NCBI RefSeq assembly: GCF_000716445.1
Contig: NZ_JNWK01000051.1
Coordinates: 5,600 to 69,599, forward strand
DNA: 64,000 nucleotides
Source: Streptomyces wedmorensis
GTDB lineage: Bacteria > Actinomycetota > Actinomycetes > Streptomycetales > Streptomycetaceae
Reading direction: 5' to 3'
Shown here: positions 1-64,000 of the stretch, piece by piece
Position numbering within the stretch: position 1 is the first letter of the stretch
Layout of the letters: each line of letters starts with the position of its first letter
Notes under the pieces: model-generated
Databases searched by the model: none
Seen by the model: only the letters and a program-made list of their open reading frames with translations
Told to the model about the DNA's origin: nothing
Position numbers and translations under genes: made by a program

Positions 1-976
1 CGTCGGAGGGCGCGGAGAATCCGGCGACGAGTCCGTCGAGGCGGGCGCGGTCGCCGGCGGCGGAGGCGTGGAGGGCCGTGAGGATGCCGAACCGGGGGTT
101 GTCGAGTTTCGGGTCGATGATGCTCGCGATGACGAGCAGGTTGAACACGCCGACTCCGTTGTCGTCGCGCCGGACGACGGTCGCGAGGTCCCGGGCCGGG
201 TCGAAACCGCACGCCTGCTCTCGGCAGGCGGCGCGGAGCACTCGTGCGGAGTGGCCGAGGGCTTCCTCGTACAGCACGCCCGCACCGTCGAGGGGGACGA
301 CGGAGTCGAGGACGAGCTTGCGGACGCGGTGCGGGTGGGTGAGGGCGTACTGGCCGGCGGTGAAGGTGCCGTACGAGACCCCGTCGAGCGTCCAGGAGGT
401 CACGCCGAGGGCGCGCCGCAGGTCTTCGAGATCGGCCACGGTGTCGGCGGTGGTGTAGAAGTTCCGCTTCACGCCGAGACTTTCGGCGCAGGCGGTGACG
501 GCGCCGGGCGTGGGGGCGACGGTGTCGCTGCTGCCCACCTCCCGCTGGAGCTCGGGGCAGTCGACGGCGGCGTCGCCGGTGCCGCGCTGGTCGATCATCA
601 CCAGCCGGTACTGGGCCAGGGCTCCGGGGAGGCGGTCGCGGATCCGTTGGACGAAGGGGAGGCCCGGCTGGCCCGGGCCACCCGTGAGGAAGAGCAGCGT
701 CCCCTTGGGCGCGTCCGCCGCGCCGAAGACCGCCGTCCGCAGCCGCAGAGTGCCCGGCACCGCGCCCGTGCGGTCGAGCGGCACGGTGAGGTCGGCGCAC
801 GTCACGTCGGTCTGGCCGGGGCAGGGGCGCGGATCGGTGAGCTCCGGTGTCGCGACTGGGGCGGCGGAGGAGCTCGGAGGGTACGGGGCCGAGGCGGCGC
901 CCGGTGCGGAGCCCACGCACGCGACGGCCGTCAGGGCGGCCGCCACGGTCGTGACGGCTCTGGTCAGGAAGGTCAT
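1..976 (-). CDS. Secreted alpha/beta hydrolase, TAP-like, 3' end cut by window
   Basis: This gene runs off the left edge, so 325 N-terminal residues are visible. The product looks like a tripeptidyl-aminopeptidase-type alpha/beta hydrolase that would cleave short peptides or esters outside the membrane. The N-terminus has a basic stretch and a hydrophobic core ending near residues 16-20 (TAVAC), which could be a weak lipobox, with ASA at 28-30 as an alternative signal peptidase I site. The oxyanion loop GGPGQPG lies at about 99-105, and the nucleophile elbow GVSYG puts the serine near residue 201. The Asp and His of the triad would lie beyond the edge. ATG was chosen at 976; an in-frame GTG lies six bases upstream. 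The AraC gene lies 119 bp upstream on the same strand. Confidence 0.85.
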   Translation of the reverse strand, partial: MTFLTRAVTTVAAALTAVACVGSAPGAASAPYPPSSSAAPVATPELTDPRPCPGQTDVTCADLTVPLDRTGAVPGTLRLRTAVFGAADAPKGTLLFLTGGPGQPGLPFVQRIRDRLPGALAQYRLVMIDQRGTGDAAVDCPELQREVGSSDTVAPTPGAVTACAESLGVKRNFYTTADTVADLEDLRRALGVTSWTLDGVSYGTFTAGQYALTHPHRVRKLVLDSVVPLDGAGVLYEEALGHSARVLRAACREQACGFDPARDLATVVRRDDNGVGVFNLLVIASIIDPKLDNPRFGILTALHASAAGDRARLDGLVAGFSAPSD

Positions 977-1095
977 CGTCACGTTCCCCCACGAGGAAGA
1001 CGGGGCGCCGTGCAGCACCCACGGGGAGCACGACACCGGCCGGGTCTGCGGCCGCCGCCAGTCTGTGGCGCGCCCTCCGCCGGAGCGTTGGACAT

Positions 1096-1977
1096 TCATG
1101 CGCGATCCGTGAGAACACCCCTCAAGACGCTGGGAACGCACCCCGTATGGCTGCGGCACACGCGGGTCAGATGGGCCTGGTCGGCGAACCCGTAGGCGTA
1201 CGCGAGGGTGCGCAGGCTGTCCTCGCCCTCTTCGAGCGCGTGCAGGACACCTCGGATCCGCAGCTCGTTGCGATGATGCGTGAGCGTCGTGCCCGTGACG
1301 GCACGGAAGACGCGGCTGAGGTGATGCGGGGAACCCCCTACAGCACGGGCCAGCTCCTCCAGGGAGAGGCGAAGTCCCGGAACTCCGGCCGCCAGGACGG
1401 CGCAGGCGTCGCGGACCAGGCGGGCGTGGGCGCGGGCGGCCGCGGGACGGCTGCCGGTGTCCGTGCGCCAGTGACCGGCCGAGGCGGCGACGTCGTCGAG
1501 CAACCGGTGCAGCCGCTCGCCCAGCTCGAACTCGTCGGCCCCTCGCCGCGCCGCGGCCAGCAGGGCGCGGTGGTGCACGTCGGTGGTGCCGGTGACCGTG
1601 AAGCGACGGGAGAGCGGCGGGCCGTCGAACCGGTCGGTGAACAGCTCGGCGCCGATCCGGATCTCGGTGGACCGGTCGCCGGGGCCGATCGGGTGAGCGA
1701 CCCGGTGTTCGTCGCCCGGCCGGGTGAGGTAGCCGCCGCTCGCATCGACGAAGAACTCCTCGCCGGCGATCCGACGAAGGTAGCCGCCGGACCGCGCCAG
1801 CACCACGGTGTACCCGTCCGCGTGCCCGGGCCCGACGAATCCCGAGCTGTCCTCGCAGCACAGGATGTCCTCGACGGCGATCCCCGCGGCGTTGATCCGC
1901 CCGCGGAGCGCGCCACGCCGCTCCCGTACGGCCTCGTCCTCGAGTAACTCTCGGATGCTGCGGCCTGCCTCGTTCAC
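1096..1977 (-). CDS. AraC family transcriptional regulator
   Basis: The protein is a DNA-binding regulator of about 293 residues. Its N-terminal half is a cupin-like sensor region (CCEDSSGFVG, then YLTRPGDEHRV). Its C-terminal 100 residues carry the double helix-turn-helix of AraC proteins, with LEELARAVGGSPHHLSRVFR as the first HTH and LAYAYGFADQAHLTRVCR as the second. A longer in-frame ATG exists at 2091, but GTG at 1977 is preceded by an AGGGGG ribosome site about 8 bases away, and the extra N-terminus looks non-conserved. It precedes the hydrolase at the left edge on the same strand, so it may regulate that gene; this is inference only. Confidence 0.85.
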   Translation of the reverse strand: MNEAGRSIRELLEDEAVRERRGALRGRINAAGIAVEDILCCEDSSGFVGPGHADGYTVVLARSGGYLRRIAGEEFFVDASGGYLTRPGDEHRVAHPIGPGDRSTEIRIGAELFTDRFDGPPLSRRFTVTGTTDVHHRALLAAARRGADEFELGERLHRLLDDVAASAGHWRTDTGSRPAAARAHARLVRDACAVLAAGVPGLRLSLEELARAVGGSPHHLSRVFRAVTGTTLTHHRNELRIRGVLHALEEGEDSLRTLAYAYGFADQAHLTRVCRSHTGCVPSVLRGVLTDRA

Positions 1978-2164
1978 GCGTTCCACCCCCTGGGACCTCG
2001 GATCCCCCACCGAGAAACGATTCACACCCGCGGGCGCGGGACCGGCGGAGTCGGGCGTCGTGCGGTGCACGGCGACCCTCGCGCTGGCCACTTGGTGCCG
2101 CCCTCAGGAGCGGCGGCCCGTTGTGGGCTGTGCCAAGCCGCCGCTAAGAGCGTCCGCCAGTAGG

Positions 2165-2560
2165 TCATCGGATGCGTGGGTTTCGGGGTCGGGTGTTCCC
2201 GCGGTAGAGGGGCCAGGAGCGTCGGATCAGGCGGCGGACGGTGATGATGGTGGCGGCCAGGGCGAGGAAGAACTCGATGGCCGCTCTCCGACGTTCGGAG
2301 CAGCGTCGGAGTTTGCCGAAGTTGTTCATCCAGGAGTTCGTGCGCTCTACCACCCAACGGCCGCCGGTCTGGATCGGGGTCTTCGCGCCGCGCGCGGCGA
2401 TGCGCGCGTCGATCCTGCGGGCGGCCAGGTCGTCGTGGACCATGTGGTAGTCGTATCCGGCATCCAGGGCAAGGCGCGGATGCTTGGGCAGGGGCCCGAG
2501 GGTCGGCTCCACGGCGGTGAAACGGTCGAGGGTGGCGGGCAGCAGTGGGCCCCTGTTCAT
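2165..2560 (-). pseudogene. IS5-type transposase C-terminal fragment
   Basis: Only the 3' part of a DDE transposase remains. The fragment contains a second catalytic-Asp region (LALDAGYDYHMVHDD) and the late signature RWVVERTNSWMNNFGKLRR, followed by FFLALAATIITVRRLIRRSW, which is the typical end of IS5-group transposases. The N-terminal half with the first Asp is absent, because the neighbouring GNAT gene ends directly upstream at 2569. The fragment cannot be a working transposase. I could not identify a convincing pair of terminal inverted repeats, so the insertion boundaries are unknown. Confidence 0.75.
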
Positions 2561-2568
2561 CCCCGCCG

Positions 2569-3339
2569 TCAGCGGTTGAGGAAGGAGTAGCTGCGGCCGA
2601 GCTCGGTGAAGCCGCGGCAGGAGTACCACTCGCGCGGCCAGTCGGTCGCGTCCGCGATGAGGAAGAGCTGTGGGATCCCGGCAGCGGCGGCCAACGCCAG
2701 ACCTGTGGCGAGCAGGGTATCTCCGTGGCCCTGCTTACGGTGCGGCACAGCAGTGACGAGGTCCTCCAGCTGAGCCAGCCCGGCGGTTCGGTCGAGGTAG
2801 AGGTCGGCCCAGGCCGCGATCTCCCCGTCCGGTGTCCGGGCAGCCAGGAAGGCTACCTTCTCCGCGCCGCGCAGGCGGGCGGTACGGCGCTCGGTGAGCT
2901 GTCGAGCGAGATCCCCGTCCAAGCCCCAGTCAAGCTGCTGGCGGAACACTGCCGCTCGCAGCTCAGCCAGCTCGACCGGGTGCGCGGCAGGTTCGGGCAG
3001 CGCGCAGCCAGCTGTCTCCCGAGCCAGTATCAGCTCGGTGTCCCGGTCGTAGCCGGCCGCCGCCAGCCCCGGGGTGGCCCGCTCCCCGAGCGCCTCGTCC
3101 AGCACCGTGATCCGATACTGCCGGCGCGGTCCGAGGCCCTGTGCAGCCAGTTCGGGCAGTGCCGCCGGGTCGGCGTCCGAGGCGTGGACGATCAGTTGGT
3201 TGTGCTCCTGGGATTGGGAGAAGTCCGAGTCGTGGACGGCGAAGGCCCCGGGCAGCTCGACGGTCTCAGAGGCCTGGCGGCGGGCGAAGGCGGCGCGGAA
3301 GGCGGTCACGCGCTCAAGCAGATCCGACATCTTCGTCAT
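2569..3339 (-). CDS. GNAT family N-acetyltransferase
   Basis: The 256-residue product resembles acetyl-CoA-dependent N-acetyltransferases. Its C-terminal GNAT fold contains the acetyl-CoA loop VPHRKQGHGDTLL near residues 198-210, followed by an alpha helix and LFLIADATDWPREWYSCRGF, the usual last strand. The N-terminal 100 residues are a variable substrate region. The ATG at 3339 was chosen; the reading frame stays open for another 50 codons upstream, but that part is low-complexity and unlike the family. The substrate is unknown. It abuts the transposase relic on its 3' side and the trypsin-NB-ARC-TPR gene on its 5' side, both on the same strand. Confidence 0.8.
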   Translation of the reverse strand: MTKMSDLLERVTAFRAAFARRQASETVELPGAFAVHDSDFSQSQEHNQLIVHASDADPAALPELAAQGLGPRRQYRITVLDEALGERATPGLAAAGYDRDTELILARETAGCALPEPAAHPVELAELRAAVFRQQLDWGLDGDLARQLTERRTARLRGAEKVAFLAARTPDGEIAAWADLYLDRTAGLAQLEDLVTAVPHRKQGHGDTLLATGLALAAAAGIPQLFLIADATDWPREWYSCRGFTELGRSYSFLNR

Positions 3340-3510
3340 GATCGTCCCGCTCACTGCCGGGGGCAACAACCTTTCCCTACCGGCGGACGCTCTAAGCGGA
3401 AGGCTGATGTTCCACGCACTCCTCATCGCGTGGGGAGAGCTCCCCTCGCCCCGCACCCCGATCACCACACACCACAGGGCCAGCGGCAAAGCCCAGTTTC
3501 CCAGCGCGGC

Positions 3511-6500
3511 CTACTCCGCCTCAGGTCCCGGGTCGATCGCTGACTGCTTCAGGTGGGTGATGTGGTCCAGTGTGGCGAGAGTGTCAGGGTGGTCGGGGCC
3601 GAGGAGGCGCCGGCTGTCGGATGCGACGCGCCAGAGGTGGCCGAGTGCTTCATCGGTGCGACCCACTCGCTGGTAGGAGCCGGCCAGGCCGTAGCGGGCG
3701 AGGATGATGTCGGGATGGTCGACGCCGAGGAGCCGTTCGCAGTCGGCCACCACCGACTCCAGTAGGTCGATGGATTCCTCGGTTCGGCCTGCCTGCTCAT
3801 AGGCTCCGGCCAGGCTGCCGCGGGCGATGACGGTGTCGATGTGGTCGGGGCCGAGTACGCGCTCGCGATCGGGCACCACCTGCTCCAGCAGGGCGACGGC
3901 CTCTTCGATGCGGCCTCCTTGCCGGTACGAGTCGGCCAGGTTGGCGCGGGCGAGGAGGGTGTTGGGGTGGTCGGTGCCGAGCAGGTGCTCGCTGTCGGAC
4001 AGCACTTGCTCCTGCAGTGCCAGCGCCTCCTCCGCCCGGCCTGCTTTCTGGTACAGGCGGGCCAGGTTGTTGCGGGCGGTGAGGGTGCTGGGGTGAAGGG
4101 TGCCGTGCAGCCGCTCGCTGTCGGCGACGGCTTGTTCCTGGAGGCCCAGCGCCTTGTCCGCCTGGTTTCCCTGCTGGTAGGCGCCGGCGAGGTTGGCGCG
4201 AGCGAGGAGTGAGGTGCGGTGGTCGGGGCCGAGGAGCCGTTCGCTGTCGGCTACCAGTTGTTCGAGGAGTGCGGTGGCGTCCTCGGTCCGGGCTCTTTGC
4301 AGGTAGCTGCTGGTCAGGCTGTTCCGGCTGAGGAGGGTGTCGGGGTGGTCACCGCCGAGCAGCCTCTCGCTGTCGGCGACCACGTGCTCCAGTAGCTCGA
4401 TGGCTTCGTCGATCCGGCCTCCCTGGCGGTAGGAGATGGCGAGGCTGGCACGGGAGCCGAGGAGGTGGGGGTGGTCGGCGCCGAGGATGCCTTCGCCGGT
4501 GGTCACCATGCGTTGCCAGTAGGCGGTGGCGCTGCTGATCAGGCCGGCGGCCGAGAGGCTGTCGCCCGCGCGGTGGAGGACCGGGTGCCAGAGCCGGTGG
4601 TCGGTGTGGAGGGCGAGGGCGTCGGTGTTGGTGCGGAGGGTCGCGGCCAGTTCGGGGTGCTGCGGATCGATCTCGGGCCATATGTGGAGGAGGCCGTTCG
4701 CGGCGGCGGTGGCGAGGTGGACGAGGCCGGTTGCGGGGATGGATTCGCGTACGGCGCGGGCGGTGAGGGCGTGGATGCGTACGGCGCGGGGTTCGGCGCG
4801 GCGGTCGTGGGTGATGAGGGCGTAGCGGTGGAGGAGCCGTAGGACGGAGTGGATCTGTCCTGCGGTGACCTGCCGATCGTATGGGGGGTAGTGGCTGAAG
4901 TATTCGAGGAGGGGCGGGCTGGACCAGAACGAGTGGGGGTGGCCGGCGGGGTCGAGGAGGGCGGCCAGGCACAGGGCGGGGCCGGCGAGGTTGGTGGTGT
5001 CGGCCTCTTGCACCGCGTCGAAGGAGAGCAGGAGGGCCACGGTGATGTGTCGGCCGTAGCCCTCGGCGTCGGCCGTGTCGGGCAGTGCGTCGGCCAGGCG
5101 TGTGGCGCGGCTGTTGAAGAGGTCGAGGTATTCGGTGCAGGTGAGTGCTTCGTTGAGCATGTGCGCTGCGGCGAGGCCGAGCGCGAGGGGAAGGTGGCCG
5201 AGGGCTTCGGCGAGGGAGGTGGCCTGGTCGTCGAGGAGGTGCCCCGTGTCGTCGCGGTCGAGGCGTTCGCTCAGGTAGGAGATGGACTCCTCGGGTGTGT
5301 AGGTCCCGATGTCGACGCGGGTACGGCCGCCACCGGTGAGGCGGGCGTCGTTGAGTCGTGTCGTGGCCAGGCTCCAGCCGGTCCCACTGCGGCTGACGGG
5401 CCACCACGTGCCCAGCGTGACGAGGTCGGTGACGTCGTCGAGGACGACCATCCAGCGACGTGATGTCGTGGCCAGCCACGCCAGCAGTGTCCGGGCGTCG
5501 GCTTCCGGATCCTCGCCGGTCGCGCCGGCCAGGTGGAGGTCGGCGGCGGCCCGGGCGTACTGGGTGATCACCTGCTGCGGTTCCGCCGCCGGCGCCCAGA
5601 CCACGATGTCCGTGCCCTGCGCGAGGGCGTCGGTGACACAGGCGGCGGCCAGCTGTGTCTTACCTACTCCCCCGCCGCCGGAGAGCACCTGTGTCAGCAT
5701 CACCGACCCCCCGGTCGCTCGTGCCCGTTCGATCTCCTCCCGCAGGTCGCTGCGCGGCTGGAGCGCGGTGGCGAGCGTGGGCACCTGCCCGACGATCACC
5801 GGCCACCTCGGTTCGGTGGCGCCAGGTGACGCTGCATCGCCGGTGGCGGTCACCGCCTCAGGCACTCCGGCGGTCCCGGCGTGTCCTTTACGGGTGACGA
5901 GTTCGGCGAATCCGGGCGAGTCGAGGGCCTCGTGGATCGGGGCGGCATGCAGGCGCCGCCAGTCCATGGACCGGTTGTCCTCGACCGCCACGCCCACCAG
6001 TCGACCGTGGCAGAAGACGGCCGCTCCGGACGCGCCGGCCCATGGCCGCTCCCCGTCTCGGCTCGCCGCCGGCCAGATCCGACAGTCCAGCACCCAGCCG
6101 GCCGAGGACGTGGAGACCGCGGACAGCTCACCACGCAGAGCCTCGACCTGCGCGGAGCTCCCCGCATCGGCGGCGAAAGCGGGAAATCCGGCACCTGTGT
6201 ACGGGATCTGGCCGGTGCCTTCGGGCAATCCCCAGACCACCGGACCGCCGGTGGTCGCCACGGGTTCGTCGAGCCAGATCAACGCGATGTCCAGGTCATC
6301 CGCGGCGGGGACGCCCTGCTCGGGATCGGGCCAGCACACCTGCGCTCGCCGTTGCTCGACCCGCCCGAAGTGCGGATGCCCGACACGTGCCTGCACGTGC
6401 TCCGCCCAACGGCCCTCGGCCAGAACGACGTGCAGGGCCGTCAGCACCAGCTGCGGCCCTACCAGGTAACCGGACCCGACCCCCGTCGGGTTGTCCGTCT

Positions 6501-6528
6501 GGACCAGTACAAGGCGCTCCGGATTCAT
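3511..6528 (-). CDS. Trypsin-like protease / NB-ARC / TPR protein (STAND NTPase)
   Basis: This 1005-residue protein has three parts. Residues 1-200 form a chymotrypsin-fold serine protease with a complete triad: His33 in TALHVV, Asp80 in DLDIALIW, Ser167 in GASGAAV. Residues about 260-480 form an NB-ARC ATPase with Walker A SGGGGVGKT (283-291), Walker B MVVLDD (360-365), an ATTR sensor (388-391) and a GHLPLAL motif (444-450). From about 690 to the end there are seven or so kinesin-light-chain-type TPRs of 42 residues, each with LLGxDHP. No signal peptide is visible, so it is probably cytosolic. The architecture is that of a STAND switch in which ligand binding to the TPRs would release the protease; the ligand and target are unknown. 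ATG 6528 was chosen because the conserved protease fold begins there; the ORF extends upstream to 6765. Confidence 0.88.
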   Translation of the reverse strand: MNPERLVLVQTDNPTGVGSGYLVGPQLVLTALHVVLAEGRWAEHVQARVGHPHFGRVEQRRAQVCWPDPEQGVPAADDLDIALIWLDEPVATTGGPVVWGLPEGTGQIPYTGAGFPAFAADAGSSAQVEALRGELSAVSTSSAGWVLDCRIWPAASRDGERPWAGASGAAVFCHGRLVGVAVEDNRSMDWRRLHAAPIHEALDSPGFAELVTRKGHAGTAGVPEAVTATGDAASPGATEPRWPVIVGQVPTLATALQPRSDLREEIERARATGGSVMLTQVLSGGGGVGKTQLAAACVTDALAQGTDIVVWAPAAEPQQVITQYARAAADLHLAGATGEDPEADARTLLAWLATTSRRWMVVLDDVTDLVTLGTWWPVSRSGTGWSLATTRLNDARLTGGGRTRVDIGTYTPEESISYLSERLDRDDTGHLLDDQATSLAEALGHLPLALGLAAAHMLNEALTCTEYLDLFNSRATRLADALPDTADAEGYGRHITVALLLSFDAVQEADTTNLAGPALCLAALLDPAGHPHSFWSSPPLLEYFSHYPPYDRQVTAGQIHSVLRLLHRYALITHDRRAEPRAVRIHALTARAVRESIPATGLVHLATAAANGLLHIWPEIDPQHPELAATLRTNTDALALHTDHRLWHPVLHRAGDSLSAAGLISSATAYWQRMVTTGEGILGADHPHLLGSRASLAISYRQGGRIDEAIELLEHVVADSERLLGGDHPDTLLSRNSLTSSYLQRARTEDATALLEQLVADSERLLGPDHRTSLLARANLAGAYQQGNQADKALGLQEQAVADSERLHGTLHPSTLTARNNLARLYQKAGRAEEALALQEQVLSDSEHLLGTDHPNTLLARANLADSYRQGGRIEEAVALLEQVVPDRERVLGPDHIDTVIARGSLAGAYEQAGRTEESIDLLESVVADCERLLGVDHPDIILARYGLAGSYQRVGRTDEALGHLWRVASDSRRLLGPDHPDTLATLDHITHLKQSAIDPGPEAE

Positions 6529-6970
6529 TTCGCCGCGTACACCCCTGCCCCGTCTGCTGTGGTGCCTTTGTCGTCGACACGCCCATGTCCACGCGTACCC
6601 CTGATGCGCAGGCCCCCGTGAGCGGTGGCACCTCATCTTCAGCCTGCCCCGATGGAACAACTCCCCAGGCTGGTTCAGCGTTCCGGCTTCGCCCGTCGCC
6701 GCGTCAAGTGAGCGCTGTGGCTCCGGTGCGCTCTGCTGCTGCACGGAGTCATGTTGTTGTCGCACGGCATGATCAGCTGTGGGCTATGTTGTGAGGATGA
6801 CTACCGGGACGGCGTCGCGCCACACACGGATTGGTGACCCGGTGCTCTCCTGAGTGCCGTCAGGGCCGGTGCGGGCCCGCTGTTCGATCGAGGATGCCGC
6901 GCTGCTGCGCGGGCTCCGCCTCCGTCGTGTTGATCAAAGGCTCCACACATCAACCACGACAGGAGAGTTC
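6529..6970. other. Intergenic region between divergent genes
   Basis: These 442 bases separate the leftward STAND gene from the rightward dienelactone hydrolase gene. The frame of the STAND gene stays open to 6765 but without family-like sequence. An 18-codon ATG ORF lies at 6797-6853 with no properly spaced ribosome site. I see no terminator, operator or RNA gene here. Promoters for both flanking genes must lie in this stretch, but no convincing -35/-10 pair was found. Confidence 0.6.
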
Positions 6971-7705
6971 ATGCCCAGCAAGACGCTGCTGATTCCCACT
7001 GCGGACGGCCAGGCCGACGCGTTCGCCGCCTTCCCCGACCGCGGCGATCAGTTCCCCGGAGTGCTGATGTACGCGGACGGCTTCGGCATCCGGCCCGTGC
7101 TGCGGGAGATGGCCCGGGAACTGGCCGGGCACGGGTACTACGTACTCGTGCCCAACCTCTTCTACCGCCACGGTCCTGCACCGGTGGTCGAGCTTCCCGA
7201 GCACATCGGAGAAGCGGCCCGGCCTCAGGTCATGGCACAGGTCATGCCTCTGATCCACGCGCACACCGCCGGACGTGTCCTGCGCGACGCCGATGCCTAC
7301 CTCGGGTTCCTCACCGCCCAGCCCGAGGTCGGCGCCGGTCCGCTCGCGGTGACGGGCTACTGCATCGGCGGCCTCCTGGCGATGCGCACCGCCGCTGCCC
7401 ACCCCGGCCGGGTAGCCGCCGTCGCCGCGTTCCACGGTCCCGTGGGCGCCGACGGTCCCGACCTCTTCTCCGAGCTCACCGCACAGGTTCACCTCGGCCA
7501 CGCCGAGAGCGACCTGACACCCGAAGCCCTCGCCGAGCTCGACCAGGCCCTGGACGCCTCGGGTGTCAGCTACACCTCCGAGATCTACCCCGACACCGTC
7601 CACGGCTTCACCATGTCCGACACCGACGCTTTCGACGCCCCCGGGCTGAAGCGCCACTGGGACCGCCTGCTCCCTCTTTTGGACCGCACCCTGGGCCAGA
7701 GCTGA
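6971..7705 (+). CDS. Dienelactone hydrolase family protein
   Basis: The 244-residue product is a cytosolic alpha/beta hydrolase of the dienelactone hydrolase family, whose members open lactone rings in chlorocatechol breakdown or act on other small esters. The nucleophile is Cys131 in TGYCIGG, with Asp181 in HAESD and His211 in PDTVHGF completing the Cys-Asp-His triad. There is no signal peptide. ATG 6971 is preceded by AGGAGAG with a 3-base gap to the start region, a good ribosome site, whereas the longer ORF start at 6854 has none. A strong hairpin follows the gene. The physiological substrate cannot be read from the context. Confidence 0.88.
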   Translation: MPSKTLLIPTADGQADAFAAFPDRGDQFPGVLMYADGFGIRPVLREMARELAGHGYYVLVPNLFYRHGPAPVVELPEHIGEAARPQVMAQVMPLIHAHTAGRVLRDADAYLGFLTAQPEVGAGPLAVTGYCIGGLLAMRTAAAHPGRVAAVAAFHGPVGADGPDLFSELTAQVHLGHAESDLTPEALAELDQALDASGVSYTSEIYPDTVHGFTMSDTDAFDAPGLKRHWDRLLPLLDRTLGQS

Positions 7706-7811
7706 GGATCCACCGCAGCTGCAAGGCCGCCCTCGCCAGCGGGGCAGCCCTGGCCGTCGGACAAGCGGGCCGTCGGACCGTCGGACAAGCGGGCAGGCGA
7801 GCGGGCAGGCA

Positions 7812-7844
7812 GGCGGGCGGGCAGCCCTTGCCTGCCCGCCCGCC
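7812..7844. terminator. Bidirectional terminator hairpin
   Basis: A perfect 13-bp GC-only stem (7812-7824 with 7832-7844) encloses a 7-base loop. It lies between the convergent dienelactone hydrolase and RNB ribonuclease genes, so it probably ends transcription from both sides. The bases just before it are two or three direct copies of a GTCGGACAAGCGGGC-like unit. Confidence 0.75.
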
Positions 7845-7858
7845 GGAGACGACGGGCC

Positions 7859-9310
7859 TTACACCACGTTGAAGAGGACCTTCTCCCGGCCGGAGAAGAG
7901 CGGGTCGGCCCGGATGAGCTTGGCCTGGACGTTCGCGCCCAGGTCGAGCTTGGATCCGGACGTGATCTTGCCCATCACGGCGGGGTCTGCCAGGTGCACC
8001 GTGCCCTCCTTCGGATCGTTGTCCTCCGCGTCGGTGTTGATGACCAAGCCGCTGAAGATCTCACCCTCACGGTGCTCGAGTACCGCGGCCTCCGCGATGT
8101 CCACCACACGCCGGTCCGCCACCTTGCCCTTCCCTCGTGCCATGTCGCACGGCATGCAGTACAGGGCGTCGAGTACCCACCTCGGCGGGGGCTTGTCGGC
8201 ACACGCGGCCACGCACAGCTCACCGGTGTACCGGTCGACCAGACGCCGCAGCGGGGCCGTGCAGTAGGTGTACGGTGCCGCGATCGCGGCGTGGAGCGTG
8301 TACTTCGGGGTCTGGTTGTCGCGGAAGACGGTGTACTCCGCCTTGAGCAACATGGCGGTGGCCTCGCTGAGGAAGGCCATGTGCTTGCGGTCAGCCGGGT
8401 TGAGCGAGTTGACCAGAGCGGCGTACGTGACGTCGGGTTTCCAGTCGATGCCCAGGTGCTTCGCGATGTCGTGCACGCGTTGGACCACTTCGGGGTCCTT
8501 CTGCTTCTGTTGAGTGCGCAGGATTCCGGTACCGCTGCCCAGCATGATCCGGGCCGCAGCCATCCCGGTCATGAGGGAGATCTGCTCGTTCCAGCCTTCC
8601 ACCGGCAGTGCCGCCGCGTAGCTCAGCCGGAACGATCCGTCCTCCAGGGTGACCTCCTGGTCAGGCAGGTTCACCGAGACCCCGCCGCGCGCGGCCTCGA
8701 CCGCTTCCCGCAACTTGCCGATCTCGCGCAGCAGGGCGACGGACTCCCCGGCCGTGCCGGCGTCGATGTCCTGCTGCACCTTCGCGTAGCTCAGCTTGGC
8801 CTGGCTGCGGACTTTCGCCCTGCTCACGGTCGAGTGGGTCACGTTGCCGTCGGCGTCGAGGTCGTGCTGCCACAGCAGGGCGGGGACGACCTGGCCCGGC
8901 AGGAGGCTGGCCGGTCCCTCGGAGATCGAGGGCGGGTGCAGGGGCACCTTGAGATCGGGAAAGTACAGCGTCTCGATTCGGTCGTGGGCCTCGGCGTCCA
9001 ACGCGCTACCGGCCTTGACGAAGGCCGCCACGTCGGCGATGGCGTAGTGCACGCGGTACCCGCCGCCGGACCGCCGCTCCAGGTGCATGGCCTGGTCGAG
9101 GTCCTTGGAGGTCGGCGGGTCGATCGTGAACAACGGCAGGTGAGTGGCGTCCTTGTCCGGCAGTCGGACGTCGTCCACGGCCTTCTTCGCCGCTTCGAGT
9201 ACGTGCGCGGGAAATTCCGTGGTGGCCTTCAGCTCCGCCCGGAGCAGCTGCAGTGGCTTCTGCAGAGCGTCCTGGGCTTCGCGGGACATGTGCATCTGAG
9301 GGCGTCGCAT
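7859..9310 (-). CDS. RNB-domain exoribonuclease
   Basis: The 483-residue product belongs to the RNase II/R catalytic family, which degrades RNA from the 3' end in the cytosol. The RNB active-site region is clear: FTIDPPTSKDLDQAM near residues 62-76 supplies the metal-binding aspartates, followed by YRVHYAIADVAAFV. LYFPDLKVPLHPPSISEGPASLL and LRRLVDRYTGELCV, typical RNB blocks, follow. It is shorter than RNase R (about 800) and lacks obvious cold-shock and S1 domains, so it is the compact RNB type common in actinobacteria. ATG 9310 is the preferred start; ATGs at 9295 and 9289 are alternatives. Confidence 0.88.
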   Translation of the reverse strand: MRRPQMHMSREAQDALQKPLQLLRAELKATTEFPAHVLEAAKKAVDDVRLPDKDATHLPLFTIDPPTSKDLDQAMHLERRSGGGYRVHYAIADVAAFVKAGSALDAEAHDRIETLYFPDLKVPLHPPSISEGPASLLPGQVVPALLWQHDLDADGNVTHSTVSRAKVRSQAKLSYAKVQQDIDAGTAGESVALLREIGKLREAVEAARGGVSVNLPDQEVTLEDGSFRLSYAAALPVEGWNEQISLMTGMAAARIMLGSGTGILRTQQKQKDPEVVQRVHDIAKHLGIDWKPDVTYAALVNSLNPADRKHMAFLSEATAMLLKAEYTVFRDNQTPKYTLHAAIAAPYTYCTAPLRRLVDRYTGELCVAACADKPPPRWVLDALYCMPCDMARGKGKVADRRVVDIAEAAVLEHREGEIFSGLVINTDAEDNDPKEGTVHLADPAVMGKITSGSKLDLGANVQAKLIRADPLFSGREKVLFNVV

Positions 9311-9566
9311 GCCTCGACCGTAGGACGACGACCGCAAGGCGTCGCCGCGAGCGGGCCCAGTCGAGGGAAGGATGCGGCAATCCGAGGGATTGCCGTCCCC
9401 ACAGACATGTACAGGCCGGACGACGTTCAGCACGGGGTGCCATCGCTGCCCGTGCAAGCGGTGGTCGACCGCCCCCGCTCGTGTCGAGTGCGCCGAGGGT
9501 CATGGCGTAGAGGCGGGGAGAAGGCTCCGCGGCTCGTCACCACTCCATGGACATCTCAGCGCGCTA

Positions 9567-10181
9567 TCACTCGCGGCACTTCTCCGTCAGGGCAGCGCCG
9601 CGAAGGTAGGCGGTGAGGATGCTCTCCAGCGGGGTGGTTTCGTTGATGGCAGTGCGGTGGAACAGCAGTGAGTCCGTCAGGGCGATCGGCTCCTCGACCC
9701 GATCGTCCGAGTCGGGGAGTCCTGCCCGGGCGAGGGCCGTCGCTGTCACTTGTCGCGTCAGGGCGTGGACTTCGGACTGGTTTGTCAGTTTGTGCCGAAG
9801 CGTGGGCGCGTCGTCGAGCTCGAGGAGGAGCGCGTAGCGGGCCCTCATGTCGTCGCGCCGTGCCGCGAGGGTCTCGACAAGTCCGGCGATCGATGCCGCC
9901 GGCTCCGCGATGTCGAGCGGGTGTCCGTCGTCGGACCTCGCGTTCAGGGCGGTCGCGAGGTCCTTGGCGTCGGCCATCGAACGATCCGCGAGTGCGTTGA
10001 CGATGAGTTCCAGGAGCGCGTGGCGCGTTTTCGCGTAATAGGAGGTCGATCCTTGCGGGATGCCTGCCTCATGGTCGACGGCTCGGTGCGTCAGTGCGCG
10101 AACACCCTCGCGGGCGATGATGCGAATGCCGCTGTCGGCGATCGCCGCCCGACGCTCACTGCCGTTGGACGCACTGGACAT
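9567..10181 (-). CDS. TetR/AcrR family repressor
   Basis: The 204-residue protein has an N-terminal TetR helix-turn-helix (residues about 10-55: IADSGIRIIAREG, then LTHRAVDHEAGIPQGSTSYY) and a helical C-terminal ligand domain. It is divergent from a decayed alpha/beta hydrolase gene, and the 108-bp gap holds two copies of CTACAGGTGTAG flanking another palindrome. That arrangement suggests autoregulation and control of the neighbouring hydrolase. The ligand is unknown. Because the hydrolase is broken, this regulator may now control only itself or distant genes. Confidence 0.88.
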   Translation of the reverse strand: MSSASNGSERRAAIADSGIRIIAREGVRALTHRAVDHEAGIPQGSTSYYAKTRHALLELIVNALADRSMADAKDLATALNARSDDGHPLDIAEPAASIAGLVETLAARRDDMRARYALLLELDDAPTLRHKLTNQSEVHALTRQVTATALARAGLPDSDDRVEEPIALTDSLLFHRTAINETTPLESILTAYLRGAALTEKCRE

Positions 10182-10190
10182 GACTCGATA

Positions 10191-10234
10191 CTACAGGTGT
10201 AGAGTCGCGACTCACGGAAGCTCTACAGGTGTAG
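10191..10234. promoter_or_regulatory. Triple palindromic operator for the TetR pair
   Basis: Two identical 12-bp palindromes, CTACAGGTGTAG, occupy 10191-10202 and 10223-10234. Between them lies a perfect 12-bp palindrome, GAGTCGCGACTC, at 10202-10213. The identical copies are 32 bp apart (about three helical turns), so bound dimers would lie on the same DNA face. Location between a TetR gene and its divergent neighbour makes these the likely repressor sites. Binding is inferred, not shown. Confidence 0.7.
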
Positions 10235-10289
10235 TGGGCAGTTGCCGCCCGGCAGGTGGGGGGCGCGACGCGACCAAACGGAGAGCGCG

Positions 10290-10925
10290 ATGATGATCGA
10301 CTTCGTTCCGGACCAAAGTCCGTACCCCTCCAGTCGCGTTGGTTCGATGCGTCGGCCGGTCGGCTCCACTACATCGACGAAGGGTCCGGGCCGGCGCTGC
10401 TGTTCTGCCACGGCTCACCGGCCTGGAGCTTCCTCTATCGCCGCATCGCGACCGGCCTGCGGGACCGGTATCGGGGCATCGCCGTCGACCACCTCGGCTT
10501 CGGGTTGTCCGAACGCCCCCGCTGCTTCGGCTACACGATTGCCGAGCACACGGCGGTCCTGGGCGAGTTGATCGACCATCTCCAGCTGGACGGCTTCGTC
10601 GTCGTGGGGCATGACTGGGGAGGCCCGATCGGGCTGGGCGCGGCGAGCACGCGGGCCGCCGGAGTGAGAGGGGTCGTGCTGGGCAACACCGCCTTCCGGC
10701 CGATCGAACCGCTGGCGAACCGGGCGTTCAGTGTGATCATGAGCAGCCATCCCATGAGGCGGCGCATAAACGAAGGACATGGTCTTCCGGCCCCGAGCGT
10801 GCATCCCGCGGTTGCACGCCTCGTTCACCGACCTCGACGTCGTCGAGTTACCCCGAGCCCGGCACTTCCTCCAGGAGGACGCGCCGGACGAGATCACATC
10901 CGCGATCGCCAAACGGTTCCCGTGA
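10290..10925 (+). pseudogene. Decayed alpha/beta hydrolase (haloalkane-dehalogenase-like)
   Basis: The gene begins with a good ribosome site (GGAGAG) and ATG at 10290, reading MMIDFVPDQSPYP. It then shifts frame near 10331, where one base appears missing, to continue as SRWFDASAGRLHYIDEG, HGSPAWSFLYRRI and the nucleophile region VVGHDWGGPIG. After about 10770 the frame is lost again. A C-terminal segment in a third frame (ARHFLQEDAPDEI, ending at 10925) is recognisable, but the middle cap domain is much too short for the family. So there are at least two frame changes and an internal deletion. A functional enzyme of this family would be about 290 residues. Confidence 0.8.
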
Positions 10926-10970
10926 AGCGCCCCCACTCCCCCACCGCAAACGCGCCACGCGTCCGGGCAC

Positions 10971-12188
10971 TCACGGCAGGAACGTCACCTCCGGGAAGGC
11001 CGGGGACGGTCCGTCGAGCAGGTGTCCTCGACGGTGACGCAGGTGCTCGTCGAAGAACGCGAGCGGGTACGTCTGCTGGATCCTCACCGCCCGGTCGGGG
11101 TCGAGGGTGCCGATCACGCTCTGGAGCTGCTCGCCGCTCCATCCGAGCAGCTTCGCCACCTGGGGGAACAGTGCCTCGTTGTCGCCGTACGAGACGTGGG
11201 CGGCGCCCTGGGCCTGGATGTCCAGCCGCCAGCCCCGCAGGTGCGACCAGAACGCGGCGGCCTGGGGGGTCGTGGCCCGGGCGAACTCGGCGGACATCAT
11301 CATGAACGGCCGGTCCAGGTCGCCGGTCAGCGGCGGGTTCATCTGCATCGGAGCGTCCAGGCTCAGCCCGGCCCGGATGCGCTCGTCCGCGAGCGTGGCG
11401 CAGGCGGTCGCCGTTCCGCCCTTCGACCAGCCCATGGCACCCATGCGCCGCGGGTCGACGGAGCCGAGCAGTCCGGCCGGCAGCTGTCGCCGGTCGGCGT
11501 CCGGATTGCAGCCGGCGGCCAGCTGCTCGACGCAGTCGAGGACGAAGCGCAGGTCCGCGGCGAAGTCCCCAGGAAGCGTCGGCGCGTTCCGGTCGTAGAG
11601 CGGAACGGCGACCCTGCCGTCGGGGAAATCGGTGTACGTGTCGTACTGGTGGGCCACCGTCACGACCGCGTATCCGTGGCTGGCGAGCTCTTGGACCACG
11701 ATGGTGTGGTCGCCCTGGTGACTGTGTGCGCCATGCGAGAACACGACGACGGGCATCCGTCGGCCCGACCTCCGCACCGGAGCGCCCACGTGGCCGGAGG
11801 TGAGCGGCGCCAGGGGAACCAGGTCACTGAACCCCGCGTCGGCGAGGAACGCCTCAAGCGCACCTGCCGGCATCCAGGGCGCCACCGGGTACCGCTCGAC
11901 GCCCCGGGCCGGGTACCAGACGGTGGCCATCAACTCTCGGAAGTGCCCAGGTCCCGCCATGTCGTCCGGGCGCGACCGGTCGACGAGGCGCAGGCAGACC
12001 GTGCCCACCGGGTGCGGCCCGGTGGGCGCGGGCAGCGTGAGTCGCGTCCGGGCGGGCGTTCCCGGCTCCGCAGCCCGCGCGGGGCCGGCGACGGCGGCAA
12101 GCGGTACGGCGGCCCCGGCTGCCAGCGCGGCTCCCAGCATGCTGCGGCGCGTCATGCTCTTCCGGGTGATGAACGGTGTGGTCGTCAT
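10971..12188 (-). CDS. Twin-arginine-exported alpha/beta hydrolase (PAF-acetylhydrolase-like)
   Basis: The 405-residue protein begins with a Twin-arginine signal (MTRRSMLGAALAAGAAV) ending at about GPARA, so it is likely exported folded. The mature part resembles secreted platelet-activating-factor acetylhydrolase or chlorophyllase-like hydrolases: VVVFSHGAHSHQGD carries the oxyanion loop, GAMGWSKGGTAT is the nucleophile elbow, and an Asp and a His occur downstream (SLDAPM, AAHVSYGD). It would hydrolyse lipid or ester substrates outside the cell. Starts at 12188 or at 12155 are both possible because two methionines precede the RR motif. It is transcribed alone, towards the hydrolase pseudogene. 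Confidence 0.82.
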   Translation of the reverse strand: MTTTPFITRKSMTRRSMLGAALAAGAAVPLAAVAGPARAAEPGTPARTRLTLPAPTGPHPVGTVCLRLVDRSRPDDMAGPGHFRELMATVWYPARGVERYPVAPWMPAGALEAFLADAGFSDLVPLAPLTSGHVGAPVRRSGRRMPVVVFSHGAHSHQGDHTIVVQELASHGYAVVTVAHQYDTYTDFPDGRVAVPLYDRNAPTLPGDFAADLRFVLDCVEQLAAGCNPDADRRQLPAGLLGSVDPRRMGAMGWSKGGTATACATLADERIRAGLSLDAPMQMNPPLTGDLDRPFMMMSAEFARATTPQAAAFWSHLRGWRLDIQAQGAAHVSYGDNEALFPQVAKLLGWSGEQLQSVIGTLDPDRAVRIQQTYPLAFFDEHLRHRRGHLLDGPSPAFPEVTFLP

Positions 12189-12407
12189 GGGTCCCTCCCG
12201 TGGTGACGGGTCGTCATGCGTGCCGTCACGGCCGACCCGTGGGCACGGAGCAACGCTGGCACGCGCCCCTCCCTTGAGGCATCAACCCACCGTTTGATCA
12301 CTCGCGCGCCGCATTGGCCCACGGGTTTACACCCGGGGGTCAATGCGGCCGGCGACGGAACCCTCCCGTACCAGGTCAGCGGCCTTCCCACCGCACTACG
12401 GGACGGC

Positions 12408-12440
12408 CCGGGCCGGGAGCCCGACAGGTTCCCGGCCCGG
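12408..12440. terminator. Terminator hairpin downstream of the serine hydrolase
   Basis: An 11-bp perfect GC stem (12408-12418 with 12430-12440) with an 11-base loop lies just past the stop of the leftward serine hydrolase gene. It is a plausible terminator for that gene. No T-run follows, as is common in high-GC actinobacteria. Confidence 0.6.
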
Positions 12441-12462
12441 ACCGGTGACCTTCCCGGACAGG

Positions 12463-13581
12463 TCAGCCGTACATCGCCACGCGGTACAGAGTCGCCAGCG
12501 CGTCGTCGATGGGGTGGGGCTGCGGCTTGCCGGAGGAGTCGAGCTCGTTCCACCTCTGCATGTTCACCGCGATGGCCAGTTGCCGCTTTCCGTCGGCGCG
12601 GGTCATGGCCAGTGCACCGCCACCCCAGACCGAGCCGGCGTGGCCCCAGAAGGTGCCCTCGCCGGGGCCCTCCATCGGGTGCAGGCCGAGGCCGTAGTCG
12701 CCCGTCTTCCCTTCCAGGGAGACGACCGGGACCGTGCGCTGCATCTCCGCCAGCGACGACGGGCTGACGATCTCCCCGGCCAGCAGCAGGCCGTAGAAGC
12801 GGTTGAGGTCCGCGACCGTCGATATCAGCGAGGCCGCCGGCCCCACCCATGACATGTCGAAGACGCTGTAGTCGCGCGGCGGGTCGATCATGCCGAACCA
12901 CGCCTCGTAGAGGTGCGAGTGCGGCCCGTCGACGTACGGCCCGGTGGGGAGTTCGGTGTCCCGCAGTCCGGCGCGCTCGATGACGTTCCGGGTGATGTAC
13001 TGCTCAGCCGTGGTGCCGGTCACCCGTTCCAGCAGTTGGCAGAGGAGCAGGTAGTTGGTGTTCGAGTACACCCCCGGCGTGCCGCCCGAAACGCCGACGG
13101 CGGGTGCGGTGACCCCCATCTCGATCAGTGCGGTGGGGTCGAACCGCGTGAGCCGGTGGTCGTCCAGGCTCTGGGGCCCGGTCTCAGCTAGATCGGGGAA
13201 GGCCTTGAGGGAGGGGTAGGCGTACGGGAGGTAGTCGGCGAGGCCGCTCGTGTGGTTGATCAGCATCCGGACCGTGATCGCGTCACCGCGTTCTCCGGGC
13301 ACCAGGTCCGGAAGGTACCGGCCGATCGGCGTGTCGAGCCCGACCTGACCACTCTCGACCAGCCGCAGGACCGCTGCGGCGGTGAAGGTCTTGGTGAGGC
13401 TGCCGACGCGGTGCCGCATGCCGACGGTGACGGGACGGCCGGTGGCCACATCGGCGACACCGGCGGCGCCGCGCCATACCCGGTCGCCGTCTCGCACCTC
13501 GGCGAACAGGCCCGGCATCCCGGCGCGGTGGACGTTCTCGATGGCGGCATCCAGCGCCGCGGAATCCAATGGGTTCTTCAC
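12463..13581 (-). CDS. Serine hydrolase, class C beta-lactamase fold
   Basis: The 372-residue product belongs to the beta-lactamase/D-alanyl-D-alanine carboxypeptidase superfamily. The catalytic SxxK is SLTK at residues 61-64, YSN is the tyrosine motif, and WGHAGSVWGG carries the third motif. No signal peptide is visible, so it may act on intracellular esters or peptides, as in EstB-type esterases, or be exported in another way. GTG at 13581 is chosen because AAGGA stands about 8 bases upstream; the ORF frame extends to 13683 without support. It is divergent from a TetR gene, with a palindrome in between, and is probably its target. Confidence 0.85.
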   Translation of the reverse strand: MKNPLDSAALDAAIENVHRAGMPGLFAEVRDGDRVWRGAAGVADVATGRPVTVGMRHRVGSLTKTFTAAAVLRLVESGQVGLDTPIGRYLPDLVPGERGDAITVRMLINHTSGLADYLPYAYPSLKAFPDLAETGPQSLDDHRLTRFDPTALIEMGVTAPAVGVSGGTPGVYSNTNYLLLCQLLERVTGTTAEQYITRNVIERAGLRDTELPTGPYVDGPHSHLYEAWFGMIDPPRDYSVFDMSWVGPAASLISTVADLNRFYGLLLAGEIVSPSSLAEMQRTVPVVSLEGKTGDYGLGLHPMEGPGEGTFWGHAGSVWGGGALAMTRADGKRQLAIAVNMQRWNELDSSGKPQPHPIDDALATLYRVAMYG

Positions 13582-13706
13582 GACATGCGTCCTTTCGAAT
13601 CCCTCGGGGTGGGCTCCGCACCGGTCGCCCGACCCAGCTGACAGGGCGCGCCCGACACGGCGGCCCGCCTGCTGCCGGGCCACTCGGCACGCTCATGTCC
13701 TCATTA

Positions 13707-13723
13707 TGCACGCGGTGCGTGCA
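13707..13723. promoter_or_regulatory. Palindromic operator between serine hydrolase and TetR gene
   Basis: TGCACGC and GCGTGCA form a perfect 7-bp inverted repeat around a 3-base centre. It sits 45 bp upstream of the TetR gene start and 126 bp from the serine hydrolase start. A looser TGCATGAGTTAGACT stretch follows and may contain the -10 region of the TetR gene. This is the probable repressor site. Confidence 0.6.
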
Positions 13724-13768
13724 ACACCAAGTGCATGAGTTAGACTGAGTCCGACGAGAGGGGCGAAA

Positions 13769-14428
13769 ATGGCTGGTCGAAGGCGTTGGTCCACCGAGGA
13801 AATCCTCGATGCAGCAGCGGAGTTGCTTCGTACGAGCGACGCGGAGTCATTCAGCGTGCGCAAGCTCGCCGCGACCCTCGGAACCGATTCCTCCAGCCTC
13901 TACCGGCACTTCCGCAGCAAGACCGAACTGCTCCGCGCGGTCGCCGACCGGATCCTCCTCGCCTCCATGGACGGCTACCGCGCCGAGGGCGACTGGAAGC
14001 AGCGCATCACGGCCCTCGCGCTGCGCCTGAGAGAGGCGTTCGGCCAGCAGCCCCAACTCGCCGCGGTCTGGGGACGGTACGCATCAGGCGGCGCCGGCTC
14101 CCGCCTGGTCATGGAAGAGGTACTCCAAGCCCTGCGTGACTCAGGACTCCCCGACGAGGAGATCCCGGCGCGCTACCACCGGCTCGCGGTCGCCATCGCC
14201 GCACTGATCGCCTCCGAGGCCGGCGTCAGCACCATCACCTCTGAAGAGTACGAACAGGGCATGGAACTGTTCCGCGTCGCCGTCCTCGGCGCCGACCCCG
14301 AACACTTCCCCGCCCTCGCCCACTTCGCCCGCGACATCCGCCCCCTCGGAGCGGACCGCCAAGCCGCGTTCGAAGAGATCCTCGCCGCCCAACTCGCCCA
14401 CATCGAAGCCGCGATCCACGCGCGCTAG
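13769..14428 (+). CDS. TetR/AcrR family repressor
   Basis: The 219-residue protein has a standard TetR DNA-binding domain: TEEILDAAAELLRTSD is helix 1, and FSVRKLAATLGTDSSSLYRHF is the helix-turn-helix, near residues 10-50. The C-terminal part is a helical ligand-binding domain of the actinobacterial type. ATG 13769 is preceded by GAGAGGGG. It diverges from the serine hydrolase gene and likely represses it and itself through the palindrome at 13707-13723. Its stop codon lies inside a 13-bp inverted repeat. Confidence 0.9.
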   Translation: MAGRRRWSTEEILDAAAELLRTSDAESFSVRKLAATLGTDSSSLYRHFRSKTELLRAVADRILLASMDGYRAEGDWKQRITALALRLREAFGQQPQLAAVWGRYASGGAGSRLVMEEVLQALRDSGLPDEEIPARYHRLAVAIAALIASEAGVSTITSEEYEQGMELFRVAVLGADPEHFPALAHFARDIRPLGADRQAAFEEILAAQLAHIEAAIHAR

Positions 14429-14476
14429 TGTCCTGAGTCGGAAGTTCCTCGGTAGATCTCCGCCTCAGGACACTAG
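14425..14476. terminator. 13-bp inverted repeat overlapping the TetR stop codon
   Basis: CTAGTGTCCTGAG at 14425-14437 is repeated exactly in inverted form at 14464-14476, with a 26-base loop. The TetR gene's TAG stop is within the left arm. It may be a transcription terminator. It is also shaped like a very small non-coding palindromic insertion. The sequence alone does not decide. Confidence 0.5.
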
Positions 14477-14574
14477 TGCCGTGCCATGCCGTATCAGGCA
14501 ACGTTCGCCTCGCTGGTGGAGCACGGAGGAACAAATCGGTGGGGCGACGCACGGGAACCTGCCACGATCACCGG

Positions 14575-14946
14575 ATGGGTGCGTTGGATGCAGTGGCAGG
14601 CAGGGTTGCCGGCGGCGCCACCGTGACGTTCCGGCCCAGCGGCTCCTCGATGGTCCCGCTGATACGCAGTCGGCAGCAGGTCATCGTCGCTCCGGTCGAC
14701 CCGTCGAAGTCGGAGGTCGGGGACATCGTCCTCGCCCGTGTCGCCGGGACGGTGTACCTGCACTTGGTGTCGTCCGTGGACCCCGCCGGGAAGCGGGTGC
14801 AGATCAGCAACAACCGTGGCCTCGTCAACGGCTGGACCAGCCACGATCGCGTCTTCGGCATCTGTGTGGCAGTCGACGGCGTCGCCAGGTCGAAGGCCGC
14901 GGGCAAGACGCTCGCGGCCGACTCCGACGACATCTCCTACACCTGA
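14575..14946 (+). CDS. Small S24/S26-type peptidase-like protein
   Basis: The 123-residue protein has the core of signal peptidase or LexA-like proteases: FRPSGSSMVPLI carries the would-be catalytic serine at about residue 22, followed by VIVAPVDPS and GDIVLARV, the usual beta strands. The position of the general base reads YLHLV, so a Ser-His dyad of the ER-type signal peptidase kind is possible, while the lysine of LexA or LepB is absent. There is no membrane anchor, unlike a signal peptidase. Its role is unknown. ATG 14575 was chosen as the start closest to the conserved core; no strong ribosome site precedes it. Confidence 0.6.
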   Translation: MGALDAVAGRVAGGATVTFRPSGSSMVPLIRSRQQVIVAPVDPSKSEVGDIVLARVAGTVYLHLVSSVDPAGKRVQISNNRGLVNGWTSHDRVFGICVAVDGVARSKAAGKTLAADSDDISYT

Positions 14947-15022
14947 CGCTCCAGCAGCATCGGGCCGCCAAGCCATACGGGCGCGCCCCATTCCGGGCCG
15001 CAGCGGATGGCGATGTGACGGG

Positions 15023-15523
15023 TCAGTCGGCGACCCCGAGACGCAGGATCGTGGCCCAATCGCCGGTGACCAACAACAAGTTGCACCACCACATGTCGCC
15101 CGCGTGCGGACCGCCGACGTCGCCGCAGCTCAGGACGGGCCCCAGATGAGCTTCGATGAGATCGGCGACCCCATCGGCGAGTTCGCCCGCGCGCCGGATC
15201 TCAGCGGACGTGCGAAGGCCGGGGTCCGAGTGCCGGTTGGCGGGCCGCATGAACCCGTCGGTCACCTGTCGGCGGAGGATGTCCCGCCAGGCCTGTGGTG
15301 ACTCGAACGCGGCGACCGGTCCGTCTACCTGGTGTCCACCCACCCCCGCGTCGTACACGGCTTGAGCCAGCCGTCGCATTCCGTCATGGCCGGGTGTCGT
15401 CCCAGCCACCGGGACGACAGGGAACAGGCAGATGGACGTCACATGGTTGCAGTCGTCCAGCAGGTCCTCGAGCGGCTCGGCTGCGGATGTGACCGCGTCC
15501 GGAGCGTCGAGCGGGTTCAGCAT
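15023..15523 (-). CDS. Hypothetical protein, 166 residues
   Basis: I do not recognise this protein. It is acidic, with few basic residues, and has no signal peptide or membrane segment. It begins MLNPLDAPDAVTSAAEPLED, contains a hydrophobic stretch ICLFPVVPVAG near residues 31-41, and ends WWCNLLLVTGDWATILRLG. GAGGAACC ahead of the ATG at 15523 is a reasonable ribosome site, and the codon usage (GC-rich third positions) is normal for the window, which supports a real gene. Neighbouring genes give no clue to its function. Confidence 0.6.
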   Translation of the reverse strand: MLNPLDAPDAVTSAAEPLEDLLDDCNHVTSICLFPVVPVAGTTPGHDGMRRLAQAVYDAGVGGHQVDGPVAAFESPQAWRDILRRQVTDGFMRPANRHSDPGLRTSAEIRRAGELADGVADLIEAHLGPVLSCGDVGGPHAGDMWWCNLLLVTGDWATILRLGVAD

Positions 15524-15740
15524 GGGCGTCGGGTTCCTCTGGCCGGTTGAGTGCTTCGGCTCAGTGTGTCAGTGGGACGTTCAGCTGTGATGTTGTTTCT
15601 GGGGGCGTTCGAGGCCGTGCTGGACAGGGCGCGAAGGCTTCGATGCTGTCCGGCGCAAGGGGGACGAGCCATGGGCGGCCGCGCTCACGAACGTCCGAAA
15701 ATGCGATGACCTGCGATGACGGCCGTGGCACAGTGCGCAC

Positions 15741-16373
15741 ATGTCCAATGACATCGCCTACCCCGTCTTTCGTACCCCCGACCTCGCGCTTGCCCTCAGC
15801 ACGGCGCGCGGTCTCATGGAGTTCGGTCGGTGCGAGTTCTCCGACGTCTCCGTGTACGCGAAGTTCAGTTCCGTCGCCGAGGTACGGCGTGTGGCGAAGG
15901 AGCTGCCCGAGGCGTGGTTCCAGGGACAGGCGGAGTACGAGGAGCCCGGCGGGGTGCCGTGGGAGAAGCAGCCCCCTCTGGCAGTGGGCGTGCAGGGGCT
16001 CGGGCTGCCGGCCGACCCGACTGCGTATGAAGGGCGACTGCCGGTGGAGTGCGGGCTGAGCGAGCTGCCGGTCGGCAGCATTGAGGACGTCTTCACGGCG
16101 GCTATCGGCGCGAACGCGGGCTGGATCAACTGGGAGATGCTCTCCTGGCCGGACGCACCCGAGGCGGGCTTCCATGGGGAGTCCAAGCACGCTGCGGTGA
16201 CGCTCCTCTTCAACTCCCACACCCGCAGCCTCGACGAGCTCGTCGAGGACCACACCATCCTCGTCCACGTCCGCAGCGCCGTCTTCGACGGAGTCCAGAC
16301 GAGAGAGCCGTATGCGCACTGGCTCGCCCAGCAGGTGGGATTGACCGTCATCGGGCCTGGCCAGCGGCTCTAG
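15741..16373 (+). CDS. Hypothetical protein, 210 residues
   Basis: The protein begins MSNDIAYPVFRTPDLALAL and has no signal peptide, membrane segment or motif I can name. A central part, WFQGQAEYEEPGGVPWEK, is followed by a predicted mixed alpha/beta region, and the C-terminus reads HWLAQQVGLTVIGPGQRL. It looks like a soluble, mildly acidic protein of the sort found alone in streptomycete genomes. The intergenic region on its 5' side contains no clear operator. It is followed by a weak 6-bp GC hairpin at about 16373-16389. Confidence 0.65.
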   Translation: MSNDIAYPVFRTPDLALALSTARGLMEFGRCEFSDVSVYAKFSSVAEVRRVAKELPEAWFQGQAEYEEPGGVPWEKQPPLAVGVQGLGLPADPTAYEGRLPVECGLSELPVGSIEDVFTAAIGANAGWINWEMLSWPDAPEAGFHGESKHAAVTLLFNSHTRSLDELVEDHTILVHVRSAVFDGVQTREPYAHWLAQQVGLTVIGPGQRL

Positions 16374-16563
16374 AGCGGACCGACCGCTCCCCAGCGACGC
16401 TTGACAGCCCACCGGGGCCGGCGTCGGCTGCGCGCAGGACATCAGCCGCCGTCGTGCCGTTGACGACCGGGTTCCGTTTCCTCCGAGCCGTGCTCCAGGC
16501 AGAGCGGCAGAACAGCCGCAGAGAACCGGCGGACGGGCGGCCCCGTGGCGCTGTCGTGCACCT

Positions 16564-16704
16564 GAGCCGGTACACGCGGATGACCACGACGTCCTCGCCT
16601 TCGGGGCGAGTGTGGCCGACGAGGACGGTCTCCGCGAGCCAGCGGTGGGCAGGGACGTCCGTGCGGAAGACCGGCGAGGTCCGGTAGCGCTTCTGGCCGG
16701 CCTT
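16564..16704 (-). pseudogene. Remnant resembling the C-terminus of DUF3237
   Basis: Inside a 524-bp stretch with no intact gene (16374-16897), the minus strand encodes YRTSPVFRTDVPAHRWLAE followed by TVLVGHTRPEGEDVVVIRV and YRL. This resembles the end of DUF3237 proteins (a YFRT block, then a WL block, then a V-rich last strand). No matching N-terminal part or start is visible, and the reading frame continues into unrelated sequence on both sides. The rest of the stretch holds nothing I can name. It is best read as gene decay. Confidence 0.4.
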
Positions 16705-16897
16705 CGGCCGGTTTGGAAGAGCGCCGGGGGAACACCTCATACAGGCGGAGGCGGCGGTAGGTTCATCGCTCTTGTGACGAATTTCTTGTGACGAGATGCC
16801 GTAGAGGACATTCGAGTGGTGTCCTCGGCACTCCGCAACTGCCCGCGCTGTCCCTCCCGTCGTCCTCTGCAAGCGCATGACGACCAAGGAGGCCCTC

Positions 16898-17239
16898 GTG
16901 ACTGGTTTTCAGGCTTTCCCCGCCGGCACCACCGAGGCGCTGCGGGATCTCGACCCGTACCGCTTCCCCGCCGCGCTCGTCCACGACCTGCCGGAGTGGA
17001 GGCCGACGGTCTGCGACGCCATGGAGCCCGACGACGCCCTTCCGTCCGCGCCGGGGCCGGCCGACCGACCGTCCGCCTCGCTCGATCCGTCCGATCGGCG
17101 CCGTCTGGAGCTGCATGCCGCACTCACCGCCGTGGGCATCGCGCCCGCGCCGGGTGACCTCGACGCGATCGCGGACCTGTGCCGACTGGGTGACTCCACC
17201 CTTGTCGCGCTGCGGCGCTGGATCGGCCACGCCGTCTGA
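16898..17239 (+). CDS. Hypothetical protein, 113 residues
   Basis: The start is decided by a strong ribosome site: AAGGAGG lies about 6 bases before GTG 16898, while the upstream in-frame ATG at 16877 has none. The product begins TGFQAFPAGTTEALRDLD after the start residue. It contains a Pro/Ala/Asp-rich linker (residues about 38-62) and then a helical segment (LHAALTAVGIAPAPGDLDAI and onward) ending RRWIGHAV. It has no membrane segment. I do not recognise a family. The helical C-terminus resembles a small protein-binding domain. Confidence 0.65.
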   Translation: MTGFQAFPAGTTEALRDLDPYRFPAALVHDLPEWRPTVCDAMEPDDALPSAPGPADRPSASLDPSDRRRLELHAALTAVGIAPAPGDLDAIADLCRLGDSTLVALRRWIGHAV

Positions 17240-17267
17240 CCCGCACCGGAGGCGCGGACTCACGCAG

Positions 17268-17307
17268 ACAGCCGGTCCACAGCGGTACGTCGCTGTGGAC
17301 CGGCTGT
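17268..17307. terminator. Strong bidirectional terminator hairpin
   Basis: A perfect 17-bp stem (17268-17284 with 17291-17307) closes a 6-base loop. It lies between the convergent genes for the 113-residue protein and the DUF2238 protein. This is one of the longest perfect hairpins in the window. Confidence 0.85.
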
Positions 17308-17335
17308 CGTACGGAGGGGGCGTGCGGGCCTCGGC

Positions 17336-17998
17336 TCAGGTACGGGGCCCGTACCCGAGCGCCCGGTCGTGGAGGCGACTCAGGAGCAGCAGGGAGCAGA
17401 CGGCGCCGATCAGGGCGCAGAACATGTCCCACTGGGTGTCCCAGACATCGCCCTGGGTGGCAAGGAAGGCGTCGGCTGCCTGGCCGCCGGTCACGGCCGC
17501 CAGCCACTCCAGCATCTCGAAGACGGCGCTGAAGGCGAGGCAGGCGCAGACGGTCAGCGGGGCGAGCCAGCGGCTGCCGCGCAACGGCGAGGTGCGAACG
17601 AGGAGTTCCCGCACAAGGATCGCCGGGACGAAGCCCTGCATGAGGTGGCCGAAGCGGTCGTACGGGTTGCGTTCCAGTCCGAACCAGTCGCGCACCCAGT
17701 CGCCGGCAGGTACCTCCGCGTAGGTGTAGTGCCCGCCCACGATGAGGACCACGGCGTGCACGGCCAGCAGGCCGCAGAGCAGGCCGCTCAGCGGGAATCG
17801 CTTGCGCCGCAGGATGACCAGCGGCAGACCCAGCATCACCCACACCGTCTCCAACAGCCAGGTGGTCTGATCCCGGGCACCGAACGCCGACACCACCAGC
17901 GCTGTCGCGACGGCGAGCGCGAGGACGGCCGGCAGTGGACGGCCGGAGCTCGGCCGCGCGTCCGACGACGGGCCGACGGTCGGGAGGATCGGGGGCAT
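17336..17998 (-). CDS. DUF2238 (YjdF-like) integral membrane protein
   Basis: The 220-residue protein is predicted to span the membrane five or six times. It has the signature of the DUF2238/YjdF family: GGHYTYAEVP, then FGLERNPYDRFGHLMQGFVP, then FEMLEWLAA and QGDVWDTQWDMFCALIGA. Its biochemical role is unknown. The N-terminal 25 residues are a Pro/Ser-rich cytosolic stretch. The ATG at 17998 is used. It is transcribed toward the strong hairpin at 17268-17307 and upstream of it lies the VTT-domain membrane protein gene in the same direction, 218 bp away, so the two may be separate transcription units. Confidence 0.85.
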   Translation of the reverse strand: MPPILPTVGPSSDARPSSGRPLPAVLALAVATALVVSAFGARDQTTWLLETVWVMLGLPLVILRRKRFPLSGLLCGLLAVHAVVLIVGGHYTYAEVPAGDWVRDWFGLERNPYDRFGHLMQGFVPAILVRELLVRTSPLRGSRWLAPLTVCACLAFSAVFEMLEWLAAVTGGQAADAFLATQGDVWDTQWDMFCALIGAVCSLLLLSRLHDRALGYGPRT

Positions 17999-18216
17999 TT
18001 GCTGGCTCCTGGTGTCCGGGGTGTGACCTCATCCTCGGGCCCGCCGCGAGGACCCGGCATGAGTGCGCGTACTCAACCGCCGTACCCGAGTACCTGCTTG
18101 GGGCTTGTCCGGCGGATCACGTCCGGGGCACTGGAACTGGCTCTGGCAACGGCACTGGCACTCGCACTGTCAACGGGGTGCCGCGACGCCGCGACGCCCG
18201 CCCCCACGGGACAGGC

Positions 18217-18699
18217 TCACGACTCCTCCGCCACCCTGTCACCGCAAGACAGGGCCGCCCTTCTCCTACGCCACACCACCACTCCGCACACCGCGAGGAG
18301 GATGCCGGCCACGGCGGCCACACCGAGGGGCGTCCGCTCGGCGAAGAGCCTCCCCAGCAGTTCGAGCACGCCGAGCCCCGCGGTCGCGTAGATCAGCGCC
18401 CACGCCGCTCCGCCCACGAACAGAGCGGGGAGGTAGCGCGACAACGGCATGCGCATGCTGCCCGCGAGGAAGTTCGCGGCGGTCTGGAAACCGACCGTCA
18501 GGAAGGAGACGGCCACCACCGGCGCGCCCCACCGCTGGATCGCCCGCTCGGCCCGCTGGAACTTCGCCGAGGAGATCCGCCCCGAGAACCTGCTGCGCCG
18601 TGCACCTGCGCCGGCGAGCCACCCGACTGCGAACGTCCCCCCGGCGCGGAGCAGAACGATGACATACAGGGCTCCGGCCGTGAGCACGACCTTACCCAC
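18217..18699 (-). CDS. DedA/VTT-type membrane protein
   Basis: The 160-residue product resembles the C-terminal half of DedA family (SNARE-associated/VTT) membrane proteins, which have flippase-like roles for undecaprenyl phosphate or phospholipids. The segment FQRAERAIQRWGAPVVAVSF followed by GFQTAANFLAGSMRMPLSRY matches the re-entrant region of that family, and VVVWRRRRA ends the last helix. It is shorter than the usual 200 residues, with the N-terminal re-entrant loop reduced. The start is GTG at 18699. The function is inferred from family resemblance only. Confidence 0.75.
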   Translation of the reverse strand: MGKVVLTAGALYVIVLLRAGGTFAVGWLAGAGARRSRFSGRISSAKFQRAERAIQRWGAPVVAVSFLTVGFQTAANFLAGSMRMPLSRYLPALFVGGAAWALIYATAGLGVLELLGRLFAERTPLGVAAVAGILLAVCGVVVWRRRRAALSCGDRVAEES

Positions 18700-18998
18700 G
18701 ACGCCCCGCCCCGCACTCCCGGCCGGCCCCCAAGCCGCTCGTCACCCGCATCGGCGCCCGGCCCCCCAGGGGCGCACGACGCTCACAAGCCCGGTCACCG
18801 TCTCTCACCTGCGCCTGCCTCTGCCCGTTCCGTCCTATGGGTGTCCACGTGCGGCACCGGAACCCGACTGCACGCCAAGCAAGGCTAGCCTAACCGAACT
18901 CGCATCCAGAGATGCGGGGCAGCACGCAGCCGATGCGAGTCAGCACCTCGACGCGACCGACCACCAGCTCCCTCCGGTGTCCCGGTACCGTCCGTTCC

Positions 18999-19562
18999 AT
19001 GATCGCCCTCGATGCGCTCGTCCGCCTTTGCCCTCCGCCCGCCGATCCCCCACCTCCGGTGGACTGGTCACGAGCCGAGCACACCCTCGGTACGGCTCTG
19101 CCCACCGACTACAAACAACTCGTCGACACCTACGGCGCCGGCATCTTCGACGAGACGATCTGGCTGCTCGCCCCCTCCTCCGCGTACTACGACTGCGACC
19201 TCCACACGCAGACGACGGAACGGCACGACATCCTGGACAGCCTGTGGGAATTCGAGGACAAACCACCGGGCCTGCAAGAGCCGGGAGCCAAGGTCCTGCC
19301 CTGGGCATTCGAGGAAGGCACGGGAGCGTTCCTGTACTGGCTCGCGCGGCCCGATCAGCACCCCGACAACTGGACCGTCCTCTACAACGAGGGCCGCGGC
19401 CCCCTCTGGGAGCACCACGACATGGGCTCCCTCCCCTTCCTGCTCGCAGTGCTCACCAGAACCGCGGAAACCGAATACTTCGGCCACCTCTACGAGGCCC
19501 TCAATCCGACGGAGCACCGCTTTACGACGGCCCGCGAGGCCCTTGGAGAGCCGGGGCAGTGA
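18999..19562 (+). CDS. SMI1/KNR4 (SUKH) family protein
   Basis: The 187-residue product has SUKH-domain features: LGTALPTDYKQLVDTYGAGIF near residues 28-48 is the classical entry motif, followed by WLLAPSS and a helical/beta C-terminal part (TVLYNEGRGPLWEHHDMG). Proteins of this superfamily bind and neutralise toxins in bacterial contact-dependent or polymorphic toxin systems and also serve as scaffolds. No toxin gene is recognisable next to it, so it is either an orphan immunity protein or a housekeeping member. The start at 18999 was chosen at the beginning of the conserved fold. Confidence 0.8.
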   Translation: MIALDALVRLCPPPADPPPPVDWSRAEHTLGTALPTDYKQLVDTYGAGIFDETIWLLAPSSAYYDCDLHTQTTERHDILDSLWEFEDKPPGLQEPGAKVLPWAFEEGTGAFLYWLARPDQHPDNWTVLYNEGRGPLWEHHDMGSLPFLLAVLTRTAETEYFGHLYEALNPTEHRFTTAREALGEPGQ

Positions 19563-19720
19563 CGCCGTCGGCCGCTCGACGATGGACGGGAACGGGCGCG
19601 CGGGGCGCTCAGTCGCCGTCATGGGCTTGCCCGGCCCGACGTGCCGCCTCTGCCGCCCCGGGCGGCCGTCCGGCCCTCGACCAGCGCGATCGGTACCGCT
19701 TGTCGGCGTATGGTCCTGGT

Positions 19721-21880
19721 ATGCGAGCTGCGGTACCCGGGTACGGCGAGCAGCCCGGCGCGGCTGGGCTGCTCGGCACCGCGCTGGTCGACACCGTGCG
19801 GCGGACCGGCGCGTCTGCGGGAATGCTGTACCTGCTGGACGAGGCGACGCAGACGCTCGGCCTGGCGGTGTTGTGCGGGTTGCCGGAGGAGGTGACGTGG
19901 CCCTGGCACCGGGTGCCGCTCGGGGCGGCCACGCCGGGCAGCGTGGCCATCCGGGAGGACCGACTGGTGTGGGTCGGGTCGCAGGAGGAAATGGCCCGCG
20001 CGTACCCGCGGGTCGCGGCGAGCGCGCCGTACCGTTTCGCCCTCGCGGCCGCGCCGCTGCCCGGACGTTCCCGCTGCTGGGGCTGCCTGGTCCTGCTGTG
20101 GCCGGCCTCCCATCCGGAGCATGCCAGCCGCCGCGAGCGTGGCCACATCTCCGCCGAGGCGCGGGGCATCGCGCACGCCCTGGACCAGTCCCCGGACCCG
20201 CCACAGGCCTCCGAGCAGCCCCTCCGGGTGTCGCTCACCGAACCCCATCCGTACGCGGCCCGGACCCCGCAGGCCGCCGTGGACTATGCCGAGCGGCTGC
20301 CGGAGGGCGCGCTGGCCCTGGACCTGGAGGGCAGGATCACGTTCGTGAACGGCGCGGCGGCCGCCCTGCTCGGCCGGGCCACCGACCGGCTGCTGGGAAC
20401 CCGGCCCTGGCAGTCCGCGCCCTGGCTGGACCAGCCCGCGGTCGAGGAGCACTACCGCACCGCCGTCATCAGCCGCGAACCCGTCGAGTTCACCGCCTCC
20501 GACCCTTCAGGCCGCCTGCTGTGCTTCCAGCTCTATCCCGACGCCAGCGGCATCAGCGTCCGCATCGTCCCCGCACCCGCACCCGCACCCGCACCCGCAC
20601 CCGCACCACTCGACCCCGCCCCGGCACCGGCGCCCGCCGACGACCAACCCGCGTCCACCGCGTCCCGGCCCACCCACACGGGCCGCCTCTACCAGCTTCT
20701 CCACCTCGCGTCCGCACTCACCGAAACCGTGGCCGTCAGCGACGTCGTCGAGCTGGTCGCCGGCCAGGTCCTACCCGCATTCGGCGCCGACGGCCTGGTC
20801 CTCTCCGCGGCCGAGGCCGGCCGCCTGAAGATCACCGGCTGGCACGGCTACGACCGCCAGACCATCGAACACCTCGACGGCCTGCCCCTCGGCACCGACA
20901 TCACCCCGGCCGGGCACGTACTGTCCACCGGCATCCCGTCCTTCTTCGGCAGCGCCGAGGAGCTGGCAGGCGAGTTCCCCCAAGCCCCTCTCATCAGCGG
21001 GAAACACGCCTGGGCCTTCCTGCCGCTGCTCATCTCCGGCCGGCCCGTCGGCTGCTGCATCCTCTCCTACGACCGACCGCACACGTTCACCGCCGACGAA
21101 CGAGCGGTCCTCACCTCCCTCGCCGGCCTGATCGCCCAGGCACTGGACCGGGCCCAGCTCTACGACTCCGCACACGGACTCGCCCTGGGCCTCCAGGAAA
21201 CGCTCCTGCCGCACAGCCTCCCGGCCGTACCCGGCCTCACGATGGCCGCCCGCTACCTGCCCGCCAGCCGCGGCATGGACATCGGCGGCGACTTCTACGA
21301 CGTCATCCGCCTCGACGCCACCACCGTCGCCGCCGTCATAGGCGACGTCCAAGGCCACAACGTCTCCGCCGCCGCCCTGATGGGCCAGGTCCGCACCGCC
21401 ATCCGCGCCACCGCCGGCGCCCCGCCAGACCAGGTCCTGACCCACACCAACCACGTCCTGATGGACCTCGGCACCGACCTGCTCGTCTCCACCCTGTACG
21501 CGCAGATCGACCTCGCCCACGGGCAGGCCACCCTGGCCAGCGCCGGCCATCCCCCGCCCCTCCTCCACCGCCCGGGGCAGCCGGGCCTCGTCGTCGACCT
21601 CGACCCCGGCCCCCTCTTCGGCATCGACATCGACACGCCCTACCCCGTCACCGACCTCCCCCTCCCGCCGGGAAGCACCCTCGCCCTCTACACCGACGGA
21701 CTCGTCGAAGTGCCCGGCACCGACCCCGACCGAACCGCCGCCGACCTCGCCGAGCACCTCGCCCTCCAACCCGCCGAGGACGTCGAAAACCTCATCGACC
21801 ACCTCATCCGCCGCGCCTGGCCCACCGGCCGGTACACCGACGACACCGCCCTGCTCCTCCTGCGCACCACCGACCTCTGA
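19721..21880 (+). CDS. GAF/PAS/GAF-PP2C (SpoIIE-type) serine phosphatase
   Basis: The 719-residue protein has an N-terminal GAF-like domain (to about residue 155), a PAS-like segment (about 185-275: GALALDLEGRITFVNGAAAAL), an Ala-Pro repeat linker (about 285-305), a second GAF domain (about 325-475) and a C-terminal PP2C phosphatase. The phosphatase carries SRGMDIGGDFYDV, IGDVQGHN, YTDGLVE and DDTALLLLR, the metal-binding motifs of SpoIIE/RsbU-type enzymes. Such proteins dephosphorylate anti-anti-sigma factors and so activate stress sigma factors. The signal, possibly redox or light, is unknown. The start at 19721 follows family length, though an upstream frame remains open. Confidence 0.88.
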   Translation: MRAAVPGYGEQPGAAGLLGTALVDTVRRTGASAGMLYLLDEATQTLGLAVLCGLPEEVTWPWHRVPLGAATPGSVAIREDRLVWVGSQEEMARAYPRVAASAPYRFALAAAPLPGRSRCWGCLVLLWPASHPEHASRRERGHISAEARGIAHALDQSPDPPQASEQPLRVSLTEPHPYAARTPQAAVDYAERLPEGALALDLEGRITFVNGAAAALLGRATDRLLGTRPWQSAPWLDQPAVEEHYRTAVISREPVEFTASDPSGRLLCFQLYPDASGISVRIVPAPAPAPAPAPAPLDPAPAPAPADDQPASTASRPTHTGRLYQLLHLASALTETVAVSDVVELVAGQVLPAFGADGLVLSAAEAGRLKITGWHGYDRQTIEHLDGLPLGTDITPAGHVLSTGIPSFFGSAEELAGEFPQAPLISGKHAWAFLPLLISGRPVGCCILSYDRPHTFTADERAVLTSLAGLIAQALDRAQLYDSAHGLALGLQETLLPHSLPAVPGLTMAARYLPASRGMDIGGDFYDVIRLDATTVAAVIGDVQGHNVSAAALMGQVRTAIRATAGAPPDQVLTHTNHVLMDLGTDLLVSTLYAQIDLAHGQATLASAGHPPPLLHRPGQPGLVVDLDPGPLFGIDIDTPYPVTDLPLPPGSTLALYTDGLVEVPGTDPDRTAADLAEHLALQPAEDVENLIDHLIRRAWPTGRYTDDTALLLLRTTDL

Positions 21881-22306
21881 AGCCCAGCAGGCCGCCCCGC
21901 GGCTCCCCCGGGCTCCTGACACCCCTAACGGAAGGTGGCGATGCCCCACCGTGGCCCGCGTCACCGGCTCACGGGCGTGACTGCTCCGGATAGCGGCAGC
22001 GGCAGTCAGGCCAGTGGCCAGTGGCCACCCGCCACGACCGCAGGCACGGGAAGCAGTGACCGGGCTACCGGAGCGACCGGTACGCGAGGAGACCGTTCAT
22101 CGGCCGGGGAGCAGCTGTCTTCATGTCACGAGTCCGCCGGAGACATGCTCTGGTCGGGGCGTTCGGTAACGCCCTTCAAGCGACTCCACTTCACCCACTC
22201 ACGCCCGTACAGCACGCCAGATGTCGGGCCGCGCGGTCCTCGAATCCGACGTTCCCGGGCTTGGCGGTGCTCGTCGACTGGTTCCCCGCGGAGGCCCAGT
22301 AGCCGA
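21881..22306. other. Intergenic, no gene recognised
   Basis: This 426-bp stretch separates the phosphatase from the SRAP gene. It contains a GC-rich, partly symmetric segment near 21893-21917 that could help end the phosphatase transcript, and a short CAGTGGC duplication near 22010-22025. No ORF has family-like sequence or a good ribosome site. I see nothing else. Confidence 0.5.
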
Positions 22307-23041
22307 TCAGGGAGCCGTGTCGAGCAGGTGGGCACCGTTGTTGCGGACGTTGTTGACTGCGGTGGAGACCGGGCGGGTGCTGAGTCGGCCGTCCGCTGGC
22401 CGGGTGAGCAGGGCGCGGAGGTCGTCGGTGTCGTGGTGGTGGGGGTCGAGCCACGTGTCGTAGCGGTCGGGGGTGAGGGCGAGCGGCATGCGGGGGTGGA
22501 TGTGGCCGGCCGCGTCGGTGGCCTCGGTGGTGATGATCGTGCAGGTCGTCAGCCAGGCGTCGGGGTCGTCGTCGCTGCTGACGTCGGGGTTGCGCCAGTA
22601 CTCATACAGCCCCGCCATGGCCATCACCTGGCCATCCGAAGGGTGGATGAAGTACGGCTGCTTGCGGGTCTTTCCCGTCGCCTCGTCCTTCACCGGCTCC
22701 CATTCGTAGAAGCCGTCCGCCGGCAGCAGGCAGCGGCGCTTGGCGAAGGCACGCCGGTACGCGGGCTTCTCGTGCACGGTCTCCACCCGGGCGTTGATCA
22801 TCCGGGAGCCCACCTTCGGGTCCTTCGCCCACGACGGCACCAGCCCCCACTTCAGCGCCCGTAGCTGGCGGCGCACCTCGCCACCCTCTTCCCGGCCCGC
22901 GCGTTCGAGGATCGCGTAGACCTCGTCGGTCGGCGCAACGTTCCAGCTCGGTTCCAACTTCTCGTCGGGGCGCCAGTCGGTGACCTGAAAGAGACGGGTC
23001 AGGTCTTCAGGGCTGCGTGTCGAGGTGTAACGGCCGCACAT
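22307..23041 (-). CDS. SRAP/HMCES-type DNA-protein crosslink protein (YedK-like)
   Basis: The 244-residue product is an SOS response-associated peptidase family protein. Members form a covalent link between Cys2 and an abasic site in single-stranded DNA, protecting it. The start gives MCGRYT, with Cys2 exposed after removal of Met1, the essential feature. WNVAPT (33-38), WGLVPSWAKD (65-74), NARVET (83-88), LLPADGFYEW (105-114, catalytic Glu113) and GHIHPRMPL near residue 198 are the other family motifs. The ATG at 23041 is fixed by Cys2. The ORF frame extends further upstream without meaning. Confidence 0.93.
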   Translation of the reverse strand: MCGRYTSTRSPEDLTRLFQVTDWRPDEKLEPSWNVAPTDEVYAILERAGREEGGEVRRQLRALKWGLVPSWAKDPKVGSRMINARVETVHEKPAYRRAFAKRRCLLPADGFYEWEPVKDEATGKTRKQPYFIHPSDGQVMAMAGLYEYWRNPDVSSDDDPDAWLTTCTIITTEATDAAGHIHPRMPLALTPDRYDTWLDPHHHDTDDLRALLTRPADGRLSTRPVSTAVNNVRNNGAHLLDTAP

Positions 23042-23323
23042 GAAACCACTGTGCCACGGCGCCTTGACGGAAGTGATGACAAAGCAGCGAACGGGCAGCC
23101 GCCGTCTGCTCCCTCGGGCCGTCGGCGCCGGAACGCCGTACACGCCCGATTCCACGGAAGGACGGAGTTGTTCCCGTACGACGAGCCGGCGGGAGGTCCA
23201 CGCCGCGAGACCCGTCCGCCAGGCCGGATTCGAGGCGGTGTGATGATCTACTGCAGAGAGCGACCATGCGCTCGGCCGGTCCGTACAAGGGCTTCCGGCG
23301 GGCGGAGAGTGAATGAGGCTGCC

Positions 23324-23704
23324 ATGACCGAACCGACGAAGCCCGAGATCGACGTTCCCGAGGGCGAGGCTCCGACCGAGCTGACGACCCGCGACCTCGT
23401 CATCGGAGATGGGCCTGAGGCGAAGCCGGGCAACGTCGTCCAGGTTCACTACGTCGGGGTCACGTTCGCGTCCGGCAAGGAGTTCGACGCGTCGTGGGAC
23501 CGGGGCCAGCCGTTCAAGTTCGCCGTGGGCGGTGGCAGGGTCATCAAGGGCTGGGACCGCGGCATCAGGGGGATGAAGGTCGGCGGTCGGCGCGAGATCG
23601 TCATTCCCCCGCGCCTCGGCTACGGCAACCAGTCGCCCTCGCCGTTGATCCCTGCGGGCTCGACACTCGTCTTCGTGGTCGACCTGCTTTCGGTCACAGC
23701 CTGA
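23324..23704 (+). CDS. FKBP-type peptidyl-prolyl cis-trans isomerase
   Basis: The 126-residue protein is a single FKBP domain that speeds rotation about prolyl bonds, probably in the cytosol since there is no signal peptide. VQVHYVGVTFASGKEFDASW, then GRVIKGWDRGIRGMKVGGRR, IPPRLGYGN and STLVFVVDLL are all classical FKBP motifs, with the aromatic active-site residues (Y, F, W, Y, F) present. ATG 23324 has GAGG about 8 bases before it. It overlaps the 3' end of a convergent hypothetical gene by 11 bp. Confidence 0.95.
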   Translation: MTEPTKPEIDVPEGEAPTELTTRDLVIGDGPEAKPGNVVQVHYVGVTFASGKEFDASWDRGQPFKFAVGGGRVIKGWDRGIRGMKVGGRREIVIPPRLGYGNQSPSPLIPAGSTLVFVVDLLSVTA

Positions 23705-23990
23705 GGCCTGCTGCTGGGTGCGTGGCGCACGTGAGTGCAGCAGACAGGCGCGGCGAGATCGCGAAGACGACGCACCCGCCGTCGAAGCCGGCGACGATGC
23801 GAGGCTCTCCGGCTTCGACGAGTTCCTCGAAGCTGCCGCCCGCCAGGAGGCATTCCCACTCGAGCACCGCCTCTTCGGGATCGAAGTTGCCGAAGGAGAG
23901 GGACTCGAATGCCCGTCCCGGCCCGGTCCGGAGGGCCAGGCTCGCTGACGTGTCGTCCGGTGCCACGAAGAACTTCACGATGATGCCCAC
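23694..23990 (-). CDS. Hypothetical protein, about 98 residues
   Basis: The protein, starting at a GTG at 23990 (a further in-frame ATG lies at 24035), begins GIIVKFFVAPDDTSAS after the start residue. It reads as a compact acidic alpha/beta protein with FGNFDPEEAVLEWECLLAGG and FEELVEAGEPRIVAG. No function is known to me. Its normal codon usage and protein-like composition support it being real. The N-terminal start is uncertain, and the C-terminal 10 residues overlap the convergent FKBP gene. Confidence 0.6.
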   Translation of the reverse strand: MGIIVKFFVAPDDTSASLALRTGPGRAFESLSFGNFDPEEAVLEWECLLAGGSFEELVEAGEPRIVAGFDGGCVVFAISPRLSAALTCATHPAAGLRL

Positions 23991-24108
23991 CCTGGCATCG
24001 TCCCCGACAGCCCACAGCCATGATCGACCGGGCAAGTCCTACGCACGCGGTGGTCTGAGCTGACGTCTCGCATGCCCCCAGCGGTGTTCCGGAAGGGCAG
24101 GGGCCGGA

Positions 24109-24579
24109 TCACGTCCGGACGGGCGGGCCGGAGGGCCGCCCGTCACGCAGGGTCCGGCAGGGACGGTTTGGCTGCCGGGGGCCCGTGGGCCGCCGCTTCC
24201 GGGATGCCCGCTCGTCGGCGTCCGCCAGCCAGAACCAGACGGGCGGGAAGAGCAGCTCGATCACGGTCAGTACCACCTGGAACGAGTGCGGCCATCCGTG
24301 CACCGCCAGGGAGAGCAACCGCCCCACGCCTCCCAGCAGGAACACCGCTGCGAGCCACCGCACCACCTTCGCCGGGACGGGGTCCTGCCGGGCCGCCCAG
24401 AGCCAGACCAGGCCGTACCCGGCGAAGATCGCACCGAAGAACCGGCCCAGGCTGTCCAAAGTCGGGCCGGCGTCGGCCTCGCCCGGGATCGCGGCGTTGC
24501 CGCCGACCACGTGGAAGAGCCCGATCGCCGTGCAGGCGAGGCCCATCACCCATGCGAACACCCGGAGCGCTTTGGCCAT
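24109..24579 (-). CDS. DUF4345-type membrane protein
   Basis: The 156-residue product has four predicted transmembrane helices (about residues 5-27, 43-63, 77-95 and 103-122) and the layout of DUF4345 proteins: FHVVGGNAAIPG at the first loop, FFGAIFAGYGLVWLWAAR in the second helix, and GGVGRLLSLAVHGWPH in the third. The role is unknown. ATG 24579 is preceded by AGGGG. It is divergent from a TetR gene, with two related operator-like sites in the 84-bp gap, so it is the probable target. Confidence 0.85.
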   Translation of the reverse strand: MAKALRVFAWVMGLACTAIGLFHVVGGNAAIPGEADAGPTLDSLGRFFGAIFAGYGLVWLWAARQDPVPAKVVRWLAAVFLLGGVGRLLSLAVHGWPHSFQVVLTVIELLFPPVWFWLADADERASRKRRPTGPRQPNRPCRTLRDGRPSGPPVRT

Positions 24580-24596
24580 GACTTCACCCCTGCTAG

Positions 24597-24650
24597 TTGA
24601 CGCGTGTCTACTTAGCTTGAGCGTAGCCCGCCCTAGTAGACGAGTGTCAA
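24597..24650. promoter_or_regulatory. Paired operators between DUF4345 and TetR genes
   Basis: TTGACGCGTGTCTACT at 24597-24612 and AGTAGACGAGTGTCAA at 24635-24650 form an imperfect inverted pair; each contains a GAC-N4-GTC core. They lie in the gap between the divergent DUF4345 and TetR genes and overlap the likely promoters (TTGAC at 24597 on the plus strand, CTTGAC on the minus strand). Each site would take one TetR dimer. Confidence 0.65.
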
Positions 24651-24663
24651 GTAGTATGGAGGT

Positions 24664-25275
24664 GTGCCGCCCCGCCAGCGTCTGACTCCAGCCGACCGCC
24701 GCGCCCAACTCCTCACTGTCGGTGCCCGGCTCTTCTCCGCCGCCCCCTACGACGACGTCCTGATGGAGGACGTCGCCCGACAGGCCGGCGTATCCCGCGC
24801 CTTGCTCTACCAGCACTTCCCGAGCAAGCACGCCCTGTTCGCGGCGGTCTACCAGCAGGCGTCGGACCGGCTGCTGGAGGCGACCGAGTTCGACCCCGGC
24901 GTCACACTCGTCGAGCAGCTCGCCCAAGGCCTGGACGCCCACCTCGACTACTTCATCGCCAACCGCCACGCCGTCCTGGCCGCGAACCGGGTGCTGGCGG
25001 GCGACCCTGTCATCCAGACGATCATGACGGACGAACTGGACGCCCTGCGCTCACGCCTCCTCGGCGTGCTCCCGCTCGCCGACGAACGCACCCACGCCGC
25101 CGTCTCCGCGGCGCTGAAGGCCTGGCTCGTGTTCGTCCAGGTGCTCTGCGTGGACTGGCTGACGCAAGAGACCTGCACCCGCATCGAACTGCGGGACAGC
25201 TGCATCGGCGCGGCGGTCGGCGCCCTGCGCCCTTTGTTCTCCGAGGATCCCGCCCCGGACTGGCCGACCAGATGA
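24664..25275 (+). CDS. TetR/AcrR family repressor
   Basis: The 203-residue protein starts with GTG at 24664 (GGAGGT just upstream) and has a standard TetR domain: RAQLLTVGARLFSAAPYDDV, then LMEDVARQAGVSRALLYQHF, near residues 10-50. The C-terminal ligand domain is of the actinobacterial kind. The divergent partner is the DUF4345 membrane protein, which it likely represses together with itself via the sites at 24597-24650. The ligand is unknown. Confidence 0.9.
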   Translation: MPPRQRLTPADRRAQLLTVGARLFSAAPYDDVLMEDVARQAGVSRALLYQHFPSKHALFAAVYQQASDRLLEATEFDPGVTLVEQLAQGLDAHLDYFIANRHAVLAANRVLAGDPVIQTIMTDELDALRSRLLGVLPLADERTHAAVSAALKAWLVFVQVLCVDWLTQETCTRIELRDSCIGAAVGALRPLFSEDPAPDWPTR

Positions 25276-25322
25276 AGACGGCGGCGAGACGGCCAGGTGC
25301 CGTCAGCGGCCCGCCTCCGCAG

Positions 25323-26303
25323 TCAGTTACGTTCGCCCTTCCGCGAGCCGAAGCGCTCGGGAAGGCCCGTCCAGCGGACGGGAGTGCCGTCGGCACCGTT
25401 GGTGAGCCAGGAGCCGTCGCCCAGGGGAACCAGTTCGTACGCGTTGTCCGTCTCGACGGGGAAGTCGCCGCTGAGCGTGCCCGTGCGCACGTCGACCAGG
25501 TGGCAGCGGAACCACTCCTCCTCGTCCTGGCCCTCACCGCCCAGGGTGACGACGGCCAGGTCGGGGGTCAGGTAGCCGCCGCTCCATTCGATGAAGGTGG
25601 TTTCCGGGTCGAAGCCGAAGGCTTCGACGGGCAGTGTGAAGAGCACGTCGCCGCTGGGGTGGTGATGGAAGGCGACGTCGGCCTGGCCGTGGTCGACGGT
25701 CATGAACTGCCGGCCGTCCGGTGCCAGGTCGATGAGGCAGCGGTCCCACCAGGGGTACGTCACGAACTCGGCCTCACCGTCGACCCCGACCGTACCCCGC
25801 AGAATGACGGCGCCGTCCTGACCCTCGCCGATGTCGAGGTAGATGCTGCCGTCCGCCGGGTGCACGTGGTGGTTGGCGGCATGCCCGACTGCCTTCAGCT
25901 CCCGGCGGGCGAGGACCGCTCCCGTGTCGGCGTCGTGGACGACCCACCGGTCTCCTCCCCCGCGTCCCGCCATGGCGTCGGGTCGGTAGACCCACACGGT
26001 CCGGCCGTCCCGAGACAGCGCACAGTCAGGCACGTGACCGTAGGGCCGGTCGGAGCGCGGTTCGAAGTCCGTCTTCCACACGAGGCCACCGGCACGCCCG
26101 AGGCAGACGACGCCGTTCAGCGTCGCGTACACGACTCGCTCAAGATCGGGCCGGACCACCGAGGCCACGACCTCGTCCCCAGGGCGCGCCTGGAACACCG
26201 CGGCGGGCTCCAGCACCCCGTAAACATCGGATTCGACCACGTAGACGTGGATCCACCCGTCGCGGTGGCGCGTGATCACCTTCGGATGCCGCACAGAAAC
26301 CAT
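25323..26303 (-). CDS. Beta-propeller-like hypothetical protein
   Basis: The 326-residue protein is made of repeated short beta-strand segments with DG and GxVW motifs (DGWIHVYVVESDVYG, DGRTVWVYRP, DGRQFMTVDH). This suggests a WD40-like or quinoprotein-like beta-propeller. There is no signal peptide or membrane segment, so it is cytosolic. I cannot assign a function. The ATG at 26303 is used. It lies between the TetR and MarR genes but is not linked to either by overlap. Confidence 0.75.
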   Translation of the reverse strand: MVSVRHPKVITRHRDGWIHVYVVESDVYGVLEPAAVFQARPGDEVVASVVRPDLERVVYATLNGVVCLGRAGGLVWKTDFEPRSDRPYGHVPDCALSRDGRTVWVYRPDAMAGRGGGDRWVVHDADTGAVLARRELKAVGHAANHHVHPADGSIYLDIGEGQDGAVILRGTVGVDGEAEFVTYPWWDRCLIDLAPDGRQFMTVDHGQADVAFHHHPSGDVLFTLPVEAFGFDPETTFIEWSGGYLTPDLAVVTLGGEGQDEEEWFRCHLVDVRTGTLSGDFPVETDNAYELVPLGDGSWLTNGADGTPVRWTGLPERFGSRKGERN

Positions 26304-26377
26304 CCGCCGAGGCTAGCGCGTGGCCCAGGCCGGCCGTCGGCCGGGCGAAGCGCAGGCCACCTCGCCGGGGGCTGAGG

Positions 26378-26812
26378 TCAGGCGGTGGGCCGGGGGGCGA
26401 AGACCCGTTCCAGGAGCGTGTACAGGGAGGCCCGGTCCTCGTCGTCGAGGCCGTCCAGGCCTGCCTGCGTGGTGCGCATCTTCGCGCGGATCGCGTCGGT
26501 GACGCGCTCGCCCTCGGCAGTGAGGATGACGTTCTTGACGCGCCGGTCGGAGGCGTCGGGCTCGCGGCGCACCAGGGCGCGCTTCTCCAGACGGTCGATG
26601 ATGCCGGTCATGTTGGAGGCGTCGCAGGTCATGGTCTCGGCCAGGGCGCGCATCGCGGCGGGTCCGCGGCGCAGCACGGTGAGGGCCTTGCCCTGGCTCG
26701 CCGTGAGGTTCTCGCTCGCCGCAGCGACGGTGAAATCGCCGTAGTAGGCGCCGAGCGACACGGAGAGGAGCTCCATGAGCTGGGCGGTGTCGACGCGGGG
26801 AGCTTCTGTCAT
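26378..26812 (-). CDS. MarR family regulator
   Basis: The 144-residue protein has a winged helix of the MarR type. LTASQGKALTVLRRGPAAM is the first part, LAETMTCDASNMTGIIDRL is the recognition helix region, and RREPDASDRRVKNVILT forms the wing. It is divergent from an Old Yellow Enzyme gene, with CTTGA/TCAAG palindromes in between, a pattern of redox- or electrophile-responsive MarR pairs. It probably represses that gene and itself. Presence of a sensing Cys (residue about 78, MTCD) is consistent with thiol-based sensing, but that is inference. Confidence 0.9.
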   Translation of the reverse strand: MTEAPRVDTAQLMELLSVSLGAYYGDFTVAAASENLTASQGKALTVLRRGPAAMRALAETMTCDASNMTGIIDRLEKRALVRREPDASDRRVKNVILTAEGERVTDAIRAKMRTTQAGLDGLDDEDRASLYTLLERVFAPRPTA

Positions 26813-26833
26813 GGAGCCATTGTATCCGGCAAT

Positions 26834-26850
26834 GCTTGACTACCTCAAGC
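26834..26850. promoter_or_regulatory. MarR operator palindrome
   Basis: GCTTGA and TCAAGC form a perfect 6-bp inverted repeat around CTACC. It lies 22 bp upstream of the MarR start and 80 bp upstream of the Old Yellow Enzyme start. Further CTCAAG, ATCAAG and GTCAAG half-sites occur at 26885-26908, so the region may hold a second, weaker site overlapping the enzyme gene's leader. Confidence 0.7.
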
Positions 26851-26929
26851 ATCGGCCTCTACCGTCTCCCCATTGCATGAAGTTCTCAAGCATCAAGGTT
26901 GTCAAGCAGTAGCCCTGAGGAGCGTCCCT

Positions 26930-28057
26930 GTGACCGTCACCGCGTCCCCCGCCTCCCGCGCGGCCGAGATCCTGTCCCGGCCCGTCGCGCTGAACGGCCT
27001 GACCGTCCCGAACCGCATCGCGATGGCGCCGATGACCCGCATGTTCTCCCCCGGCGGAGTCCCCGGCGAGGACGTGCAGTCGTACTACGCCCGCCGCGCC
27101 GCCGCCGGCGTGGGCCTGATCGTCACGGAGGGGACGTACGTCGGCCACGATTCGGCCGGGCAGAGCGACCGCGTGCCGCGGTTCCACGGCGAGGAGCAGC
27201 TGGCGGGTTGGGCGAAGGTCGCCGAGGCCGTGCACGCGGCGGGCGGCACGATCGTGCCGCAGCTGTGGCACATCGGCATGGTGCGCCAGCAGGGCCAGGC
27301 CCCTTACCCCGACGCCCCGGCCATGGGCCCCTCCGGCATCCGCCCCGACGGCACCGAGGGCACGGGGAAGGCGATGACCCAGGACGACCTGGACGACGTC
27401 ATCGGCGCCTTCGCCGAGGCCGCCGCGGCCGCCGAACGCATCGGTTTCGACGGCATCGAGCTGCACGGCGCCCACGGCTACCTCCTCGACCAGTTCCTGT
27501 GGGCGGGCACGAACCGCCGTACCGACGCCTACGGCGGCGACCCGGTGGCCCGTACGAAGTTCGCCGCCGAGATCGTCGCCGCGGTCCGCGCGAGCGTCTC
27601 GCCCGACTTCCCCGTGATCTTCCGCTACTCGCAGTGGAAGCAGGACGCCTACGACGCCCGCCTCGCCGAGACCCCCCAGGAGCTCGAGGCGATCCTGACC
27701 CCGCTCGCCGCCGCCGGCGTCGACGCCTTCCACGCCTCCACCCGCCGCCACTGGATACCCGAGTTCGACGACTCCGACCTCAACCTGGCGGGCTGGACCA
27801 AGAAGCTCACCGGCAAGCCCACCATCACCGTCGGCTCGGTCGGCCTCAACGGCGACTTCATCCACGCCTTCGCAGGTCAAGGCGCCCCGGTTCAGGGCAT
27901 CGACGACCTCCTCGACCGCCTGGAGCGCGACGAGTTCGACATGGTCGCCATCGGCCGCGCCCTGCTCCAGGACCCGGAATGGGCGGCGAAGGTCCTGGCG
28001 GGCCGGACCGACGAGCTGAAGCCGTACGACGCCGCTGCGGTGAAGACGCTCAGCTAG
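26930..28057 (+). CDS. NADH:flavin oxidoreductase, Old Yellow Enzyme family
   Basis: The 375-residue product is an FMN-dependent ene-reductase that reduces activated C=C bonds with NAD(P)H, often detoxifying quinones or electrophiles. The barrel signatures are RIAMAPMTRM (residues about 28-37), PQLWHIG, HGAHGYLLDQFLW and NRRTDAYGG. Near the C-terminus GSVG and IGRALLQDPEWAAKV bind the FMN phosphate. GTG 26930 is preceded by GAGGAG at 7 bases. It is regulated in all likelihood by the divergent MarR protein and is followed by a hairpin. Confidence 0.95.
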   Translation: MTVTASPASRAAEILSRPVALNGLTVPNRIAMAPMTRMFSPGGVPGEDVQSYYARRAAAGVGLIVTEGTYVGHDSAGQSDRVPRFHGEEQLAGWAKVAEAVHAAGGTIVPQLWHIGMVRQQGQAPYPDAPAMGPSGIRPDGTEGTGKAMTQDDLDDVIGAFAEAAAAAERIGFDGIELHGAHGYLLDQFLWAGTNRRTDAYGGDPVARTKFAAEIVAAVRASVSPDFPVIFRYSQWKQDAYDARLAETPQELEAILTPLAAAGVDAFHASTRRHWIPEFDDSDLNLAGWTKKLTGKPTITVGSVGLNGDFIHAFAGQGAPVQGIDDLLDRLERDEFDMVAIGRALLQDPEWAAKVLAGRTDELKPYDAAAVKTLS

Positions 28058-28079
28058 CCCCGACCTTTCGCGTTTCGTG

Positions 28080-28108
28080 ACGGTTCGCCGAGGAAGTCGG
28101 CGAACCGT
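28080..28108. terminator. Terminator of the Old Yellow Enzyme gene
   Basis: A 12-bp perfect stem (28080-28091 with 28097-28108) with a 5-base loop begins 22 bp after the stop codon and is followed by TTTCACGTTCTG. It also faces the 3' end of the leftward TPR membrane protein gene. Confidence 0.8.
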
Positions 28109-28166
28109 TTCACGTTCTGCGCCGAGTGGCGCGCCGGGCCGTGGCGGGGCCGAGTGGCGGGCCGGG

Positions 28167-29621
28167 TCAGTCCGCGGCGGGCCGCAGGAAGTCGGCGCCG
28201 ACGGACCGGGCCCTCGCCTCGACCGCTCCACGGTCCTCGTCCGGCGTCGTGAACAGGACCAAGCCGATGCTGCCCTTGTCCGCCCACCCGCACATCGCCC
28301 GTGGCGTGCCGGTGGGCGCCTCGGTGTACCGCAGGCACCACATCCAGCCGCCGTACGGGCCGGCCCCGGCCTCCCAGGTGTCCTGGACGGCGCCCGCTCC
28401 CGCCGCATCCATGGGGATGATCCCGCCGTCGTACACGTACGACTCCCGCATCTCGTGGAAGTCCCCGGTCGCGACGGCCACCAAGTACTCGGCGGCGGCA
28501 TCCGGAGCAGCACCTTCGGCGACGTACACCCGGGTCGTCGAGTCCTCCGGCGTGCCGTCAAAGACCACACGGAACGGATCGAACTCCTCGCGCAGGTCAT
28601 AGCCCTTCAAGCCCCGGAAGGTGTCATGGGCCACGACGTCGTAGCGGGGATAGGCGAGGGAGGAGGCGTACGCCGTGACTCCGATGACCACCATGAGCGC
28701 GAGCCCGGCGCCGGCGAACGCGTACTCGCGAGGAGTGACGCGCGGTACGGGCTGCAGTTCCGGCGGCCCGAAACCGTCGCCCTCGCCGCCCGCTTCGTCA
28801 CCGGATACGGTCTCCGTGACGGCGGTGGCCACCCGCTCGACAGCCCGCTCACGGGCGGCCCGCAGCTGCCTGCGGAGACCGAGGAGCGGCAGCGCCAGCA
28901 GCAGCCCCGCTCCCGTCGCCACGCCGTACGGCACCGCCGGCAGCACGGTCACGCGCACAATCACCAGCACAGCGACGACCACGGCAATGACGAAGCGGTA
29001 CTCGAGCCCCCTGCGCAACAGCAGGCGTGACCGGCTCCCGCCGGGGGCGGCGAGAGCACCCGTCGTCTCCGCAAGCACGGCCAGCCGCAGATCGCGCGGA
29101 GCCGCGGCGGCCCACTGCGAGGCCTGAGCGGCGGCAGCCTGAGGCGTCGGCGCTTCGGCGAAGGCGCGGGACGCGTCGAACGACTGCACCCGCCGCACCG
29201 AGACACTGTTCTTGACGGTCGTGGAAACGGAGCTGCCCGCAGCCTCTGCCCGCAGCAACTCCGGCGAATACGGAGCGAGTTCTCGAAGACGGGCCAGCAG
29301 CACCGGCCCCCGGGCGTATCGCCCCGGCCGGTCCAGCGCGTCGGTACGGGCACAGAGCTCCGCATACCCGGCGAGCAGGCCTACATCATCGGGAAATGCG
29401 TCCAGCCCCTCGCGAAAGACCCGCTCGGCAGCGTCGTCATGCTCATCGTCGTCCTCCGCCATGTGCGCGAGGGCAAGCGCCAGGAGGAGCCCTGCGTCCC
29501 GCCCGTCCGCGTCCAGCGCGTCCCGCGCAATAGCCCGCGCCTCAGCTGACCGGCCGACGGCGACGAGCGCGTCGACCCGCCCTCGTACGTCTTCACGCAC
29601 GTCGTGCTTGTTGTCGTTCAA
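28167..29621 (-). CDS. TPR-like membrane protein
   Basis: The 484-residue protein begins with a helical TPR-like region (residues 10-130: VDALVAVGRSAEARAIARDA and similar pairs). It then has two adjacent membrane helices (about 210-230 and 234-250) and a third near 305-325, followed by a C-terminal extracytoplasmic or cytosolic domain of 150 residues with GGWMWCLRYTEAP. The layout suggests an anchor protein with protein-binding repeats. No enzyme motif is present. ATG 29621 is used. The role is unknown. Confidence 0.8.
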   Translation of the reverse strand: MNDNKHDVREDVRGRVDALVAVGRSAEARAIARDALDADGRDAGLLLALALAHMAEDDDEHDDAAERVFREGLDAFPDDVGLLAGYAELCARTDALDRPGRYARGPVLLARLRELAPYSPELLRAEAAGSSVSTTVKNSVSVRRVQSFDASRAFAEAPTPQAAAAQASQWAAAAPRDLRLAVLAETTGALAAPGGSRSRLLLRRGLEYRFVIAVVVAVLVIVRVTVLPAVPYGVATGAGLLLALPLLGLRRQLRAARERAVERVATAVTETVSGDEAGGEGDGFGPPELQPVPRVTPREYAFAGAGLALMVVIGVTAYASSLAYPRYDVVAHDTFRGLKGYDLREEFDPFRVVFDGTPEDSTTRVYVAEGAAPDAAAEYLVAVATGDFHEMRESYVYDGGIIPMDAAGAGAVQDTWEAGAGPYGGWMWCLRYTEAPTGTPRAMCGWADKGSIGLVLFTTPDEDRGAVEARARSVGADFLRPAAD

Positions 29622-29766
29622 GAGTCCCCACCCCTGGCGTAGCAGGCCGGACGAACGCGGCCGCGAGCGCCACTATCACCGTTACCGGAACTCCGGTCAA
29701 TCTGAAATCCGTCGCTCTGGCCTGCCCTTTTACCGCACAACAGCATGCAATCGGACGAAGCTCGGG

Positions 29767-30231
29767 TCACCCCTCCCCATTGAGCTTCGTCCCCGCGGCG
29801 CAGGCCTCAGCAATCGACAGGCTGTTCTCGTAAAGATGGTGCCGGGTGATCTTGCCGTCCTCGACGGTGAGGCGCAGCGCGAACGGCCCCTCGAAGGACT
29901 TCCCCGTCGCACGTACGGTCCCCGACACGTGCCCCATCAGGACGGCGTCGCGGCCGTCGACGAGGAAGGCATCGACCGACGCTCGCGCGTCCTCGGGCAC
30001 TGTGTGCTCCATCAGCTCCGTGAACTGGGCGGCGCACTCGGCGGCGGTGGACCGGGGACGGATCCACGGGGCGGCGGGGTTCTCGGCGAGCAGCCAGTCG
30101 ACCTCATCGGCGAACACAGCGGTGAGTCGACTCGTATCGCCGGCCAGCCGAGCGGCAAGGAACTCCTGCACGACTGCCCGGGTGACCTCGGCGACGGAAA
30201 TCTGATTGCCGGGAGTGGACTTGACCGACAT
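29767..30231 (-). CDS. SnoaL-like / NTF2-fold protein
   Basis: The 154-residue protein belongs to the NTF2-like cone-fold group: AARLAGDTSRLTAVFADEVD followed by WLLAENPAAPWI, DAFLVDGRDAVLMGHVSG and TVEDGKITRHHLYENSLSI are the usual strands. Such proteins are isomerases, cyclases or small-molecule binders in secondary metabolism, or have no known activity. It stands alone. The ATG at 30231 follows GAGGAGCACCC. Confidence 0.8.
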   Translation of the reverse strand: MSVKSTPGNQISVAEVTRAVVQEFLAARLAGDTSRLTAVFADEVDWLLAENPAAPWIRPRSTAAECAAQFTELMEHTVPEDARASVDAFLVDGRDAVLMGHVSGTVRATGKSFEGPFALRLTVEDGKITRHHLYENSLSIAEACAAGTKLNGEG

Positions 30232-30517
30232 GGGTGCTCCTCATGGCTGCGACGGGATTCGATGGCGGCCCGCTTGTGCAGTCTGATCCTGCCGCCGGAG
30301 GGCAGAGCGGTCGATTACCTCGGGGGTCATGGACGGTCCGTCGGCGAAGGGCACAGCATCTGTGGGCTTCCGCCGCACCTGTGGGCTTCCGCGGCCTCAC
30401 GGCCTCCGCTCCCGCCGGGGACGAAGCGACCACCGCGAAGCCGGAGCGCCTGCACGCCCTCATGGGCCGACGGCCGCAACCCGGCCCCCGACCAGGCCTC
30501 GTACTGAACGGCCGTGA

Positions 30518-31387
30518 TCACGCTGAAAGGAACGGCTCCGTCAAGTGGGGCGTCGCCAGGTGCAGCGTGGTGCCGGGTTCACGGGCGAGCAGGCGCTGCC
30601 TCGAGTGTCTGGCTGCTTCCGGGTCGGCCTCGTGCGCGTAGGCGAGTTCCGGGTGGAGCAGCTGAAGCGCGTGGACCAGGAGGTCGCCGGTGACGAGCGC
30701 GAGCTCGCGGCCGTCGGCGATCAGCACGCTCTGGTGTCCGGGCGTATGACCGGGCGTGGCGACCGTACGCCCGATGCGTAGCGTCGTGTCCCCGTCGAGG
30801 AGCCGGAGCCGACCCGCGGCCTGGAGCGGGTCGGTGAGGCTCTCGCGGAGCTGCGGGTTGAGTGCGTCGATGGCGTCGAACTCGGCCCGCTGTAGTAGGT
30901 ATTCGGCGTTCGGGAAGTAGGGGCGGCGTTCGCTGGGCGCATCGCCGGCCGAAGCCTTGCCGTCCACTTCCCCGCTCGCTGACGGGACGGCCGCCTCTGT
31001 CACGACAGCCCACCCGACGTGATCGGTGTGCAGATGCGTGAGCACCACGGTGTCCACTTCGGCCGGGTCGATGCCTGCGGCGGCCAGCGACTCGGGGAGC
31101 ACTCCGGGCACCGGCGCCCACGAGCCGGCCGGGCTGTCCGCCGGGCCGATCCCCGCGTCCACGACGATGACGCCCTTGTCGCTGCGGATCGCGTACGCAC
31201 GGAACTGAAGCCGCCATCGCCCCTCGGCGTCGACCGCACCCGGGTCGTACCGGTCGACCTCGGCCCACTGATCGGCGGTGGCATCGGGGAAGGCCTCGGC
31301 ACGCGGGGAGAAGAACGGGCCCTCACCATCGGCGAGGGCGATGATCTCGGTCGAGCCGATCCGCAGACGGGGAACGCTGAGAGACAT
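30518..31387 (-). CDS. MBL-fold metallo-hydrolase
   Basis: The 289-residue product has the metal-binding motifs of the metallo-beta-lactamase fold: LTHLHTDHVGW (HxHxDH), PGHTPGHQSV and TGDLLVH, with a last His near residue 258 or in the C-terminal LATPHLTEPF. Such enzymes hydrolyse lactones (AHL-type), thioesters or similar. ATG 31387 is chosen, with AGGA 9 bases before; the upstream frame is open to 31750 but shows no family-like sequence and holds repeats. The substrate is unknown. Confidence 0.88.
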   Translation of the reverse strand: MSLSVPRLRIGSTEIIALADGEGPFFSPRAEAFPDATADQWAEVDRYDPGAVDAEGRWRLQFRAYAIRSDKGVIVVDAGIGPADSPAGSWAPVPGVLPESLAAAGIDPAEVDTVVLTHLHTDHVGWAVVTEAAVPSASGEVDGKASAGDAPSERRPYFPNAEYLLQRAEFDAIDALNPQLRESLTDPLQAAGRLRLLDGDTTLRIGRTVATPGHTPGHQSVLIADGRELALVTGDLLVHALQLLHPELAYAHEADPEAARHSRQRLLAREPGTTLHLATPHLTEPFLSA

Positions 31388-31743
31388 GGCCGCGATCCTG
31401 CCATGCCTCCTCATAAGGTTGTGGCTCGGCCCCAAGCCGTTGCGAACTCGATGCGGGGCAGGGTGATCTGCCATTGAATGATCATCGGTTCTGGCTTCGT
31501 TGCTCCTAGTCGACACTTCGAGATGGGCTATCGCCGCGTCGCAGGCCGCCTGCCGCATCGCCGCCTGACACCGCCTGACACCGCCTGACACCGCCTGAGG
31601 CGACTTCCTCGACACGGCTGAGCTTTCGACGACGCCGGAGCGTCTGCGGGCCCCTCGGACGTCGCTTCTTACAGAGGTATCCCAAGCACTTGTCGTGGAG
31701 GGGGTGAGCATGGGGTGCGCTGGGTTCCTGGTAGAACCGGCAC
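31388..31743. other. Intergenic region with a 10-bp tandem repeat
   Basis: This stretch separates the divergent MBL hydrolase and Imm10-like genes. It holds the 10-bp repeat at 31561-31597 and no recognisable gene. A rightward promoter and ribosome site for the Imm10 gene must lie in its last 100 bp; GGTAGAACCGGCAC precedes the ATG, a weak site. Confidence 0.5.
31561..31597. repeat. 10-bp tandem repeat CCGCCTGACA, 3.7 copies
   Basis: Three perfect copies of CCGCCTGACA and a fourth partial copy (CCGCCTG) follow one another. The array is in non-coding DNA between divergent genes and can be expected to vary in copy number. Confidence 0.9.
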
Positions 31744-32151
31744 ATGACATACAGGTTCACCGCCTCTTCGATCGCGGCCGAGGTCGACGTCGACGGCGAG
31801 GTGCAGGCCGGCGTGGCGGAGGAGGGTGAGGGCTTCTTCCTGCTGTTCACGAGCGTTGTCGGTGAACCGTCCGCACAGGACATCTCGCTTGGGCTCGACA
31901 CGTACTGCGTGATGACTCCGGACCAGTGCACGGCCTATGGCTGTGTCCGCGAGGTGGCTCTGACGGACACCTCGCTCACCGTGTCGCTGGACCCCGGCTG
32001 CCTGGATGACCTGGAGCTGGAGGACGCGAAGATCGAGGCAGTGCTCGACGTGCCGGCCGAGAGCATTGACGAGCTGCGCGAGGTGCTTGCGAAGGTGCTG
32101 TCCTTCGGACGTACGGAAGCCCGACCTCGGCTTGTTGGTTTCTCGGCTTGA
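31744..32151 (+). CDS. Imm10-like immunity protein
   Basis: The 135-residue product resembles Imm10 family immunity proteins of polymorphic toxin systems: FFLLFTSVVG, LGLDTYCVMTPDQCTAYGCV and REVALTDTSLTVSLDP lie in the usual order. It would bind and block a specific toxin, probably in the cytosol. No toxin gene or secretion gene is visible nearby, so it may be an orphan guarding against kin toxins, or a relic. The assignment is from remembered family patterns and should be treated as probable. Confidence 0.65.
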   Translation: MTYRFTASSIAAEVDVDGEVQAGVAEEGEGFFLLFTSVVGEPSAQDISLGLDTYCVMTPDQCTAYGCVREVALTDTSLTVSLDPGCLDDLELEDAKIEAVLDVPAESIDELREVLAKVLSFGRTEARPRLVGFSA

Positions 32152-32522
32152 GCCGTTTGTCAGGACGGCGGTACCCGATCAGGCCAGGTCCCGGCTCCAC
32201 TGCTCGTCATCGCCGAGCTGTTCGCCCTGCCAGGTGTCGACGTACCCGCAGCCTGCCCGCCCGTCACCGCCCCAGCCCTTGCCCCAGCCCCCGCAATGAC
32301 CGATGCAGGAGGCCACTTGGACAGGGAAAACGCAACTTCGACAGGGCCCGTTGAGGCGGCTACCGTCACCTGGTCTTCGGCGATCGACAGCGGTCGCAAA
32401 GGAGTTCATGCAGGCTGAGCCACCCGCGACGGGATGAGTCGGCCACGCCCCACGAATCGTCGCCCCCACGGGCAAGCCGCCGAACCGGGTCCGCACCGGG
32501 CACCCCGATCAAGGAGAGACGA
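32152..32522. other. Intergenic, no clear gene
   Basis: A minus-strand ORF in this stretch ends with a Trp/Gly-rich segment (CGGWGKGWGGDGRAGCG) that might look protein-like, but it lacks a sensible start and the composition can come from GC-rich random sequence. The last bases, CAAGGAGAGACGA, form the ribosome site of the DUF3291-like gene. Nothing else was recognised. Confidence 0.4.
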
Positions 32523-33080
32523 ATGCCCCGTCTTGCGCTGTACACATTCGGCGTCCTGAAGTCACCTCTCGCCGATCCCGCACCTCTCACGCGCGAACTC
32601 CACGAGAGCGGCGAGGCCATCTACCGAAAGATCAGCCGGCACCCCGGATACCTCGCCCATGCCGAAGCGGCAGACGGCGCCCGGGGCACACATTTCGACC
32701 TGGACTGGGGTGCATGGGGCGAGTTCGCCGTACCGACCTGGTACGGCAAGGGCCGCACGGTGGAAACCACCGCCCTGGCCACGACCCTCTCACTCTGGAC
32801 CGACCTGCGCCCCGCCTTCGACGCCATCTACACCGGTCTGCACCGCGAGGCGCTGAACAGGCGTTACGACTGGTTCGAGAGGTCAGAACACCCGAATCAC
32901 GTGTTCTGGTGGGTCTCCGACGGAGTGATACCCACCTGGCAGGACGGGGTGTCCAAGCTGGAACACCTCCGCGACCACGGCTCCACGCCGCACGCCTTCA
33001 CCTTCAGCCACTCGTTCGCCCCGGAGGGAACTCCGACCAGGATCAAGGACATCGGGCCGCAGAGCGACCAGGTTCTCTGA
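32523..33080 (+). CDS. DUF3291-like protein
   Basis: The 185-residue protein begins MPRLALYTFGVLKSPLADP and continues with a ferredoxin-like alpha/beta core typical of DUF3291 (antibiotic-biosynthesis-monooxygenase-like) proteins. WGAWGEFAVPTWYGKGRTVE, then LSLWTDLRPAFDAIYTGLH, and HPNHVFWWVSDGVIPTWQDG match the family. It is cytosolic. AGGAGA lies 6 bases before ATG 32523, a good site. The substrate, if any, is unknown. Confidence 0.8.
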   Translation: MPRLALYTFGVLKSPLADPAPLTRELHESGEAIYRKISRHPGYLAHAEAADGARGTHFDLDWGAWGEFAVPTWYGKGRTVETTALATTLSLWTDLRPAFDAIYTGLHREALNRRYDWFERSEHPNHVFWWVSDGVIPTWQDGVSKLEHLRDHGSTPHAFTFSHSFAPEGTPTRIKDIGPQSDQVL

Positions 33081-33125
33081 CAAGGAAGCCTGAGCAACCG
33101 GGCCGTCCGCCAGATCTGTGAGCGC

Positions 33126-33827
33126 TCATTTGTCGCAGTGCTCAGCGGGCTCCTGCCGAGCGGGCGGATCGCCGATGTCCTGGCCATCCTCCCTTTCGTT
33201 CTCCGCTGCACGGAGGCCCGCCTCGTTGCGCAGCCACTGCCGCCCGTCGCTGTCGATGAACTGGATCGCCCGGAGCGGGGCCCCGCCCTGTGCGATTCCG
33301 AAATTGGTCAGAAGGTATTCGTCGACGGCACGGTGATCGAAGACCATTCGGGTGCAGGGCGGGATGGTCGCGAAGGCCATGAAGACGTCCTCGTGCTCGG
33401 CCGGGTCGATGTTCGAGTCGTCCGGTGCGTACCACCACAGCTCGACGTTGGTCACCGGATCCAGCGAGCGGTTCACGATGATGATCGTGTCGGTGAGATC
33501 GTCGACCGACTCGGTCCAGTAGCCGACCCGTCCGGCCTGCTGTCGCTCGTCCTGGTCCAGCTGTCTGCGTGTGGCGTCCACGCTCGAGGAAGCCACCGTG
33601 GCGCTGAAGAACAGGCCGATCGCGGCGGCAAGGGCGGACAAGGCGGTCGCCCAGGGCACCAGCGCGGTACCGAGGCCACGCGGCTGTCGTGCCGCCCTCG
33701 GCGATGCACCGCCCGGCGGACGAGCCCGGCGGGCGTACAACCGTCGGGCTCTGACGGTGGGCGAGGTTGCCCGATTTGCTCGATGGACCACACAACCACC
33801 ATCGGCCAAAGAATGCGGCCCGGCCAC
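33126..33827 (-). CDS. Hypothetical protein with one membrane helix
   Basis: The protein (up to 233 residues) has a variable basic N-terminus, one hydrophobic helix (about residues 55-78: WATALSALAAAIGLFFSATV) and a soluble C-terminal domain of 150 residues with NRSLDPVTNVELWWYAPDDS and AIQFIDSDGRQWLRNEAGL. Its topology suggests a single-pass protein with an outer beta-rich domain. The start is uncertain, because the N-terminal 30 residues look non-conserved. The function is unknown. Confidence 0.65.
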   Translation of the reverse strand: MAGPHSLADGGCVVHRANRATSPTVRARRLYARRARPPGGASPRAARQPRGLGTALVPWATALSALAAAIGLFFSATVASSSVDATRRQLDQDERQQAGRVGYWTESVDDLTDTIIIVNRSLDPVTNVELWWYAPDDSNIDPAEHEDVFMAFATIPPCTRMVFDHRAVDEYLLTNFGIAQGGAPLRAIQFIDSDGRQWLRNEAGLRAAENEREDGQDIGDPPARQEPAEHCDK

Positions 33828-34049
33828 CGGATGCCTCGGAGAGAGGAATTGCCGAGTTGAGCGCGCGCCGCGACGGCGTCATAGCGGCGGTGATGCCGCC
33901 GCCTGGGACCGACCGGAGCGTCGAAGCCGCAGGGCCGTATCCTGAGGCGGGCGACGCAGGCGGTGCAGGTGCGTCGCAGTCGTAGGTCGCCGCCGGGCGG
34001 CGCCTTTGCCGGGCACCGGGTGCGCGGCAAACAAATGGGGGAGTTGGCA

Positions 34050-34685
34050 GTGATCAGTCTGGCCGCGGTGGGTGGAGTGGCCCTGGTCGAATTGGGCATG
34101 GCGCTGACGCCGGGACCGAACATGGTCCACCTCGCGTCCCGGGCGATTACGCAGGGTCGCAGGGCCGGGCTGGTCAGTCTGAGTGGGACAGCCGTGGGGT
34201 TCCTGTGCTATCTGCTGGCCGCGGCCGCCGGCCTGTCGGCGTTGTTCGCCGCCGTGCCGCTGGCGTTCACGGTGGTCAAGCTCGCCGGGGCCGCCTACCT
34301 GGCGTGGGACATGCTCAAGCCGGGTGGCCGCTCACCCTTCGATCCGGCCGGGGACCTGCCTCCCGTCTCCGACGCCCGGCTGTTCTCGATGGGGCTCCTG
34401 ACCAACCTGCTCAACCCGAAGATCGCTCTCTTGTACGGTGCGCTCCTGCCCCAGTTCATGGATCCGCAGGCGGGTCCGGCGTGGGCGCAGCTGCTCCAGC
34501 TCGGTGGTGTGCAGATCGTCGTGGGTGTCTCCGTGAACGCGGTGATCATGTTGAGCGCAGCACGGGTGTCGGGGTTTCTGGCTGCCAGGCCCCGCGTGAT
34601 GACGGCTCAGCGGTTCGCGGCGGGTGGCTTGCTCGGTGTCTTCGCGCTGCGCACGGCCCTGTCCCGTACGCCTGTCTCGGCTTGA
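34050..34685 (+). CDS. LysE family amino acid exporter
   Basis: The protein of about 211 residues is a LysE/RhtB-type exporter with five or six membrane helices. The signature MALTPGPNMVHLASRAITQG lies near residues 16-35, and AAYLAWDMLKPGG and LTNLLNPKIALLYGALLPQF follow. GTG 34050 is chosen because GGGGGAG stands 6 bases before it; ATG 34035 is in frame but inside that site. It exports basic or neutral amino acids or analogues. No regulator of the LysG type is adjacent. Confidence 0.88.
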   Translation: MISLAAVGGVALVELGMALTPGPNMVHLASRAITQGRRAGLVSLSGTAVGFLCYLLAAAAGLSALFAAVPLAFTVVKLAGAAYLAWDMLKPGGRSPFDPAGDLPPVSDARLFSMGLLTNLLNPKIALLYGALLPQFMDPQAGPAWAQLLQLGGVQIVVGVSVNAVIMLSAARVSGFLAARPRVMTAQRFAAGGLLGVFALRTALSRTPVSA

Positions 34686-34800
34686 GCCGCGTACCCGCAG
34701 CCGGCCGCCCGAGCTGACGGTGTGATCGCTACGAGAACGGCGCGCTTCGCGTAATCGGCTGGTCCGGGCCCCTGCCTCCTCGGCAAGGGCCTGCGGCAGA

Positions 34801-34880
34801 GGGGGCCGGGACACGTCCTCGGTGAGCGGCGCCACTGCCGGTGAGCAACGTCGCCGTCGGTGAGTAGCGTCCCGGCCCCC
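34801..34880. repeat. Long-range inverted repeat with three GGTGAGY elements
   Basis: GGGGGCCGGGAC at 34801-34812 is repeated in inverted form at 34869-34880. Inside the loop the heptamer GGTGAG(C/T) recurs at 34821, 34840 and 34859, exactly 19 bp apart. It lies between the convergent LysE and dienelactone-hydrolase-like genes and could be a terminator, a protein-binding array or a dispersed palindromic element. Confidence 0.6.
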
Positions 34881-34920
34881 TTCACGGTTTACCGGCCGAT
34901 GCCGGTTCGGTGGGCCGGTC

Positions 34921-35649
34921 TCACTTCAGGTGGCGGTCGAAGAAGCGGTTGCCGTCCTCCACTTCGAACCAGGGTGTGCCGACGTGGCCGCCCAGGTTGG
35001 CGTGGAGCGTCTTCTCTTTGCTGCCGAAGGCGTCGAACAGGTCGAGGGCACGCCGGCGGGGGTTGCCCTCGTCGTCCCATTGGAGCAGCAGGAGCAGAGG
35101 GATGGTGATCTGCCGGGCTTCCTCGCGCTGGGCGCGGGGTACGTGGCCGCCGGCGAAGAAGCAGGCGGCTGCGATGCGTGGGTCGACCGCGGCGAGGTGG
35201 ATGCCGACGGCGGTCCAGCCCGAGTAGCCGACCGGGCCGTCGATGTCGGGTTGCGAGAGGAGGGCGTCCAGGGTGGTCCGCCATTCAGGGACCGCTGCTT
35301 CCACCAGCGAGTCGACGAGGGATTCGAGGATCTCGTCGACGGGCTCGCCGGCCTGCATGGCCTGGCGTAGGTCGGTGCGGGCCTGTTCGTCGGCGGCGGA
35401 ACGGGGCCGGTCACCGCACCCGGCGGCGTCGATGGTGGCCACTGCGTAGCCGGATGCGGCGGAGTGCCGGGCCCGGGCCACGAGTCGGGCTGCCGTCCTC
35501 GGCAGGCCGTTGTTGTGGGCCATCAGGATGAGCGGGACCGGTGCGGCGGATTCGGGGGTCCAGAGGGTGCCGGGGATCTCACCGAGGGCGAACTCGCGTT
35601 CGATGACGTTGTCGTCGAGGCGTTGCTCGGAGATGAAGTGAAGGGCCAT
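34921..35649 (-). CDS. Alpha/beta hydrolase family protein
   Basis: The 242-residue protein is a dienelactone-hydrolase-like or peptidase-like alpha/beta hydrolase. VPLILMAHNNGL is the oxyanion region, PVGYSGWTAVGIHLAA is the nucleophile elbow (GYSGW), and LLLLLQWDDEGNPR and LHANLGGHVGTP supply the Asp and His. It has no signal peptide. Family members act on small esters or xenobiotics. The ATG at 35649 is used. The neighbours give no substrate clue. Confidence 0.85.
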   Translation of the reverse strand: MALHFISEQRLDDNVIEREFALGEIPGTLWTPESAAPVPLILMAHNNGLPRTAARLVARARHSAASGYAVATIDAAGCGDRPRSAADEQARTDLRQAMQAGEPVDEILESLVDSLVEAAVPEWRTTLDALLSQPDIDGPVGYSGWTAVGIHLAAVDPRIAAACFFAGGHVPRAQREEARQITIPLLLLLQWDDEGNPRRRALDLFDAFGSKEKTLHANLGGHVGTPWFEVEDGNRFFDRHLK

Positions 35650-35948
35650 CGTCGTGCCTTTCGGGAGCGCTGCTGAACGGTGCTCCCGGACGACCTATCG
35701 CCCGACCGTGACTCCGGAGGAGAGCACCCATGTCGATACGTTCACGGGTACCACCTCCTTGTTCTCTCGCACGGCCTTCGGAAACGTAACAGTGGCCGTC
35801 GTGGTCCGCCAAACGATTTCTTACGGGGTCTTGCGACCGGACGTCACGGCGATGGCTGTGGACCCGATCGTTCCGGGCACCGATCGTCGGGTCCTGGAAG
35901 GGTGGTGCTTCCTACGGTGAAGACATCAGAAGGAAGGACACGCACCCC

Positions 35949-36842
35949 GTGTTGGAGCAGCTCAACCAGGCACTCGACCACATCGAGCGCTGCCTCGAAG
36001 CGGAAGCGGGCCGGGAGGTCGACGTCGCCGAGGTCGCTCGGATCGCGATGACGTCGGAATACCACTTCCGGCGCTTGTTCTCGGCCCTCGCCGGGATGCC
36101 GCTCTCCGTGTACGTACGGCGCCGGCGCATGACGCTCGCCGGGGCCGAGGTGCTGGGCGGGGAGCGGACGCTGCTCGATGTGGCCGTGCGGTACGGGTAC
36201 GGGTCGGGTGAGGCGTTCGCGAGGGCGTTCCGGTCGGTGCACGGCATCGGGCCGGGTGAAGCCCGGCGTACGGGTGCGACGCTCACGGCGCAGCCGCGCA
36301 TGTCCTTCCGTGTCGTCGTCGAAGGGAGTACGACCATGCGGTATCGGATCGTGGAGAAGGAAGCGTTTCGGGTCGTGGGCAGGAAGGCGCGGGTGCCCCT
36401 CGTGCACGAGGGGGTCAACGCGGCGGCCGCCGCGCACGTGGAAAGCCTGGACGGGCAGGCGATCGTACGGATGAAGGAGCTGGCCGACGGGCAGCCGGAG
36501 GGGGTCTTGTCGGCGGTGGTCCATCTGACCGACAGCCGGGAGGAGGGCGCGGAGGTGGACTACTGGATCGGCGTCGTCACCGGCCCGGAGGCTGCCGCGG
36601 ACGAGCTTGACGCCCTCGACGTGCCGGCCGGAACCTGGGCGGTCTTCGACAACCACGGGCCGTACCCGAGCGCCCTCCAGGAGCTGTGGCGGGACGTGTT
36701 CACGCAGTGGTTCCCCTCGAACCCGTACGCCAGCCGGCCGGGTCCGGAGCTGCTGCGGACGCAGCCGGTGGAGATCGGCGCGGAGACGGACTCCCAGCTG
36801 TGGATCCCCGTCGAGCGGTCCGGCGCGAGCGCTGGGGCGTGA
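35949..36842 (+). CDS. AraC family regulator with GyrI-like effector domain
   Basis: The 297-residue protein has an N-terminal AraC-type HTH (residues about 1-105: VDVAEVARIAMTSEYHFRRL, then LLDVAVRYGYGSGEAFARAF) and a C-terminal GyrI-like SHV-fold domain (from about 125) that binds small hydrophobic or cationic molecules. This order is that of Rob/BmrR-type effectors of multidrug response. The start is GTG at 35949 (ACCCC precedes it; weak ribosome site). It is a lone gene followed by a very strong terminator hairpin. Confidence 0.9.
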   Translation: MLEQLNQALDHIERCLEAEAGREVDVAEVARIAMTSEYHFRRLFSALAGMPLSVYVRRRRMTLAGAEVLGGERTLLDVAVRYGYGSGEAFARAFRSVHGIGPGEARRTGATLTAQPRMSFRVVVEGSTTMRYRIVEKEAFRVVGRKARVPLVHEGVNAAAAAHVESLDGQAIVRMKELADGQPEGVLSAVVHLTDSREEGAEVDYWIGVVTGPEAAADELDALDVPAGTWAVFDNHGPYPSALQELWRDVFTQWFPSNPYASRPGPELLRTQPVEIGAETDSQLWIPVERSGASAGA

Positions 36843-36899
36843 CGGCCGGGGTGTGACGGCCGGGGTGTGAGAACCCGGGGACCGGGGCGCTGAGGAGCG

Positions 36900-36941
36900 G
36901 GCCTGGACATCGCCTTCCCTCTGGAAGGCGATGTCCAGGCC
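36900..36941 (+). terminator. Strong terminator of the AraC/GyrI-like gene
   Basis: A perfect 19-bp stem (36900-36918 with 36923-36941) closes a 4-base loop, about 58 bp after the stop codon. Two near-identical GACGGCCGGGGTGT copies lie between stop and stem. Confidence 0.88.
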
Positions 36942-36981
36942 CGTGCGCCCTTGCGTAGTTCGGACTCCGGGCAGTGCACGG

Positions 36982-37072
36982 TCTCGGGTCTCGGGTCTCG
37001 GGGCTCGGGGCTCGGGTCTCGGGGCTCGGGTCTCGGGTCTCGGGGCTCGGGTCTCGGGTCTCGGGGCTCGGT
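36982..37072. repeat. 7-bp minisatellite, 13 units
   Basis: Thirteen consecutive heptamers of the form (T/G)CTCGGG occupy 91 bp, with only the last ending in T. The first-base pattern is T T T G G T G T T G T T G. The array ends 73 bp before the DinB gene start, in its likely promoter region. Slippage would change spacing by 7 bp steps. Confidence 0.95.
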
Positions 37073-37145
37073 CGTGCTCGGCAAAGCGAGCGGGGCTTGC
37101 CCGAACTCGCTGCGTTTCGAAAGTAGATCAAGTTACTGTGCCCCG

Positions 37146-37652
37146 ATGACAGAGACGCAACAGCGCCGCGACGTAGGCCCTCCGGACAGCAACTCCGACG
37201 AGAAGTCGACGTTGGTCGCGTTCCTGAACTACGTCCGCGAAGCCGTGGCCGCGAAGGCGGAGGGGCTTGACGACGTGCGGGGGCGAACTCCCGGAGTGCC
37301 TTCCGGCACCAGTGTTCTCGGCCTGGTCAAGCACCTGACGGCGGCAGAGGTCTACTGGTTCGCCTGGGCCTTCGAGGGTGCGGATGTCGAGCACCCGGAG
37401 TTCGGGATGGAGATCTTCCAGGACGAGGGCGCGGATGGTCTACTCGCCGCCTATCGCGGTGTGATCGAACGGTCCAACGAGATCATCGAGCGCTGTGGCG
37501 ACTTGGACGATCTGTGTGCGCGGCCGGCCGGCAAGGCGGGCATCGTGCGGTCGATGCGGTGGGTGCTGGTGCACATGATCGAGGAGACGGCTCGCCATGC
37601 CGGTCATGCCGACATCCTCCGTGAGCAGGCTGACGGTTCCGTTGGCAGGTAG
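37146..37652 (+). CDS. DinB family protein
   Basis: The 168-residue protein has the four-helix DinB fold with a histidine-rich metal site: His in VLGLVKHLTAAEVYWF (near residue 62), and His residues in VHMIEETARHAGHADIL near the C-terminus (about 142-153). Many family members are mycothiol- or bacillithiol-dependent transferases. ATG 37146 is used. It lies just downstream of the 7-bp minisatellite, so its expression may depend on repeat number, which is inference. Confidence 0.88.
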   Translation: MTETQQRRDVGPPDSNSDEKSTLVAFLNYVREAVAAKAEGLDDVRGRTPGVPSGTSVLGLVKHLTAAEVYWFAWAFEGADVEHPEFGMEIFQDEGADGLLAAYRGVIERSNEIIERCGDLDDLCARPAGKAGIVRSMRWVLVHMIEETARHAGHADILREQADGSVGR

Positions 37653-37684
37653 TGCGGAGCGTCGCGCGGTACGCATGATCGGTC

Positions 37685-39265
37685 TCAGTGGCGTCGACGG
37701 GGCATGTGGGGTGTTCTGAGGGCGGCGCGGGCCGCGTTGGCGCCCGGTGCTCCGTGGACGCCGCCGCCTGGGTGGGTGGTGGCGGAGCAGAGGTAGAGGG
37801 CGCGGATCGGGGTGCGGGGGCGGCCGGTGCCGGGGAGGGGGCGGAAGACGAGTTGCTGGTGAAGGTTGGTGGTGCCTTGGTTGATGGCGCCGCCTACGAG
37901 GGCGGGGTTGAGCCGCTCGAGGTCGGTCGGTGCGAGGATGCGCCTGGCGCGTATCGAGGCGCGGAAGCCTGGGGCGAGGCGCTCGATCCCCGCTTCGACC
38001 CGCCCGGCGATGGCCTCCTTCTCGCGCTCGTCCCAGCGGCCGGTGATGTCCTGGTCTCCCGCATCGCGGCGAATGTGCTGCGGGACGTGGGTGTAGCCCC
38101 AGGCCGATTCGGTGCCGGTGGGTGAGCGGTGGGGATCGGCCGTGGTCATCTGGCCGAGCACGGTGAAGGGGACGTCCGGTACCTGCTCCATGGCGAGCTG
38201 GGCCGCGAAGCGGGTGAGTGCGTCGAGGCCTTCGGCGATGTGGACGGTTCCGGCGGCGCGGGCGTCCGCGCACTCCCATGGGATCGGGCCGGACAGGGCC
38301 CAGTCCACCTTCACCGTGGCGAAGTCCCACTGGAAGCGCCGCAGGTCGACGCGGAGCCGCGCCGACAGGTGCTGCTCGTCGACGAGACGCTCGTACAGGA
38401 GGGGGGCGGGGATGTCGGCGAGGACCGCCCGGCGCGCGGGGATCTCCGTGCCGTCGTCGGTGCGGACGCCGACGGCGCGGCCGTCGCGGATGACGACGCG
38501 GGTCACCGTACGGTTGCACAGCAGCACGCCACCGCGGTCGCGTAGCCGTGCGACGAGGGCGTCGGTGAGCCGGCCCGCGCCGCCGACGGGGACGGGGAAG
38601 CCGTGCTCCTGGCCGAGCATGCACATCAGCCAGCCCATGCCTCCGCCGAGGGCGGACTCGGGAGCAAGGTCGGCGTGGAGCGCGTTGCCGGCGATCAGCA
38701 GTCTGCCGCCGTCGCCGGCGAAGTGCTCCTCGCCGAAACGGCGGGCGGGCAGCAGCATGGTGCGCAGCAGCCGGAGGCCTTCTTCGGGGCCGGTACGGGC
38801 CACGAGCCGAAGACCCGCGCGGGCGGGCGGGAACGGCGTGAAGAGGCATGCGACGAGGTCGTCGCCGACGCGCCGCCACAGGCGGTGCAGGCGCTCCCAC
38901 GCGGCGGCGTCGGCAGCCGCGAAGGCGGCCAGCGACGCGGTGGTCCGCTCCGGATCGCGGCTGAGGACCGGGCAGCGGCCGTCGGCGAGGGGGTGTGCGA
39001 CGACCGCAGGGGCGTGACTCCAGCGCAGTCCGTACCGGTCGAGCCGGAGGTTCCGGATGACGGGAGAGGCGGCGGCCAGCGGGTAGAAGGCGCTGAACAC
39101 GTCGTGCACGTAGTCCGGGTGGACGCCCCTGTCGCTGCGCACCGCACCTCCCGGCGCCTCCCGGGCCTCCACCACGACGGCCTGCCATCCGGCGTCCGCA
39201 AGGAGGTTGGCGGCCACCAGGCCGTTGGGGCCGGAACCGACGACCACCGCGTCAGGCTCGCCCAT
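37685..39265 (-). CDS. FAD-dependent oxidoreductase, phytoene-desaturase-like
   Basis: The 526-residue product is a flavin enzyme related to carotenoid desaturases and retinol saturases. VVVGSGPNGLVAANLLADAG (residues 7-26) is the FAD dinucleotide fold, HDVFSAFYPLAAASP follows, and the C-terminal LYLCSATTHPGGGVHGAPG is the second FAD-binding motif typical of the CrtI family. It probably desaturates or isomerises a hydrophobic polyene or lipid. It is the last gene of a leftward run and overlaps the SRPBCC gene by 14 bp, indicating co-translation. No prenyl-transferase or phytoene synthase gene is nearby. Confidence 0.9.
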   Translation of the reverse strand: MGEPDAVVVGSGPNGLVAANLLADAGWQAVVVEAREAPGGAVRSDRGVHPDYVHDVFSAFYPLAAASPVIRNLRLDRYGLRWSHAPAVVAHPLADGRCPVLSRDPERTTASLAAFAAADAAAWERLHRLWRRVGDDLVACLFTPFPPARAGLRLVARTGPEEGLRLLRTMLLPARRFGEEHFAGDGGRLLIAGNALHADLAPESALGGGMGWLMCMLGQEHGFPVPVGGAGRLTDALVARLRDRGGVLLCNRTVTRVVIRDGRAVGVRTDDGTEIPARRAVLADIPAPLLYERLVDEQHLSARLRVDLRRFQWDFATVKVDWALSGPIPWECADARAAGTVHIAEGLDALTRFAAQLAMEQVPDVPFTVLGQMTTADPHRSPTGTESAWGYTHVPQHIRRDAGDQDITGRWDEREKEAIAGRVEAGIERLAPGFRASIRARRILAPTDLERLNPALVGGAINQGTTNLHQQLVFRPLPGTGRPRTPIRALYLCSATTHPGGGVHGAPGANAARAALRTPHMPRRRH

Positions 39266-39704
39266 GGGTCTTCTCCCTCGTCGACGCCACGACGTGGGCC
39301 AGTCGGTCGAGCATCTTGCGGTTGCGCCAGCGCATGAGTGCGTCGACGGCCGAGTTGTGCCAGCGTGCCGCGGGCCCGCGCAGGGGATGCTCGTCGACGA
39401 GGACGAGGGTTCCGTCGCCCCAGGGCTCGATGCGGAAGGCGACGCGCGCGCTGCCCACGTCCGTATGCACCTCCAGTTCGAGACGGTGGGTCGGTTCGCA
39501 GAGGCGGGAGAGGGTCCGCCCCCGGTAGGACCATGGTCCGAGCTTGAGGGTGTAGCCGAGTTCCGCGCCCGGGACGGGCCACTGCCCGTCCTGCTCCCAG
39601 GATTCGTGCGTGCCCACCACGAACCGCGCGTACGACCGGCCGTCGCTCAGGACTTCCCAGACGGCGTCGGGCGGGGCTTCGATGAGCCGGTTCCACTGGG
39701 CCAT
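39252..39704 (-). CDS. SRPBCC (START-like) family protein
   Basis: The 150-residue protein has the helix-grip fold of ligand-binding START/Bet v1-like proteins: WNRLIEAPPDAVWEVLSDG at the N-terminus, then HRLELEVHTDVGSARVAF and DGTLVLVDEHPLRGPAARWH. Such proteins bind hydrophobic ligands or act as cyclases. It overlaps the FAD oxidoreductase (14 bp) and follows the SDR gene by 13 bp, so the three act in one operon, perhaps delivering a lipid substrate to the two redox enzymes. ATG 39704. Confidence 0.88.
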   Translation of the reverse strand: MAQWNRLIEAPPDAVWEVLSDGRSYARFVVGTHESWEQDGQWPVPGAELGYTLKLGPWSYRGRTLSRLCEPTHRLELEVHTDVGSARVAFRIEPWGDGTLVLVDEHPLRGPAARWHNSAVDALMRWRNRKMLDRLAHVVASTREKTHGRA

Positions 39705-39717
39705 GATCGAGGTCTCC

Positions 39718-40962
39718 TTAGCGGCAGCGTGAGAGACGGCGCGCGGGGATGTGCGGGCGCATGCGTACGCGGGTGGGTGAGCCGATGCGGACGCGCGCGC
39801 GTGGGCGAAGGCGTACGAGAGTGGGTGAACCGGTGCCTACGCGCGCACGTGGGCGGATGCGTACGTGGGTGGGTGAGCCTGTACGTCCGCGGGTGCGTGA
39901 GCCCGTACGTACGCGGGTGCGTGAGCCCGTACGTACGCGGGTGCGTGAGCCTGTACGTACGCGGGTGCGTGAGCGGGTGGCGATGAAGCGGGCTCCCACG
40001 GCTCCGGCGGCGGCCAGGGCAAACGCCCGGCGTGCCGCTGTGCGGGCCGCTGCGTGCCGGTCGCCGGAGACCGCGGCTGTGGCGCCGGACGGGGCGTACA
40101 GGGTGCCGGTGGTGACCGGCACGGTCCCCGGAGCACCCAGGTACCGGTGCTCGGTAAGGCGCCGGATCAGGCCGCGTACCAGGCCCGGCGCCAGGACGCG
40201 GGCCCACGGCAGGAGCCGTGCGCCGGGGCCGACGACGACGCGCGCTCGGGGTCGGGCCGCTGTGTGCAGGACGGCGCGTGCCACTCGTTCGGGAGTCGCG
40301 ACGGCGGGCAGGGTGCGCACGCGGCGGCCCGTGTGGTTCGCGGCGTGCTGGAAGAACGGGGTGTCGACGCCGGCGGGCAGCACCGTACAGACGGCGACGT
40401 CATGGTCACCGCTGATGATCAGCTCCTGCCGCATCACTTCGTCGAGCACGACCAGTGCGGCCTTGGCGGCGGCGTACGCGCCCGTGTAGGGCGCCGTGAC
40501 GGCACCTCCGAGGACGGATGACACGTCGATGAGCACGCCGCGGCCCTGGCCGCGCATCACGCGGAGGGCGGCCCGGGCGCCATGGAGGGTCCCCAGCACG
40601 TTGACCTCCCATGAACGAAGGACGTCGGCCGGCGGCACCGCGTCGAGGCGGCCGAGGACTCCCACTCCGGCCGCGTTCACCCACACGTCGACGCGGCCGT
40701 ACCGGGCGAGCGCCGTGTCCGCCAGCCCGGTCACCGCGTCCGCGTCGGTGACGTCGGCGGGCACGGCCACCGCCTCGGCCTGCGGGTGTGCGGCCGTACA
40801 CTCGCGGGCCACCTGGCTCAGGGCCTCGGCGCTGCGGGCAGCGAGAACGAGCCGGGCGCCCAGGTGCGCGAAGGCGAGGCCGACGGCGCGGCCGATGCCA
40901 CTCGACGCGCCCGTGATCACGACCACGGTTCCTGCCGCGAGCGCGCGGCGGGTCCTGTCCAT
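39718..40962 (-). CDS. SDR oxidoreductase with arginine-rich repeat tail
   Basis: The 414-residue protein has an SDR core of about 250 residues: VVVITGASSGIGRAVG (NADP binding), VNAAG, and the SSV...YTGAYAAAK active site. After about residue 340 it has an unusual 75-residue tail made of Arg/Thr/Gly/Ser-rich 8-residue repeats (TRVRTGSR three to four times, then diverged copies), coded by a 24-bp DNA repeat. SDRs lack this tail. ATG 40962 is preferred as the closest start to the core; 40995 is possible. The core likely reduces or oxidises a hydroxyl group in a pathway with the SRPBCC and FAD proteins downstream. Confidence 0.85.
   Translation of the reverse strand: MDRTRRALAAGTVVVITGASSGIGRAVGLAFAHLGARLVLAARSAEALSQVARECTAAHPQAEAVAVPADVTDADAVTGLADTALARYGRVDVWVNAAGVGVLGRLDAVPPADVLRSWEVNVLGTLHGARAALRVMRGQGRGVLIDVSSVLGGAVTAPYTGAYAAAKAALVVLDEVMRQELIISGDHDVAVCTVLPAGVDTPFFQHAANHTGRRVRTLPAVATPERVARAVLHTAARPRARVVVGPGARLLPWARVLAPGLVRGLIRRLTEHRYLGAPGTVPVTTGTLYAPSGATAAVSGDRHAAARTAARRAFALAAAGAVGARFIATRSRTRVRTGSRTRVRTGSRTRVRTGSRTRGRTGSPTHVRIRPRARVGTGSPTLVRLRPRARVRIGSPTRVRMRPHIPARRLSRCR
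39766..39976. repeat. 24-bp tandem repeat coding the SDR tail
   Basis: Four units of the 24-mer GTACGTACGCGGGTGCGTGA(GCCC) occupy 39881-39976 with very few mismatches. More diverged copies extend to 39766. The unit is a multiple of three, so the 8-residue protein repeat of the SDR tail remains in frame whatever the copy number. Confidence 0.85.
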
Positions 40963-41051
40963 AGCCCTGCAGGTGACCGTTCTCGACGGATTCATGCGTC
41001 TTTCACGCCGGAACGCGCACGTGTCCCGCCGGAACACGCACGCCTTCCGAG

Positions 41052-42242
41052 CTACTCCGCCGCTCGTACGGTGCGGGGCCGACGTGCCAGAGCGAGCAAC
41101 GGGCCCACCGCCAGCAGGGCGGCGAGTGCCAGATAACCGAAGGTGAGGGTCGAGAGGGTGGCGACTCCGGCTACGAGCAGGAGGCCGCCGGCATCACCGA
41201 GCTCGCGGCCCAGTTCGGCCGATCCCATGGTCTGGCCCATGCGCTCCTGCGGGGTGGAGGCGGCCAGGGCGGCGAAGCCGAGCGGGGTGATCAGCCCGGT
41301 GCCGGTGCCGATGAGGGCGGCGGCGGTCAGGACGCCGATCACGCCCGGCAGGGTGGCGGCCGCGACCCCGACGGCCGCGAGGAGAAGCCCGGTGAGCAGT
41401 CCTGTGCGGGTGGTCAGGCGCCCCGCGTCCAGTGCCCGGCCGGCCTTGGGCTGGACGACGGCAGCCGTGGCGGCCAGGACGGACACGGCGGCGCCGGTCG
41501 CCGGCGTGCCGAGGCCGGCCGCGGCCCCGGAGACGGGCAGGAACCCCACGCCGACGGAGAGCGCGGCCGTGGCGGCGGCGAGCGCGGCGGTCGGGGCGAG
41601 GAAGGATCGGTCGGCCAGGCGTCGGGCGAGGTCGGCCACGGTCTGGCGTTCGCGGGGCAGCGGGGGCACGACGGGCACCGTGACCGCGGCCCACACGGCG
41701 ACGGCCGCCGCGCACACGGCCATCACCGTGAACAGGAGACGCAGTCCGCCGGCCCACATCAGGACTCCGCCGAGAAGCGGGCCGAGCGTGTACCCGATGG
41801 ACTTGTAGAAGCCGTAACTGCCGAACGCGCGCCCGCGCTTGGCGGCCGGGTTGAGGCGGGCGACCATGGCGGAGGCCGAAGGCGAGAAAGCGGAGGCCGC
41901 GGCACCTTGGCCGAGGCGGGCGGCCCACAGCCAGCCCGGGCTGTCGGCGATCGCGTACAACGCGGAGGCGCCGGCGAACGCGACGAGGCCGCCGAGGAGT
42001 ACGGGTTTGCCGCCGATCCGGTCGGCGAGCGATCCGAAGACCGGCTTGAGCAGAACCTCGGCGCCGTCGTACAGGGCGAGCAGTCCGCCCAGGACGAGGA
42101 GGGAGGTGACGGCGTCCCCGGAGAATCCGCCGAGGTTGGCGGCGATGCCGTGGGCACCGAAGGCGGTGGTGAACCCGGCCGCGTACAGAGGCCACATGAC
42201 CCGCTTCGGGGCGGCGGCCGGGGCTATGGGTGCGGTCGTCAT
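41052..42242 (-). CDS. MFS transporter
   Basis: The 396-residue protein has twelve predicted membrane helices and MFS motifs: LALYDGAEVLLKPVFGSLAD followed by RIGGKPVLLGG (loop 2-3), and AKRGRAFGSYGFYKSIGYTL in the middle region. It is probably a proton-driven drug or metabolite exporter. Its ATG overlaps the stop of the upstream ChrB-like gene (ATGA at 42239-42242), so the two are translated together. The SDR gene starts about 90 bp downstream of its stop, in the same direction. Confidence 0.88.
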   Translation of the reverse strand: MTTAPIAPAAAPKRVMWPLYAAGFTTAFGAHGIAANLGGFSGDAVTSLLVLGGLLALYDGAEVLLKPVFGSLADRIGGKPVLLGGLVAFAGASALYAIADSPGWLWAARLGQGAAASAFSPSASAMVARLNPAAKRGRAFGSYGFYKSIGYTLGPLLGGVLMWAGGLRLLFTVMAVCAAAVAVWAAVTVPVVPPLPRERQTVADLARRLADRSFLAPTAALAAATAALSVGVGFLPVSGAAAGLGTPATGAAVSVLAATAAVVQPKAGRALDAGRLTTRTGLLTGLLLAAVGVAAATLPGVIGVLTAAALIGTGTGLITPLGFAALAASTPQERMGQTMGSAELGRELGDAGGLLLVAGVATLSTLTFGYLALAALLAVGPLLALARRPRTVRAAE

Positions 42243-42805
42243 GACGGGTCCTGGTCGTCGGCGTGCAGTGCGCCGAACACAAGCTCGGCGTAGTCCTCGC
42301 AGACGGCGGCGCACCGTTTGAGCCGCTCCCCCGCCTCGGCTGCTTCAGGGGCGCCGAAGACGTCCCTGGCGGTCAGGTCGCGGTGCCAGCGACGCAGCCG
42401 TTCCAGGCTCTGCTCCTCTTCCTCCAGCTCGGCGAGGGTGAACTTCGCGAGGCGGATCTCTTTGGCGATCTCGTCCTCGAACTTGCCGCAGTCCGCGAGG
42501 AATTCCGTCCAGTCCGCCGAGCGGGCCGCGGTGAACATCTCCTGGAGACGTGTCGCGTCCTGCTCCGAGCGGCCGTTCGCCTCCAGCGTCATGCCTTGGC
42601 CGCCCGCGGCGTCGGTGAGTTCGAGGGCGCGCCGCACTCCGTCGGCGAACACGGGCACCTGCGGCACCGCCCAGATGCCCTGGCCCAGCGACAGCGCCCC
42701 GATCTTGCGGAGCTCCCGCCAGACCGCGACGCGGTGCCGGGACGGGTCTGCGGGCAGCTTGATCACAAGGATCAGCCAGCGGGCGGTGCGGATGGGATTC
42801 GTCAC
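42239..42805 (-). CDS. ChrB N-terminal domain-like protein
   Basis: The 188-residue protein resembles the N-terminal domain of chromate resistance protein ChrB: RWLILVIKLPADPSRHRVAV, then WRELRKIGALSLGQGIWAVP near residues 7-45, followed by a long charged helical region (EEEEQSLERLRRWHRDL). ChrB is a chromate-dependent regulator in other species, so this may regulate the downstream MFS gene with which it overlaps by 4 bp. The start is GTG at 42805. No ribosome site precedes it and a TACATT-like -10 box lies about 8 bp upstream, so the transcript may be leaderless. Confidence 0.8.
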   Translation of the reverse strand: MTNPIRTARWLILVIKLPADPSRHRVAVWRELRKIGALSLGQGIWAVPQVPVFADGVRRALELTDAAGGQGMTLEANGRSEQDATRLQEMFTAARSADWTEFLADCGKFEDEIAKEIRLAKFTLAELEEEEQSLERLRRWHRDLTARDVFGAPEAAEAGERLKRCAAVCEDYAELVFGALHADDQDPS

Positions 42806-42814
42806 GTATGGAAA

Positions 42815-42830
42815 TGTAGCAAGCGTTACA
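42815..42830. promoter_or_regulatory. Dyad operator/promoter ahead of the ChrB-like gene
   Basis: TGTAGC and GTTACA flank AAGC in a 16-bp dyad with one mismatch. On the minus strand the site includes a TACATT hexamer about 8 bp before the GTG start, so it overlaps the promoter. It is a likely binding site for the product of the gene itself or for a regulator of the ChrB-MFS pair. Confidence 0.5.
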
Positions 42831-42967
42831 TTCGGAGGGGAGGGCGCTCCTCTCCGGCGCGCGCGGGGGGCTTGGACGGGCGAAACGGACTCCTCGCCAG
42901 TGCATGGCAGCTTGCGGCTGACTCGGTGAAGCGCCGGCCTCGTGACCTCCTGACGCACACTGGAGGG

Positions 42968-43879
42968 GTGCTCTGGACCCCACCGCGTGTCGGCGAGCTG
43001 CGGAAGCGGGCCGGTGAGGCGCTGCTGCACCGGGTCGCGGGCCCCACCGCGCACGAGAAGCGGGCCCGCATCCACGAAACGCCGGGCCCACGATGGTTCG
43101 GCCCCGACCGTCCGGTGCGGGTCGTGCACGCAGACGCGGCGATGTACGTCGGCGGGCTCGCCGCGCTGCTCCTGCAGTCGCTCCACCCGGTCGCGATGGC
43201 GGCGGTCGCCGCGCACTCCGGGTTCGAGAGCGACCCCTGGGGGCGGCTCCAACGCACCAGCACCTTCCTGGCGGTCACGACGTTCGGTACGGCGCAGGAC
43301 GCGGAGCAGGCGGTACGCCGCGTGCGCCACGTCCACGGCGCGGTGCGGGGGCGTACACCGGAGGGCGTGCCGTACCGGGCCTCCGATCCGCATCTGCTCG
43401 CCTGGGTGCACGCGGCCGAGACCGCCTGTTTCCTCAGCGCCCATCAACGCTACGGAAGGCGCCCGCTGCCTCCGCGGGAGGCAGACGGCTACGTCGCCGA
43501 CATGGCCCGGGTCGGACACCGGCTCGGGGTGGTGGACCCGCCGGAAACCACCGCGGGGCTGACGGCGCGGCTCGCGGAGTACCGTCCGGAACTGCGCGCC
43601 ACCGCCCAGTCGCGTGCGGCGGCCCGCTACCTGCTGGCCCACCCTCCGCTGCCCTGGCCCGCTCGGCTGCCCTACGCGTTCCTGGCGGCAGCGGCGGTCG
43701 AGCTCCTGCCCGCTTCGGTGCGGGCCCACCTTGACCTCCCGTACACCACCCGTCTGCTGCTGCCCCTCGCCCGCCCCGGCGGACACGCGGTCGTCGCGGC
43801 GATCCGGTGGATCATCCCCGCCGCTCCCCGGCCTGCACGGTCTCCGGCATCCGGTTCGCCACACACTCTCCGCGTGTGA
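42968..43879 (+). CDS. MpaB-family oxygenase-like protein (DUF2236)
   Basis: The 303-residue product belongs to the latex-clearing/MpaB group of heme-dependent oxygenase-like proteins: HETPGPRWFGPDRPVRVVHA, then AMYVGGLAALLLQSLHPVAM, GRLQRTSTFLAVTTFGTAQD and the haem-ligand region HLLAWVHAAETACFLSAHQR. Family members oxidise polyenes, rubber or diketopiperazine-type substrates. The GTG at 42968 is chosen near the conserved start, with GGAGGG close by. It diverges from the ChrB-like gene with 162 bp between them. Confidence 0.85.
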   Translation: MLWTPPRVGELRKRAGEALLHRVAGPTAHEKRARIHETPGPRWFGPDRPVRVVHADAAMYVGGLAALLLQSLHPVAMAAVAAHSGFESDPWGRLQRTSTFLAVTTFGTAQDAEQAVRRVRHVHGAVRGRTPEGVPYRASDPHLLAWVHAAETACFLSAHQRYGRRPLPPREADGYVADMARVGHRLGVVDPPETTAGLTARLAEYRPELRATAQSRAAARYLLAHPPLPWPARLPYAFLAAAAVELLPASVRAHLDLPYTTRLLLPLARPGGHAVVAAIRWIIPAAPRPARSPASGSPHTLRV

Positions 43880-43912
43880 GCGGGCGGGCGGCGGAAGCGC
43901 ATGCGGTCGGAC

Positions 43913-44401
43913 CTAAGAGAGGTCCTTGCGCATCAACGTGCGCATCGTTTCGTATCGGCGCAAGGATCCGTCGGGGGCCTGCTCGTCCCACGAGTCGGGC
44001 TGACGGTCGAACGCCACGTAGCCGAGTCGTTCGTAGAGCGCCCGAGCCCGGGGGTTGTTCTCCTCCACGCCCAGCTCGGCCTGCCGCAAGCCACGGTTCC
44101 TGATGCGCTGCTCCGCGGCCTCCATGAGGAACGTGCCGATCCCGCAGGACTGCAGTGCGGGATGGACCGCAAGCTGCCACAGAGTGCCGACGCCTTCCTT
44201 GGCGCGGTAGTCGATCCCGCCTTTCGCCACGGGGATGCCCGATGCGGGACGGACCGCGAGGTAGTCGACCTCCCCCAGCCGGGCCCGCTCCAACGGCCTC
44301 GCGACACCGACCAAATGCTGCTCGGACCCCGACCACCCGCAGTACGCCAGATCCGCCGACACCAGATCGCGTACCGACAGCCTCAACACGACGTCGACCA
44401 T
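43913..44401 (-). CDS. GNAT family N-acetyltransferase
   Basis: The 162-residue protein is a GNAT enzyme: LWQLAVHPALQSCGIGTFLM carries the acetyl-CoA loop, followed by ELGVEENNPRARALYERLGY. ATG 44401 is chosen because GGAGG lies about 9 bases upstream; an in-frame ATG at 44437 has none. The acetyl acceptor is unknown. It sits between the convergent MpaB gene and a zinc-ribbon gene and is not co-transcribed with either. Confidence 0.88.
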   Translation of the reverse strand: MVDVVLRLSVRDLVSADLAYCGWSGSEQHLVGVARPLERARLGEVDYLAVRPASGIPVAKGGIDYRAKEGVGTLWQLAVHPALQSCGIGTFLMEAAEQRIRNRGLRQAELGVEENNPRARALYERLGYVAFDRQPDSWDEQAPDGSLRRYETMRTLMRKDLS

Positions 44402-44504
44402 CTCCACCGCCTCCGGGCAGCCGGCATCCACGGCCACCTCACGGGAAGCAACGCCGTTTCCCGTACACGCTCCTGGCGATCACGTCCTTCAGTATGGTCG
44501 GTTC

Positions 44505-44861
44505 ATGTGCACCTACGCGTTCGTCCACTACAAGCTGCACTATGCGTGCGTATCGTGCCGGATCAGCTTCAAACGGCATCCCGGCGACACCCAGCACACA
44601 TGCCCGCGATGCGCCGCTCCGCTGCTGTGTGCCGGCCACGACTTCGCGGCGCCTCGCCGGAGCAATCGGAAGGCGTGGACGGTCGTCGCCGCGGTCCTCG
44701 ACGCCGGGCTGCGTTACGAGGGCTTCGAAGCGTGCGGTTGTGGACGGGAACCGAAGTTCCGTCCCCGTACCCGTGCTCAGCTGCGTGCCCGCCGCATCGC
44801 GGCCGCGCGGACCGGCACGCCGCTCGCGGAGATGCTCGGACGGGTGGACCCGCTGGGCTGA
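44505..44861 (+). CDS. Zinc-ribbon protein, 118 residues
   Basis: The protein has an N-terminal CxxC pair (YACVSCRISFKR) and TCPRCAAPLLCAGHD, forming a probable four-cysteine zinc site near residues 14-36. An Arg-rich C-terminal segment with CGCGREPKFRPRTRAQLRAR follows. Homologous proteins in streptomycetes are often labelled deoxyxylulose-phosphate synthase without basis; its small size and zinc site do not fit that enzyme. It may bind nucleic acid. Its function is unknown. Confidence 0.75.
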   Translation: MCTYAFVHYKLHYACVSCRISFKRHPGDTQHTCPRCAAPLLCAGHDFAAPRRSNRKAWTVVAAVLDAGLRYEGFEACGCGREPKFRPRTRAQLRARRIAAARTGTPLAEMLGRVDPLG

Positions 44862-45021
44862 CCGGGACGTGGCCCCCGCGTGTTCCCGGCCGGCTGCCCT
44901 GGCCATCCGTCCGCGACGACCGGCCCGTACGCCCTCCTGCCGATCGTCCCGGCTGCCGCCGGCCGACTCCTGGCCTGTCCAGCCCTCCGGCCGGCCCTGG
45001 CGAGCGGATCGGCGAGCGGTG

Positions 45022-45417
45022 TCACAGGGCGATCAGACCGGCGGTCGTCTCCTTGAAGCCGCAGGCGTCGAAGTAGAAGGAACTCAGGTGTTCTTCGAAG
45101 TCGACGTGGAGCCATTCGCAGTTCGCGGCACGGGCTTCGTGGGCCGCGGCCGCGACCAGGGCGGCGCCGATGCCTGTCCCCTGACGTGTCCGGGCGACCA
45201 CCGTGTCCAGGATGAAGGCGTGAACTCCGCCGTCCCAGACCACGTTGACGAAGCCGACCAGTGAGCCGTCTTCCCAGGCGCAGACCCAGCCGAGGCTGTG
45301 GCGGTCGAGTCGTTCTCGCCAGTCCGTCCGACCGACCGGATGGCCGAAGCCGTCAGCGTGCAGCGCGTTGAGCGCGGCGTTCTCGAAGTCGCCGCGCCAC
45401 TCGTACTTGATCGTCAT
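45022..45417 (-). CDS. GNAT family N-acetyltransferase
   Basis: The 131-residue protein is a compact GNAT fold: VVARTRQGTGIGAALVAAAA is the acetyl-CoA loop, WLHVDFEEHLSSFYFDACGF is the last strand pair, and an N-terminal MTIKYEWRGDFENAALNALH precedes the sheet. It acts on an unknown amine. The ATG at 45417 is used. Its stop lies between the convergent zinc-ribbon and itself with a 160-bp gap that has no strong hairpin. Confidence 0.88.
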   Translation of the reverse strand: MTIKYEWRGDFENAALNALHADGFGHPVGRTDWRERLDRHSLGWVCAWEDGSLVGFVNVVWDGGVHAFILDTVVARTRQGTGIGAALVAAAAHEARAANCEWLHVDFEEHLSSFYFDACGFKETTAGLIAL

Positions 45418-45504
45418 TCGTCGATCGTAGGTGCCGGGCCAAGCCCGGCCGTCAGATCACCGGGTGAGGTGCCGGACGGTCCTGGTCGGGCACGCGGTGC
45501 CCGG

Positions 45505-46530
45505 TCACCTCCGATACCGCTCCGCCACCGCCGCGAAGGCGGCCTTGGGTTCCCATTCCATGTCGGGGTACGTGTGTCCGTGGCGCCCTTCGAGGAGTTT
45601 GACGATGCCGAGGCCGGCGCGGTCCAGGCCGTCCCTCGGGTCGCCGTCCGGGCGGTGCGGGTAGCCGGACAGGGCGAACAGGAACACGAACGCGCTGTCC
45701 ACGCCCTCACTGTCGAAGACCTCCAGCAGTTCGCTCAGGTACGTGGCCTGACCGGCCTCGTCGCGCTCGTACATGCCGTTCAGTCGCGTGGGGGCCTTGG
45801 TCAGCGGATCGTGCTCGACGACTTCCAGCACTCGTCCGCCGCGGTCTCCGGCGCCGCGGTAGGCCGCGGTGCCGAAGCCTGTGATGGCGAGTGGCTTCGG
45901 GTCCTGAGCGAGGGTGCGCACCGCTTCCCTGAACCGGTCGGCGACTTCGGAGGAGCGGATGAGTTCGTACGTCACGATGTCGAAGGGGGTCCAGTCGACC
46001 TGCTCGAACTGAATGGACGCGTAGGTGAGCCGGCCATGGAAGCGTTCACGGATGTCGGCGGCGGCGTCGCGGAGGAACGCGTTGAAGCGCACGCCGAGTT
46101 CGCGCAGGGCCTCAGCCCGCCGCTCGGGTCGGCTCATGAGCTGCTCGACTCGCTCCTCGGGGCTCTGACCGGAGAGGAATCCGTGGTTCATCACGCTCAG
46201 CTCGACACCTGCGACGAACACGACGGTGGCGCCTTGCTGCCGGAGTCGTTCCGCTCGCTCGGCGCAGTCACGGAAGAGGGTGAGGATCTGCCGCGGATCC
46301 AGCTCCAGCGGGTAGGGCGAGAACCACACCTCCAGTCCGAGTTCCGCGGCTGCGCCGGCGGCCAGCTCCAGTCGCTCCGGATCGCCGCCGATGATCTGGA
46401 CGGCGTTGCAGTGCAGGTCGTCGCGGATGATGGCGAGTTCGCGCCGGACCACCGCGGGGTCGAAGTGGTCACGGGATGTCCGACCGTGCAGGACGAATCC
46501 GGTGTCGTAGGTCATTCCTCTTGCTCGCAT
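45505..46530 (-). CDS. Hypothetical protein, TIM-barrel-like (hydrolase-like)
   Basis: The 341-residue protein starts with MRARGMTYDTGFVLHGRTSR and has alternating beta/alpha pattern with LHCNAVQIIGGDPERLELAA, EVWFSPYPLELDPRQILTLF, VVFVAGVELSVMNHGFL and VDWTPFDIVTYELIRSS. This resembles a glycoside-hydrolase-like TIM barrel: a strand with VELSV could supply a catalytic Glu. I do not recognise a family name with certainty. There is no signal peptide. ATG 46530 was chosen with AAGG upstream. It diverges from a TetR gene across a 17-bp minisatellite. Confidence 0.7.
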   Translation of the reverse strand: MRARGMTYDTGFVLHGRTSRDHFDPAVVRRELAIIRDDLHCNAVQIIGGDPERLELAAGAAAELGLEVWFSPYPLELDPRQILTLFRDCAERAERLRQQGATVVFVAGVELSVMNHGFLSGQSPEERVEQLMSRPERRAEALRELGVRFNAFLRDAAADIRERFHGRLTYASIQFEQVDWTPFDIVTYELIRSSEVADRFREAVRTLAQDPKPLAITGFGTAAYRGAGDRGGRVLEVVEHDPLTKAPTRLNGMYERDEAGQATYLSELLEVFDSEGVDSAFVFLFALSGYPHRPDGDPRDGLDRAGLGIVKLLEGRHGHTYPDMEWEPKAAFAAVAERYRR

Positions 46531-46564
46531 GGTGATGCCTTGCCCTTTCCGTCGGTCCGGTCCC

Positions 46565-46666
46565 GGTGCCGGTCTCGGCCCGGTGCCGGTCTCGGCCCGG
46601 TGCCGGTCTCGGCCCGGTGCCGGTCTCGGCCCGGTGCCGGTCTCGGCCCGGTGCCGGTCTCGGCCC
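46565..46666. repeat. 17-bp minisatellite, 6 exact copies
   Basis: Six exact copies of GGTGCCGGTCTCGGCCC occupy 102 bp, followed by a partial GGTGAAC. The array fills most of the gap between the leftward hypothetical gene and the rightward TetR gene, so it must lie in or next to both promoters. Because 17 is not a multiple of three or of the helical turn, each copy change alters helical phase strongly. Confidence 0.97.
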
Positions 46667-46682
46667 GGTGAACGCTGACAGC

Positions 46683-47339
46683 GTGACGACACCACCAGCA
46701 GGGCTGCGGGAACGGAAGAAACAGGCCACGCGCGCGGCGCTCCGCGAGGCGGCCCTGCGCCTGGCCGTGGAGCGCGGGCCCGATCAGGTGCGGGTCGAGG
46801 ACATCGCCGAGGCGGCCGGGGTCTCGCCGCGCACCTACAACAACTACTTCGCCAGCCGCGAGCAGGCGATCGTCTCCGCCGTCACCGCGGACCGGGAGGC
46901 GCGTATCGCGGCGGCGGTCGCGGCCCGGCCCACGGGGACGCGCCTCGCTGACGCCGTCACCGAAGCAGTCGTCGAGCAGTACGCGTACGCCGGTGACCGC
47001 GAACTCCGGGCCCTGCTCCTGATCACCACCCGGGCCACTCTGCTCGACGCGTTCCTCGACGCCTCCGCCGACATCGAACCCCCTCTGACCACGGTGCTCG
47101 CCGAACGCCTCGGCGACACCGAATCGCCCACAGCACGCGTACTCGCGGCCGGCGTGGCGGCCGCGGTCCGCATCGCCCTGGAAGGCTGGCTCCAGCCGAT
47201 CGGGAACCCCGAGGCCGCCGCCAGCCCCGGCGCCGCAGGACTGGTCATCGTCTCCGGCTCACTGGCCGACCGGCTCCAGGCGGCGCTGGCCCCGCTCGCG
47301 CCGGCGTTCGACGCCGCCGAGGGGCTCCCCGCGCCGTAA
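46683..47339 (+). CDS. TetR/AcrR family repressor
   Basis: The 218-residue protein has a TetR HTH (GLRERKKQATRAALREAAL, then VRVEDIAEAAGVSPRTYNNY near residues 6-50) and a helical ligand domain. GTG 46683 follows the family start; an in-frame GTG at 46668 lies in the repeat's partial copy. No ribosome site is present, so a leaderless transcript is possible. It diverges from the TIM-barrel-like gene with a 17-bp minisatellite between them. Confidence 0.85.
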   Translation: MTTPPAGLRERKKQATRAALREAALRLAVERGPDQVRVEDIAEAAGVSPRTYNNYFASREQAIVSAVTADREARIAAAVAARPTGTRLADAVTEAVVEQYAYAGDRELRALLLITTRATLLDAFLDASADIEPPLTTVLAERLGDTESPTARVLAAGVAAAVRIALEGWLQPIGNPEAAASPGAAGLVIVSGSLADRLQAALAPLAPAFDAAEGLPAP

Positions 47340-47397
47340 GGCCACCCGAGCCGGCCGGAGACCGGTGAGTTTCGGGTAGCCCGGCGGTCTGCCCTGC

Positions 47398-48003
47398 ATG
47401 GAGAACACTTCACGTATGGGGCCGATCGACCTGGGGGCGGCCGCGGAGCGCGTCGCACGGCTGGCGGCGGGTATCGACGATGGGCGGCTCGGAGATCCGA
47501 CGCCCTGTCCTGAGTACGCGGTGCGGGAGGTGCTCGCTCACGTCGCCGGGCTGAGCGTCGCCTTTCGTGACGCGGCGCTCAAGAGGTTCGGGGCGACGAC
47601 CGGGACGCCGCCCGGTGCGTCCCGGCCGGTGTTGACGGACGACTGGCGGACCGCGTTGCCGGAGGCGCTGGACGAGCTGGCCGCGGCCTGGCGTGAGCCG
47701 GGCGCATGGGAGGGGGACACGCAGGCGGGCGGGATCGAGCTGCCGGCGGCCGTCATGGGCCGGATCGCGCTCGACGAGCTGCTGATCCACGGCTGGGACC
47801 TGGCGCGGGCGACCGGTCAGGCGTACGGCGTGAGCGAGGAGGAGCTGAGGGTGTCCGAGGCTCTGTTGACTCCGGCCGACGACGACTCCGGCGAGGGGTT
47901 CTTCGGGCCCGTCGTCGCGGTACCGGACGGTGCGCCCCTGCTCGACCGTGTGGTCGGCCTCAGCAGTCGTCGGCCTGACTGGCGGCCTGCCCGGGTGTAC
48001 TGA
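47398..48003 (+). CDS. Mycothiol-dependent maleylpyruvate-isomerase-like (TIGR03086-type) protein
   Basis: The 201-residue protein has the DinB-like helical fold with metal-binding His: VREVLAHVAGLSVAFRDAAL, then IALDELLIHGWDLARATGQA, the signature of the TIGR03086 actinobacterial family. Such proteins bind a divalent metal and often use mycothiol. The ATG at 47398 or at 47416 may be the start. It follows the TetR gene by 58 bp on the same strand and could be co-transcribed. Confidence 0.85.
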   Translation: MENTSRMGPIDLGAAAERVARLAAGIDDGRLGDPTPCPEYAVREVLAHVAGLSVAFRDAALKRFGATTGTPPGASRPVLTDDWRTALPEALDELAAAWREPGAWEGDTQAGGIELPAAVMGRIALDELLIHGWDLARATGQAYGVSEEELRVSEALLTPADDDSGEGFFGPVVAVPDGAPLLDRVVGLSSRRPDWRPARVY

Positions 48004-48204
48004 TGACCCGCGTGGGCGCTCGTGGCCGGGGCTTGATCGACGCGAAGGCGCGCCCCGGCCGGAGGCGTGACGGGCCCGGTGGCAGCGTCATCGATGTTTG
48101 AAATCGAACCAAAGGCGAAGACGCACAGATAGACATGGAAAGCCGCAGGGATTTCTCCTCGGGCTGAGTACGCTCCGGTGCCCTGCCGGTGGCAGGAGTT
48201 ATTC

Positions 48205-48405
48205 GTGAAGTTCGGAAGAGGGCACCACCGGCGCCCCCGGCGAAGAAGAAGGGTGCTCACTCGCTGGACACCCCGGGCTCTCATGCGCCGGACCTTCATC
48301 CGAATGACGAGATGGGGTCTTCGGTTGATGGCGTGGGGAGTGCGCCGCGCCATGCGCCGGGCGCTGCGCAGGCTGCTGCCGACAGCTTTGCCGTACGCGG
48401 TGTAG
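48205..48405 (+). CDS. Small highly basic protein, 66 residues
   Basis: GTG 48205 is preceded by AGGAGTTATTC, a good ribosome site at 6 bases. The product is MKFGRGHHRRPRRRRRVLTR at the start, then arginine-rich amphipathic helices (MRRTFIRMTRWGLRLMAWGV, then RRAMRRALRRLLPTALPYAV), with a very high isoelectric point. Its arginines recur every three to four residues. It may bind nucleic acid, membrane or acidic proteins, but no family is recognised. It lies 44 bp before the CsbD-like gene on the same strand, so it may be part of that stress unit. Confidence 0.45.
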   Translation: MKFGRGHHRRPRRRRRVLTRWTPRALMRRTFIRMTRWGLRLMAWGVRRAMRRALRRLLPTALPYAV

Positions 48406-48449
48406 GGCACGGCGCGGGCCAACCGTAAAAGGCTCGGGAAAGGACGACC

Positions 48450-48620
48450 ATGAGTACGTGGGAGAAGGCGAAGGCGCAGTTGGAGGAAGTGGCCGGGAAG
48501 GCCGTAAGGAAGTCCGCACACGCGATGGGCAACGAGAAGCTGGCGGCAAAGGGCGGGGCGCTGGAAACGCGTGGCAAGGCCCGGCACATGAAGGAGAAGG
48601 GGAAGGACAAACTTCCCTGA
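48450..48620 (+). CDS. CsbD-like stress protein, 56 residues
   Basis: This 56-residue protein is a CsbD-like stress protein: MSTWEKAKAQLEEVAGKAVR, NEKLAAKGGALETRGKARH and a lysine-rich end fit the family. The family in Bacillus is controlled by sigma-B. AAAGGACGACC precedes the ATG, a good ribosome site. It is the first of two CsbD-like genes flanking the gas vesicle cluster, and it precedes the GlsB-like gene. Confidence 0.85.
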   Translation: MSTWEKAKAQLEEVAGKAVRKSAHAMGNEKLAAKGGALETRGKARHMKEKGKDKLP

Positions 48621-48639
48621 TCTGACGGCTTGGGCGGGG

Positions 48640-48664
48640 GTTTACGAACTCCGGGACGGTAAAC
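48640..48664. promoter_or_regulatory. GTTTAC dyad ahead of the GlsB-like gene
   Basis: GTTTAC and GTAAAC form a perfect 6-bp inverted repeat separated by 13 bases, 46 bp upstream of the GlsB gene. The left arm could also be the GTTT element of a sigma-B-like promoter, with CGGTAA at the -10 position. The right interpretation is not decided here. Confidence 0.45.
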
Positions 48665-48709
48665 AAGCCGCACGGACGAACATTCCACCGCACGAGACAG
48701 GAAGGAATC

Positions 48710-48970
48710 ATGGGCATACTTGCTTGGATCCTCCTCGGGCTTCTCGCGGGCATCATCGCCAAGATGTTGATGCCCGGGAAGGACCCGGGCGGCATCATCC
48801 TCACCACACTCATCGGCATCGCCGGCGGCCTGCTCGGTGGATGGCTCGGCAAGGTTCTCTTCGACGTCGAATCCGTCGACGGATTCTTCGAGCTTTCCAC
48901 CTGGGTCGCCGCCATCGTCGGATCGATCATCCTCCTCGCGGTCTACCGATTGTTCGCGCGCCGCAAGTGA
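48710..48970 (+). CDS. GlsB/YeaQ/YmgE family stress membrane protein
   Basis: The 86-residue protein has three membrane helices with the glycine-rich family pattern: MGILAWILLGLLAGIIAKML, then GGIILTTLIGIAGGLLGGWL and STWVAAIVGSIILLAVYRLF. The family is stress-associated (general stress, acid or envelope stress), with an unknown mechanism. AGGAAGGAATC provides a ribosome site. It is followed by a strong terminator and then faces the 3' end of the gas vesicle operon. Confidence 0.92.
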   Translation: MGILAWILLGLLAGIIAKMLMPGKDPGGIILTTLIGIAGGLLGGWLGKVLFDVESVDGFFELSTWVAAIVGSIILLAVYRLFARRK

Positions 48971-48985
48971 CACGCCGAACGCAGA

Positions 48986-49032
48986 CAGAGGAACGGCTCC
49001 CCCCTCGCACTCGAGGGGAAGCCGTTCCTCTG
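48986..49032. terminator. Bidirectional terminator between GlsB and gvpK
   Basis: CAGAGGAACGGCT at 48986-48998 pairs with AGCCGTTCCTCTG at 49020-49032; with the inner CTCG/CGAG pairs the stem is nearly 20 bp with internal mismatches. It would stop transcription from both the GlsB gene and the gas vesicle operon. Confidence 0.8.
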
Positions 49033-49145
49033 CGCGTGCTCCCCGTGGCGAGCCACAGCCCGTCGACGGGGGGAATCGGGAGGCGACGGGGAACCGGGAG
49101 GCCTTGCCGAGTCGCGGGGTCAGGCCGCGCGGTCAGCTCGCGGGG

Positions 49146-49544
49146 TCAGTTCGCCGGGGGGAGGAGGTGCCCGAGCGGGCCGAGATCGAGGTTGAGGTCT
49201 TCGAGGCTGTAGCCGTGCTCGGCACACAGGTCGGTCATGCGGTCGTGCAGGGCGAGGAGAGTCGCTCCGAGTTCCTCTTCCTGTGCGTCGGTGAGGTCGC
49301 CCGCGTCGACCCGGCGCAAGGCCTGGCGTTCGATGAGCTGGCGCAGGAGCTCGACGATGGTGAGGACGAGCTTGAGGAGGTCTTCGCCGACGGTCTCGGG
49401 GTCGGTGCGCATGCGGTGGGCCGGGGGCCGCGTGACGCCGGGTGTTTCCGGCGGCGCCTGAAGCAGCCGGAAGGCGTGTGCGAGGGGGGCTCCGGGCGCT
49501 TCGAGGTCGGGGCGCGGCTCTCGCGGGGCATGATCGCCGGTCAT
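49146..49544 (-). CDS. gvpK: Gas vesicle protein GvpK
   Basis: The 132-residue protein contains the conserved GvpK helices: RMRTDPETVGEDLLKLVLTI, then VELLRQLIERQALRRVDAGD, and at the C-terminus SLEDLNLDLGPLGHLLPP. GvpK is a minor assembly component of gas vesicles. The N-terminal 40 residues are Pro-rich and variable. It is the last gene of the operon; its ATG overlaps the gvpS stop (4 bp). Confidence 0.93.
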   Translation of the reverse strand: MTGDHAPREPRPDLEAPGAPLAHAFRLLQAPPETPGVTRPPAHRMRTDPETVGEDLLKLVLTIVELLRQLIERQALRRVDAGDLTDAQEEELGATLLALHDRMTDLCAEHGYSLEDLNLDLGPLGHLLPPAN

Positions 49545-49750
49545 GGCCGGCCCCCGAGAGCGAAGGGGGCGTCGGAGGCCGTGACGGAGGTGATGAGGGC
49601 ACGCAGGGAGATGCGTACGAGGTCGATGTCGGCGATGGACAGGACAACGTCACCGGTGATGACGACGCCACCGGCCAGGAGCCGGTCGAGGAGGTCGACG
49701 AGGGCGACCTGCCGGTCGGGCAGGGGCTCGTGTCGTTCGGTGGGGGTCAT
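49541..49750 (-). CDS. gvpS: GvpA/J-like gas vesicle protein (GvpS)
   Basis: The 69-residue product is a small GvpA-fold protein: LVDLLDRLLAGGVVITGDVV and LSIADIDLVRISLRALITSV are the two helices and hairpin of the gas vesicle shell fold, ending DAPFALGGRP. In Streptomyces-type clusters this position is called gvpS. ATG 49750 overlaps the gvpL stop (4 bp). It probably forms a minor shell or tip component. Confidence 0.85.
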   Translation of the reverse strand: MTPTERHEPLPDRQVALVDLLDRLLAGGVVITGDVVLSIADIDLVRISLRALITSVTASDAPFALGGRP

Positions 49751-50730
49751 GATCGTGCGCCAGGGGCGTCTGTATCTGCGCCCGCGTCCGCGTCGGCACC
49801 TGTACCTGCGCCCGCGTCTGTATCTGTACCTGCGCCGCCGTCCGTACCTGTGCCTGCGTCCGGGTCCGGGTCTGTATCTGCATCCGCGCCTGCGCCTGCG
49901 TCCGCGCCCGGGTCTGTCGACGCGGTCGGTGGCATCGCGAAGGAGTACGGCGCCCAGGGGCCGGTGACCTCGATCCGGATGCCAGGCAGATCCTGGCCGG
50001 CCTGGTCGAGGGCGGCGCGGAAGGCCTCGGCCTCGTCGTCGGGTACGAGATGGGCGTCGTTGAGGATGTTCTCGCCGTTCTCGCTGCGGGTGAGCGGCCC
50101 GGTCTGCACGGGGTGGCGGACGGTGTGGGTGGCGTGCCGGGCCGCTATGGCGGCGATCCGGTCCGCTGCTTGGCCGGCTTGCAGGTAGCGGTCCTCGCGG
50201 GCGTGGTGCTGGGCTCGGCGGGCTTGCAGGTAGGCCTTCCCGGGACTGGGCGCGGCGGCGGGGGCGGATGAGGTGGGCTGGGTGTCGGCGGAGGCGTCGG
50301 CTGACGCCTTGTCGCCGGCGATGTAGACCTTGACTCCGTATTCGGTGTGGTGGGCGAGGAGGGCCAGCCGGGCTGCGAAGGTGTCCTGCTGTTCGCGCAG
50401 GGCTTCCAGGGCTCGGTCGCCGTCCTGGTAGAGGGTGGCCAGCCGCAGCGGCAGGACGGTCGCGTGTTCCGTGAGGAACTGGATGACGTGGTGGTGGGCG
50501 CGGGCGGTGTCCTCGAGCCAGTCGAGGTCTTCGAAGCGGGATCTGAGGGCCTCCTCGGCCCACTGGCCGGCGGGGACCTGGCTGATGACGAAGGCCGGGC
50601 CGGCGTCGGCGGGGGGCAGGAGGGTCACCGGTGTGTCGCCGACGCCGTGTACGCCGGCCAGGCGCCCGCGGAGCTCCTGGGTGGGGAGGGTCACGGCGTA
50701 GACGTAGATGAGACTCGGCTCGCCGTTCAC
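49747..50730 (-). CDS. gvpL: Gas vesicle protein GvpL (GvpF/L family) with Asp-rich tail
   Basis: The 327-residue protein has a GvpF/L core: [14 protein letters not shown] at the start, [20 protein letters not shown], and [10 protein letters not shown] in the middle, with [18 protein letters not shown] (about residues 251-268) at the end, as in GvpF. After that it has a 60-residue tail of Asp, Ala, Gly and Thr ([20 protein letters not shown] type), which GvpF lacks. It overlaps both gvpS and gvpJ by 4 bp. GTG 50730 is the start. GvpL helps assemble or nucleate vesicles. Confidence 0.93.
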
Positions 50731-51203
50731 GGTTCGGGCCTTTCGCGCTTCGAGCCGCCGGACCGGGTCGCGCCGCGTCGCTCCGGGTCCTCCTCGGCTT
50801 GGCCGGGCGGGGTCGCGCCGTGTCGCTCCGGGCTGTCCTCGGCTCGGCCGGGCAGGACGGCTTCCGGCCGGTCGCGGCGCAGGGCGTCCAGTTCGGCGCG
50901 CAGGCGGCGGTTCTCTTCCGCCAGGGGGTCTCCGCTGTGGCGGGAGGACAGCGACGGGTCGTACTCCCACCAGTCGATGCCCATCTCCTTGGCCTTGTCC
51001 ACGGAGGCGATCAGGATTCGCAGTTTGATGGTCAGCAGCTCGATGTCGAGGAGGTTGATGCGGATGTCGCCGACGATCACGATGCCCTTGTCCAGGACGC
51101 GTTCGAGGATGTCGGCCAGGCTGGCCGACGAGGACGGCGGGTACGAGGCCGGCATCGCCCGGGACGGCACGGGGGCGATCCGGTGGGCAAGGGGGTCGGT
51201 CAC
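50727..51203 (-). CDS. gvpJ: Gas vesicle protein GvpJ
   Basis: The 158-residue protein has a GvpA-like core at about residues 27-75: LADILERVLDKGIVIVGDIR and INLLDIELLTIKLRILIASV, then DKAKEMGIDWWEYDPSL. A C-terminal arm of 80 charged residues contains two imperfect repeats (DSPERHGATPPG and DPERRGATRSG). GvpJ is a tip or nucleation protein. ATG 51203 overlaps the gvpG stop by 4 bp. Confidence 0.9.
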   Translation of the reverse strand: MTDPLAHRIAPVPSRAMPASYPPSSSASLADILERVLDKGIVIVGDIRINLLDIELLTIKLRILIASVDKAKEMGIDWWEYDPSLSSRHSGDPLAEENRRLRAELDALRRDRPEAVLPGRAEDSPERHGATPPGQAEEDPERRGATRSGGSKRERPEP

Positions 51204-51472
51204 GGTGTCTGGCCTCCCGGGTCACGGCCGGCGTCCTGCCGGAACTGGGCGATCTCGTCGAGACGGTCGAGGAGTTCGTCCTCCTGCCGGTCGAAGGCGG
51301 CCTGGTCGATCTCCCCGTCCTGGAGCATGCGTTCGAGCTCGGCCAGGGCGGCGTAGACGGGTGCGGGGTCGTAGTACTCGTCGGTGGCCTCGTCCAGGGC
51401 GCGCTGCGCAGCCCAGACGGCGAGCCGCATGGGCAGCAGCGGCGCGGTCAGCAGTTGGCTCAGCATCCCCAT
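51200..51472 (-). CDS. gvpG: Gas vesicle protein GvpG
   Basis: The 90-residue protein matches GvpG: LSQLLTAPLLPMRLAVWAAQ at the start, YYDPAPVYAALAELERMLQD in the middle and DEIDQAAF-like helices near the end. It is a small helical assembly protein. The spacer to gvpF is 49 bp, the longest gap in the operon, with no clear terminator. Confidence 0.93.
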   Translation of the reverse strand: MGMLSQLLTAPLLPMRLAVWAAQRALDEATDEYYDPAPVYAALAELERMLQDGEIDQAAFDRQEDELLDRLDEIAQFRQDAGRDPGGQTP

Positions 51473-51521
51473 AGCTCCTCCCTTTGCGATTCCCGGGCCT
51501 GGCCCGACGACGTGGGCCCGG

Positions 51522-52232
51522 CTACACGAAGCTGTAGGGGGGCAGCGGTCCGCTGAAGCGGAAGTGGATGCCTTCGACCTCCTCGGCCAGGCGGGCCTCC
51601 GCTTTCAGGAAGGCGTCCCTGCTGTCGTCCTGGACCAGGAGGGAGATGCTGAGGATGTCGTCGCCGGCGGGAGGGTGGACACGGTGGTCCTCGGCGAGGG
51701 GGACCAGCGACTGCACCAGTCCGGCGGCCAGGCCTTCCTGTCTCTCCTGTACTTCACCGGCGACGATCTCCCCCAACTCCAGTGGCAGCCGTGGGTCGGC
51801 GTCGCCCTCCCGGATCCGGTCGTTGAGCAGCCGTGCCCGGTCCGAGTCGTGGAGGATCTCCCGTAGGAGGGCGTCCTCGTCCTGCGAGGCCTTCACGTGG
51901 TACTCGGCGCAGCCGCGCAGCCGCTCCAGCGCGTCCAGGTAACCGTCCGCACGCTCCTGGAGCACCTGGGTGACCGCCTGGTCGTCGGGGGCCGTGTAGC
52001 CGAACTGCAGGGGAAGAATCGTTCCATCGCTCATGAGCCGGTCCTGGACCGCTTGGTGGGCGGTCAGGTCTCGGCGCTTGGGCCGGATCTCCTCGTCGAT
52101 GTCCGAGACGACCGCGCGCAGCTCCCCGGCGGTGATGGCGCGCACGGGAGCCGGCTCGGCTCCGACACCGTTGAGCCCTTCCAGGCGGCACGGGTGCGCG
52201 GCAGTGGTGATGGAGTACACGTAGACAGGCAT
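51522..52232 (-). CDS. gvpF: Gas vesicle protein GvpF
   Basis: The 236-residue protein has all GvpF features: MPVYVYSITTAAHP at the N-terminus, GTILPLQFGYTAPDDQAVTQ in the middle, and FRFSGPLPPYSFV at the C-terminus. GvpF binds GvpA before assembly. The gap to gvpA is 3 bp, indicating translational coupling. Confidence 0.95.
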   Translation of the reverse strand: MPVYVYSITTAAHPCRLEGLNGVGAEPAPVRAITAGELRAVVSDIDEEIRPKRRDLTAHQAVQDRLMSDGTILPLQFGYTAPDDQAVTQVLQERADGYLDALERLRGCAEYHVKASQDEDALLREILHDSDRARLLNDRIREGDADPRLPLELGEIVAGEVQERQEGLAAGLVQSLVPLAEDHRVHPPAGDDILSISLLVQDDSRDAFLKAEARLAEEVEGIHFRFSGPLPPYSFV

Positions 52233-52235
52233 CGT

Positions 52236-52691
52236 CTACTCCTTCTCTCGGCGCGCGGGGCGCCGTGCGGGCCGGCGACGGCGGGGAGCCTCTTCCTCTT
52301 CCGCCTCTTCTTCCGGCTCTTCCTCTTCGTCGGACTTTCCGGTGAGGGACTGTGTCACGGCGTCCATGACGCCGCCGACGGCTCCCTTGGACTTGCCGCG
52401 GGCTCCGCTCTCCATCGCGTTGCCGACGACGTCGGTCAACTGGGTGGGGGCCTTCCGCCCCGCTTCCAGGTCGAGGCGGTTGCAGGCTTCGGCGAAGCGC
52501 AGGTAGGTGTCGACACTGGCCACGACGATCCGCGCGTCGATCTTCAGGATCTCGATGCCGACCAGGGAGACACGCACGAACACGTCGATCACGAGCCCGC
52601 GGTCGAGGATCAGCTCCAGGACGTCGTAGAGACTCGTGCCTCCGCCGGAACTTCTGCTGACGTTACTTCCGCTTTGCGGCACCACGGTCAT
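52236..52691 (-). CDS. gvpA: Gas vesicle structural protein GvpA with charged tail
   Basis: The 151-residue protein contains the GvpA shell core at about residues 19-75: SLYDVLELILDRGLVIDVFV, RVSLVGIEILKIDARIVVAS, then VDTYLRFAEA. It continues with a helical segment and a tail of about 30 residues that is acidic (EEEEPEEEAEEEE) then basic (RRRRPARRPARREKE). Cyanobacterial GvpA is only about 70 residues. The tail would project on one side of the shell. It precedes gvpF by 3 bp and follows gvpO by 29 bp. Confidence 0.93.
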   Translation of the reverse strand: MTVVPQSGSNVSRSSGGGTSLYDVLELILDRGLVIDVFVRVSLVGIEILKIDARIVVASVDTYLRFAEACNRLDLEAGRKAPTQLTDVVGNAMESGARGKSKGAVGGVMDAVTQSLTGKSDEEEEPEEEAEEEEAPRRRRPARRPARREKE

Positions 52692-52720
52692 GGCCGCTTC
52701 CCTTCAAGGGGCCGGCCCGG

Positions 52721-53122
52721 TCAGGTCGGCCGGTCGATCATGCCCCTGCTGTAGCGCCGGGTTCGCTCGTACGAGATCAACTCGCCCTCCGCGTCCATGG
52801 TGACCTTGTAGCTGGCCAGGATGCTGGTGGTGTCCGGGATCCGCTCGAGTTCGAGGACCTCGACCTGAGCCTCCCAGCCGTCCTCGCTCGGTCGGAGGGA
52901 CGAAACCGACTCGGGGACGCGTCCCAGCAGCCCGGCGAGCTGCTCCACCGCCGCGCGCATCGCAGCGGCCGCGCCGGTCGCCCCGCGCCGCGCCGGAGCC
53001 TTACGCGTCGGCGTCTTGCGGGCCGCGACCTTCCGGGCGGGCCTGCTGGGCCGAACCTCACGGTCCTGAACCTCCTCGTCCGGCGGAGGGCGTCGCCTCC
53101 GGGCCGGCTCTGCTGCGGCCAT
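52721..53122 (-). CDS. gvpO: Gas vesicle protein GvpO
   Basis: The 133-residue product has a GvpO-type C-terminal domain: MRAAVEQLAGLLGRVPESVS, then WEAQVEVLELERIPDTTSIL and ASYKVTMDAEGELISYERTR, with YSRGMIDRP at the end. Its N-terminal 55 residues are very basic and Pro/Ala-rich. It is the first gene of the operon. ATG 53122 has a GGGGAG-type ribosome site. In other species GvpO regulates gvp expression, so it could have that role here. Confidence 0.88.
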   Translation of the reverse strand: MAAAEPARRRRPPPDEEVQDREVRPSRPARKVAARKTPTRKAPARRGATGAAAAMRAAVEQLAGLLGRVPESVSSLRPSEDGWEAQVEVLELERIPDTTSILASYKVTMDAEGELISYERTRRYSRGMIDRPT

Positions 53123-53362
53123 GGACCTGCTCCCCTCACGAACTGACCCGTGCGCCTGCCCCAGCACATCCCCGACAAACACCGCGATTCGCGCAATATT
53201 TCTGTTCCCTTCGAAATCCATGCATATCGGCCACCTGGCCGAGCAGTCCCGTAGTAACCGTGCAAGCGGTGTCGTCCCGTCGCCCAGCCCGTGCGTCCGC
53301 AACGGCGCGTGGATCTGCCGGGGCAGCGGCGGGCCGCGGGCACCTCGTGAAGGGAAGGGCTC

Positions 53363-54388
53363 ATGGAGGACACGACCAAGATCGCCTTGGCGGCCGCGGT
53401 CGCCGGGGGCTACGTACTCGGGCGGGCGAAGAAGGGACGCCTGGCTTTCAGCCTGATCACGTACGCCGCAGGCCGCCGTCTCGGCCTCGACCCGAAGCAA
53501 CTCGCGACCGAAGGTCTCAAGAAGCTGAGCGAGATGCCTCAGGTGGCCGAGCTCGGCGAGCAGATCAAGGGTGAGGCGCTCGACGCGGGGCGCAAGGCCC
53601 TGGCAGCCACCGCGAACCGTCGGATGGCCGAACTCGCCGACTCTCTGCGCGAGCGCACGCTCGCCCTCGGACAGGGCGGCGAGGACGCCGCGGACGAGGA
53701 GGAGGAGGAGTACGAGGACGAGGACGAGGACGGCGACTACGAGGAAGAGCCCGAAGAGGGCGAGGAGCCGTACGAGGACGAAGAGGGCGAAGAGGAGGGA
53801 GAAGAAGAACCGGAAGAAGGAGAAGAGGAGGAGGACGAGGAACCGGGTCCCGACGAGCCCACCGCCGAAGAGGAACCCGAGGAAGAGGAAGGCGAGGAGG
53901 AAGAGGAAGAACCTCCCGCTCGCCGTCGCCCCGCCCGCCGTTCCGCCCCCGCTGCTCCGTCCAAGGCCGCCCAGCGCCGCACCCCGGCCCGCAAGGCCGC
54001 TCCGGCACGGAAGGCCGCCTCGGCAAAGGAGGCTGCCCCCGCCAAGAAGGCGACCCCCGCCAAGAAGAGGGCCCCGGCCAAGAAGACCTCGAGCGCCACG
54101 ACGAAGGCACCGGCGCGGAAGGCCGGCGCCGGCACGACGGGAAAGCGCGCCTCGACCACGGCGAAACGCAGCACCCCCGCCAAGAAGACCGCCGCCAAGA
54201 GCACCACCACCAAGAGCACTGCCGCCAGAAAGACCGCGGCCAAGAAGACCGCGGCGAAACCCGCCGCGAAGAAGACGGCGGCGAAGAAGACGACGGCGAG
54301 TTCGAGGCGTGCCCCGGCGTCCAAGCCCGCGGCGAAAAAGACCGCCGCCACCAAGACGGCCCGCCGCAAGCCCACCGCGCGGAGGTGA
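53363..54388 (+). CDS. Acidic-then-basic tail protein beside gvp operon
   Basis: The 341-residue protein starts with a conserved-looking 105-residue region (MEDTTKIALAAAVAGGYVLG, then LITYAAGRRLGLDPKQLATE). It then has a block of about 75 acidic residues (Glu/Asp), and ends with about 150 residues of Ala/Lys/Arg/Pro repeats (KKTAAKKT type), like histone H1 or AlgP. ATG 53363 has AAGGGAAGGGCTC ahead. It diverges from gvpO with 240 bp between and is coupled to the SRPBCC gene by a 3-bp gap. It may correspond to gvpY of Streptomyces clusters; this is a guess. Confidence 0.7.
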   Translation: MEDTTKIALAAAVAGGYVLGRAKKGRLAFSLITYAAGRRLGLDPKQLATEGLKKLSEMPQVAELGEQIKGEALDAGRKALAATANRRMAELADSLRERTLALGQGGEDAADEEEEEYEDEDEDGDYEEEPEEGEEPYEDEEGEEEGEEEPEEGEEEEDEEPGPDEPTAEEEPEEEEGEEEEEEPPARRRPARRSAPAAPSKAAQRRTPARKAAPARKAASAKEAAPAKKATPAKKRAPAKKTSSATTKAPARKAGAGTTGKRASTTAKRSTPAKKTAAKSTTTKSTAARKTAAKKTAAKPAAKKTAAKKTTASSRRAPASKPAAKKTAATKTARRKPTARR

Positions 54389-54391
54389 ACC

Positions 54392-55426
54392 ATGGCCACC
54401 AATCGTGCAGCCGACGGCGACAAGTCCGGCTTCGACCGGCTGATGGACGAAGCCTCCTCGTATCTGGCGACTCGCGCCGACCAGATCGCCGACAAGGCCG
54501 TGGACAAGCTGGGCGACCTGACCGACGGCCTCACCGACGTCGCCGAGAACGGCGGCCGCCTCGGGGACCTCGGCGGCCGCCTCCTCAAGGGGGATTCCCC
54601 CCTGAAGGCCATCGTCGGGCAGACGCTCGGCGGCCTCAAGGACAAGGTCAAGGACGTGGGCTCCGGACTGCTCGGCGGCAAGAAGAAGAGCCGCAAGAGC
54701 GGCGGCAAGGCCATGAACATCATCGAGGCCGTCGACGTCGGCGTACCTCTCCGCACGGCCTACGACCACTGGACGCAGTACGAGAACTTCAGCAGCTTCG
54801 CCAAGGGAGTGCGGAGCGTCTCGCAAAGTGACGACACGACCACCGACTGGAAGGTCAAGGTCGGCCCGTCCACCCGTGGCTGGAAGGCCACCGTCGAGGA
54901 GCAGATACCGGACGACAGGATCGTCTGGTCCTCACAGGGGCCCAAGGGATCCACCCGCGGATGCGTGAGCTTCCACGAACTCGCGCCTTCCCTCACGCGG
55001 ATCCTCCTGGTCGTCGAGTACTACCCGTCCGGCCTCTTCGAGAAGACCGGCAACCTGTGGCGGGCCCAGGGCCGGCGCATGCGCCTGGACCTGAAGAACT
55101 TCGACCGCTATGTCACGCTCACCAACGAAGAGCCGGACGGTTGGCGCGGGGAGATCGAGGACGGCGAAGTCGTCGTCACCCACGAGGAAGCCCTCGACGA
55201 GGAAGAGGCCGAAGGCGGCGCCGAGCCGTCCGAGGAGGACTGGAACGAGGAGGACGAAGAAGGCGAGGAGAGCGAAGAGGCCGAAGAGCGCGAAGAGGGT
55301 GAGGAGGGCGACGACGGCGAGGAGAGCGAAGACCAGGAGGAGCCCCTCGGCGAGGAGGAAGAAGAGTACGAGGAGGACTCTTACGACGAAGACGAAGAGC
55401 CCAGCCTCGCAGGACGCCGACGCTGA
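54392..55426 (+). CDS. SRPBCC-domain protein with acidic tail
   Basis: The 344-residue protein has an N-terminal helical region with GLGG-type repeats (about 1-100), a SRPBCC helix-grip domain (about 105-245: NIIEAVDVGVPLRTAYDHWT, YENFSSFAKGVRSV, WSSQGPKGSTRGCVSFHELA), and an acidic tail of about 90 residues rich in Glu/Asp. It begins 3 bp after the previous gene and probably is co-translated. It may correspond to gvpZ, an unverified guess. Its partner and ligand are unknown. Confidence 0.75.
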   Translation: MATNRAADGDKSGFDRLMDEASSYLATRADQIADKAVDKLGDLTDGLTDVAENGGRLGDLGGRLLKGDSPLKAIVGQTLGGLKDKVKDVGSGLLGGKKKSRKSGGKAMNIIEAVDVGVPLRTAYDHWTQYENFSSFAKGVRSVSQSDDTTTDWKVKVGPSTRGWKATVEEQIPDDRIVWSSQGPKGSTRGCVSFHELAPSLTRILLVVEYYPSGLFEKTGNLWRAQGRRMRLDLKNFDRYVTLTNEEPDGWRGEIEDGEVVVTHEEALDEEEAEGGAEPSEEDWNEEDEEGEESEEAEEREEGEEGDDGEESEDQEEPLGEEEEEYEEDSYDEDEEPSLAGRRR

Positions 55427-55447
55427 GGTCCCGCACCGCTGGAGCGT

Positions 55448-55473
55448 GTGGCCGTGCTTGCCCGCACGGCCAC
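55448..55473 (+). terminator. Terminator after the SRPBCC gene
   Basis: A perfect 10-bp stem (55448-55457 with 55464-55473) with a 6-base loop lies 21 bp after the stop codon. It ends the rightward two-gene unit. Confidence 0.75.
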
Positions 55474-55716
55474 TGTCTCGCGTTCGCTCGCCCTCTCTCG
55501 GGTCCTCCTCTCCGCCACCCTCCCCCTTCGATGCCCCCTCCGACCCTCCTCTGCCACCCTCTCCCCTCCGGCCCTCCGGCCCTCCCTGCCGCTCCTCTGC
55601 CGCCCTCCGGCCCATTTCCCTGCCGCGACCTCGCCCGACCGCTGCAGCGCCCCTGCCGCGGCTCCTGGAGCGGTCGCGCCTGGCCCGGGCCCCGGAGCGG
55701 TCGCGGCGCCGGGGCA

Positions 55717-55752
55717 AGGGGCGGCCGACGGCTCCCGCCGTCGGCCGCCCCT
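55717..55752 (-). terminator. Terminator of the second CsbD-like gene
   Basis: A perfect 16-bp stem (55717-55732 with 55737-55752) with a 4-base loop lies 14 bp past the end of the leftward CsbD-like gene. The 243 bp between this and the previous terminator is C-rich DNA without a gene. Confidence 0.85.
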
Positions 55753-55766
55753 CAGCCTGTTGACGA

Positions 55767-55940
55767 TCAGTGCTTGAGGGTGTCCTTCGCCTTCTGCATG
55801 GTCTGCTTCGCGTCGCCCGCGATCTGCTCGGCGCGGCCCTTCGCCTCCAGGCTCTCGTTTCCGACAGCCTTGCCGGTGACCTCCTTCGCCTTGCCCTTGA
55901 CGGTCTTGCCCACGTTCTTGGCCTTCTTCCCAGTGGCCAT
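55767..55940 (-). CDS. CsbD-like stress protein, 57 residues
   Basis: This 57-residue protein is CsbD-like: MATGKKAKNVGKTVKGKAKE, then VTGKAVGNESLEAKGRAEQI and AGDAKQTMQKAKDTLKH. ATG 55940 has a strong ribosome site, GGAGG at 8 bases. Upstream, GCTT-N15-GGGTAG at 55997-55973 looks like a sigma-B type promoter. It mirrors the first CsbD-like gene on the other side of the gas vesicle cluster. Confidence 0.9.
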   Translation of the reverse strand: MATGKKAKNVGKTVKGKAKEVTGKAVGNESLEAKGRAEQIAGDAKQTMQKAKDTLKH

Positions 55941-55972
55941 CCCAGTCACCTCCAAAGAGAGCTATGGGTTCG

Positions 55973-55997
55973 CTACCCACAGACAACAGAACAAAGC
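55973..55997 (-). promoter_or_regulatory. Candidate sigma-B-type promoter for csbD-like gene
   Basis: On the minus strand, GCTT (55997-55994), a 15-base spacer and GGGTAG (55978-55973) match GNNT-N14-16-GGGTAY of Streptomyces sigma-B promoters, except at the last base. The predicted transcript start is about 26 bases before the ATG at 55940, compatible with the good ribosome site. Stress control of this gene is thus suggested. Confidence 0.55.
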
Positions 55998-56070
55998 GCG
56001 CCTAAAGGGGCGGATACGGGCCCCTTCGCAGGGTTGCAGGGATCAGGGGGGCGGTGAACTCTGGAGCACG

Positions 56071-56310
56071 TCAGTCGCGCTCACGCTGCCCCGTCTGCTC
56101 CTCCCGCCCCTTGCCGGGGCGCTGGCGCTTGACCGTATGACCGTCGGCGCCCTGCGGATCCGCATCGCCCGCTCGGCCTGAAACGGCCTCGCGCGCCTCC
56201 TCCCGGGCCGCCTCGTCGCCGCTCTCGCCCTTGGCGTGCGCCGGAGTGGTACGGGCCTCCCGGCCCCTCCCGGCGCCCCCGCGCCCGTCCTCGTGCCGCT
56301 TCTCGTTCAC
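56071..56310 (-). CDS. Hypothetical hydrophilic protein, 79 residues
   Basis: GTG 56310 is preceded by AAGGAGG four to five bases away, a strong ribosome site. The product is MNEKRHEDGRGGAGRGREAR and so on, almost entirely hydrophilic, rich in Arg, Glu, Gly and Asp, and probably disordered. It has no hydrophobic core and no motif. It may be a small disordered stress protein like those nearby. The upstream frame to 56448 has no start with support. Confidence 0.6.
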   Translation of the reverse strand: MNEKRHEDGRGGAGRGREARTTPAHAKGESGDEAAREEAREAVSGRAGDADPQGADGHTVKRQRPGKGREEQTGQRERD

Positions 56311-56347
56311 GCTTCCTCCTTCACTCGGCGTCGGAGCGGGACACACG

Positions 56348-56572
56348 TCATCGATCCGGCCGCTCTTGCGGCGCCTGCCAGGAATCCCGCCTCGCCGCCG
56401 CAGCCGGCGGCTGGGCGACGCGTGCGGACCTCCGGCTCCGGGCGACACGCCGGGTGCCCCACCAGAACGCCGCGATCAGAACAGCCACCAGCACCACCCC
56501 CACCAGGATGAGGAGGAGCGAGGACGACCCGCTCGCGGCCAGATCGGAGGCGGTCACACTCGAGAGAGGCAT
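56348..56572 (-). CDS. DUF6479-like small membrane protein
   Basis: The 74-residue protein has one membrane helix (about residues 18-41: SLLLILVGVVLVAVLIAAFW) followed by an arginine-rich cytoplasmic tail, the layout of DUF6479 proteins of streptomycetes. AGGAAGG lies 7 bases before ATG 56572. The function is unknown. It is the outermost small gene of the stress island and lies 37 bp upstream of the hydrophilic protein gene. Confidence 0.8.
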   Translation of the reverse strand: MPLSSVTASDLAASGSSSLLLILVGVVLVAVLIAAFWWGTRRVARSRRSARVAQPPAAAARRDSWQAPQERPDR

Positions 56573-56835
56573 GAATCGACCTTCCTTCCGAATGGAAAAC
56601 TGGGCATATCGTAGCGATTCGGCTGCTACCCCGCCTCAGGCAGACCAATCAGGGAGCAGCCCAACCCCCTTCGCCCCCTACTGGGACCAAGGTGTCACCG
56701 AGGCCAGAGGGGAAGGAGTCCTCTGGCGGGCGGCCCGTTCTGCGACGAAGCGCCTCGACCAGCCCAGCCCCCGCCGGTCCAGCCCAGCCCAGTCCAGCCC
56801 CTCCCCGCTCCGGCTCGCCCCGCCCCTCCCCGCTC

Positions 56836-56900
56836 CGCCTCGCCTCGCCTCCTCGCCTCGCCTCCTCGCCTCGCCTCGCCTCGCCTCGCCTCGCCTCGCC
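56836..56900. repeat. 5-bp CGCCT repeat array
   Basis: About 12 copies of CGCCT, interrupted twice by CCT, make a 65-bp pyrimidine-rich array on the plus strand. It begins 140 bp upstream of the haemoglobin gene. The bases 56760-56830 just before are also a C-rich near-repeat (GTCCAGCCCAGCCCAG-type). No gene is present in 56573-56975. Confidence 0.9.
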
Positions 56901-56975
56901 GACAGCGAACGTCCTTGGCTTCAGAGCGTGTTGTGTGAAAGCTGGGAGGACACACCCCGGATCCCGGAGGCCCCC

Positions 56976-57434
56976 TTGAGCGCCGAACACACGAACACAC
57001 TCTACGAAGCGGTGGGCGGCGCCGACACGCTGCGCCGGCTCTCCGAGACGTTCTACAAGGGGGTGCTGGCCGATCCTCTCCTCGCACCCGTGTTCGCCGA
57101 CTTCACCGCCACCCACGTGGAGCACGTCGCCGTGTGGCTGGCCGAGGTCTTCTCGGGGCCGGCCGACTTCACCGCGGAGCTCGGCGGGCACCAGGCACTG
57201 CTCCGTGCCCATCTGGGGCTGGAGATCACGGAGGAACAGCGTTCGCGCTGGATGGAGTTGATGTCGGCGGCAGTGGAGAGGGAGCTGCCGGACGACGCGT
57301 TGCTGCGCCGTCGGGTGCTGGAGTACTTCGACTGGGGCACCCGTATCGCCAAGGACGTATCAGCGTCGACACCGGGTTCGGATCTGGGCGAGCCCGGCCC
57401 CACCCCACGCTGGGGTTGGGACGGCCTGGCCTGA
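56976..57434 (+). CDS. Group II truncated haemoglobin
   Basis: The 152-residue product has the two-on-two globin fold: LYEAVGGADTLRRLSETFYK, then VLADPLLAPVFADF, HVEHVAVWLAEVFSG with the proximal region, and GGHQALLRAHLGLEITEEQR. It binds haem and probably O2 or NO and related species. The start is a TTG at 56976, with GGAGG five bases upstream; no ATG or GTG is well placed. The C-terminus ends WGWDGLA, as in trHbO. It follows a C-rich repeat array. Confidence 0.92.
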   Translation: MSAEHTNTLYEAVGGADTLRRLSETFYKGVLADPLLAPVFADFTATHVEHVAVWLAEVFSGPADFTAELGGHQALLRAHLGLEITEEQRSRWMELMSAAVERELPDDALLRRRVLEYFDWGTRIAKDVSASTPGSDLGEPGPTPRWGWDGLA

Positions 57435-57545
57435 CCCTTCGGGGCACTGGAGCCAAAGTTCACTGAGCTGGGCTCGGAAAGGCGGAGGACGTGGGGCCGC
57501 CGAGCCGGGAAAGGCGCGGCGGAGTGCGCCCACACCCTGAGGGGC

Positions 57546-58505
57546 TCACTTCGCCATGGCGCGGTAGGCCGCCACCGTTCGCTCCAGCGCCTCCTCGACG
57601 GGGGTGGCGGTGGCGCCCAGCAGGTCGCGGACGAGGGTGGAGTCGACGACGAACGGTTCGGCGAACTCGTACTGCATCTCGATGAGTTCACGCACTGTGC
57701 GGTTGACCGCGCCGAGCGCGTAGAGGGCGATCGTCGGCATCCGGCGCAGGCGGGCGGAGCCGGGACGGCCGGTGGCGCGGTGGGCCAGGTCGACGAGCTG
57801 GCGTGTGGTGCGGGTGTGCGGGTCGTTGGGGAGGTGCCAGATGCGGCCAGGGGCGTCGGGGTGGCGACCGAGGAGGGCGAGGGTCTCTCCGATGTCGGGG
57901 ATGAAGGTGTAGGTGTGCGGCTGGTCCGGATCGCCGAGGACGGTGGCGGTACGGCCGGCCAGGAGCGCGGGGAAAACCAGGTCGCCCAGGTTGGACTGGG
58001 CGCCGCCGCGCGGCCCGAAGTAGTCGGAGGCGCGGCCGATCGCCACCTCCACGCGCCCGGCCTTGTGCGCGGCGAGCAGATCCTGGGCCATCCGGCCGCG
58101 GAGCCGCCCCTTGCGGGTGGTCGCGGCGTCGGGGGTCTCCTCGGTGAACGGTCGGCCGCCGGGAGGCCCGTAGCTGTAGACGTTGTCCATCGAGACCATG
58201 CGGGCGCCGGACGCCTCGGCCGCGGCGAGAACACCGGCCTGGAGTGCGGGGAACTCCTGCTGCCAGCGGTGATACGGCGGGTTGAGCGCCTGGTAGACGA
58301 CGGCCGCGCCGGCTGCCACGGCGGTGGTGAAGGCGGGATCGGCAGCGTCGCCGGCCGCGACCTCTACGCCGTCGGGGACGTCCGCGCGGCCGGACCGGTT
58401 CACGATCCGGACGGACTCTCCTCGGCGTACCAGTGCCTCGGCGATGGCCGTTCCCACGGCGCCGGAGCCGAAAATCACGTGACGGGGGGTGGTGGTGTGC
58501 TTCAT
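57546..58505 (-). CDS. NAD-dependent epimerase/dehydratase-like protein
   Basis: The 319-residue protein has an atypical SDR or NmrA-type Rossmann fold: VIFGSGAVGTAIAEALVRRG (residues 9-28), then NPPYHRWQQEFPAL, MVSMDNVYSYGPPGGRPFTE and RASDYFGPRGGAQ. It may reduce or bind a sugar-nucleotide or act as a redox sensor. ATG 58505 overlaps the upstream membrane protein stop (ATGA), so both are co-translated. Confidence 0.88.
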   Translation of the reverse strand: MKHTTTPRHVIFGSGAVGTAIAEALVRRGESVRIVNRSGRADVPDGVEVAAGDAADPAFTTAVAAGAAVVYQALNPPYHRWQQEFPALQAGVLAAAEASGARMVSMDNVYSYGPPGGRPFTEETPDAATTRKGRLRGRMAQDLLAAHKAGRVEVAIGRASDYFGPRGGAQSNLGDLVFPALLAGRTATVLGDPDQPHTYTFIPDIGETLALLGRHPDAPGRIWHLPNDPHTRTTRQLVDLAHRATGRPGSARLRRMPTIALYALGAVNRTVRELIEMQYEFAEPFVVDSTLVRDLLGATATPVEEALERTVAAYRAMAK

Positions 58506-59137
58506 GCGTCGACCTCGCGGAGGGAGTCCGAGCCGGCGGCTCGGTCGGTGACGGTGGGCGGCAGGAGTCCGTGGAGCAGGACGCCGGAGAGGGCGGAGAA
58601 GGTGAGCGCGCCGGTGGCGCCGAAGACGGTGAACCGTACGTCCACCCCCACGCCGGCGAGCGTGGTCACGGTCCAGCCCGTCGCCCACAGGAGCGGCATC
58701 GCGGCCGCCCAGAGCCACGGCAGGCGGGCCGTGCGCGGGAGCGCGCAAGCCTGCGCCACGCCGAGCAGGACGCCCTCGACGGCACCCATGACCGCCAGTG
58801 AACCGAGATCGGTACGGTAACCGACCAGCGCGGCACCGAGCAGGAGCCCGAGCCCACCGCCTGTCGCCGTGGCGACGGACCAGCGCGGCAGACTCAGCCG
58901 GCCGGAGGACACGAGTGCCTGCCCGGCACCGATCACCGCCCCCGCCACGCCCCCGCCCACCAGGGCGCTCATCACGTCGTCGACCGGACCGGCCGCCGCG
59001 CGGCCGACGAGTCCGGCGATGGGGAAGGCCAGGAAACCGGCCGTCCACCGGCCCCAGACACTCAGAGCGGGGCGCATGGGTCCGCGGACGGATACGCGGA
59101 CGGGGACTCGCATGGGGATGCGCACCGGAACCCGCAT
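58502..59137 (-). CDS. Hypothetical membrane protein with basic N-terminus
   Basis: The 211-residue protein begins MRVPVRIPMRVPVRVSVRGP, an unusual repeat of Arg-Val/Ile-Pro units, and then has five or six membrane helices (for example FLAFPIAGLVGRAAAG and GGGVAGAVIGAGQALV). The function is unknown. ATG 59137 has GAGG 8 bases ahead. It is coupled to the epimerase-like gene and divergent from a TetR gene, whose operators lie just upstream. Confidence 0.8.
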   Translation of the reverse strand: MRVPVRIPMRVPVRVSVRGPMRPALSVWGRWTAGFLAFPIAGLVGRAAAGPVDDVMSALVGGGVAGAVIGAGQALVSSGRLSLPRWSVATATGGGLGLLLGAALVGYRTDLGSLAVMGAVEGVLLGVAQACALPRTARLPWLWAAAMPLLWATGWTVTTLAGVGVDVRFTVFGATGALTFSALSGVLLHGLLPPTVTDRAAGSDSLREVDA

Positions 59138-59156
59138 GGGAACCACCTCAAATTTC

Positions 59157-59187
59157 TGTACGCTGTGCAATTAATGTACGCCGTGCA
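59157..59187. promoter_or_regulatory. Two direct TetR operator repeats
   Basis: TGTACGCTGTGCA at 59157-59169 and TGTACGCCGTGCA at 59175-59187 are nearly identical, 18 bp apart, and each is an imperfect palindrome (TGYAC-N3-GTRCA). They lie between the divergent membrane protein/epimerase operon and the TetR gene and probably bind two repressor dimers. Confidence 0.75.
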
Positions 59188-59237
59188 AAAATGACTCGTC
59201 AAGGTTTCGCGTAACGGACGGATGAGGAGGCGCACGG

Positions 59238-59927
59238 ATGGCACAGGACACGCCACCGGCAAAGCGGGGCCGCAAGCGAGCGGTCCGCGAGGACGAGGTA
59301 GTCGCCGCGGCCATCCGACTGCTCGGCGCCCGCGGCGCCGACGCGGTGAGCATCCGGGGCATCGCCGCCGAGCTCGGACTCGCCCCGAACGCCGTCTACA
59401 CGTATTTCCCCGACCGCGCCGCAGTGGTCGGCGCGGTCGTCGAGCACCTCCTCGGTCAAACCGACCTCGCCGCCCTCACCTCCCGCGACACCCCATGGCG
59501 CGACCGCATCCACGCGCTCGCCACCGACCTGCGCCACCGCCTGCTCGCCCACCCGGGAGCAGTCCACCTCCTGCTCTCCGGCCCGATGGACGGCCCCCAC
59601 GCCCTCGCCCTCGGCGAAGCCCTCCTCGCCGTCCTCACCGACGCCGGCCTCGCCCCGACGGAAGCGGCCCGCGCCTCCTACCTACTGATCGTCCAGGTCC
59701 TCGGAGCCATCGCCCTGGAAGCCGCCGAACTCCCCTCCCCCGACCCCGCCCCACCGATCGCCGAACGCGTCGCGACCCGCCGCGAACAACTCCGCGCCGT
59801 CCCCGCGCACCTCTACCCCCGCACGACCGAGGCGGCCGACACGATCGCGCAGTTCGTCTCGGACGAGCAGTACGCGTGGGGGCTCGACCGGGTCCTGGAC
59901 GGCATCGAGGGGCGAGCGAAGGACTGA
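59238..59927 (+). CDS. TetR/AcrR family repressor
   Basis: The 229-residue protein has a TetR DNA-binding domain: REDEVVAAAIRLLGARGADA, then VSIRGIAAELGLAPNAVYTY near residues 18-55, with a large C-terminal ligand domain of the TetR_C type (GAVHLLLSGPMDGPHALALG). The divergent membrane/epimerase operon is its probable target through the pair at 59157-59187. ATG 59238 is used. Confidence 0.9.
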   Translation: MAQDTPPAKRGRKRAVREDEVVAAAIRLLGARGADAVSIRGIAAELGLAPNAVYTYFPDRAAVVGAVVEHLLGQTDLAALTSRDTPWRDRIHALATDLRHRLLAHPGAVHLLLSGPMDGPHALALGEALLAVLTDAGLAPTEAARASYLLIVQVLGAIALEAAELPSPDPAPPIAERVATRREQLRAVPAHLYPRTTEAADTIAQFVSDEQYAWGLDRVLDGIEGRAKD

Positions 59928-60098
59928 AGCCCGTACTGACGGAGCAGCACATCCCCGTCCGTCACGAGCACCGCCCACGACACCGACGGCGCGAGCGCCC
60001 CCTGCGGATCTCCTACGCTTGGAGATCAACGACCGATGTGACGGCAGGGGCGGGACCTCAGGGTCTCCCCCTCTCGTCGCCGTTCGAAAGGAACCTCC

Positions 60099-60866
60099 AT
60101 GAATCTGCCGGCCTCGGGCAGGCGCGTCCTGGTCAGTGGCGCGTCACGTGGTCTCGGACGCGCGGTGGCCCAGGCGTTCGCCACCAACGGCGACCGCGTC
60201 GCCGTCCACTTCGGCTCGCGCACCGACGAGGCGCGCGCGACCTTCGAGTCCCTTGCCGGCACGGGACACGTTCTGATCGGCAGCGACCTCACGAAGCCTG
60301 CCGGGGCCTCCGTCGTGATGGACATGACCACAGAGGCACTCGGCGGGATCGACGTGCTGGTGAACAACGCGGCAGTGAACATCCGCCACCCCCTCGCGGA
60401 GACCCCGTACGAGGAATGGGTCGAGGCCTGGCAACAGCACGTCGCGGTGAACCTGCTCGCCACCGCGAACCTCAGCCACCTCGCCGCCCACATCATGATC
60501 AAGCAGGGCACAGGAGGCAGGATCGTCAACATCGGCTCCCGCGGCGCCTTCCGAGGCGAACCCGACCACCCCGCCTACGGCGCCACCAAGGCCGCCGTCC
60601 ACTCCCTCGGCCAGTCCCTCGCCGTCTCCCTCGCCCCCTACGGCATCGGCGTCGCCTCGGTCGCCCCCGGCTTCTTCGCCACCGAACGCGTCGCACCTCG
60701 CCTTGAAGGCCCCGAAGGCGATTCGATCCGCGCCCAAAGCCCGTTCGGCCGCGTCGGCACCACCGAAGAGATCGCCGCGTCCGTCCTCTGGCTCGCCTCC
60801 CCCGCCGCCGAATGGTCCTCCGGCACCATCCTCGACCTCAACGGAGCGTCTCACCTCCGAAGTTGA
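60099..60866 (+). CDS. SDR family oxidoreductase
   Basis: The 255-residue protein is a classical SDR: VLVSGASRGLGRAVAQAFAT (NAD(P) binding), VLVNNAAVNI, the SRGAF...YGATKAAV active site (Ser-Tyr-Lys) and VAPGFFATE after it. It probably interconverts an alcohol and a ketone such as a 3-oxoacyl chain. AAGGAACCTCC precedes ATG 60099. A 171-bp gap separates it from the TetR gene, so it is probably an independent gene. Confidence 0.93.
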   Translation: MNLPASGRRVLVSGASRGLGRAVAQAFATNGDRVAVHFGSRTDEARATFESLAGTGHVLIGSDLTKPAGASVVMDMTTEALGGIDVLVNNAAVNIRHPLAETPYEEWVEAWQQHVAVNLLATANLSHLAAHIMIKQGTGGRIVNIGSRGAFRGEPDHPAYGATKAAVHSLGQSLAVSLAPYGIGVASVAPGFFATERVAPRLEGPEGDSIRAQSPFGRVGTTEEIAASVLWLASPAAEWSSGTILDLNGASHLRS

Positions 60867-61031
60867 CGATCACCCACACGAGTGCATCTGCTCGGCTCCC
60901 GCGTACCCCAGCACATCCATGCCTGGCACCCGTGTTCCCGCCCCCGAAGGCACCGCACTGGAAGTGCCGGGAGCCGATCTTGCTCGTAGCACCACCGCCG
61001 GGAGCGGGTGCCGGCAGGCGCCACCGACGAT

Positions 61032-61119
61032 GGGGCTGAGGCCGGGGCTGAGGCCGGGGCTGAGGCTGAGGCCGGGGCTGAGGCCGGGGCTGAGGCTGAG
61101 GCCGGGGCTGAGGCGGGGG
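61032..61119. repeat. 12-bp/30-bp nested tandem repeat
   Basis: The 12-mer GGGGCTGAGGCC is repeated, with a higher-order 30-bp unit (two 12-mers plus GAGGCC) occurring twice exactly at 61044-61073 and 61074-61103. The array is in the 503-bp gap between the SDR gene and the leftward hypothetical gene. No gene is recognised elsewhere in that gap. Confidence 0.9.
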
Positions 61120-61369
61120 CCAGCCCGGCGCGATGTGACAAACTCGCCGCCCGCCTCGAAGAGTCCAGCCGATCGGTTCGCGGTCCGCCGCGAACCGATC
61201 ACGACACTTCGCGAGGGGTACGCGGAAGCAAGGGCCGTCAAACCGTCGAACGATGGAACCCCTCACCGGCCCCGGCGACACTTCGATGTGCCCATATCGA
61301 TGTGCCCAGACGGCCGCAGACACGACCGTGCGCGCCACCGTCGGAACATCGCCCCCTCGATGCAGCCGC

Positions 61370-62122
61370 TCAGCCGGGCCAGGTACCGAGCGCCAGAGCA
61401 AGTCGGCTGCTCTGCTCGTAGGTGATGCCCTGGGCGATGCGAGTCCCACACCGCGGGCTCATGTACCCGTCGCAGTACAGGATTCCGGGGAAGGGTTCCT
61501 GGCCCCCTGACAGCGGTGTACCGGCAGAAAACGTCCATTCAGCCGGTTCCCACAACGGGTGATCCGCGAGAAGTGCCTCCGCGAGATCCTGCGCCATCGC
61601 CGTGGGGACTGCCGCTTCCACCAACGCTCGTCCGACGACGCATGCCGCGTCGTCGGGCAAATCCTGATCCCCGAGCGCGGGCAGCAACAGGAGCAGGCGT
61701 GCGTACTCGGCATGAACTCCCGGTGCATCAAGGTCGGGTGTACGGGCGATGTGGCGGAGCTCTCGCCATGACAGTCCCGGACCGGCCTGGTGACCGCTGA
61801 CAGTGGCCAGGTGGCCCTGCCGCGCCCACTCGGGGTGGGTGACGAGGTATTCCGTCTCCGGGTCGTCGGGATTGTTGCGTCCCACGACCAGCGCGGTGTG
61901 ACCCTCGGCAAACGGGATCCGAAAGACAGGCCAGCGGTCCTCGCTCCCGAGCGCTTCGCAGGCCGCATCGGCGTCGGCCCCGTCGACCCCGAACCATTCC
62001 GGGATGGGGTCGTACTCCTCCGTCTGGCTCAGCCACATCAAGTAGGCCGCCCAGAATCCCGGCATCTCCAACAGGTCCTCGCCCACGACAACAGGGGCGC
62101 CCTCGAATCCCGATATCAGCAC
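61370..62122 (-). CDS. Hypothetical protein, 250 residues
   Basis: The protein (start GTG 62122) begins MLISGFEGAPVVVGEDLLEM and contains WLSQTEEYDPIPEWFGVDGA, a strand region FRIPFAEGHTALVVGRNN and DPETEYLVTHPEWARQGHLA. It ends SSRLALALGTWPG. It looks like a soluble acidic alpha/beta protein, of a type common as a single gene in streptomycetes. It has no signal peptide and no catalytic motif I can name, and might be immunity-related, which is speculation. Confidence 0.7.
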   Translation of the reverse strand: MLISGFEGAPVVVGEDLLEMPGFWAAYLMWLSQTEEYDPIPEWFGVDGADADAACEALGSEDRWPVFRIPFAEGHTALVVGRNNPDDPETEYLVTHPEWARQGHLATVSGHQAGPGLSWRELRHIARTPDLDAPGVHAEYARLLLLLPALGDQDLPDDAACVVGRALVEAAVPTAMAQDLAEALLADHPLWEPAEWTFSAGTPLSGGQEPFPGILYCDGYMSPRCGTRIAQGITYEQSSRLALALGTWPG

Positions 62123-62674
62123 GGCTCCACACTCTCACCCCGCTACGACGGCCCTTGCAAGTCGCGACGGCTGGACCAATCCCCAGAGCACGCCCGACGC
62201 CGTTCAGGTCACGCGCCGGTCCACCGTCCGACCCGGCTCCACCGACCTGCTCTTCCAGATCGCCTTCTGCTTCCGATGCAATGGCGCCCGTCTCTGGGGC
62301 CCTGGCGTACTGGGCAGGCTGAATCGCATCCACAGCATCGACCCGGACAGCACTCCGGCCCAGGAGCTGCTTCGGTGCTTCCGCATTTCCATGCCGACCG
62401 GCTGACAAGCCGCCCACGCCCCCGATCCAGGGCACGACGTGGCGCAGGCTTCGGTCGGCCGGCGTCGGCTCACCTTGGCGGCCTCGCGGGGGGCCGGGTA
62501 CGGCGGGCGCTGCAGGGTCGTCTAAGCGACCGCTGCCCACTGGGTGCAGGAGGTGGCCGGCGGGGAGGACACCCGCCGGCCCCGCGACTGTCACGCGGTG
62601 ATGCGAGCACCAGCGTTCCGGCCCGCTTTCCTGTCCGCGGGGCCACCTGTCGCCTCGCCCCCCCGAGGAGGGCG
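62123..62674. other. Intergenic stretch with one hairpin
   Basis: No gene is recognised. GGCCGGCGGG at 62555-62564 pairs perfectly with CCCGCCGGCC at 62572-62581 (7-base loop). This may be a terminator for a lost gene or a structured part of the SUKH-like pseudogene's leader. Some ORFs of 150-250 codons overlap here but their composition does not look like a known protein. Confidence 0.5.
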
Positions 62675-63075
62675 CAGCGTGGGAGCAGCCCTGGCCCGAT
62701 TGGCGCCATGCCGATCCGGAGGACCTCTGCTACCGGCTGGAGTGGCCGGTGCAGAAAGTTCTGAGCGATGTCCGCCCATGGTCGTTGGCGTCGAGCTCTG
62801 GGCGAACGCCCAGCAGCCGGTGAGGACGCTGTGGAGGTTGCCCGGGCAGTCCTCGCGCGGGCGCCACGCCTCGTTCCCCTCCACGCGTATCGGTTCTCCC
62901 TGCCGGTGCCGGTACCTGGGGACACCCAGTGATGTCACTGCGAGGAACCGACATCAGCTGCTACGACCAGGAACTGGCCGACTACATCGACCGCGAGTTC
63001 AGCGAGGCCGAAACGGACACTCCTTGGACGCCACGGGCCTCTGTGCCTGTATGGAAGGACTTTCTCGGCCATTGA
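62675..63075 (+). pseudogene. Decayed SUKH-like (SMI1/KNR4) gene
   Basis: Three frames must be joined to read one protein. The first reads AWEQPWPDWRHADPEDL and then LEWPVQKVLSDVRPW, the second EDAVEVARAVLARAPRLVPL, and the third LPAGAGTWGHPVMSLRGTD followed by ISCYDQELADYIDREF, ending at 63075. The last block resembles the conserved end of a SUKH-like group (pattern GHPVLSV..TDIIYYG.DLADYL). At least two frameshifts (about 62810 and about 62900) are needed, so it is non-functional. The 5' boundary is not defined. Its presence adds to the SUKH gene at 18999. Confidence 0.6.
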
Positions 63076-63294
63076 CGGCCCGCCTCCAGCACAAGTGCCT
63101 CGGACCGGCGTCACCGCGCAGGGTCCCCGGTTTGCCGTCGGAATCCTGGATGTGGGCGATGCGCTGCCCTGCGGCGCGTCGCTTCGGCCATTGCGGAACG
63201 GGGCTCACCACCCGGCCGACACCGACCAGCCTCCTCAAAGACGGCGCAGCCGCACACACACCGGTCGCGTTCCACCGAACTGTAAGTTCTGCCT

Positions 63295-63774
63295 GTGACT
63301 GGAGACTGGCGGATGGATCGGATCGGCAGCGCTCTGAGGGGTGAGAACCCGACGGTGCTGCGACGGATGACGTCAGGGTTCGCGGCAATCGGGGACGTTC
63401 AGTTCCTGCCGGGCTACTCGGTTCTCCTCGTAGACGTGCCGGACGTGCAGCGGTTGTCGGATCTCCCCCGAGCGAAGCGGCTCTCGTTCCTTTCGGACAT
63501 GGATCAACTCGGTGAGGCGGTCGAGCGCGTCTGCCGACGGCTGGACCCGGCTTTCCGGCGGGTCAACCTGGAGATTCTGGGGAACTCAGACCCGTTCCTG
63601 CATGCGCACATCTGGCCACGGTTCGACTGGGAACCGGGAGATGTAGTGAGTCGTCCCGTGTGGCTCTATCCGCGGGAGCGGTGGAGTGACGAGCGATTCA
63701 GTCTCGGTCCGCGACATGCCGGACTACGGGATGCGATCAGCTGCGAGCTGGACCGGCTGCGGTCCGTGGCATGA
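63295..63774 (+). CDS. HIT family protein
   Basis: The 159-residue protein has the histidine-triad region HAHIWPR (near residue 101) and the family blocks VQFLPGYSVLLVDVPDVQ and LDPAFRRVNLEILGNSDPFL. HIT proteins hydrolyse or transfer nucleotides from dinucleoside polyphosphates. GTG 63295 has no ribosome site and a TAAGTT-like box about 8 bp before, so a leaderless transcript is possible. ATG 63313 with GGAGAC upstream is an alternative start (153 residues). Confidence 0.85.
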   Translation: MTGDWRMDRIGSALRGENPTVLRRMTSGFAAIGDVQFLPGYSVLLVDVPDVQRLSDLPRAKRLSFLSDMDQLGEAVERVCRRLDPAFRRVNLEILGNSDPFLHAHIWPRFDWEPGDVVSRPVWLYPRERWSDERFSLGPRHAGLRDAISCELDRLRSVA

Positions 63775-63920
63775 CTCCTCTACCGAGGCGCTCCCCCGAC
63801 GGTCCTGCTGACGGGGAGATTGACACGGCACGTCCGTCGGCGTCCGCGCGCCCCGCAGTCCTGCATCGCCGGCTTCGCGCTCAGCACCACGACGGCAGAG
63901 TCCTAAGGGGCTGCCGATCA

Positions 63921-64000
63921 TTAACCTGTCACTTTGATCTTAATGTCGGGGGTGCTGCTTTGGGCGGCCACTCGGGCTCGGAGGGCCGTCAGGGCGGTCG
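63921..64000 (-). CDS. 3' end of a gene running off the right edge
   Basis: The minus strand reads in from the right edge as TALTALRARVAAQSSTPDIK, then IKVTG and a TAA stop at 63923-63921. The composition is protein-like with GC-rich third positions in most codons. It is 25 residues of a C-terminus and cannot be assigned to a family. Confidence 0.5.
   Translation of the reverse strand, partial: TALTALRARVAAQSSTPDIKIKVTG

Follow-up and report, generated by a model that had tools for sequence, protein, structure and literature searches.

In AVAST type 1, the STAND NTPase Avs1b carries an N-terminal trypsin-like domain which, according to the accessible part of the source, cuts the loops of a pro-nuclease after an infection has been sensed (PMC12799240). 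Trypco1 or Trypco2 is often found alongside the trypsin-like peptidases of the trypsin-VMAP ternary conflict systems (PMC7159879, accessible part); both have been called adapter domains (PMC10907252, accessible part), and in these parts of the two papers no experiment on Trypco2 is reported. BASS-type NLRs pair short, amyloid-type signalling motifs with an upstream effector gene (PMC8086366, accessible part). No experiment on a trypsin-AP-ATPase-TPR protein was found in the accessible portions of the literature on trypsin, STAND and NB-ARC antiphage proteins. The pairing of trypsin and Trypco2 genes described here bears on the question of how bacterial NLR-like proteins restrain a fused protease.

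We analysed a protein of the trypsin-AP-ATPase-TPR type encoded in a stretch of 64,000 nucleotides from Streptomyces wedmorensis, called the window below. Like Avs1b it bears its trypsin-like domain at the N-terminus of a STAND NTPase, and Avs1b was its only PADLOC match (PDLC02159, 19.2 bits, residues 15-180), covering the protease alone and ending at position 163 of the 1924 profile positions, so that NTPase and sensor of the window protein are unmatched. Furthermore, the usual partner of the window-type trypsin is Trypco2, whereas that of Avs1b is the MBL-fold pro-nuclease Avs1a, for which Pfam found no counterpart among the six neighbours of the window gene. Avs1b is a functional precedent and not the family of the window protein. 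The window-type family has its Trypco2 neighbour in common with the trypsin-VMAP systems, and its trypsin domain is homologous to theirs; an AP-ATPase-TPR part replaces VMAP-C, which Pfam did not find in the window protein, and the window copy has no adjoining Trypco2. Relatives on the same NTPase-TPR chassis resemble BASS-type NLRs in pairing motifs with an upstream effector gene; the window protein, in contrast, has its effector fused directly, and neither of our own two motif patterns occurs in it or its locus. Compared with APAF-1 and the plant NB-ARC receptors, it has a TPR sensor and a trypsin-like rather than a caspase-recruiting N-terminus.

Architecture of the trypsin-STAND protein

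The reading frame runs on the minus strand from 6528 to 3511 (1005 codons and a stop) and begins with ATG. An in-frame GTG at 6765 would give an alternative, longer start; the start at 6528 is backed by the codon-position composition and by relatives that begin at equivalent residues (MDP, VDP, MDA, MEA and others). The features are as follows, with conservation counted in an alignment of 76 rows, the window protein included, of which 59 have the trypsin domain.

3511..6528, minus strand: trypsin-AP-ATPase(NB-ARC)-TPR protein, 1005 aa (ORF, Pfam, motifs, AF2 model)
5824..6528, minus strand: trypsin-like domain, residues 1-235 (Pfam PF00089, strands of the AF2 model, PADLOC Avs1b match)
6430..6432, minus strand: codon of triad residue His33 (H in 58 of 59 domain-bearing rows, a gap in one)
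6289..6291, minus strand: codon of triad residue Asp80 (D in 59 of 59 domain-bearing rows)
6028..6030, minus strand: codon of triad residue Ser167, in GASG (S in 59 of 59 domain-bearing rows)
4609..5823, minus strand: AP-ATPase/NB-ARC switch region, residues 236-640
5656..5679, minus strand: Walker A, GGGGVGKT, with Lys290 (K in 76 of 76 rows)
5434..5448, minus strand: Walker B, VVLDD, residues 361-365 (D364 in 76 of 76 rows)
5356..5367, minus strand: sensor-type motif ATTR, residues 388-391 (R391 in 76 of 76 rows)
3604..4485, minus strand: seven TPR units of 42 aa, residues 682-975 (PF13374 in seven stretches, helices of the AF2 model)
3514..3603, minus strand: capping helix and C-terminal tail, residues 976-1005 (sequence, AF2 model)
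6529..6970, no strand: gap of 442 bp to the divergent hydrolase gene; site of Trypco2 in relatives, none here (tblastn, 1e-3)

Pfam recognised Trypsin (PF00089) at 4.1e-5 with 23.9 bits against a cut-off of 20.6, NB-ARC (PF00931) at 4e-9 with 36.5 bits against 23.5, and TPR_10 (PF13374) at 4.2e-69 in seven stretches. A sequence-only reading of the window had proposed a complete His33-Asp80-Ser167 triad together with intact Walker A, Walker B and ATTR motifs, all of which are in place with the conservation listed above, and its seven or so TPRs are exactly seven, closed by the capping helix. His586 is invariant as well (76 of 76 rows). The protein combines the hallmarks of STAND/AP-ATPases, namely an NB-ARC P-loop with Walker A, Walker B and sensor arginine, APAF-1-like helical and winged-helix parts after the NBD, and C-terminal repeats forming a superstructure, and in structural comparison its AF2 model matched APAF-1 and a STAND-TPR crystal structure. 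These matches of the full model were taken up by the TPR and NTPase parts, and a search of solved structures with the trypsin domain alone found no relative by sequence at E 0.1. The evidence for a trypsin fold is thus the Pfam match together with the triad and the strands of the model.

On this architecture we favour, as the probable reading, a bacterial NLR-like STAND switch with a trypsin-like effector and a TPR sensor. Ligand binding to the TPRs would lead to nucleotide exchange and oligomerisation of the NTPase, oligomerisation would gather the trypsin domains and activate them to cleave a cellular or self target, and the outcome could be defence or a programmed shutdown of the hyphal compartment, while Trypco2 may restrain, fold or serve the protease. 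A predicted role in defence is plausible. The same division of labour, TPRs as sensor and protease as effector, had been suggested from the letters alone, and it is supported in part: the exchange of the N-terminal slot and the pairing with Trypco2 back the effector role of the protease, but no substrate gene is in sight, since no gene other than Trypco2 was common to more than two of eleven trypsin loci and neither a nuclease nor another substrate gene recurred.

Two other readings were weighed against the protein itself. A regulatory STAND protein of development or metabolism, similar to MalT or AfsR, in which the trypsin-like domain serves as a binding module, is improbable given that Pfam found no DNA-binding domain in the window protein, that the catalytic triad is complete in 58 of 59 rows and that the protein is present in few genomes. 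Even less credit is due to a part in an FxSxx-COOH peptide system, as implied by the NCBI model FxsT (NF040586): the window protein does reach 350 bits against a cut-off of 300 and many relatives bear the name, but the best FxsB candidate of the genome scored 93 bits against 370 and lies on another contig, and no Fxs-named gene occurs in the listed stretch around a plasmid copy of fxsT, where several genes are hypothetical. A search for an FxsA precursor gave no match, but the control was silent too. We regard the FxsT name as an over-extension.

The Trypco2 partner and its absence at the window locus

Downstream of the window gene, on the same strand, lie a gene for a GNAT-type protein and a transposase remnant, and upstream a divergent dienelactone hydrolase gene followed by an RNB exonuclease gene. 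A homologous trypsin domain is encoded at all 25 other loci of the comparison (tblastn, E from 7e-26 to 4e-101), some of which share a genome (L077 to L079 in the genome of the window, L048 and L051 in S. tauricus). Among the neighbours of eleven trypsin loci, the one gene common to more than two encodes a small protein adjoining the trypsin gene, identified by Pfam as Trypco2 in all five cases tested. With these five as tblastn queries, Trypco2 was found adjoining the trypsin gene at 25 of the 25 other loci, five of them being the source of the queries, and at none of 23 loci without a trypsin domain. It is codirectional and within about 250 bp upstream at 24 of the 25, and adjacent but divergent at the remaining one (L048). 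At the two junctions that were read (L077 and L049), a single base separates the Trypco2 stop from the GTG with which the trypsin gene begins, a spacing that suggests translational coupling.

The earlier statement that no partner adjoins the window gene is true of this copy, yet it describes the exception among the loci examined. tblastn at 1e-3 found no Trypco2 in the window (L072), nor over the contig's first 20 kb, and the 442-bp segment upstream of the gene occurs once in the genome. Because Trypco2 adjoins the trypsin gene at all 25 other trypsin loci examined and is missing beside this one, the window gene is, as judged by sequence comparison, the orphan of a two-gene trypsin-Trypco2 cassette. 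The genome of the window has three other Trypco2 genes, all on the contigs that bear its other trypsin genes: a full-length paralogue of the window gene at 64% identity (contig C17, locus L077), a broken paralogue with in-frame stops (C81) and a trypsin-VMAP gene (C18). With Trypco2 present at 25 of 25 other loci and one natural exception, the role of Trypco2 can be tested directly: should it act as inhibitor, chaperone or adapter, three outcomes are open to the orphan, namely use of a Trypco2 from elsewhere, a protease of a different kind, or loss of function.

The last of these outcomes, a relic that is silent or decaying without its Trypco2 and has no function today, is in our estimate unlikely, though it has several observations on its side: the window locus is the only one of 26 trypsin loci to lack Trypco2, the C81 paralogue is already broken and its Trypco2 apparently damaged (30.9 bits over positions 1-58), and no sigma-70-like promoter match was found in the 442 bp upstream of the gene. 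Promoters of Streptomyces often deviate from this pattern. Against a relic, all 1005 codons are open with triad and Walker motifs intact, and the close homologues P0002 (95%), P0003 (99%) and P0004 (83%) are long open proteins, P0003 possibly being the window protein's own cluster. Most likely, the window receptor either uses the Trypco2 of the C17 paralogue or is regulated differently.

Other chassis carry this trypsin domain as well. Five of the 25 other loci join it to VMAP-C by Pfam (L079, L088, L090, L092, L094), another encodes a different NB-ARC-TPR protein (L080) and one has TPRs only beside the trypsin (L086), while AAA or nSTAND matches at L085, L087 and L093 all stayed below the Pfam cut-offs. 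Pfam found nothing but trypsin at L082, L089 and L091 and nothing at the threshold used at L095 and L051; L049, L050, L077, L078, L156 and L157 lie outside this whole-protein scan. More tentatively than the switch reading itself, we propose that Trypco2 and trypsin form a portable effector-and-control cassette that would pass as one piece between AP-ATPase-TPR receptors, VMAP proteins and further STAND chassis, in the way that a pair of nuclease and protease is traded among AVAST, Hachiman and Lamassu, and that the window protein has been uncoupled from its controller, so that Trypco2 would act in trans across paralogous receptors, as a small NLR network, or the receptor would be independent of it.

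The C-terminus of Trypco2 has a W followed by D or E at or near the end in 14 of 20 intact proteins (16 of 20 including WG and WN), a count that omits the two broken copies L050 and L078. We do not claim a peptide function for this tail, as its TGG-GAG codons also resemble the Shine-Dalgarno sequence of the next gene (L077 and L049, by eye). The predicted model of Trypco2 was poor (pLDDT 57.9).

An exchangeable N-terminal slot and a variable TPR array

Of the listed relatives that share the NTPase and TPRs but lack the trypsin domain, many begin with a short N-terminus, in which a glycine-rich motif often recurs. At nine of 21 loci of such receptors a short motif also occurs in the adjacent upstream gene, a number to be read as a description rather than a blind test, since the two patterns were written after several of the sequences had been seen. 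One pattern identified L096, L097 and L109 and the other L110 to L115; the upstream gene has two copies in eight of the nine and by pattern a single one in L110. The receptor N-terminus bears the motif by pattern in L109, L110, L111, L112, L113 and L115 and by eye in L096, L097 and L114, and L099 was judged similar by eye alone. Neither pattern occurred elsewhere in the 28 loci scanned, which include seven trypsin loci, the window's among them. In pairwise scoring of the motifs, the observed score was reached by no more than 3 shuffles in 200 for L096, L109, L112, L113 and L114, and the statistic was weak for five of the ten motif loci (L097 12/200, L110 23/200, L115 23/200, L111 123/200, L099 135/200); a truncated receptor stretch is part of the reason for L099 and L111. 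L116 reached 3/200 with a low-complexity match and was not counted.

The product of the upstream gene is, by eye, an apparent 2TM protein (e.g., L096, without a Pfam match) or an alpha/beta hydrolase (L109). This arrangement, in which the effector bears the motif twice and the receptor once, is reminiscent of fungal HET-S and NWD2. Because the upstream effector gene and the N-terminus of the trypsin-less receptor share the motif, the trypsin domain occupies an exchangeable slot, and on sequence grounds this exchange speaks for a role of these trypsin domains as outputs and not as sensors.

At the other end of the protein, a profile built from the window protein's own units counted between 2 and 16 TPR units in each of 62 proteins out of 66; the other four, probably partial records, gave none. 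P0002, at 95% identity, has ten units compared with seven in the window protein, the additional 126 aa being three whole units. Mean identity between units is 52% in the window protein, with a family median of 69% and values up to 94%. The TPR region was compared across homologues for fast evolution. Identity to the window protein is lower in the TPRs (median 53% vs 66% and 66% for the other domains, n = 45, P0003 left out), partly as an alignment effect of the gain and loss of units, but the groove is not enriched for change: positions that we take to line it from the usual TPR numbering account for 0 of 4 changes to P0003, 1 of 14 to P0002 and 7 of 63 to P0004, with 11.9% expected. Diversifying selection on the groove thus found no support. 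In the putative sensor, variation in the number of whole units is therefore easier to see than substitution at single groove positions.

Distribution and defence context of the family

Of 7991 candidates scored in the protein search with the window protein, 2430 matched at E < 0.001. Among the best 120 of the 2430, all organism-named relatives are actinobacterial, mostly Streptomyces, the closest being from Streptomyces sp. SS (95%); in these 120, the alignment starts before residue 60, so that the trypsin domain is present, in 65, within the domain (residues 64-108) in five and after residue 200 in 50. A trypsin-domain relative occurs at E < 1e-25 in at least 17 of 392 Streptomyces genomes and, in the set of nearest relatives, in at least 2 of 150 genomes, the window's genome counted in both; these are lower bounds, with at most 7 or 19 candidates scored per genome. 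The trypsin-NB-ARC-TPR family is large, patchy and mostly found in Streptomyces. The scan of the genome contigs gave at least four loci, and repeating the genus search from another centre yielded no additional locus.

A search for an empty site gave no view of where the gene was gained or lost: at a threshold of 1e-8 in G004 and two further genomes, only the RNB exonuclease had a relative (85%, in G004), and the other called genes of the region had no match. In the phage and viral collections no relative of residues 1-640 was found, none of the 94 pattern matches in one of them being confirmed. Plasmid records matched in 64 cases, four of which cover at least 80% of residues 1-640, three of them from S. 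clavuligerus and one, pSCO1, from S. collinus; one record per species was inspected.

The sequence-only reading had further suggested a search for homologues near known defence genes. Pfam found no known defence gene among the six neighbours of the window gene (AraC, transposase remnant, GNAT, hydrolase, RNB exonuclease, TetR). At loci of relatives PADLOC was run on ten neighbour genes, whose selection by hand makes this no controlled enrichment for defence genes: it matched the four cas genes of L049, gave partial matches for a gene in L083 (MkoC, 222 bits) and one in L081 (SspH, 66.6 bits, and mad8, 33.4 bits), and had no match for the remaining four, in L080, L084, L048 and L050.

The relative at L049 has its Trypco2, and its frame is interrupted after 675 codons; it lies about 3 kb from the type I-E genes for Cas8e, Cas7, Cas5 and Cas6.

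Putative effectors of the trypsin-less receptors

At five loci encoding trypsin-less NTPase-TPR receptors (L096, L097, L111, L113 and L114), the receptor carries one copy of a short motif, and a small protein encoded just upstream, with two apparent membrane helices, carries two C-terminal copies. The genes for three of these small proteins are:

L096:8750-9217, small two-copy protein
L097:8767-9204, small two-copy protein
L111:8637-9128, small two-copy protein

Small protein and receptor would form a split effector-receptor pair at all five loci, similar to HET-S/NWD2. Two motif copies of the same type also occur in an alpha/beta hydrolase upstream of a one-copy NTPase-TPR receptor:

L109:8288-9361, alpha/beta hydrolase

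Two further relatives have N-terminal stretches of about 170 aa that resemble each other and represent a candidate further effector; a Pfam scan of the L100 protein, the one of the two covered, gave no match in this stretch:

L100:8903-11626, NTPase-TPR protein
L103:8290-11049, NTPase-TPR protein

Possible protease-pocket arginine and Trypco2 C-terminus

An arginine precedes the catalytic serine by six residues in 54 of 59 aligned rows, and is Arg161 in the window protein:

6046-6048, Arg161 codon

If this is the S1-pocket position, the trypsin domain could prefer acidic residues. In most intact Trypco2 proteins (14/20) a variable linker is followed by W-D/E, which stands at the C-terminal end or close to it; the codons for these two residues might also serve the trypsin gene as its ribosome-binding site. 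Trypco2 genes include:

L049:9616-9999, Trypco2
L077:8115-8690, Trypco2

Other features of the window and its genome

The window's genome holds a broken trypsin-NB-ARC-TPR paralogue (L078, contig C81), with an apparently damaged Trypco2, and, on contig C12, a TPR-rich open frame:

L073:11845-14982, 16 TPR_10 stretches, open at the contig end

The window itself also contains:

2165-2629, remnant of a DDE transposase, flanked by the AraC-type gene and the GNAT gene and located downstream of the trypsin-NB-ARC-TPR gene
49146-52232, gas vesicle cluster (GvpK, GvpF/L twice, Gas_vesicle family)
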